A stretch of DNA of 22,349 bases from a virus, in IMG/VR virus record IMGVR_UViG_3300037587_000179, positions 1 to 22,349 of that record; one strand, given 5' to 3'. Below, piece after piece: positions 1-22,349 of this stretch. Every line of letters starts with the position of its first letter. Positions within the stretch are counted from its first letter, which is position 1. The notes below the pieces were generated by a model, which was not told where the DNA came from, made no database searches, and was given only the letters and a program-made list of their open reading frames with translations. The translations under genes were made by a program, and so were the position numbers.

Positions 1-302
1 GTCACGGGGGAAAGAAAGCGACTCCTCCGAAAGACGATAGCGGAAAGGCGTATCCGATGGCGAAATTCGTGGTCTCCGGTGTGGAGAAATTGTTGACGAA
101 ATTTGACGCGTTGGACCTTTTCAAAAACGCGAAAGAATATCTCGGGAAAGAGGAGTATTATAAAATCCTCAATTCATACGGGATCGAAAAATCAAACAAG
201 ATCGCGCTTGAGGATATGCGAGAGATTTACGAGGCGATGATCGCGGCATATCAAGAGCGAATTTCGAAAACAAAAACAGAGAAACCAAAAGAGAAAAAAT
301 GA
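1..302 (+). CDS. C-terminal part of an unidentified phage protein (possibly a recombinase tail)
   Basis: The reading frame is open from base 3 to the stop at 300-302, so this is probably the 3' end of a gene that starts outside the window. A start at ATG 57 (81 residues) is also possible; a weak purine stretch (GGAAAGG, 43-49) precedes it. The visible part is charged and probably helical: a helical segment, then a Tyr-rich stretch (KEEYYKILNSYG), then a Lys-rich tail. That tail style, with a single-strand-processing nuclease two genes downstream, recalls the C-terminal ends of phage Erf/RecT-like annealing proteins, but no diagnostic core domain is in view. The recombinase idea is inference from context. 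The stop overlaps the next start as ATGA, implying translational coupling. Confidence 0.6.
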   Translation, partial: HGGKKATPPKDDSGKAYPMAKFVVSGVEKLLTKFDALDLFKNAKEYLGKEEYYKILNSYGIEKSNKIALEDMREIYEAMIAAYQERISKTKTEKPKEKK

Positions 303-520
303 GCGAATTAACACAATGTAATTATTGTGGTTTGCAACAAACAAAAAGACACGCCAAAGAAAAGGGGATGAAAGTAACTTTGTTTCCATCTAGATTTATG
401 GGAGGGACAGATGTTTTTGTCCACCCTAAAGATGTGAAGATCAAGGATCAACAAGGCGAAGATCGAGAGAAATACCTTTCGTCTTGGATGATGAAAATTG
501 GCGATAGGTGTGAATGTTAA
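299..520 (+). CDS. Small conserved-type phage protein with terminal Cys pairs
   Basis: 73 residues, start codon overlapping the previous stop (ATGA). Two cysteine pairs sit at the ends: C7-x2-C10 (QCNYCG) and C71-x-C73 at the very C-terminus. Between them are a basic patch (KRHAKEKG) and a segment with GGTDVFVHPKDV. The paired cysteines could hold one zinc ion and bring the two ends together, giving a small zinc-ribbon-like fold; this is inference. Proteins of this layout are familiar as unnamed small genes in the replication or recombination regions of tailed phages, and the neighbouring nuclease fits that. I cannot assign a biochemical function. Confidence 0.8.
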   Translation: MSELTQCNYCGLQQTKRHAKEKGMKVTLFPSRFMGGTDVFVHPKDVKIKDQQGEDREKYLSSWMMKIGDRCEC

Positions 521-530
521 AGGAGAAAAA

Positions 531-1229
531 ATGACAACAAAAAGACGTGAAACGGAAAAGTATTCGGCGCGTGTTGGAGCGCGTGAGTATTATTACAACG
601 CCGCCGGACAAAAGGTTGAGGGCGTAACGACGGTTCTCAACATCGCGGACAAACCCGCGCTTGTTTATTGGGCGTGGGATTTGGGGATGAAAAAAATTGA
701 CTATCGGAAATATACCGATGAGGTCAAAGAGGTCGGGACGCTTGTCCACGACATGATCCGAGCGTCGTTCGCCGGGAAATCGTTCCTCCATTTGTTCAAG
801 AATTATCGCGAATGGGAGATCAAGCGCGCGAAAGAATCGTTCAAGAAATTCGAGGCGTGGAGAGAGGCGCATAAGGTCAAGGTCATCAAAACCGAATACA
901 TCGTGATCTCGGAGAAATATCAATACGGCGGACGGTTCGATTTGTTGGCGGAGATCGACGGAATCCTCACGCTCGACGATTGGAAAACCGGGAAACGTGT
1001 TTTTAAAGAACACTCTTTCCAATGCGCGGCGTATGCAAAGGCATTGGAGGAACAAGATGGGATCAAGGTCGATCGCCTAATGATCGTCAACGTCCCACGT
1101 CAAAAGGCGGACACGTGGGACGAGGTTTCGATCACGGATCAAGACGTGATTGATAAAAACTTCGACGTGTTCAAGGGATTTCTACTCGCACACACGGCAC
1201 AAAAAAGTTTAGGCGTTCGTTGGAGTTAA
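531..1229 (+). CDS. PD-(D/E)XK nuclease, RecB/Cas4-like phage exonuclease
   Basis: 232 residues from ATG 531, preceded by AAAGGAG six bases upstream; an in-frame ATG at 498 lies inside the preceding gene and lacks such a site. The nuclease core is readable in order: H73 in GTLVHDM (the RecB-family His), D137 in GGRFDLL, the D-x-K centre LDDWKTGK (D150, K152), then Q164-x3-Y168 (QCAAY), the motif that closes the RecB/Cas4-type active site. In this family the acidic residues and Lys bind metal ions and cut DNA, usually as a 5'-3' exonuclease that makes single strands for recombination. No iron-sulfur Cys set is present, so it is nearer the phage exonuclease group than Cas4. It sits between a putative recombinase tail and the replication initiator, which fits DNA replication/recombination. 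Confidence 0.9.
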   Translation: MTTKRRETEKYSARVGAREYYYNAAGQKVEGVTTVLNIADKPALVYWAWDLGMKKIDYRKYTDEVKEVGTLVHDMIRASFAGKSFLHLFKNYREWEIKRAKESFKKFEAWREAHKVKVIKTEYIVISEKYQYGGRFDLLAEIDGILTLDDWKTGKRVFKEHSFQCAAYAKALEEQDGIKVDRLMIVNVPRQKADTWDEVSITDQDVIDKNFDVFKGFLLAHTAQKSLGVRWS

Positions 1230-1236
1230 GTTTATC

Positions 1237-1305
1237 GGGGAGCGCGGACCCTCCTTTCAATCCTTTTGATTGGATAGTCTGACATGATAAAAACCCGCGC
1301 TCCCC
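1237..1305 (+). other. Long-range inverted repeat between nuclease and initiator genes
   Basis: An 11-base perfect inverted repeat, GGGGAGCGCGG (1237-1247) and CCGCGCTCCCC (1295-1305), encloses 47 bases. The loop contains a smaller hairpin (CAATC / GATTG near 1258-1272). The RNA would form a long closing stem with an inner hairpin. It is followed by CTTTC and then an A-run, not a clean U-tract, so it may be a weak terminator, a processing site or a structured leader for the initiator gene at 1331. The 3' arm plus flank (CGCGCTCCCCTTT) recurs in the terminator at 7186-7225. Confidence 0.55.
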
Positions 1306-1330
1306 TTTCAAAAAAAAGGAGTCGTCAACA

Positions 1331-2101
1331 ATGGCGAAAGGACGAATGATAAACAAGCGGTTATGTAAATCAAAGAAATATGCGGAATTATCCTCGGATC
1401 GATCGCGCGTTTTATATGTTTTGATGTATATCAACGCGGATCGGGAGGGTCGGGTCGATGGCGATCCGGAGGAAATAAAGGACGAGTTTTGTACGAAATT
1501 AAAATACACTCATCGGAAAATTGCGGAGTCGGTTGTCGAATTGCATGACGTTGGATTGATAAAATTATACGAGGTCAATGACCGTCCGTATATTCAATTT
1601 TTAGAATTCGATAAATATCAACCGGGATTACGGAAAGACAGGGAGGCGACCTCAGAGATTCCGGACCCGGTCCGGAGTAGGTCCGGATTAACTCCCTCTT
1701 TATATTTAAGTTTAAGTTTAAGTTTAAGTTTAAAAAGACACTATGCGGGAAAAAATAAACCTCCAAAAAAGAAACCAAAAAAAGAAACGGTCAAAATCAA
1801 AAAAGACGGAAAGGAAATCGAGGTTTCATTCGATGAGGCATTTGATTATTGGTACAAGTCATATCCGAAACACGTCAATCCAAAGGTTGCACTCGAAAAG
1901 TTTAAGGCGCGTTGTCGTCAAGGTCAATTCGATGAGATCGACGCGGGTCTCACGGGATATCTAAATCACATTAGAAATGAATTGGATCGGCGAGGGATCG
2001 AGCTAAAAGAAATGATGCCATACATTTTATATCCTCAAACATTTTTGAACAAGGATCGATGGAAAGAATTTATCGGCGTCAAAAGGATCGTGAATCTATG
2101 A
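1331..2101 (+). CDS. Phage replication initiator / replisome organiser (winged-helix, DnaD-like)
   Basis: 256 residues; AAGGAG lies 9 bases before the ATG. Residues 1 to about 95 read as a winged-helix domain of the phage replisome-organiser type (SSDRSRVLYVLMYINADREG, then a recognition-helix-like stretch and a strand pair ending YIQFLEFDKYQ). A low-complexity linker follows: Arg/Ser-rich, then a run of Ser-Leu repeats at 125-134, then a Lys/Pro-rich stretch to about 160. The C-terminal domain (165-256, FDEAFDYWYKSYPK to QTFLNKDRW) resembles the end domain of phage replication proteins that recruit helicase or its loader. In lambda-type phages such initiators bind repeats inside their own gene, and phased repeats are seen here at 1658-1733. 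Its stop overlaps the next ATG. Confidence 0.8.
   Translation: MAKGRMINKRLCKSKKYAELSSDRSRVLYVLMYINADREGRVDGDPEEIKDEFCTKLKYTHRKIAESVVELHDVGLIKLYEVNDRPYIQFLEFDKYQPGLRKDREATSEIPDPVRSRSGLTPSLYLSLSLSLSLKRHYAGKNKPPKKKPKKETVKIKKDGKEIEVSFDEAFDYWYKSYPKHVNPKVALEKFKARCRQGQFDEIDAGLTGYLNHIRNELDRRGIELKEMMPYILYPQTFLNKDRWKEFIGVKRIVNL
1658..1690 (+). repeat. Three 11-bp phased TCCGGA direct repeats (candidate iterons)
   Basis: Three consecutive 11-base units each carry TCCGGA at the same position: ATTCCGGACCC (1658), GGTCCGGAGTA (1669), GGTCCGGATTA (1680). The core is a palindrome, and the period is about one helical turn. Because 11 is not a multiple of 3, the repeat falls in all three codon phases and cannot result from a repeated peptide. 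It lies inside the initiator gene just before an AT-rich repeat, the arrangement expected of an origin. TCCGG words are frequent in this genome, so chance is not excluded. Confidence 0.5.
1705..1733 (+). repeat. AT-rich TTTAAG hexamer array (candidate DNA unwinding element)
   Basis: Four perfect TTTAAG units (1705-1728) plus a partial TTTAA (1729-1733), flanked by TATA and AAAAA. It encodes the Ser-Leu repeat of the initiator linker. Low melting energy directly next to three phased TCCGGA repeats suggests the melting region of a replication origin inside the gene, as in lambda O. Slippage-driven copy number variation is also expected for such an array. Confidence 0.55.
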
Positions 2102-2274
2102 TTAAAACAATTGGACGGTTTTCAATTAGTGTTGGCGATCCTCCTCAATATTGGATTCATTTGACCATTGATGGCGATATAATGAAACCGATCTTGTTAA
2201 GCGAGGAGGAGGCGAGAGATTTAAAATACACGATGGAATCGGCGTTGAGGCATATTCAATCGAGGAAAAAATGA
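2098..2274 (+). CDS. Small protein of unknown function downstream of the initiator
   Basis: 58 residues from ATG 2098, which overlaps the initiator stop (ATGA); AAAAGGA lies 8-14 bases upstream. A longer in-frame version from 2059 would run 39 bases back into the initiator and is not needed. The N-terminal half looks like beta strands (TIGRFSISVG, YWIHLTIDG), the C-terminal half is a charged helix starting LLSEEEARDLKYTMESALRHI. This looks like a compact one-domain alpha/beta protein. I do not recognise the family. Position and coupling to the initiator suggest an accessory role in early functions. Confidence 0.7.
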   Translation: MIKTIGRFSISVGDPPQYWIHLTIDGDIMKPILLSEEEARDLKYTMESALRHIQSRKK

Positions 2275-2288
2275 CGCAATTATCCGAA

Positions 2289-2303
2289 ATATGTTAAACA
2301 TAT
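2289..2303. promoter_or_regulatory. 15-bp perfect dyad, possible operator
   Basis: ATATGTT-A-AACATAT is a perfect palindrome around a single central base, in the 61-base gap between two genes. Short AT-rich dyads of this size are typical of operators for small helix-turn-helix regulators. No regulator gene is seen nearby and no clear -35/-10 pair overlaps it, so the role is a guess. Confidence 0.3.
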
Positions 2304-2335
2304 AAAGGTGATGAAAATTTAAAGGAGGCATAAGA

Positions 2336-3655
2336 ATGAACGAACAAGAAAAGATTGAAACGATTAATCGATTAAAGGCGAATCGACGGAACATTAATTT
2401 CGTCAATTCAAACTTTAATCCGGGTGCGTGGATCAAAGAAAGTTTAAGAGAAAACAAAGTTACGTTGACGACTATAGTTGATCTACTCGAAGAATCTCCG
2501 GTTCCTCCCGAACCCGAACCGGGATTTCACATTTGTAAATATCCACTCGACGAGGTCGGAAAGGTCAATGGATGGTCCGGGTTTGGATATGAATCCCTCC
2601 CGATGAAACCCGTCCCGGATATTTTGACGGATGAATTATGGACGGAATGTTCGGACCTATTGGCAAAGAACGCGGTTAATTTCATTCGGTTCTTCGCGTC
2701 CATCACGGAAAGTCAAGAGTATATCGATGCGTCATATCATCCGGTCGCGAGGGTAACTGAACCGGATATCGCTGAGGAGGTCCGCGCATGGGATTGTTTG
2801 AAAATGGACCCGACATACATCGCGAAAGTCTCGTCGCGTCTCGATGATTTTCATGATCGAAAAGTGACGACGGAGGTCACGATGGGATCGGGGATCAAGG
2901 GTGTCGCGAACCGGTGGGATCATTCTTATTTCAACGGAAAGAATAATATCAACGGGACAACGACGGACCTCGGTCGATTCTATGATGACGAAAGAACAAT
3001 GGAGGTTTACCGGACGTTCATTCAAAACTATGCGCTCACATTTAACTCGCCATATATGAAATTCCGGTTGTTGAATGAGGCGGAGGCGGCGACCGGGCGA
3101 CTCATCAAGTGGAACGATTACATGATCAAGGGATTGACCGACGTCGGGATTCCGATCGATCGGATCATGATCCAATATTTCAACGATAGCCGCGTCTATG
3201 ATTATTTGGATCGCGGAATTTGGGTTACGGTTCACGGGATAAACTCCGAACGGACGATCGCGAAATGGTTTCAATCCGGCGATCGACGTCCGCTATTATT
3301 GAAACCGACATTTCTTTTATGCGGCGATGGTGGCGATGAATTTGGAGGCGCAGAGGGATTGGTCGGACTCGGACACAAACCGGAATACAGAAAGGCGGCG
3401 GCGAGACAAGAGAGGAACATGATCCGGATGAACCTACAGAACGGCGGGACCGGGATCGATTTCATGCCCGCGTTGACGGTCATCGATGGAATGACTCCGA
3501 ACCTCCAAAGGATCGTCGATCACGGCGAGGCGGGATTTACGACGGCGGAGTTAGCCACGTTGAGTAACAAACTTGGCGTTTATCTTGATCCCGATCTTAA
3601 TTGTCTGGGAGAATTAAGGGAGGTCCGCGCGGCATTTACGAATAACTTGCCTTAA
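2336..3655 (+). CDS. Putative TIM-barrel glycoside-hydrolase-like protein (clan GH-A pattern)
   Basis: 439 residues; a strong AAAGGAGG lies 8 bases before the ATG. After an N-terminal Pro/Glu linker (about 52-63) the protein shows the strand series of a (beta/alpha)8 barrel: NFIRFFASI (114-122), VTTEVTMG (177-184), KFRLLNEAE (242-250), DRIMIQYFND (275-284), GIWVTVHGIN (294-303), KPTFLLCGDGGDEFGG (323-338), FMPALTVIDG (376-385). An Asn-Glu pair at the end of the LLNE strand (N247, E248) matches the acid/base motif of clan GH-A glycosidases; a nucleophile could be E335 or E340. No signal peptide or membrane segment is seen, and the gene sits among replication and accessory genes, away from the structural block. 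It may be a virion-associated sugar-binding or depolymerising protein, or a cytoplasmic enzyme. The fold is inferred from pattern only. Confidence 0.5.
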   Translation: MNEQEKIETINRLKANRRNINFVNSNFNPGAWIKESLRENKVTLTTIVDLLEESPVPPEPEPGFHICKYPLDEVGKVNGWSGFGYESLPMKPVPDILTDELWTECSDLLAKNAVNFIRFFASITESQEYIDASYHPVARVTEPDIAEEVRAWDCLKMDPTYIAKVSSRLDDFHDRKVTTEVTMGSGIKGVANRWDHSYFNGKNNINGTTTDLGRFYDDERTMEVYRTFIQNYALTFNSPYMKFRLLNEAEAATGRLIKWNDYMIKGLTDVGIPIDRIMIQYFNDSRVYDYLDRGIWVTVHGINSERTIAKWFQSGDRRPLLLKPTFLLCGDGGDEFGGAEGLVGLGHKPEYRKAAARQERNMIRMNLQNGGTGIDFMPALTVIDGMTPNLQRIVDHGEAGFTTAELATLSNKLGVYLDPDLNCLGELREVRAAFTNNLP

Positions 3656-3665
3656 AGGAGGATAA

Positions 3666-3827
3666 ATGAATCCGGAAACTGAGGAAAGAATTAAAGATTT
3701 TATGGACTCTACGAAATTCGGAATGTTCACAGTAGAGGAGATGGCGGAGGGATTTAAAAAACTTTTTGACCTCTTGCCATCATGCACAGAATTCTTAGAT
3801 CGAACGAGATTTTACAAGGAAAAATAA
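3666..3827 (+). CDS. Tiny hypothetical protein (53 aa)
   Basis: ATG 3666 with an excellent AAAGGAGG (3654-3661) just upstream, overlapping the stop of the preceding gene. The product is acidic and helical (PETEERIKDFMDS, VEEMAEGFKKLFDLL), ending in a basic KEK. No recognisable motif. The strong ribosome site and tight 10-base spacing from the preceding stop support that it is translated. Function unknown. Confidence 0.65.
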   Translation: MNPETEERIKDFMDSTKFGMFTVEEMAEGFKKLFDLLPSCTEFLDRTRFYKEK

Positions 3828-3829
3828 CA

Positions 3830-4012
3830 ATGGCGAGGAAAGTATTTTGGTTTGAGAATTCGGGGAGAGTTAAGACGGCGTATTCCGAATCGAACGTCCG
3901 GGTCAATATGGACATGACGAGTTTTGTTGGCGCGTTGGAATTCAAATTTGAGATCGTCGGGGTTTGGTTTGAGAAATTCAAGGTCGGTTTCATGTTGAGG
4001 GAGAAACAATGA
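3830..4012 (+). CDS. Tiny hypothetical protein (60 aa), beta-rich
   Basis: ATG 3830 lies two bases after the preceding stop, with AAGGA about 9 bases upstream; an upstream in-frame ATG at 3782 is inside the previous gene and less likely. The product alternates hydrophobic and charged residues (KVFWFENSG, ALEFKFEIVGVWFEKFKVGFML), the look of a small beta-sheet protein. Its stop overlaps the next ATG (ATGA). Family not recognised. Confidence 0.6.
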   Translation: MARKVFWFENSGRVKTAYSESNVRVNMDMTSFVGALEFKFEIVGVWFEKFKVGFMLREKQ

Positions 4013-4260
4013 GGACGAGAGAAATAAAAATCAAATGTTGTGTCGATGACGGACGTCCGCAAGGCAAAGGATTTTCGAGTTTTTCATATTGTCCGTTATA
4101 TGATTCTGGGGATGATCATTGTCAAATGTATGGGCGGTCATTGAAAGGGGTTCCGTTTAATGAGAGACCAGAGTTTTGTCGCGTGACAAAGATCACGATT
4201 GAGGAAAAAAACATGATCGATAAAATCAAATCATGGTTTACTTTCTCATTTGTCGCGTGA
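4009..4260 (+). CDS. Small Cys-rich protein with chimeric C-terminus
   Basis: 83 residues, coupled to the previous gene by ATGA. Residues 1-68 contain cysteines in KCC (10-11), YCPL, HCQMYG and EFCRVT, probably a small metal-binding domain of the kind seen in unnamed phage proteins. The last 15 codons, starting at an internal ATG (4213, preceded by GAGGAAAAAAAC), read IDKIKSWFTF and match the first codons of the membrane-protein gene at 4821 almost base for base; the final SFVA matches the peptide encoded at 4286. The tail therefore looks like the product of local duplication and recombination. The parental protein probably ended soon after FCRVT-x-I-x-IEE, as the frame preserved in the second copy (4252-4288) shows. 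Confidence 0.65.
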   Translation: MRTREIKIKCCVDDGRPQGKGFSSFSYCPLYDSGDDHCQMYGRSLKGVPFNERPEFCRVTKITIEEKNMIDKIKSWFTFSFVA

Positions 4261-4288
4261 CGAGGATCATAATCGAGGAGGAGATATG
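4176..4288 (+). repeat. Degenerate tandem duplication of a gene junction
   Basis: Two copies about 74 bases apart: 4176-4215 and 4249-4288. Both contain TTGTCGCGTGAC, then AAGATCACGATTGAGG or GAGGATCATAATCGAGG, and end at an ATG with a purine-rich ribosome site. Each copy is followed by a short hydrophobic peptide frame that reaches TCATTTGT(C/G)GCG (about 4246 and 4325). Copy 1 keeps the upstream gene in frame; in copy 2 the same frame (CRVTRIIIEEE) is no longer joined to an upstream gene. A separate repeat links 4213-4244 to 4821-4852. Confidence 0.6.
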
Positions 4289-4368
4289 AAAGATAAGTTT
4301 TTGAAAGCGGCATGGATTTTTTTTTCATTTGTGGCGTTATCTTATTGATGGCGATACTTTTCGGATAG
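4286..4368 (+). pseudogene. Frameshifted (or -1 frameshifting) single-pass membrane peptide
   Basis: ATG 4286 has a near-perfect GAGGAGGA six bases upstream. In the start frame translation stops at 4346-4348 after 20 residues (MKDKFLKAAW then IFFSFVALSY). A run of nine T bases (4317-4325) lies in the middle. Re-reading one T (-1 shift, or one T fewer or more in the true sequence) gives a 27-residue product ending at TAG 4366-4368: a Lys-rich N-terminus followed by IFFFICGVILLMAILFG, an ideal membrane segment. Alternatives are a sequencing or assembly error in the homopolymer, a real decayed copy of a duplicated gene, or programmed slippage. Confidence 0.45.
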
Positions 4369-4383
4369 CGCAAAGGAGGAAAA

Positions 4384-4824
4384 ATGAGTGAATTTAAATT
4401 AAAAAATTATTCAACGTCCGTATCAGGAGAAAGAACAATTGCTGAAATAGAAAAAATGCTCGCAGGATTTGGGGCAACCGCCGTGATAAAAGAATATCAA
4501 TCAGATGGAACCGTATATTTTTTAGCATTTAAGATTGGCGATATGTCTTATAAATTGCCCGCAAATATCAAGGGCGTATATGAGGTTATGTATTCAAATA
4601 AACATCGATATTACGGAAGAGATTCAATGAAGAATAGGGAGGTTCAAGCATATAAGGTAGCATGGCGGATTATCAAGGATTGGCTACATGCACAATTGAG
4701 TCTTATTTCTTCGGGTCAAGCCGAACCGGAACAAGTTTTATTTCCGTATGCTTATGATGGAAAGATAACCTTATTTCAAAAATGGAAAGAACAGAAACTT
4801 TTAAATCAAGGAAAAAAGAAATGA
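4384..4824 (+). CDS. Conserved phage protein of unknown function
   Basis: 146 residues; AAAGGAGG lies six bases before the ATG. The sequence has an alpha/beta N-terminal half (TIAEIEKMLAGFGA, TVYFLAFKIGD, YKLPANI) and a helical second half with the stretch VAWRIIKDWLHAQLSLISSGQAEPEQVLFPYAYD. That second stretch is of a type I know from widespread unnamed phage proteins in the early region, where the WRIIKDW-x-xAQ helix and VLFPY tail recur. Base composition is more AT-rich than the flanking genes, suggesting a different recent history. Its stop overlaps the start of the next gene (ATGA). Function unknown. Confidence 0.8.
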   Translation: MSEFKLKNYSTSVSGERTIAEIEKMLAGFGATAVIKEYQSDGTVYFLAFKIGDMSYKLPANIKGVYEVMYSNKHRYYGRDSMKNREVQAYKVAWRIIKDWLHAQLSLISSGQAEPEQVLFPYAYDGKITLFQKWKEQKLLNQGKKK

Positions 4825-5159
4825 TCAAAAAAATCAAATCATGGTTTACGTTTCCAGAGGATTTCATCGGAAAGATTGGCGTCGCATTATGTGGCGTTCT
4901 TATCTTTGCAGTGGGGATCATGATCGGAATGGCAATCGCGACGGTCTCGATTAAAACCAATTTGTATAACGAGGCGTTCGCGGCGGATAATGCGATATGG
5001 ATTCGGATCAACGCGATCGAGAATGAGAAAGGCGATCTCATGGATCGGATCGATAAACTCGTGAGGATCATGGACCAATACGATCTCGCGATCGCGCAAA
5101 TCAAAGTATATGAGGCGAGGAAAGAAACCATGAACGTTCGATTCTCCGACAAGGATTAA
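4821..5159 (+). CDS. Single-pass membrane protein with C-terminal coiled coil
   Basis: 112 residues from ATG 4821, overlapping the previous stop; an ATG at 4782 in the same frame would overlap the preceding gene more and has no better site. A basic N-terminus (MIKKIKSW) precedes one membrane segment (about 18-41, IGKIGVALCG to GMAIA), then a helical region with heptad spacing (55-98, ending AIAQIK). The positive-inside pattern predicts N-in, C-out, the topology of inner-membrane spanins and related lysis or entry-exclusion proteins; the true role is unknown. Its first codons are repeated at 4213-4244. The stretch 5006-5093 carries eight GATC sites. Confidence 0.7.
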   Translation: MIKKIKSWFTFPEDFIGKIGVALCGVLIFAVGIMIGMAIATVSIKTNLYNEAFAADNAIWIRINAIENEKGDLMDRIDKLVRIMDQYDLAIAQIKVYEARKETMNVRFSDKD

Positions 5160-5162
5160 TCA

Positions 5163-5606
5163 GTGATAAACAAATCTCTTTTTTCGAGTGATTCTAGTGA
5201 ATGGGAAACGCCACAAAAATTTTTTGATGAATTGAACGAGGAGTTTTGTTTCACTTTAGATCCATGCGCCACTAATAAAAATGCTAAATGTGATCAATAT
5301 ATAACCAAAGGCTTTGATGGATTAAGCATAACTTGGTCTGATTACTCATCTAGCGTTTTTATGAATCCTCCATATGGTCGGGAAATTGGCAAATGGGTTA
5401 AAAAGGCATACGAAGAATCACGAAAAGGAATAATGGTAGTTTGTTTGCTTCCCGCGAGAACAGATACAAAATGGTTTCACGAATATTGCATGAAAGGAAA
5501 AATTCGTTTTCTCAGAGGACGATTATATTTTACCGATCAAAACGGTAAAAATGGACGAGCGCCTTTTCCGAGTATGATTGTGACATTCGGGGGAAAGAAA
5601 GAATGA
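5163..5606 (+). CDS. Phage DNA N6-adenine methyltransferase (Dam-like, PF05869 type)
   Basis: 147 residues from GTG 5163, with AAGGA (5151-5155) seven bases before it. The family signature is clear in order: SEWETPQKFFDELNEEF (12-28), LDPCATNKNAKCDQYI (32-47), DGLSITW (52-58), the catalytic MNPPYGR (67-73, the NPPY tetrad that flips and binds the target adenine), GKWVKKAYEE, VVCLLPARTDTKWFHEY, IRFLRGRLYF, and APFPSMIVTFGG at the end. It uses S-adenosylmethionine; the recognised site cannot be read from the sequence. Length is normal for the small phage members. It is more AT-rich than its neighbours, suggesting separate acquisition. Likely roles are protection of the phage genome from host restriction or timing of replication or packaging. 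Confidence 0.93.
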   Translation: MINKSLFSSDSSEWETPQKFFDELNEEFCFTLDPCATNKNAKCDQYITKGFDGLSITWSDYSSSVFMNPPYGREIGKWVKKAYEESRKGIMVVCLLPARTDTKWFHEYCMKGKIRFLRGRLYFTDQNGKNGRAPFPSMIVTFGGKKE

Positions 5607-5947
5607 CCATTCCTGAGATCGTCTTTGACATTATCCAGAAAGATTACAGAGGGCGCGAAAATGCCATCACCCGCGATGACTTGAGAGAAAGGCTTGAGTT
5701 GTGGGATATCATTATTTCCGATAGAAAACTCAGGGACATTTACAGTAAACTCCCAATATGCACTTGTGATCAAGGCGTGTTTTATCCCGTTCGTATCCAA
5801 GAAATTGAGGAATATCGGCAGTATTTAAAGAGCAAGGCGATCCCCCTTTTTGAGCGTTGGAAAATGGTAGCGCAAGCGCATCCTAATTTATTATCAACGA
5901 GAGGGAGGCAGATGGATTTGTTTGAGGATGCAAAAAATTTATTTTAG
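5603..5947 (+). CDS. Small phage protein, winged-helix-like
   Basis: 114 residues, coupled to the methyltransferase by ATGA. The N-terminal part (IPEIVFDIIQKDYRGRENAITRDD in two helices, then ISDRKLRDIYSKL) reads like a helix-turn-helix or winged-helix unit, followed by a strand pair with two cysteines (ICTCDQGVFYPV) and a C-terminal helix with HPNLLSTRG. Small proteins of this layout are common in phage early regions, often near replication or modification genes. DNA binding is plausible but inferred. AT-rich composition matches the methyltransferase just upstream, so the two may have been acquired together. Confidence 0.7.
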   Translation: MTIPEIVFDIIQKDYRGRENAITRDDLRERLELWDIIISDRKLRDIYSKLPICTCDQGVFYPVRIQEIEEYRQYLKSKAIPLFERWKMVAQAHPNLLSTRGRQMDLFEDAKNLF

Positions 5948-5956
5948 GAGGCAAAA

Positions 5957-6265
5957 ATGCCAACAGTTCTAGTTATGATCGCCAAGGTCGCGATCGTGGT
6001 TACTTTTCTCAAAGTCGTGGCAGCAAAATTCAACCTTGTTGTCACGGGAGTTTTCGCGCTCATTGTCGCGATCCTCTCCTCGATCGGCGTTTGGTATTAT
6101 TACATCGCAACGACGGAGACGGCGATCACGATGGCGATGATTATGTTACTCGTCGAGGTTGCCATTGGTGCGACGATCGGATACAAATTACTCCCATCGT
6201 CGGTCAAGGATTTCGACCTCAAGAATTTACGTGGTGAGGTATTGAATCGCGGGTCAAGTCTCTAA
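5957..6265 (+). CDS. Three-helix membrane protein, holin candidate
   Basis: 102 residues with a perfect AGGAGG site before the ATG. Three membrane segments are evident: about 4-23 (VLVMIAKVAIVVTFLKVVAA), 27-48 (ending GVWYYY) and 55-79 (TAITMAMIMLLVEVAIGATI), then a charged C-terminus (SSVKDFDLKNLRGEV). Size, three segments and charged tail match class I holins of the lambda S type. However, it is separated from the endolysin by the methyltransferase gene, a terminator and a promoter, so it is a candidate only. Other small phage membrane proteins could look the same. Confidence 0.65.
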   Translation: MPTVLVMIAKVAIVVTFLKVVAAKFNLVVTGVFALIVAILSSIGVWYYYIATTETAITMAMIMLLVEVAIGATIGYKLLPSSVKDFDLKNLRGEVLNRGSSL

Positions 6266-6297
6266 TTGAGCGGTTAGGGAATAAGAATGACGGCGGA

Positions 6298-6330
6298 GGC
6301 GGGATGAATCGAATTACACGTCCCGCCTTT
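6298..6330 (+). terminator. Terminator-like hairpin / possible attenuator before methyltransferase
   Basis: GGCGGGA (6298-6304) pairs with TCCCGCC (6321-6327), extended by A6297-T6328, loop 16 bases, followed by TTTC rather than a long T-run. An alternative, mutually exclusive stem TCCCG (6321-6325) with CGGGA (6334-6338) would cover part of the ribosome site of the methyltransferase at 6346. It may be a weak terminator or an attenuator. Confidence 0.45.
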
Positions 6331-6345
6331 CGTCGGGAAAGAGAC

Positions 6346-7092
6346 ATGATAAAAAGGAAATATCCCGACGATTTTATCAATAAGATAATCTGTGGGGATT
6401 GTCTTGAGGTTATGAAGGAGATGCCGGATAAGTGTATGGATTTAGTTATAACAAGTCCACCCTATAACGCTTCTAAAGAATATGAAAATGATTTATCACC
6501 TAATGAGTGGCTTAAATTTTTGAGCAATATTAATACTCAAATTTATAGAATTTTGAGAGCTGGCGGTAGATATGCTTTAAATATCACATTTGATATACAA
6601 AATCAATCTTTAGGTAATATGAAAATTTTACCTCTTGCGTTTTTGTCTCTTGGCAATCTTTCATTAAAAGATTTAATTTGTTGGAATCAATTAAATACGG
6701 AGAGTGATACTGCCTGGGGTTCTTGGAAATCTGCATCGGCGCCTCATTTTAGACATCAATGTGAATATATCATAATTTCATATAAAGAAACATGGCATCA
6801 TGGTAAAGGAATAAGCTCAATATCATCACGGAATTTTACAAGATGGACGATAGATCATTGGAATATGTGTTGTGCAAGAAAAAATGAACACCCCGCACCA
6901 TTTCCCCAGGAATTACCCGCTCGATTAATAAATTTATTATCTTTTGAGGGGGAGTTGATTTTAGATCCTTTTTTGGGCTCTGGAACAACGGCTCGAGCGG
7001 CTAAAGATTTGAGGCGCAACTTCATCGGCATAGAGATAAACCCTGATTATTGCAAGATAGCTGAGGAAAGACTGGCACAGGGAGTGTTATAA
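6346..7092 (+). CDS. Beta-class DNA methyltransferase (N4-cytosine or N6-adenine)
   Basis: 248 residues from ATG 6346, preceded by GGGAAAGAG; an in-frame ATG at 6304 falls inside the upstream hairpin and is unlikely. The motif order is that of the beta class: CGDCLEVMKEMPDKCMDLVITSPPY with the catalytic TSPPY at 36-40 near the N-terminus, a central target-recognition part (SDTAWGSWKSASAP, RHQCEYIIISY, then HPAPFP), and the cofactor-binding DPFLGSGTT at 207-215 near the C-terminus, ending FIGIEINPDYCKIAEERL. SPPY is typical of N4-cytosine enzymes, though some adenine enzymes share it. No endonuclease gene is next to it, so it acts as an orphan. The coding sequence is strikingly AT-rich relative to the surrounding genes, a sign of transfer. 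Confidence 0.93.
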   Translation: MIKRKYPDDFINKIICGDCLEVMKEMPDKCMDLVITSPPYNASKEYENDLSPNEWLKFLSNINTQIYRILRAGGRYALNITFDIQNQSLGNMKILPLAFLSLGNLSLKDLICWNQLNTESDTAWGSWKSASAPHFRHQCEYIIISYKETWHHGKGISSISSRNFTRWTIDHWNMCCARKNEHPAPFPQELPARLINLLSFEGELILDPFLGSGTTARAAKDLRRNFIGIEINPDYCKIAEERLAQGVL

Positions 7093-7137
7093 AACGAACA
7101 ATGCCTCACATTGTGGGGTAAAAATAGAGGAGGATAT

Positions 7138-7146
7138 ATGGATTAA
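7138..7146 (+). other. Two-codon minigene (ATG GAT TAA) behind a strong ribosome site
   Basis: GAGGAGGA (7126-7133) is followed after four bases by ATG, one Asp codon and TAA. Beyond the stop, the same frame continues with protein-like codons (IEAAKHCITLL then SRGEL), running into the terminator at 7186. It may be a lambda bar-like minigene, the remnant of a small gene killed by a stop codon, or chance. Confidence 0.3.
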
Positions 7147-7185
7147 ATAGAAGCGGCTAAACATTGTATCACTTTACTGTCGCGA

Positions 7186-7225
7186 GGGGAGTTGCGGTTC
7201 AGGGGATCGCGCTCCCCTTTTTTTT
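7186..7225 (+). terminator. Rho-independent terminator closing the early block
   Basis: GGGGAG (7186-7191) pairs with CTCCCC (7212-7217), continued inward by TGCG/CGCG with one bulged T, loop about 11 bases, directly followed by eight T (7218-7225). It lies about 94 bases after the methyltransferase stop and just before the promoter at 7231, so it insulates the two transcription units. Confidence 0.85.
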
Positions 7226-7230
7226 GTTCC

Positions 7231-7260
7231 TTGACATTTTAAAATCGCCTCATTTATGAT
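7231..7260 (+). promoter_or_regulatory. Strong sigma70-like promoter of the lysis/packaging/head operon
   Basis: TTGACA (7231-7236, perfect -35) and TATGAT (7255-7260, one mismatch from TATAAT) with an 18-base spacer. Transcription would start around 7266-7268, that is at or next to the ATG of the endolysin (7268). It follows immediately after a terminator, and the next good terminator is at 15944, so it probably drives everything between. Confidence 0.75.
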
Positions 7261-7267
7261 TAAGAAA

Positions 7268-7678
7268 ATGTCAACCGAGAGGCGAATCAAGTTTATTAGA
7301 TCATTCTCTCCATTCATAATCGAATGTTATCGGCGGGACATTATCCTCGTTCCGTATGAATTCCATAGAACCATGAACCGTCAACAAGAGTTGTATGCGC
7401 TCGGTCGGACCAAACCCGGTCGGATCGTGACCTATAAAGATGGGATCATCGAGATATCCAATCATCAAATATGGGAGGCGGCGGATTGTTGTCTCGTTTT
7501 CATAAATCCTTTAACGGGGGGTTATAGGTGGGAATGGTCCCGCGATCCAAAGTATGATGAGGCGGGCGACCTATGCCGGGAATTTGGTCTCCGGTGGGGA
7601 GGAGATTGGGATTCGGATGACGAGATTGATTCAACGGATTTCGATATTTATCATTTCGAATTGGCGAGGACACAATGA
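7268..7678 (+). CDS. Endolysin: M15-type L,D-/D,D-peptidase (VanY / L-Ala-D-Glu peptidase-like)
   Basis: 136 residues from ATG 7268. The upstream ATG 7256 lies inside the -10 box and neither start has a ribosome site, so translation may be leaderless from 7268. The zinc peptidase motifs are present: LYALGRTKPGRIVT (43-55), the SxHxxGxAxD-type motif as SNHQIWEAAD (H66 and D73 as zinc ligands), GLRWGGDWDSD (107-117), and DIYHFEL with H129 as third ligand. The usual Gly of the first motif is replaced by Trp69, an oddity. Enzymes of this group cut peptide bonds in peptidoglycan; the phage member releases progeny at lysis. Its stop overlaps the next gene (ATGA), and small membrane proteins follow, the normal setting of a lysis cassette. 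Confidence 0.82.
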   Translation: MSTERRIKFIRSFSPFIIECYRRDIILVPYEFHRTMNRQQELYALGRTKPGRIVTYKDGIIEISNHQIWEAADCCLVFINPLTGGYRWEWSRDPKYDEAGDLCREFGLRWGGDWDSDDEIDSTDFDIYHFELARTQ

Positions 7679-7851
7679 GTGATCTAAAAACGATATTAAA
7701 ATTATTGGACAAACTTGTCGATTTAGAGGAGACGATCGAGAATGAAATCAAGAAAGAACGAGACGCCAAACGACGCGACACTCTCCGCAAGGGGATTCGC
7801 CGCCGTGATGTTGGCATTATTCGCGATATGTTGTTTGATCCAGACAACTAA
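7675..7851 (+). CDS. Small charged coiled-coil protein in the lysis cassette
   Basis: 58 residues, ATG overlapping the endolysin stop (ATGA). The N-terminal half is a heptad-like helix (LKTILKLLDKLVDLEETIENEI), the C-terminal half is very basic (KRRDTLRKGIRRRDVG). There is no membrane segment. Its last 110 bases overlap, in another frame, the start of the membrane protein at 7742. Function unknown; co-translation with the endolysin suggests a lysis-related or late role. Confidence 0.6.
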   Translation: MSDLKTILKLLDKLVDLEETIENEIKKERDAKRRDTLRKGIRRRDVGIIRDMLFDPDN

Positions 7852-8074
7852 TTGCACGCCATATCATCCCGGAAATTTCCCATCATACGACGTCCTCGTT
7901 CCTTCGGAGATCGTGAAAGAGAACCCGATCGCGTTTATCAAGGTTGAAAATAGCGAGATCATCAAGGTTGATTGGACAAACGAGGTAACGAAAGACGGGA
8001 CATACAACCTCGTCAATGACGAATTTCTCCAATGGGCGTACGATCTAAAATCGGAGATCAAGCGATTGAGGTAA
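7742..8074 (+). CDS. Signal-anchored protein, partly nested in the preceding gene
   Basis: 110 residues. ATG 7742 lies inside the gene at 7675 in the +1 frame, with GAGGAG 9 bases upstream. A basic N-terminus precedes a hydrophobic segment (about 17-34, RGFAAVMLALFAICCLI), so the rest should be outside the cytoplasm: a Pro-rich stretch (HPGNFPSYDVLVP) and an acidic C-terminal helix. The cysteines after the segment (30, 31, 38) do not form a proper lipobox, so lipidation is doubtful. The overlap with the preceding gene recalls nested spanin genes (Rz/Rz1), though the domain pattern is not standard. A role at the envelope during lysis is inferred from position. Confidence 0.65.
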   Translation: MKSRKNETPNDATLSARGFAAVMLALFAICCLIQTTNCTPYHPGNFPSYDVLVPSEIVKENPIAFIKVENSEIIKVDWTNEVTKDGTYNLVNDEFLQWAYDLKSEIKRLR

Positions 8075-8078
8075 TGAA

Positions 8079-8402
8079 ATGTCAGGACTTGGGACGGAAT
8101 TAGGAATCGTAAATATTCTATTTTTGGCGGGAATTGTATTCAAGTTGTTTGTCATTCCGTGGTATCAAGCGCGAAAGGTGACGGACAATCCCGGTCATCG
8201 TATTGAGACACAACGGATGACCGCGAACAATATCCGGGTTCCGGGAGCGTCAAGAATATGCAGAGAAAACCGAGATGATATTACAAAGATATGTACGAAC
8301 GTTAAGAATTTGAGAGACGAGATAAAACAAGCCAATCAAACCAATGAAAGAGATCACGAAAACTTTTGGAAAAGATTGAATGAGATCAGAGACAAGATTT
8401 AA
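8079..8402 (+). CDS. Membrane protein with cytoplasmic coiled coil, possible holin or lysis accessory
   Basis: 107 residues starting five bases after the preceding stop, with GAGGTAA upstream. A single membrane segment (about 8-28, LGIVNILFLAGIVFKLFVIP) is near the N-terminus, followed by a basic stretch (YQARKV), so the positive-inside rule puts the C-terminal part in the cytoplasm. Residues 60-107 form a charged, heptad-like helix (DDITKICTNVKNLRDEIKQ). N-out/C-in one-segment proteins next to endolysins include pinholin-like and accessory lysis proteins, but no family is recognised. The stop overlaps the next ATG (TAATG). Confidence 0.7.
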   Translation: MSGLGTELGIVNILFLAGIVFKLFVIPWYQARKVTDNPGHRIETQRMTANNIRVPGASRICRENRDDITKICTNVKNLRDEIKQANQTNERDHENFWKRLNEIRDKI

Positions 8403-8566
8403 TGAATAAATGTATTCAATGGTCCGGGACATTAGCGTTAGTCATATTTGAAAAGCGCCAATGTTCTCATAAGATAGGACAAAAGAAAGTGATCCCCTTC
8501 AAAACCGCAAAACGATACGAGAGGCGTGGGACGGTTACAATCCTGAAAATCATTGAGAATTTATGA
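8402..8566 (+). CDS. Tiny basic protein (54 aa), paralogue of the next gene
   Basis: ATG 8402 overlaps the previous stop and its own stop overlaps the next ATG (ATGA), so it is embedded in a coupled series. The product has cysteines at 4 and 21 and a pattern shared with the next gene: a strand with LVIFEKRQC, a basic turn (KIGQKK), a helix start (FKTAKRYERRG) and a last strand (TVTILKII). This looks like a small SH3-like barrel of the kind often found as tiny proteins around phage packaging genes. No function can be assigned. Confidence 0.6.
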   Translation: MNKCIQWSGTLALVIFEKRQCSHKIGQKKVIPFKTAKRYERRGTVTILKIIENL

Positions 8567-8706
8567 GCGCATGGGTTCTCGTTGAATTTAGGAAATCACG
8601 ATGCGCGTATAATAAAGGCGAACGAACGATATTGACATTGAGAGCGGCGGAAACATTGAGAGATAGAGGGATTGTTAAAATATGGCGACGCGTAAAAAAA
8701 CCTTGA
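8563..8706 (+). CDS. Tiny basic protein (47 aa), paralogue of the preceding gene
   Basis: ATG 8563 overlaps the preceding stop. The product reads WVLVEFRKSRCAYNKGE, then RTILTLRAAETLRDRG, then IVKIWRRV, aligning with the 54-residue neighbour: (V/I)xFxKxxC, a basic turn, A-x2-(Y/L)-x2-RG and a final beta strand. The layout (small barrel, 'KGE' turn, 'L-x-x-RG-x-V' end) is common to unnamed short phage proteins near terminase and head genes. Its 3' end overlaps the small terminase start by 25 bases. Confidence 0.6.
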   Translation: MSAWVLVEFRKSRCAYNKGERTILTLRAAETLRDRGIVKIWRRVKKP

Positions 8707-9260
8707 AAGAGGACAAGATTTCAAAGGCGAATCGATTGGAGATTTTTTGTCTCGAATATCTAATCGATTTCAACGCGACCCGTGCGGCAAAGGCGGCGGG
8801 ATATTCAAAGAAAACGGCATATTCTCAAGGTCAACGGTTGTTGAAAAATGTTGAAACTCAAATGACGTTGGCGGAAAAACGAAAGGTGATAGTCGAAAGG
8901 ATTGAATTCACGGCGGAGAATGTCCTCACGGAATTAGGAAAACTCGCGTTTGTCAACATCAAGGATTATGTGAAACACGCGACGGACCGATGGATATTTT
9001 TCAAGAACATTGACGAGATACCGCGCGACCTAGCGGCGGCGGTTGAGGCGATCAAACAAACCGACAAGGGGATCGAGGTCAAGTTATATAATAAACCGAA
9101 ATCATTGGAATTAGCACTCCGACATTTTGGATTATTGACGGACAATCTCAATGTCAAGGGATCGATGAAACAATATTTAACGATCGACAAGTTATTGGAC
9201 GCGGCGGATAAAAAGAAAAAGAAAAATGGAATTAAGTCAAAGAGACCAAAACGAAAATGA
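8682..9260 (+). CDS. terS: Terminase small subunit (Terminase_2 type)
   Basis: 192 residues. The N-terminal DNA-binding domain is characteristic: LEIFCLEYLIDFNATRAAKAAGYSKKTAYSQGQRLL (19-54), the helix-turn-helix of the Terminase_2 family with the NATRAAKAAGYS core. It continues with the oligomerisation part (ERIEFTAENVLTELGKLAFVNIKDYV) and a Lys-rich tail. The protein binds the packaging site on phage DNA and loads it onto the large subunit for headful or site-specific cutting. Its end overlaps the large subunit gene by 35 bases, the usual coupling. The upstream region inside the tiny genes at 8402-8706 is a plausible place for a packaging site. Confidence 0.92.
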   Translation: MATRKKTLKEDKISKANRLEIFCLEYLIDFNATRAAKAAGYSKKTAYSQGQRLLKNVETQMTLAEKRKVIVERIEFTAENVLTELGKLAFVNIKDYVKHATDRWIFFKNIDEIPRDLAAAVEAIKQTDKGIEVKLYNKPKSLELALRHFGLLTDNLNVKGSMKQYLTIDKLLDAADKKKKKNGIKSKRPKRK

Positions 9261-10731
9261 TGTACTTGCGGAATTGAACGAGGCGTACGCCTCCGATCCC
9301 GTGTTCTTTGTTCATCATGCACTCGGTCATTATACGTGGTCGAAACAACGGACGATCCTCCGATCGGTCCGGGATCACAAATTTACGGCGGTCCGGGCGT
9401 GTCATGGATCGTCAAAGACGTACACGGCGGCGGAGTTATCCGTTTGGTTTCTCAATTCCTATCGACAAGCGAAAGTCATCACGACCGCGCCGACACATAT
9501 TCAAGTCGAGAAATTATTATGGTCGGAGATTAACAAGATATACAGATCATCCCGGATCGGGTTACGAGGCGATTGTTTTTATACTCACATAACAACGAGC
9601 GACCCGGACGCGTTCGCGACCGGATTCTCAACCGATAGACCCGAGCGTATGGAGGGATGGCACTCGCCGAACATCTTATTCATATTTGACGAGGCGAAAG
9701 GAATTCCGATCGACCTATGGGATTCGATCAAAGGACTCATGACCGGAGGACATTGTCGGTTCCTCGCGATCTCAACGACCGACGGCGTTCAAGTCGGAGA
9801 GCCGTTTTACGAGATTTTCGCGAAAAAAAATAAATGGAACCGGATTCATATCTCCGCGTTTGAATGTCCGGACATAACCGGGGAGGAATTCCAATTCATT
9901 CACGACAACGATGTTTGGACGAGAGAGGTATCCACGATCGCCGGGATCGATGTTGATATCCCGATTACGGGAAAGGAATATATCAAGGATTGTCGTGAGG
10001 ATTGGGGAGAGGAGTCGCCGCTATACATGACAAAGGTTCTCGGACAATTGACGGATCAAGGTGCGGATTCGGTTATTAAAATCTCTCAAATAAATAAGAT
10101 GATCCAAAATGCGGGGGACAAAGAATTTGACGTGTCCGGTCGATGGGAATTAGGCGCGGACGTGGCGCATGGCGGAGACGATGACACGGTTTACTTTCTC
10201 CGAAAGGGACTCAAGATTATGGATTGGATGGTCATAACATCGGCACAATTACCGGATACGGCGATCGGTGCGTTCCTCGCAGACCGTATGGAAGAAATGA
10301 TGATCCGCGCGGGCGTCCCGCGATCCGGGAAACCGACGAACGATTGTTTGATCAAGGTCGATGACACGGGCGTTGGATGTACGTTGACCGATGAAATGCA
10401 GAGGCGCGATTACGAGGTTCAACCGATCGTATTCAATGCGACGGCGAATGATGAGGACCGTTATCAAGACACGATATCGGAGGCATGGTTTGAGGCGTGT
10501 TCGATCATCCAAGATATCGCGTGTCCGGAGATCGAACGGTTACAAACGGAATTAATCAACCGGAAATCGAGAGGGATTGACAAGAAAGGGAGACGCGGGA
10601 TCGAGTCGAAAAAGGATTACAAGAAACGAGGGTTCCGATCCCCTGATTTCGCGGACGCGTTTCTTTTGGCGTTTTATGAAAAGAAAGAGGATGCGGGCGG
10701 ATTCTTTGTTTCTGACCGTCCGTTTTATTAG
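9226..10731 (+). CDS. terL: Terminase large subunit (ATPase and nuclease)
   Basis: 501 residues starting inside the small subunit gene. ATPase motifs: variant Walker A in RACHGSSKTYTAAE (K64, T65), Walker B in NILFIFDEAKGI (D155, E156), coupling motif in LAISTTDG (180-187). Nuclease domain of the RNase H-like fold: first acid in GADVAHGGDDDTV (D312), second in IKVDDTGVG (D379/D380), third in SPDFADAFLLAFY (D474, D477). The enzyme translocates DNA into the prohead and cuts it. Length is normal and no break is seen. A Gln/Ile-rich linker joins the two domains near 270-300. The portal gene follows 11 bases later. Confidence 0.96.
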   Translation: MELSQRDQNENDVLAELNEAYASDPVFFVHHALGHYTWSKQRTILRSVRDHKFTAVRACHGSSKTYTAAELSVWFLNSYRQAKVITTAPTHIQVEKLLWSEINKIYRSSRIGLRGDCFYTHITTSDPDAFATGFSTDRPERMEGWHSPNILFIFDEAKGIPIDLWDSIKGLMTGGHCRFLAISTTDGVQVGEPFYEIFAKKNKWNRIHISAFECPDITGEEFQFIHDNDVWTREVSTIAGIDVDIPITGKEYIKDCREDWGEESPLYMTKVLGQLTDQGADSVIKISQINKMIQNAGDKEFDVSGRWELGADVAHGGDDDTVYFLRKGLKIMDWMVITSAQLPDTAIGAFLADRMEEMMIRAGVPRSGKPTNDCLIKVDDTGVGCTLTDEMQRRDYEVQPIVFNATANDEDRYQDTISEAWFEACSIIQDIACPEIERLQTELINRKSRGIDKKGRRGIESKKDYKKRGFRSPDFADAFLLAFYEKKEDAGGFFVSDRPFY

Positions 10732-10742
10732 AGGAGAGAACA

Positions 10743-12188
10743 ATGCAAAAGGCATACGATAAAGAGAAAGGGACGATCCGGTTTGATCCTTTCGGTAAGC
10801 GGCGACTCCAATCGCTAGAATCAAAGATCGATAACCAAACCGAACGAATAAAGACTCAATCGTTGGTCATCGATGATATCTTGACCGCAAGGGAACGCGA
10901 GGCGGGACTCTATCGAGGGAACGAATATAATTCGTATCCGTCGGCAGTCATGGAGATTGTGAAAAAGTATAACGCGACGGCGGAATGGGGGGTTGTTCAA
11001 ACCGGGAATATTATCGATATCCGGGCGGCGTTCATAATCGGTCAAGGGATCAACATCGTTGACAGGACAACCGGAGAGGATTCGGCGGATCGTGAGATCG
11101 AATGGACGAATCAATTCCTCGAATACAATGGACTCGATGAGGTTACGGCGATCCAATTCGCGACTGAGGCGGAGATTGAGGGGAAATTCCTCGGACGAAT
11201 GGCGTTGGATACCGTTGATAAAATGATCGATGAAAACGAGAGGATGGCATCGGTCCGTTATATCTCATGGGCGAAAAGAAAATACAAGGTCAAGACGGAC
11301 GGCGAGGATTACACGAAATATGAATCGGTCACATATCGGGGAAAGGCATCCGGCGATTACCGATGGAAAAAAGCGACATTGACGCCTCCGAATTTTGTTT
11401 ACATCAAATTCGGCGGGAGGATCGACGAACCGAACCGGACACAACCGAAGATTATGAAATGCTTAACTCAAATCGATTTTTTGGATAAGGCACTCCGCGA
11501 TCTCCGGGAGATCAATCGGATGTTCGCCGCGCCCACGCCGTATTTCAAGGCGTCAACGGAAAAAGAGGCGCATGGTATCATGGAGGCAATCCGATCAAAC
11601 CCGAATTTCAAGATCAAAAAGGCGATATCGGCGACGGCGGAATTCTCGTTCGTCGCGCCCGACATGGCGGGAGTCGATAATCTGATAAATGAGATTGTGA
11701 CCTTGATCAAGATCATATCCGGGACGACGGGCGTTCCGATCCATTTCCTCGGACTTCTTGACCTCCTAAAGAACCGGGCGACCGGAGAGAACACGCGGGA
11801 ATTGATGATTGCCGGGACGACCAAAGAACGGTCGGCATGGCAGGGCGGATTTTACGAGATGATCAAAAAGGGGATGTATCAATACAACAAAGGCGTCCAA
11901 AAAACTGCACTCGACCCGCGAAAAATCGGTGTTGAATTACCCGTCTATACTGAGGAACAATGGTTACATTTAGAAAAGGTCTTGATTCCTGCGTCACAAT
12001 TCGGAATAATATCAAAGGAATTCGTGAGAGACCAAATTCCAGGGATCGATTCCAAATTGGAGGAGAAACGAAAGGCGGAGGCGGACAACACAGCGTTGGA
12101 TGCGGCGAAGAAAGAGAATGAGGATTTGAAATTGGAAATTGACGAGATTGGGAAAGGAGGCGTAATTAATAATGCCATTCCCGAATGA
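10743..12188 (+). CDS. Portal protein
   Basis: 481 residues; GAGGAGAG precedes the ATG. It follows the large terminase directly and shows typical portal features: an N-terminal coiled stretch, an alpha/beta body (SAVMEIVKKYNATAEWGVVQTGNIIDIRAAFIIGQG, 66-101), the stem/wing part (VYIKFGGRIDEPNRTQPKIMKCL) and the crown-side helix region with SGTTGVPIHFLGLLDLLKNRATGENTRELM (325-354), a stretch diagnostic for these portals. It ends with a charged coiled coil (EEKRKAEADNTALDAAKKENEDLKLEI). A dodecamer forms the DNA channel at one capsid vertex. Its last bases overlap the next gene by 17. Confidence 0.9.
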   Translation: MQKAYDKEKGTIRFDPFGKRRLQSLESKIDNQTERIKTQSLVIDDILTAREREAGLYRGNEYNSYPSAVMEIVKKYNATAEWGVVQTGNIIDIRAAFIIGQGINIVDRTTGEDSADREIEWTNQFLEYNGLDEVTAIQFATEAEIEGKFLGRMALDTVDKMIDENERMASVRYISWAKRKYKVKTDGEDYTKYESVTYRGKASGDYRWKKATLTPPNFVYIKFGGRIDEPNRTQPKIMKCLTQIDFLDKALRDLREINRMFAAPTPYFKASTEKEAHGIMEAIRSNPNFKIKKAISATAEFSFVAPDMAGVDNLINEIVTLIKIISGTTGVPIHFLGLLDLLKNRATGENTRELMIAGTTKERSAWQGGFYEMIKKGMYQYNKGVQKTALDPRKIGVELPVYTEEQWLHLEKVLIPASQFGIISKEFVRDQIPGIDSKLEEKRKAEADNTALDAAKKENEDLKLEIDEIGKGGVINNAIPE

Positions 12189-12477
12189 ACATTCTTGTCG
12201 CTTGAGACCTCCGGGGAGTTTTCAATCGGACTCATTCCGGCGGACCTCCCGGCGATCCGGCGGTAAACGATACGACGTGATCATGGGACGCCTCAAAGGT
12301 AAATCATCCATGACCGAACAAACGTATCGTTATCCGAAGTCGGCATGGTCGGCGTCGGAGGCGCGGGTCCATTGTCAAGATCACAGCGGCACATTTGAGG
12401 CGGCAAAGAAAACACAATCAACGGAGAAATGGAAACCAAAGTTTTCGATGGGGGTTGATTGTGATGACGATATATGA
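12172..12477 (+). CDS. Small conserved head-region protein (EHSCRLRPP type)
   Basis: 101 residues starting within the portal 3' end; GGAGG lies about 12 bases upstream. The N-terminus NEHSCRLRPPGSF and the core YDVIMGRLKGKSSMTEQTYR, followed by W-x-A-x-EAR-x-HC-x-DHSG-x-FE, is a combination I know from phage head modules, as a stand-alone gene or fused to the front of prohead-protease-like proteins. It ends with an acidic VDCDDDI. The position between portal and protease/scaffold supports a morphogenesis role. The precise function is not established. Confidence 0.75.
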   Translation: MPFPNEHSCRLRPPGSFQSDSFRRTSRRSGGKRYDVIMGRLKGKSSMTEQTYRYPKSAWSASEARVHCQDHSGTFEAAKKTQSTEKWKPKFSMGVDCDDDI

Positions 12478-12500
12478 GATTAATTTAAGGAGGTTTCAAT

Positions 12501-12926
12501 ATGGACCAAGTACAGGATTACGGTTACGCTAGCAAGAATCCCTGGATTTATTGTTTGAAAACGGTTCTTCCCGATGTTGTTCGACATAAGTATCGGTTGA
12601 TTGACGGAAAGGCGGTCGTCGGAACCTTGTCATTGAAACGGCGTCTCCCGACGGTCAAGGAGTATGATAAACTCATCGAGGAAAAAAAGGCGGAATTGGG
12701 ATTGAACAAAAGATCGTTTGATAGCGGGGATGTTACGCCCGGACAATTCGATGAGAATCGAAAGGTCAACGAATCCCTCCTCAAGCGCTTACAGGGGTCG
12801 CGAGCGGAACGGACGACCCTCATTGAGCGCGGACAAATGATGAGTGTTAAGGAGGGCGGATATCTCGGTCCTTTGGAGGATGGCATTGACCGGACACCGC
12901 CGGGAACGAAACCGGGAAAGGAATGA
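12501..12926 (+). CDS. Hypothetical head-module protein
   Basis: 141 residues with a textbook AAGGAGG seven bases before the ATG. An N-terminal part with aromatic residues (KNPWIYCLKTVLPDVVRHKYRLIDG) is followed by a charged helical middle (TVKEYDKLIEEKKAELG, then NESLLKRLQGSRAERTTLIERG) and a Gly/Pro-rich tail (GGYLGPLEDG). The tail could be disordered. Not recognised as a named family; location and strong ribosome site suggest a minor structural or assembly protein. Its stop codon shares one base with the next start (TGATG). Confidence 0.75.
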   Translation: MDQVQDYGYASKNPWIYCLKTVLPDVVRHKYRLIDGKAVVGTLSLKRRLPTVKEYDKLIEEKKAELGLNKRSFDSGDVTPGQFDENRKVNESLLKRLQGSRAERTTLIERGQMMSVKEGGYLGPLEDGIDRTPPGTKPGKE

Positions 12927-13099
12927 TGTTAAAAACCGGACGACACATTAGACGCCCAAAGATTAAACCGGAAAAACTCAACGTTGTAACGACAGGTGAT
13001 CTCGACCCTCCGAAGAAAGAAGAGATCGATCCGGAAAAGGTCGCGAATACGACGTCTCTCAATACGACAGGTTTGGGGAGGCGGCGGAGGAAAAGATAA
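12926..13099 (+). CDS. Tiny basic protein (57 aa) between head genes
   Basis: ATG 12926 overlaps the preceding stop by one base, with AAAGGA upstream; another ATG three bases earlier is out of frame. The product is basic at both ends (LKTGRHIRRPKIKPEK at the start, GLGRRRRKR at the end) around a polar middle (DPPKKEEIDPEKVANTTS) and is probably disordered. The end of this gene holds the GGAGG that serves the protease/scaffold start at 13101. Function unknown; disordered basic proteins at this place could touch DNA or scaffold. Confidence 0.55.
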   Translation: MLKTGRHIRRPKIKPEKLNVVTTGDLDPPKKEEIDPEKVANTTSLNTTGLGRRRRKR

Positions 13100-13100
13100 A

Positions 13101-14339
13101 ATGATCAAACTCGCCTACAAAGGAAAGATAAGAGGGCGCGATGTTGTGTTTCGTGGCGTCGTCATTGATATGTCAATTTTGAGTATGGCGACGGATGAGA
13201 TTCGTGCGATGATCCCGGAGGACGTACTCCGGAGGATCAAGAATGATGATCCCGATCCATTATTCAAGGCGTTCGTTGTTGGTCATCTGGGAACGTCGTA
13301 TCCGAAAGAGGTCGGGAAAGGTTCGATTATTATCAAGTGGATTCAATCGGCGATTCGATCCCTCGTCGATGTTCTCAAACGTGGGACCAAAGTATTTCAT
13401 GGTCACAACGCGGATTCCTCACATGGGGAGAGGACGTCGATCGGCGAGGTTGTCGGAAAGGTGTTAAAAGATATCAAAGGACAAATGTCCGCGATCGCGG
13501 CGGTTTATATTTATCCCATGTTCAATCATTTGACGTTGGACGTCGCGAGTATCGAGGCGGATGTTACGGTTGATCCTCAATCACCCGACGAATTTAAAGC
13601 GGTCGGAGTGAACGAGATAACGGGAATCGCGTTAGGCGATTCATCGAACGAGACGCCCGCATTTTCCGGGGCAAAATTGATCGGACAATTGCAAGCGTTT
13701 CGAAACCAATCGATCCAATCAAGTAAAGGAGACGATATGGACAAAATGACAATTGATGAAATTAGGACGGTCATCAAGGAAAACTCGATCCCACCGTCGG
13801 ATTTATTCGACCGGGAGACGTTGACCGATGACCCGATCGTGAAAGGATTTGTCAAAGCGGAGGTCAAAGAGGCGGGGATGAGTGAATACCACGCCCGGAA
13901 ACGTTCTCAAACGGAGTCCGTTGAAAAGGTTACAGAGCTAGAAACCAAACTCGTAGAAAAGGACAACGAGATTATTGGGTACAAAAAGGAAACCGCGAAA
14001 ACTAAACTCGCGGACCTCTACAAAACGGAAAAGGACAAACGGGGATTCGGAACGAAACAAGATGCGTTCATTAAATCCCATCTCAAAAAATTTGAGGTAT
14101 CCGATCCGGACAAGATCGCCGAGGAGTTTTCAAAATTCCTCGATGATGAGGTTGACGATTTCAAGGCGGTTTCAAAAGTGCTTGGGGTCAAGGTGAAAGA
14201 TGGCGACGGCGAGACGAAAAAAGGCGAAGAGGAAGAGACGGAAACGGATGAGGAAACGGACGAGAACGGCGACGAGGACAACGGAGACGGAGACGAATAC
14301 CATAATCCTTTCCTCCCATCCATTGACGAATTGAAATAA
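13101..14339 (+). CDS. Prohead protease fused to scaffold
   Basis: 412 residues from ATG 13101 with GGCGGAGG upstream; a longer in-frame start at 12996 would give an Arg-rich head and overlap the previous gene. Residues 1-200 form a protease-like domain: FHGHNADSSHGERTSIGEVVGKVLKDIKG (99-127) with candidate catalytic His 100/102/108, LDVASIEADV (146-155) with Ser150 as possible nucleophile, and TGIALGDSSNETPAFSGAKLIGQLQAF (174-200), a signature of one group of phage maturation proteases. From 213 the protein becomes a scaffold: helical, coiled (VEKVTELETKLVEKDNEI), ending in a very acidic tail (EEEETETDEETDENGDEDNG) with a conserved-looking NPFLPS end. It lies between portal and capsid, as expected for prohead assembly. 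Confidence 0.8.
   Translation: MIKLAYKGKIRGRDVVFRGVVIDMSILSMATDEIRAMIPEDVLRRIKNDDPDPLFKAFVVGHLGTSYPKEVGKGSIIIKWIQSAIRSLVDVLKRGTKVFHGHNADSSHGERTSIGEVVGKVLKDIKGQMSAIAAVYIYPMFNHLTLDVASIEADVTVDPQSPDEFKAVGVNEITGIALGDSSNETPAFSGAKLIGQLQAFRNQSIQSSKGDDMDKMTIDEIRTVIKENSIPPSDLFDRETLTDDPIVKGFVKAEVKEAGMSEYHARKRSQTESVEKVTELETKLVEKDNEIIGYKKETAKTKLADLYKTEKDKRGFGTKQDAFIKSHLKKFEVSDPDKIAEEFSKFLDDEVDDFKAVSKVLGVKVKDGDGETKKGEEEETETDEETDENGDEDNGDGDEYHNPFLPSIDELK
13737..14339 (+). CDS. Scaffold protein from an internal start of the protease gene
   Basis: Inside the protease-scaffold gene, AAAGGAG (13725-13731) stands five bases before an in-frame ATG at 13737 (Met213 of the long form), exactly at the border between the protease domain and the coiled scaffold part. 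Initiation here would give a free 200-residue scaffold in excess over the protease, the arrangement known for lambda C/Nu3. This is strong for an internal site and is unlikely to be chance, but translation from it has not been shown. Confidence 0.65.
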   Translation: MDKMTIDEIRTVIKENSIPPSDLFDRETLTDDPIVKGFVKAEVKEAGMSEYHARKRSQTESVEKVTELETKLVEKDNEIIGYKKETAKTKLADLYKTEKDKRGFGTKQDAFIKSHLKKFEVSDPDKIAEEFSKFLDDEVDDFKAVSKVLGVKVKDGDGETKKGEEEETETDEETDENGDEDNGDGDEYHNPFLPSIDELK

Positions 14340-14374
14340 CGATCAAGGTCATTTGGACGATTAATTACCAATCG

Positions 14375-14411
14375 CCGAACGGACGGACGGTTCGGGATTT
14401 GGAGAAAATCC
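14375..14411 (+). other. Two adjacent RNA hairpins before the decoration gene
   Basis: CCGAAC (14375-14380) pairs with GTTCGG (14390-14395), and GGATTT (14395-14400) pairs with AAATCC (14406-14411) around a GGAGA loop; both stems are perfect and share base 14395. They lie in the 91-base gap between scaffold and decoration genes. No T-run follows, so they are more likely mRNA processing or stabilising elements for the highly expressed capsid genes than terminators. Confidence 0.4.
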
Positions 14412-14430
14412 ATTAAGTCCGAGGTAGAAA

Positions 14431-14817
14431 ATGCCACAACACATTAAGACATCACGACCCTCGGGAGATATCCGAGGGTTTCCATTTACGGTTGACTCAT
14501 CCGGAATTGTTGAAGGTCAATTATATATGATCAACGATACCGTTGGTTGTGCCTTTCAGGATAAAGACGAGGGCGAAGTCGGGACTCTCAATTACCACGT
14601 TGAAAAAATCCTATTAGAGAAAGCGGCGGCACTCACGATCTCGCTTGGACAAAAGATATTTTGGTCTGGGACCGATGGCGATCCCGTGACTAACGTATGT
14701 ACGTCCGGTTATTATTGGATCGGGATTTGTGTTCAAACTGCACTCGCGGGAACGGTTCTAGTTAAGTGCGATCTCAAAGGTGACAAGGCGACCATTTGTC
14801 CGGACGCGGGGGATTGA
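14431..14817 (+). CDS. Capsid decoration / cement protein (DUF2190-like)
   Basis: 128 residues; GAGGT stands five bases before the ATG. The N-terminal IKTSRPSGDIRGFPFTVDSSGIVEGQLYMIND and the later LTISLGQKIFWSG and YYWIGICVQTALAGTVLVKCDLKG form the beta-rich pattern of the DUF2190 family, small proteins that bind on the outer capsid surface and stabilise it, equivalent in role to lambda gpD. Five cysteines (40, 90, 100, 113, 123) are unusual for such a small capsid protein. It is directly upstream of the major capsid gene, the normal order. Confidence 0.85.
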   Translation: MPQHIKTSRPSGDIRGFPFTVDSSGIVEGQLYMINDTVGCAFQDKDEGEVGTLNYHVEKILLEKAAALTISLGQKIFWSGTDGDPVTNVCTSGYYWIGICVQTALAGTVLVKCDLKGDKATICPDAGD

Positions 14818-14819
14818 TC

Positions 14820-15911
14820 ATGAAACTGCAGTATTTCGAAAACCTAGAGAATTTCAACCGTGAAAAAAAGAGTCATCGCGAGGAGTTATTGACCTCATTA
14901 CAAATGATGGTCGGACTCCCGGACCTTTATGTCCCTCAAAGGTTTAGAGGGAACGACAAGAGGTCCAAACATTTCAAGGCGTTGAGGAGTTTATATCAAA
15001 AGGCAAGGGCGGAACGACAAGCGCAAATTCAGGGTTTCGGTAAACCCGGAGATTTCCCGGCGTCGGTCCTTCCTCTAATTGAGAAATTCCACGCCGTCCC
15101 GGATTATGATAACGGATATGAACAGATATTCGATATTCGCGATTACTCCGGATCAAAACGGAATGGTTTCGAGGTCGGTCTCGTAACATCGGGACTCGCC
15201 TTTGAACAAGCGTACATGAATGTCCCGATCCAAGTTCATCAAATGAGCGGAACAAAGGTGACGTGTAATTTCGACCTTTACGGAGGCGCGTTGTCATGGT
15301 CTCGTTTATTGTTCGATGACGAGGATTGGTGGACGATCGAGGACAATGCGAAAGCGTTTACCGCCGCCGCATATTCCCAGAGAGCGGGAATTTTTTACGC
15401 CTTGATCGAAATCGTCGCCGATGCGAAAGGTTGTTGCGATTGGGTCGCCGCTCCGAGCGGTTGTTCCGATTGTGACGTCAATGCCTATCGTGATGCCGCG
15501 TCGATGAACCTCGCCGCCCAAACAATCTTGTTGGCGGTACGGAATAAGGGATACGGCGTCAATGCACAAAATGCGCGATTCATCGTCCTAAACCCTCTTG
15601 AATTACGGGGTCGAATTCGCCAAGCGTTAAACGTCACCCTCCAAAGGTTCGCCGGGTCCGCCGGAATGGTTGACCATGCCTTTACTCAAATCACGTCCAT
15701 GATGTTGACGAACCGAAGTCGTTTCTTTGTGATCCTTCCGAAAGTCCGTCTCAAGGGCGGATATCGGATGGACCTCACATTCTTTAATGATTTCGACATT
15801 CTCACATATGCGGATACGCAAGCGGGATGGTTGAGGTATGGCGGCTGTGTCGGGGATACCGACCAAATCGAATGTATCGACGTCACACACGAATCGGGGT
15901 CTTGTCCGTAA
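14820..15911 (+). CDS. Major capsid protein (HK97-fold type)
   Basis: 363 residues from ATG 14820, two bases after the decoration gene stop; a start at 14796 would run into that gene. The ribosome site is weak (GGGGGAT), so translation is probably coupled. After a helical N-terminal part (1-70) come the E-loop-like and P-domain regions (FHAVPDYDNGYEQIFDIRDYS, 90-110), a spine-helix region (DNAKAFTAAAYSQRAGIFYALIEIV), and A-domain segments with NARFIVLNPLELRGRIRQAL (251-270) and RSRFFVILPKVRL. Eight cysteines are present, four of them in a short segment at 205-218 (GCCDW, SGCSDCD) and three near the C-terminus (343, 352, 362). Order after terminase, portal, protease and decoration protein makes the assignment firm though the family is only inferred. 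Confidence 0.88.
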   Translation: MKLQYFENLENFNREKKSHREELLTSLQMMVGLPDLYVPQRFRGNDKRSKHFKALRSLYQKARAERQAQIQGFGKPGDFPASVLPLIEKFHAVPDYDNGYEQIFDIRDYSGSKRNGFEVGLVTSGLAFEQAYMNVPIQVHQMSGTKVTCNFDLYGGALSWSRLLFDDEDWWTIEDNAKAFTAAAYSQRAGIFYALIEIVADAKGCCDWVAAPSGCSDCDVNAYRDAASMNLAAQTILLAVRNKGYGVNAQNARFIVLNPLELRGRIRQALNVTLQRFAGSAGMVDHAFTQITSMMLTNRSRFFVILPKVRLKGGYRMDLTFFNDFDILTYADTQAGWLRYGGCVGDTDQIECIDVTHESGSCP

Positions 15912-15943
15912 CGAGGTGACGGTTGATCATAGTGGAACCACAA

Positions 15944-15977
15944 GGGAGGAGGCGTCAAAACCTCCTCCCTTTTTTTT
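15944..15977 (+). terminator. Strong Rho-independent terminator after the capsid gene
   Basis: GGGAGGAGG (15944-15952) pairs perfectly with CCTCCTCCC (15961-15969) around an eight-base loop, followed by eight T (15970-15977). It ends the late operon beginning at 7231. The next genes start at 16083; the 105 bases between hold no convincing promoter. Confidence 0.95.
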
Positions 15978-16082
15978 GTAAAATATTGGCGGTTTTTTGC
16001 GTTTTCCCGGAAAGCCGACGTCATGAGACGCCGTATAAGCGACGATCTCGATCTCCCGAATGTCTGACATGAGGCGAATTTG

Positions 16083-16805
16083 ATGGAAATTGGACAAATA
16101 ACGACAAGCGATCGTGCGGTCCAACGAAAGGCGGCGGAACGAAATCGGAAACGAAACGAGGCGTTGAACCTCGTGACCATCCTCCCGGATCGGTCATGGA
16201 AAGGACAACGATGTTTCATTATCGGTGGCGGACCGTCATTGACCGGATTCGATTTTGAACGCCTCTGGGGAGAAAGAGTCATCGCGATTAACAAGGCGTT
16301 CGCCTCTTGTATGTTCGCGGACGTTCTTTACTTTATGGATTTCATTCATTTTTATACGAACATCGAGGACGGTCGATTCGGACCGGAGTATTTGGAGAAA
16401 TGGAAAGCGTTTAAAGGAATTAAGGTCCATGCCGATTCGCGAGGTCGCGATCTCCCGGATGTATATTGGATAAATCTCTCCTCGTATCAATACGGCGTAT
16501 CCACGTCTCAAAAGCGGGGATTGTTTCGCGGTTCAAATTGTGGATATGGCGCACTCAATCTCGCAGTCCTCATGAGGGCGAATCCAATTTACCTCCTCGG
16601 ATACGACATGAAACATGATGGAAAGATAACACATTTTCATGAGGGGTATTCGCGGACGGCACAAGGAAAGGCGTTGAAAACATTTATCGGCGAATTGGGC
16701 GCGATCCGTCATGATCTCAAGGCGCGGCGGATCAAGGTCGTAAATCTCAACCCGGATTCAGCGTTGAAATGGTTCGAGTTTTCAACGATTGATAAGGTGT
16801 TGTGA
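16083..16805 (+). CDS. DUF115 / Maf-like protein (putative glycosyltransferase)
   Basis: 240 residues from ATG 16083 with GAGG eight bases before; a TTG at 16080 is in frame but unneeded. The family features are CFIIGGGPSL (44-53, the nucleotide-binding Gly-rich turn), ERVIAINKAF (64-73), ADVLYFMDFIHF (79-90), GSNCGYGALNLAVLMRANPIYLLGYDM (150-176) and later HFHEGY. This is the DUF115/MptE-like fold, found in Maf flagellin glycosyltransferases and, in phages and bacteria, in glycan clusters. The enzyme probably binds a nucleotide-activated sugar or similar donor in the cytoplasm. It opens an operon of glycosyltransferases, to which it is coupled by a TGATG overlap. Confidence 0.82.
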   Translation: MEIGQITTSDRAVQRKAAERNRKRNEALNLVTILPDRSWKGQRCFIIGGGPSLTGFDFERLWGERVIAINKAFASCMFADVLYFMDFIHFYTNIEDGRFGPEYLEKWKAFKGIKVHADSRGRDLPDVYWINLSSYQYGVSTSQKRGLFRGSNCGYGALNLAVLMRANPIYLLGYDMKHDGKITHFHEGYSRTAQGKALKTFIGELGAIRHDLKARRIKVVNLNPDSALKWFEFSTIDKVL

Positions 16806-17419
16806 TGGAATGGATCATCATTTCGTATTACACGGTCGGGACCGGATACGAGGTCGAGATCGAAAAACTCCGTCAATCATTAATCAAATTCGAATTACCT
16901 CATCACATTGAGGGGATCAAGAGTCGCGGATCGTGGATCAAGAACGTCCATTATAACAATGAATTAATCCTCAAGGCGTTCGATATGTTCCCGGACAAGG
17001 CGATCGTCTCTCTCGATGCGGATGCGGTTGTCGAGAGATACCCGGCATTGTTCGACACGTTGGATTGTGATTTCGCCGCTCATATGCACACATGGAAATC
17101 CGGTCGCGTTGAGTTATTATGCTCAACGATGTATTGGCAAGGAAACCGAAAGACGCGTAAGTTTTTGGCGGAGGTGATTGAACGTCATAAGGTATATCCG
17201 CAAGAGACACAACAGCCGGGGATGTTAAGAACATTGAAATCATGGGGAATTCAAAGAATCAAGTTCGTCTCTCTCCCGCCGCAATACGCGAGGATATTCG
17301 ATCTCATGGAGTCGGTCAAGTATCCGGTCATCAATCAATATCAAGCGTCGAGACGATTCCGAAAGGCGGTCAATCGAGCGGGTATGCCGAAACAAATAAC
17401 GACGAGGGATTTGAAATGA
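16805..17419 (+). CDS. GT-A fold glycosyltransferase-like protein
   Basis: 204 residues; ATG 16805 overlaps the preceding stop (TGATG), preferred over GTG 16802. The N-terminal strand WIIISYYTVG is typical of nucleotide-diphospho-sugar transferases, and AIVSLDADAVVERYPALFD (66-84) contains the D71-A-D73 metal/donor motif. Later segments, WQGNRKTRKFLAEVI and YPVINQYQASRRFR, fit the acceptor side of small GT-A enzymes. It has no membrane segment. It belongs to the coupled series of sugar-transfer enzymes downstream of the capsid gene. Donor and acceptor cannot be deduced. Confidence 0.75.
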   Translation: MEWIIISYYTVGTGYEVEIEKLRQSLIKFELPHHIEGIKSRGSWIKNVHYNNELILKAFDMFPDKAIVSLDADAVVERYPALFDTLDCDFAAHMHTWKSGRVELLCSTMYWQGNRKTRKFLAEVIERHKVYPQETQQPGMLRTLKSWGIQRIKFVSLPPQYARIFDLMESVKYPVINQYQASRRFRKAVNRAGMPKQITTRDLK

Positions 17420-18027
17420 ATTGTGATTTGCACATTCTTGATTTATGTGGAGGGACGGGATCATGGAGTCGTCCATTTGTTGAGAATGGATGTAAAGTGA
17501 TAAATGTTACGCTCCCTAATTATGACGTTAGAACATTTTCCCCTCCAAATAATATTTGCGGAATTCTCGCAGCGCCTCCATGTCCAATGTTTTCTTTTAT
17601 GCGAACAAACGCTAAGAAACCAAGAGATTTAAAATGCGGGATGGAAATCGTTATTTCATGTTTGCAAATCATTTGGAAATGTCAATATAGAATAAAAAAA
17701 GATACTCAAAAATATTCGCCTTTAAAATTTTGGGCGTTAGAAAATCCTAGAGGGATGTTGAATTGGTTTCTCGGAAAACCTGCGTTTGAATTTAATCCAT
17801 ATGATTTTGGGGATAATTATAAGAAAAACACTTGTTTATGGGGACATTTTAAATCGCCTATTAAAAATCCGATCAAATGTGACAAGCCGAAATTCGATAG
17901 ATTATTGACAAAGGAAATTCATGGGGAATATTACGGAACGCTTTCAAGAACAGAAAGGCGGGCAATTACTCCGAATAGATTTGCAGATGCTTTTTTTAAT
18001 GCGAATAAATGCGATAAATTAAAATGA
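17416..18027 (+). CDS. Compact DNA C5-cytosine methyltransferase-like protein
   Basis: 203 residues from ATG 17416, overlapping the previous stop (ATGA). Motif I is LDLCGGTGSWSRPF (8-21), motif IV is AAPPCPMFSF (53-61) with the catalytic Cys56, and motif VI is WALENPRGM (107-114, usual ENV replaced by ENP). C-terminal TERRAITPNRFADAFFNAN corresponds to motif IX/X-like regions. At 203 residues it is much shorter than bacterial Dcm-type enzymes (over 300), so the target-recognition domain is reduced. It is clearly AT-richer than the glycosyltransferase genes on both sides and sits in the middle of their operon, which suggests insertion of a mobile 'moron'. Activity on DNA is likely but the target is unknown. 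Confidence 0.8.
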   Translation: MNCDLHILDLCGGTGSWSRPFVENGCKVINVTLPNYDVRTFSPPNNICGILAAPPCPMFSFMRTNAKKPRDLKCGMEIVISCLQIIWKCQYRIKKDTQKYSPLKFWALENPRGMLNWFLGKPAFEFNPYDFGDNYKKNTCLWGHFKSPIKNPIKCDKPKFDRLLTKEIHGEYYGTLSRTERRAITPNRFADAFFNANKCDKLK

Positions 18028-18701
18028 AAACGATCGACATGGTCCTCTCGACGAGGAACCGATACGATAAACTCCTCCGGATGATAAAATCCGTCCCTCC
18101 TCTCCGGAACCTCAATATCCATGTTGTATTCGATGGCGATCCACGCGGGTTCGAGATGTTCTCTCGTCTCCGGAAAGATCATTATCAAGGCGGGACGATG
18201 ACGGGATACTTGATCAAGGTCCATTCCGGGAGTGTCTTTTGTCGGAATTATGTTATCCCTCAATTTGAGGATGGCGTTTTGATCGCGTGTGATGATATTG
18301 TTTTCCATCCGGGCGCAATCGAATCGGCGTTTAAGAATTTCAATAAACGATTCAAGGATGGTTTCGGCGTTGTCGGATTCAATCAGTTTAACGCGGTCCC
18401 TCCGACAAACTTTTGTTGGACGGGCGTTTGTCTCGTCGGTCAAAAATACCTCAAATCTTATCCAAAGAAACAATTATTAAATCCAGAATATTTTCATTTC
18501 GCGACACGCGAAATCGAATGGAAAGCGGATAAATTAAAATGTTTGTATCGTGATCCGGAGGCGAAGATTTTTCATTATCATCCGGAGAGAATGGACGAGG
18601 AAATGGACCGGACCCATCGGGAGGCGCGAGTATTCCTCCGCGTGGATAGACGGATTAAAATATTCAGATCGCAAAAAGGAGAAATATGGGGAATAAACTA
18701 A
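18024..18701 (+). CDS. GT2-like glycosyltransferase
   Basis: 225 residues, coupled to the preceding gene by ATGA. The start MKTIDMVLSTRNRYDKLLRMIKSV is that of GT-A family 2 enzymes (beta strand, then helix). FCRNYVIPQFEDGVLIACDDIVFHPGAIESA (72-102) matches the donor site: N75 and the DD pair at 90-91 replacing DxD. The following GFGVVGFNQFN and WTGVCLVGQKYLK and C-terminal FATREIEWKADKLKCLYRDPEAKIFHYHP are in the acceptor half. The gene end overlaps the next gene by 16 bases. It probably transfers a sugar from a nucleotide-sugar to a cytoplasmic acceptor. Confidence 0.8.
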   Translation: MKTIDMVLSTRNRYDKLLRMIKSVPPLRNLNIHVVFDGDPRGFEMFSRLRKDHYQGGTMTGYLIKVHSGSVFCRNYVIPQFEDGVLIACDDIVFHPGAIESAFKNFNKRFKDGFGVVGFNQFNAVPPTNFCWTGVCLVGQKYLKSYPKKQLLNPEYFHFATREIEWKADKLKCLYRDPEAKIFHYHPERMDEEMDRTHREARVFLRVDRRIKIFRSQKGEIWGIN

Positions 18702-19531
18702 AACACATCGTTCAAGTCTTTTTGGATATTGAGAGACCATCGGGGATCGTATTGACGGAGGCGTTTGTCAATTATAGATGGGATTTTTTTATGCAATACA
18801 CATATCCCTCTTTAGTGAATCAAACGTTCCAAGATTTTGAAATTTGGTTGATATGCGGATGGCGTCATCGGGCGATAACCGGGAACATTCATTGTCATGA
18901 GAACACTCGAATAAAAATAATTTATCCGGTTCCCGTTGATCCGACTCTCTCATCCGTCGTTGGTGACACGTTCACGATCGCGCCCAAGTGGAGAAAGAAA
19001 CCGACATTGATGATCAAGGAATTCGGGGAACAAGACGCCGATTATCTCGCGATCACCCGGATCGATTCGGACGATCTCTTTAGTCGCGATGCGATGTTAG
19101 AGATTCATGGGGAGGCAAATATCGCCATTCACAAGGTAGGAATCGAGGAACGCTGTCGTCTCCTTTTCACGGAGTATATTTATTGGGATATGTTGAATCA
19201 TTTTATCTCATTTCAACGATGGGAGAATCCGCCGTTTTATACTCATGTTTTCCCGCGAGAGGTTTATCAAGATTGGGACCGTCTCCAAAAACTACATTTC
19301 AATAATCATCGATACATGGGCGGCGGACATGAAAAGATATTATGTCCATATAAGGTTCTTGTCACATATCACAAACAAAATATCGCGAGGATCAAACGAG
19401 GAAAGGAATTGAATCATTACACAAAAGTAAAATTGGATGAATTCCGGAGGAAAGGATTCAGGATTGAAACGAACCGATCGATCATGGATCAACATTTGAG
19501 AGAATTCGAGGTGTATGATTATGCGAGTTAG
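18686..19531 (+). CDS. Putative rhamnosyltransferase-like glycosyltransferase
   Basis: 281 residues; AAAGGAG lies seven bases before the ATG, inside the end of the preceding gene. TYPSLVNQTFQDFEIWLICGW (39-59) and DYLAITRIDSDDLFSRDAM (119-137, metal-binding D127-S-D129-D130) match the pattern of the 'putative rhamnosyl transferase' family (PF11316 type), as do VFPREVY and the C-terminal HKQNIARIK. The donor is therefore guessed to be a deoxysugar nucleotide such as dTDP-rhamnose, but the evidence is family resemblance only. No membrane segment. Its end overlaps the next gene by 11 bases. Confidence 0.7.
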   Translation: MGNKLKHIVQVFLDIERPSGIVLTEAFVNYRWDFFMQYTYPSLVNQTFQDFEIWLICGWRHRAITGNIHCHENTRIKIIYPVPVDPTLSSVVGDTFTIAPKWRKKPTLMIKEFGEQDADYLAITRIDSDDLFSRDAMLEIHGEANIAIHKVGIEERCRLLFTEYIYWDMLNHFISFQRWENPPFYTHVFPREVYQDWDRLQKLHFNNHRYMGGGHEKILCPYKVLVTYHKQNIARIKRGKELNHYTKVKLDEFRRKGFRIETNRSIMDQHLREFEVYDYAS

Positions 19532-20300
19532 CGTCACCATCCTTGCGTGTGATCGTTCGGAGATGACGATCAAATGTCTTGATCATCTCCGGAAGAATAC
19601 GTTTTATCCATACACGTTGATTTTCATTGACAACGGTTCGGATTGGACTCATTTCAAGACAGTAAAAAATCATATCTCCTCTCATTGGAAAGAGGCGATG
19701 ATCATCCGGAATCCGCGAAATCTCTTTTATGCGGGTGGGACAAATGTTGGACTCCGGGCGGCGATCGAGTTACAGGAACGCCACGATCTTGTCGTTGCTG
19801 TATCGAATGACGTTTTTGTTTCCTCCGGATGGTTAAAGAAAATGGTCGAGTTGATGGCGCGGAATCCAAAGATCGGCGTCCTCTCGCCGTTGACGGACAA
19901 CATATCGAGGACGTGCGTCAATGCGGAATGGGTTGTTAAGCGATGGCAAATTCTCCGGAACGGGGAACCTTTGGAGGCGATCAATAAACTCCCGGCGAAA
20001 ATCCTTGCGTGTAATGGGAACGTCCCATTGTTTTGCGGCATGATCCGCCGCGAGGTGTTGGAGGATGTTGGTTATCTCCATGAGGATTTTTTCATTTTGG
20101 GCAACGATGACGATTACAATGACCGGGTCCGGACGGCGGGATGGATGACGGCGGCGGCGTTGAATGTATTCGTCAATCACATTCATGGTGCGACGAAACA
20201 TGAAATCTTTCCGGATCGATCGGAAATCCGGAAACGTCATCGCACTCTGTTGACCGAACGAAAGGCATATCGAAAAAGGACCGGAGATTATCGCGCATGA
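19521..20300 (+). CDS. Family 2 glycosyltransferase
   Basis: 259 residues; ATG 19521 is chosen over ATG 19515 because GAGG (19508-19511) is then nine rather than three bases away. It shows the classic GT2 layout: VSVTILACDRSEMTIKCLDHL (3-23), LIFIDNGS (33-40), NPRNLFYAGGTNVGLRAAIEL (64-84), VVAVSNDVFVSSGWLKKMVELM (91-112, the SND metal/donor site), then VLSPLTDN, FCGMIRREVLEDVGYLHEDFFILGNDDDYNDRVRTAGW and an HIHGATKHE end. The aspartate-rich GNDDDY stretch is the catalytic-base region. It transfers a sugar from a nucleotide donor. Coupled to the sulfotransferase by a four-base ATGA overlap. Confidence 0.9.
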   Translation: MRVSVTILACDRSEMTIKCLDHLRKNTFYPYTLIFIDNGSDWTHFKTVKNHISSHWKEAMIIRNPRNLFYAGGTNVGLRAAIELQERHDLVVAVSNDVFVSSGWLKKMVELMARNPKIGVLSPLTDNISRTCVNAEWVVKRWQILRNGEPLEAINKLPAKILACNGNVPLFCGMIRREVLEDVGYLHEDFFILGNDDDYNDRVRTAGWMTAAALNVFVNHIHGATKHEIFPDRSEIRKRHRTLLTERKAYRKRTGDYRA

Positions 20301-20974
20301 AAACGACATATGTCATTATCACGGGTATGCACAGGACCGGGACGTCCATGTTGGCGGGTGCGCTCGGGATTTGTGGACTCGATATCGGGACCAATTTCCG
20401 ACCGGAACCTCATCCATGCAATCCGAAAGGATATTTTGAGGATTTGGATTTTAAAAGAATCAACCGTAAATTGATGAGGGCGGCGGGGATTGGACCGGGA
20501 TCATTCATATTCCCGGACAAATGGACAATCCTCCCGGACTCGGTCAAGCGTCGAGACGAAATGATCGACCTTATTCAGCGATGGCGACGCGGTCATCCGG
20601 TCGGATGGAAAGACCCGCGCGCGTGTTTGACATTAGGCATTTGGAAAAAGTATATTCCGGATTTAAAAGTGATCACGATCTCGCGTCCGACAATCGAGAT
20701 CGCGAATTCTCTCCATACGCGACGATCGGATTATCCAATCGAACATGGTTTGGCGGTTACGAAGATTTACCTCGAACAGTTAGAATATCATTGTAAAGGC
20801 ATCGACCGTTTGGATGTTCAATATCATGATTTTTTCGGGGATAAAGAAACAAGAGAACTTATTTTTTTCCATTTATGTGTATTTGTTGGTGTCGATCCGG
20901 TCAAGGGATGGTTGAATAAGATCGACGGTTTTATTGATAAGAAATTATGGCGAGAAAGGCAATCGGTAAAATGA
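20297..20974 (+). CDS. Sulfotransferase (PAPS-dependent, P-loop-like)
   Basis: 225 residues. The 5'-phosphosulfate loop is clear at the N-terminus: ITGMHRTGTSMLAGAL (8-23), followed by GYFEDLDFKRINRKLM, GWKDPRACLTLGIW and the 3'-phosphate site VITISRPTIEIANSLHTRR (Arg and Ser of the R-x-n-S pair). Together these are hallmarks of sulfotransferases acting on carbohydrates or small molecules with PAPS as donor. Phage sulfotransferases are uncommon. Placed between a glycosyltransferase and a radical SAM-like gene with ATGA overlaps on both sides, it is well placed to sulfate a glycan. The target is unknown, and host PAPS is required. Confidence 0.88.
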   Translation: MKTTYVIITGMHRTGTSMLAGALGICGLDIGTNFRPEPHPCNPKGYFEDLDFKRINRKLMRAAGIGPGSFIFPDKWTILPDSVKRRDEMIDLIQRWRRGHPVGWKDPRACLTLGIWKKYIPDLKVITISRPTIEIANSLHTRRSDYPIEHGLAVTKIYLEQLEYHCKGIDRLDVQYHDFFGDKETRELIFFHLCVFVGVDPVKGWLNKIDGFIDKKLWRERQSVK

Positions 20975-21726
20975 ACAATATCATAAAATCAATCAAGCGC
21001 GTCTCTTTTGAATTGTCGAACCTTTGCAATTATGCGGCGATCCATCCTCAATGTCCGGCGTCGAAAGTGAAGAGACCAATGTTTTTAAGTCAATCGAAAA
21101 TTATCAATGTTCTATATTCATTGTTCGGATGGGGATTCAACGAGACGATCGCATGGTATATTTACAACGAACCGACGATCGATCCGCGATTGATTAAACT
21201 TGTTGATTATACGTCTCGTCTATTCAATGGAGTAATCAAACAACGGATTGTGACCAATGGCGCGTATTTGGATCAAACATTGTTGGATGAATTTATCGAG
21301 GCGGGGATTACATATTTCAAGATCGATTGTTATACGCCGCGAGATTTGCATTATGCAAGACAATTGAAACCGAAAACGGAGATCGAGAAATTTAAGGTTA
21401 CAAAGAAATCATTAGATGATCGGATGACTCTTTATGATCTCCCGGCGAAGAATCTCGCGATTCCGTGTTATGCGCCATATGCGGATATCCAAATTAAATG
21501 TGATGGACGGATCGTGTTGTGCGCGATCGATTGGAAATCAACGGTCACGTTCGGGAATTTGAATAACGAACCGTTCGAGGACATTCTCCGATCACCCGCG
21601 ATGTTGAAAACGTACGAGAAATTGAGGGTCGGTGAACGGACTCCCGATGTTTGTTCGCGGTGTAACCGGACCGTCACGGGTGATTCGTGTCTCAAAACGT
21701 CAAAGTATTTTAAGGAGGGGAAATGA
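20971..21726 (+). CDS. SPASM-type radical SAM-like protein with non-canonical cluster motif
   Basis: 251 residues from ATG 20971 (overlap ATGA). Start of the barrel reads VSFELSNLCNYAAIHPQCP: C19 and C28 with H25 between, i.e. C-x5-H-x2-C instead of C-x3-C-x2-C. The later radical SAM landmarks are present: WYIYNEPTIDPRLI (62-75, the GGEP-type motif as YNEP), RIVTNGAYL (92-100), ITYFKIDC. The C-terminus holds a SPASM-like set: C166, C177, C184 (dG-x-IVLCAIDW then FGNLNNE) and C228-x2-C231, C240. Such proteins use S-adenosylmethionine and one or more 4Fe-4S clusters to start radical reactions, often on peptides or sugars. Whether the radical cluster forms here is uncertain. Confidence 0.75.
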   Translation: MNNIIKSIKRVSFELSNLCNYAAIHPQCPASKVKRPMFLSQSKIINVLYSLFGWGFNETIAWYIYNEPTIDPRLIKLVDYTSRLFNGVIKQRIVTNGAYLDQTLLDEFIEAGITYFKIDCYTPRDLHYARQLKPKTEIEKFKVTKKSLDDRMTLYDLPAKNLAIPCYAPYADIQIKCDGRIVLCAIDWKSTVTFGNLNNEPFEDILRSPAMLKTYEKLRVGERTPDVCSRCNRTVTGDSCLKTSKYFKEGK

Positions 21727-22349
21727 AAGATACCGCGATTGTTGTCATCGCATATAAACGTCCTAAACTTTTGATGGAATGTTTGAAATCGATCCGACAA
21801 TTCTATCCCGCGATTCCGATTGTAATTTCTCATAATGGAATCCGAACATTTAGCGAAAGAGATAAAATCCTAAAACGATTAGACCCTATTATCGAAACGC
21901 TCATTGTTCAACCTTTCGATTGTGGCGCGAATCAAGCTCGGAGAGACGGATTATTCTTTGCACATTACAATTTACAATGCAAATACGCGGTACTGATCGA
22001 GGATGATATGAAATTCACGCGTTCAACGCATTTGGAGGCATTTTATAACGTCCTTGAACGAGACGTGGGGGTCGGCATGGTCGGAGGCGCGGTGAGGACG
22101 AGAGGACGTTTAGGCGCGATCGGTTCATACCTTAAAATCGATCAAGAACGCGGGGTCTTTTGGCGGACGCGGGTCGATGAATTGACGGATTGGAGTGACG
22201 CGGACGGGACGGCGAATGGGACAAGTTATCTCTATTGTGATTACGTCCGAATGTTTTTCATGGTCCACCGGGATATGGAGATCGATTGGGAGGTCGGATT
22301 GTATCCATCGTCCGGGTCTCATTTATCGATCATGTTGAAATTATTGAAT
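21723..22349 (+). CDS. Family 2-like glycosyltransferase, 3' end beyond window
   Basis: ATG 21723 overlaps the preceding stop (ATGA), and AAGGAGGGG precedes it by few bases. 209 codons are visible with no stop before the window ends. The N-terminus KDTAIVVIAYKRPKLLMECLKSI is a GT-A start; NQARRDGLFFAHYNLQCKYAVLIEDDMKFTRSTHLEAF contains the EDD metal/donor motif. Later VGGAVRTRGRLG and YVRMFFMVHRDM fit an acceptor half. It continues the sugar-transfer operon. The donor sugar is unknown. Confidence 0.82.
   Translation, partial: MKDTAIVVIAYKRPKLLMECLKSIRQFYPAIPIVISHNGIRTFSERDKILKRLDPIIETLIVQPFDCGANQARRDGLFFAHYNLQCKYAVLIEDDMKFTRSTHLEAFYNVLERDVGVGMVGGAVRTRGRLGAIGSYLKIDQERGVFWRTRVDELTDWSDADGTANGTSYLYCDYVRMFFMVHRDMEIDWEVGLYPSSGSHLSIMLKLLN

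Follow-up and report, generated by a model that had tools for sequence, protein, structure and literature searches.

What does a virus build with an operon of sugar enzymes placed directly behind its capsid gene, and on which molecule? This question is raised by a stretch of viral DNA of 22,349 nucleotides, analysed as a whole and referred to here as the window, in which nine tightly coupled genes (g1-g9, 16083-22349, + strand) follow the capsid gene and a hairpin. We propose, at a probability of roughly 0.7, that g1-g9 form a dedicated capsid glycosylation system, in which the first transferase is conserved and the tailoring enzymes vary. To our knowledge, glycosylated phage capsids are known only from a few mycobacteriophages.

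Gene content of the operon

The features that bear on the question are listed below.

14431..14817, + strand: head decoration protein, candidate second acceptor (phrog_122 head decoration, E 8e-8)
14820..15911, + strand: major capsid protein, proposed acceptor (Phage_capsid_4, E 2.5e-5, just under the cut-off)
15942..15971, + strand: terminator-like hairpin with a T-run and an 11-pair stem, between the capsid and glycan genes
16083..16805, + strand: g1, DUF115/MptE-like, sialyltransferase-like glycosyltransferase, proposed initiating enzyme (Pfam, PHROG, model)
16805..17419, + strand: g2, GT-A-fold glycosyltransferase with a DAD motif (fold match to PBCV-1 A064R-D1); alternative start GTG at 16802
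17416..18027, + strand: g3, DNA-methyltransferase-like, AT-rich, lineage-specific insertion (phrog_757, E 5e-28)
18024..18701, + strand: g4, GT2-like glycosyltransferase (via homologue L005:13894-14571, GT2 E 2.9e-11)
18686..19531, + strand: g5, rhamnosyltransferase-like (PF11316, Rhamno_transf, E 1.4e-5, over the cut-off)
19515..20300, + strand: g6, GT2 glycosyltransferase (PF00535, E 8.8e-12)
20297..20974, + strand: g7, sulfotransferase-like (Sulfotransfer_3, E 4.4e-4, under the cut-off)
20971..21726, + strand: g8, radical SAM/SPASM, BtrN-like (SPASM E 2.8e-11 plus Radical_SAM)
21723..22349, + strand: g9, GT2-like glycosyltransferase, cut off by the contig end (PF00535, E 8e-4)

The original prediction described at least eight coupled genes, almost all with ATGA overlaps. 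The coupling stands, but the count is nine, g3 having been overlooked, and the wording on overlaps was slightly strong: ATGA occurs at five of the eight junctions, GTGA/TGATG at one, and overlaps of 16-17 nt at two. The gene families comprise one DUF115 protein, five of glycosyltransferase type (g2, g4, g5, g6 and g9, by Pfam, homologue or fold evidence), one sulfotransferase-like, one radical-SAM/SPASM and one DNA-methyltransferase-like protein. The DUF115/Maf-like first gene, the five transferases, the sulfotransferase and the radical-SAM-like gene had all been correctly called, as had the lack of membrane segments in the window genes (highest 19-residue Kyte-Doolittle mean, 1.56).

A DNA-level similarity search against cultured phages gave no match for the window, and an NCBIfam search returned no equivalog for most operon genes. 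The order TerS-TerL-portal-protease/scaffold-decoration-capsid is kept in relatives. The gene order of the operon is found again in loci L002 and L003 and in dozens of more distant contigs; thus, it is not a chance arrangement.

Inheritance of the first gene with the capsid

Scattered genes in relatives had been named as the outcome that would speak against a linked pathway. IMG/VR contigs were fetched by capsid alone, and loci were counted if they had at least 1 kb downstream of the capsid (n=60). A DUF115 homologue lies directly behind the capsid, within 1 kb and on the same strand, in 59 of these 60 loci, which span 42 capsid groups at 90% identity and 17 at 70%. A looser tally of 67/68 includes short contigs counted only if positive, making 59/60 the stricter figure. 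The connector gene is visible at 30 loci, and at every one of them an insert of 3.2-9.4 kb parts it from the capsid. DUF115 is otherwise rare, the g1 query finding 37 of 50,697 phage records, and our literature search found no paper on phage DUF115. Thus, across a broad set of uncultured viruses of bacteria, DUF115 nearly always sits behind the capsid and is followed by a swappable set of sugar genes. With this linkage kept in relatives, the gene content supports the predicted multi-step pathway for a modified glycan.

Co-inheritance was observed in pairwise identities. DUF115 identity follows capsid identity with a Spearman correlation of 0.70 (53 loci), compared with 0.76 for the portal, 0.45 for the decoration protein (34 loci) and 0.17 for g2, which does not track the capsid. 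A lineage that keeps a glycosyltransferase gene almost as steadily as its portal gene would imply that sugar coats can belong to the core of a phage particle. DUF115 homologues are also found behind unrelated major virion genes, namely the PMG1/D3-like capsid, a tail sheath, a major head protein and a Caulobacter phage tail protein. The linkage of capsid and DUF115 could reflect common late expression and not a common substrate.

Enzymes of the proposed pathway

The g1 protein matches MptE-like/DUF115 (PF01973) at E 1.2e-5 and 25.6 bits, under the gathering cut-off of 34.6, and phrog_4603 "alpha-2,3-sialyltransferase" at E 2e-27. Its structure model (pLDDT 93) has BFVD fold matches bearing the name MptE-like, which support distant kinship. 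The best specific PDB matches of the model are GT29 sialyltransferases (ST8SiaIII: probability 0.97, TM 0.42, E 7e-3); no PDB match reaches E <= 0.001 and the sialyltransferase resemblance is weak, as are the matches to a Cst-II profile (E 0.05-0.1). Elsewhere DUF115 is fused to g2 (19 loci) or to GT9, GT2, Capsule_synth or methyltransferase+GT29 domains.

Although g2 has no Pfam match, the top four PDB matches of its model (pLDDT 92) are all PBCV-1 A064R, with TM 0.65-0.72. Like A064R-D1 it has a GT-A fold and a DxD motif, of which D71 and D73 are invariant; a profile search of PDB sequences detected no homology between g2 and A064R.

For g4, itself without a Pfam match, homologues are present in 27 loci. 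The g6 protein also matches NCBIfam rhamnosyltran (E 8e-9, under the cut-off), and the full-length homologue of g9 in L002 matches PF00535/GT2 at E 1.4e-13. The g8 protein matches BtrN in the PDB (E 7e-7), and motif comparison shows a non-canonical cluster motif. Homologues of g7 occur in the L005 and L006 cassettes, adjoining a clear Sulfotransfer_1. The sulfation suggested in the original prediction is therefore supported, from sequence, at the level of the lineage, since the Sulfotransfer_1 protein of L005 scores well over the Pfam cut-off. Cassettes of relatives hold GT2 enzymes, methyltransferases, epimerases, deacetylases and LicD, and only 1 of their 163 ORFs, a glycosyltransferase fusion, is even borderline hydrophobic.

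Sugar donors had been expected from the host or from beyond the window. The window indeed contains no CMP-sugar synthesis genes, but some relatives carry donor genes themselves: 3 of 24 phage records have them, as KdsA+KdsB, a KdsB-like protein, and NeuB+cytidylyltransferase. An APS kinase gene is also present in some relatives. Thus, donors are partly phage-encoded there.

We infer an acceptor, a donor, an order of steps and a purpose for the glycan as follows. In the host cytoplasm, g1 would recognise a head protein in its folded state, the likeliest being the major capsid protein from the gene immediately upstream. The sugar that it would attach first is probably a 3-deoxy-ulosonate activated by CMP and related to Kdo or to sialic, pseudaminic or legionaminic acid. 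The soluble enzymes g2, g4, g5, g6 and g9 would extend the glycan with neutral or rhamnose-type sugars, g8 may oxidise one sugar, and g7 may add sulfate. The first step would be inherited with the capsid and the later enzymes exchanged between phages; each phage would therefore show a different glycan on every capsomer, presumably a variable coat for shielding, hydration or adhesion. A universal C-terminal Ser/Thr tail as the acceptor was considered and rejected: the conserved ESGSCP tail of the window sublineage is missing from the capsids of other sublineages, and because C-termini differ among sublineages no such universal tail is evident.

Probable target of the glycan and known systems

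The original prediction allowed the capsid, the decoration protein, the tail or the host envelope as targets. The evidence narrows this to the virion head, because DUF115 is tied to the capsid, membrane and flippase parts are missing, and g2 is closest in fold, among PDB entries, to a viral capsid glycosyltransferase. Within the virion, the decoration protein, the connector or the tail tube, each encoded close by, might be the acceptor in place of the major capsid protein. The decoration gene lies directly 5' of the capsid gene, and mycobacteriophage glycans are described on both capsid and tail tube (as reported in PMC12619734); yet the decoration protein tracks the capsid less closely than DUF115 does, and the neighbour of DUF115 is the capsid gene, leaving this reading unlikely. 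We consider it somewhat less probable still that the operon works in the manner of serotype conversion, modifying the LPS, the capsule or some other surface glycan of the host so as to block superinfection or change the receptor. Several cassette families do look like enzymes of LPS or capsule (rhamnosyltransferase, Capsule_synth, GT9, LicD) and two relatives carry Kdo synthesis genes. However, serotype-conversion (gtr) modules use a membrane flippase and a polyprenyl-sugar transferase, and the window encodes neither of these nor any other membrane protein, the relatives' cassettes being almost equally free of hydrophobic ORFs. Moreover, the locus is embedded in the head-assembly region, and an enzyme acting on the envelope would have no need of a capsid-tied DUF115.

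The presence of g3 within the operon brings up DNA hypermodification, in which g3 would supply a 5-methylcytosine start and the glycosyltransferases would decorate the modified base; phage glycosyltransferases acting on DNA are known (cited in PMC12619734). Against this, g3 is compositionally foreign (GC3 0.275, neighbouring genes 0.47-0.58), has no homologue in any other fetched locus and is probably outside the glycan pathway. A thymidylate-synthase-type hydroxymethylase (PF00303) was found in 0 of 25 records, with a positive control scoring 9 of 14, whereas the lack of a Tet_JBP (PF12851) match weighs little as its control was silent; the PF00145 search missed g3 itself and is uninformative on divergent DNA methyltransferases. 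DUF115 homologues also adjoin structural, not replication, genes, and we regard hypermodification as very improbable.

Glycosylation of the capsid has precedents among mycobacteriophages. Che8 and Rita have glycosylated virions (Freeman et al. 2023, via PMC12619734 and PMC11256854), with glycans proven, according to the same two sources, at the C-termini of capsid and tail tube. Virion glycosylation is thus already known, and the capsid-linked DUF115 system would be a variant of it. Both have phage-encoded soluble glycosyltransferases that are proposed to act on virion proteins; in Maravista, a phage related to Che8 and Rita, the genes for the enzymes are located close to the 3' end of the genome, whereas here DUF115 is fixed behind the capsid and the tailoring cassette is longer and variable.

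Chlorovirus PBCV-1 glycosylates its capsid with enzymes such as A064R and A111/114R (PMC9614988, PMC7826918). These resemble the operon in being virus-encoded, mostly soluble, multi-domain transferases that include rhamnose-type enzymes, and further likenesses are the g2 fold and transferase-methyltransferase fusions, as in locus L135. Unlike the window phage, PBCV-1 is a virus of eukaryotes; its capsid is unrelated, its glycans are N-linked, and its A064R adds terminal sugars. A broader proposition, to which we give even odds, is that a widespread uncultured tailed-phage lineage obligately glycosylates its capsid: a capsid-inherited DUF115 transferase would prime the shell with a CMP-activated ulosonic acid, on which the enzymes of an exchangeable cassette would build a phage-specific, sometimes sulfated glycan. 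If true, this would be a bacterial-virus counterpart of chlorovirus capsid glycosylation, and the variable cassette would be a natural source of soluble enzymes with which to place glycans on a self-assembling protein shell.

The g1 protein shares a related MptE-like/DUF115 domain with the Maf/DUF115 flagellin glycosyltransferases, described in PMC4065374 as modifying a major surface protein in the cytoplasm with a sialic-acid-like sugar. By comparison g1 is encoded behind a capsid gene and falls under the Pfam cut-off. It is a single-domain protein of 240 aa, and Maf proteins are larger.

A similar arrangement is that of D3-like Pseudomonas phage PMG1, whose orf7 (annotated alpha-2,3-sialyltransferase) is a DUF115 homologue directly behind capsid and terminator, as here. 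D3-like phages carry one or two genes of this kind and lack the long tailoring cassette. Profile comparison, with a shallow profile, detected no homology between their capsid and that of the window, and a structure paper on a D3-like capsid does not mention sugar. As the same gene type adjoins their capsid or tail genes and they can be grown, D3-like Pseudomonas phages and Caulobacter giant phages are testable models. The hairpin behind the capsid gene recurs in the same position in 35 of 68 relatives by an uncalibrated scan, and the PMG1 record annotates a hairpin/terminator at the matching place.

Layout of the operon behind the capsid gene

Before the operon, the 22,349-base IMG/VR phage contig has genes for an exonuclease, replication initiation, a DNA methyltransferase, the two terminase subunits (small, then large), a decoration protein and the capsid protein, in that order. 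A terminator-like hairpin follows, and behind it nine coupled genes (g1 to g9) run to the contig end, with ATGA overlaps at five of the eight junctions and no membrane segments in any of the nine proteins. All eight genes of the originally predicted glycan operon were found, but g3 had been overlooked.

Features of the window from the capsid gene onwards
14820-15911, capsid gene
15942-15971, strong terminator-like hairpin between capsid and DUF115 genes
g1, DUF115/MptE-like
g2, without Pfam match
g3, 17416-18027, DNA-methyltransferase-like, inserted in the glycan operon
g4, GT2-like
g5, rhamnosyltransferase-like
g6, GT2
g7, sulfotransferase-like
g8, 20971-21726, radical SAM/SPASM
g9, GT2-like

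The composition of g3 is foreign (GC3 0.275 versus 0.47-0.58 in surrounding genes), and the gene is missing from every relative fetched. L002, a close relative whose capsid is 95% identical, has the window gene order without g3, followed by a methyltransferase and a further glycosyltransferase-like ORF; at the corresponding place, L002 and a second relative, L003, hold a short ORF unrelated to g3. g3 looks like a recent acquisition. The hairpin recurs in about half of the relatives in an uncalibrated scan, and the D3-like phage PMG1 has an annotated terminator between its capsid gene and the DUF115 homologue directly behind it.

Capsid linkage and cassette exchange

Scattering of the operon genes in relatives was looked for and not seen. 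For an unbiased count, 80 contigs were fetched by capsid sequence alone and then searched with a DUF115 profile. DUF115 lies within 1 kb behind the capsid gene, on the same strand, in 59 of the 60 loci whose contig runs on for 1 kb or more (42 capsid groups at 90% identity, 17 at 70%), against a background of only 37 of 50,697 phage records matched by g1, and the predicted linkage therefore holds. The sole exception, L159, has the most remote capsid of the set (29% identity) and carries DUF115 4.8 kb downstream. For Microcystis phage MACPNOA1, whose capsid homologue is still more remote, DUF115 was not found within 12 kb behind the capsid. DUF115-bearing capsid relatives (L097, L098) lie within contigs of two Candidatus Aminicenantes genome bins; this phylum is a possible host, and binning error could also explain the contigs.

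In each of the 30 loci where a head-tail connector gene is visible, 3.2-9.4 kb separate it from the capsid gene upstream, and this interval holds the cassette. Cassette content varies: a Pfam tally of 110 proteins, omitting DUF115 genes and long fusions, comprises GT2, methyltransferases, epimerases, nucleotide-sugar transferases, radical SAM, polysaccharide deacetylases, LicD and cupins, and relative L005 has a clear Sulfotransfer_1 protein (E 7.5e-20) adjoining its g7 homologue. Of the 58 loci with 1.5 kb visible behind DUF115 or a g2 match, 30 have g2; 19 of these encode it as a fusion with DUF115 and 11 as a gene of its own nearby. Elsewhere the fusion partner of DUF115 is a GT9, GT2 or Capsule_synth domain, and one relative (L135:10957-14022) encodes a single protein of 1021 residues in which DUF115 is joined to a pair of g2-type glycosyltransferase domains, a methyltransferase and a GT29 sialyltransferase domain. 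Spearman correlations with capsid identity, only descriptive because pairwise identities are non-independent, are 0.70 for DUF115, 0.76 for the portal and 0.17 for g2. Since DUF115 tracks the capsid as the portal does and g2 does not, the putative first enzyme is inherited along with the capsid while later steps are exchanged.

Predicted activities of the enzymes

The g1 model (pLDDT 92.8) has no PDB match at E <= 0.001; its specific matches are GT29 sialyltransferases (ST8SiaIII with CMP-3FNeu5Ac, probability 0.97, TM 0.42). Cst-II is a weak profile match, and PHROG names the family alpha-2,3-sialyltransferase. CMP-sugar genes occur in three relatives: adjacent KdsA and KdsB for CMP-Kdo synthesis (L161:722-2208; scores close to curated cut-offs or exceeding them), a KdsB-like protein (L160), and NeuB plus a cytidylyltransferase in the L159 phage, which also encodes an APS kinase (L162:1486-2971; L164:1165-2013). 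The sialyltransferase-like matches and these CMP-sugar genes together point to a CMP-activated 3-deoxy-ulosonate as the probable g1 donor. The genes named for the L159 phage are of the kind that supply sialic-acid-like and sulfate donors.

The best four PDB matches of the g2 model (pLDDT 91.9) are all PBCV-1 A064R domain 1 (TM 0.65-0.72), a beta-L-rhamnosyltransferase of the chlorovirus capsid glycan; the A064R protein further contains a methyltransferase and another rhamnosyltransferase (PMC9614988, PMC7826918). GT6 and GT8 enzymes match almost equally, so the modelled likeness shows fold class, not substrate.

For g8, sugar oxidation is the likely role predicted from its homologues, because BtrN is the closest PDB match and a plasmid homologue adjoins 2-deoxy-scyllo-inosose synthase. 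Both g8 and a jumbo-phage homologue have CNYAAIHPxC instead of the canonical CX3CX2C cluster motif, whereas a Sodalis plasmid homologue retains CNRRCTYC (g8 compared with L167:3998-4708 and L168:5989-6696).

A predicted capsid glycosylation system

The best-supported reading, with a probability of roughly 70%, is a system dedicated to glycosylating the capsid, in which the major capsid protein would be the main acceptor. Phage enzymes that glycosylate virions are already known (PMC12619734, PMC11256854), so this system would be a variant rather than a new principle; new here are the obligate capsid linkage, DUF115 as predicted first enzyme and the exchangeable cassette. DUF115 homologues adjoin other abundant virion proteins too: one lies behind the tail sheath in phages of the L094 type, another near a major head protein in L086, and a third behind a tail protein in Caulobacter phage CcrColossus, where genes for a GT9 enzyme, a nucleotide-sugar transferase and a methyltransferase come next.
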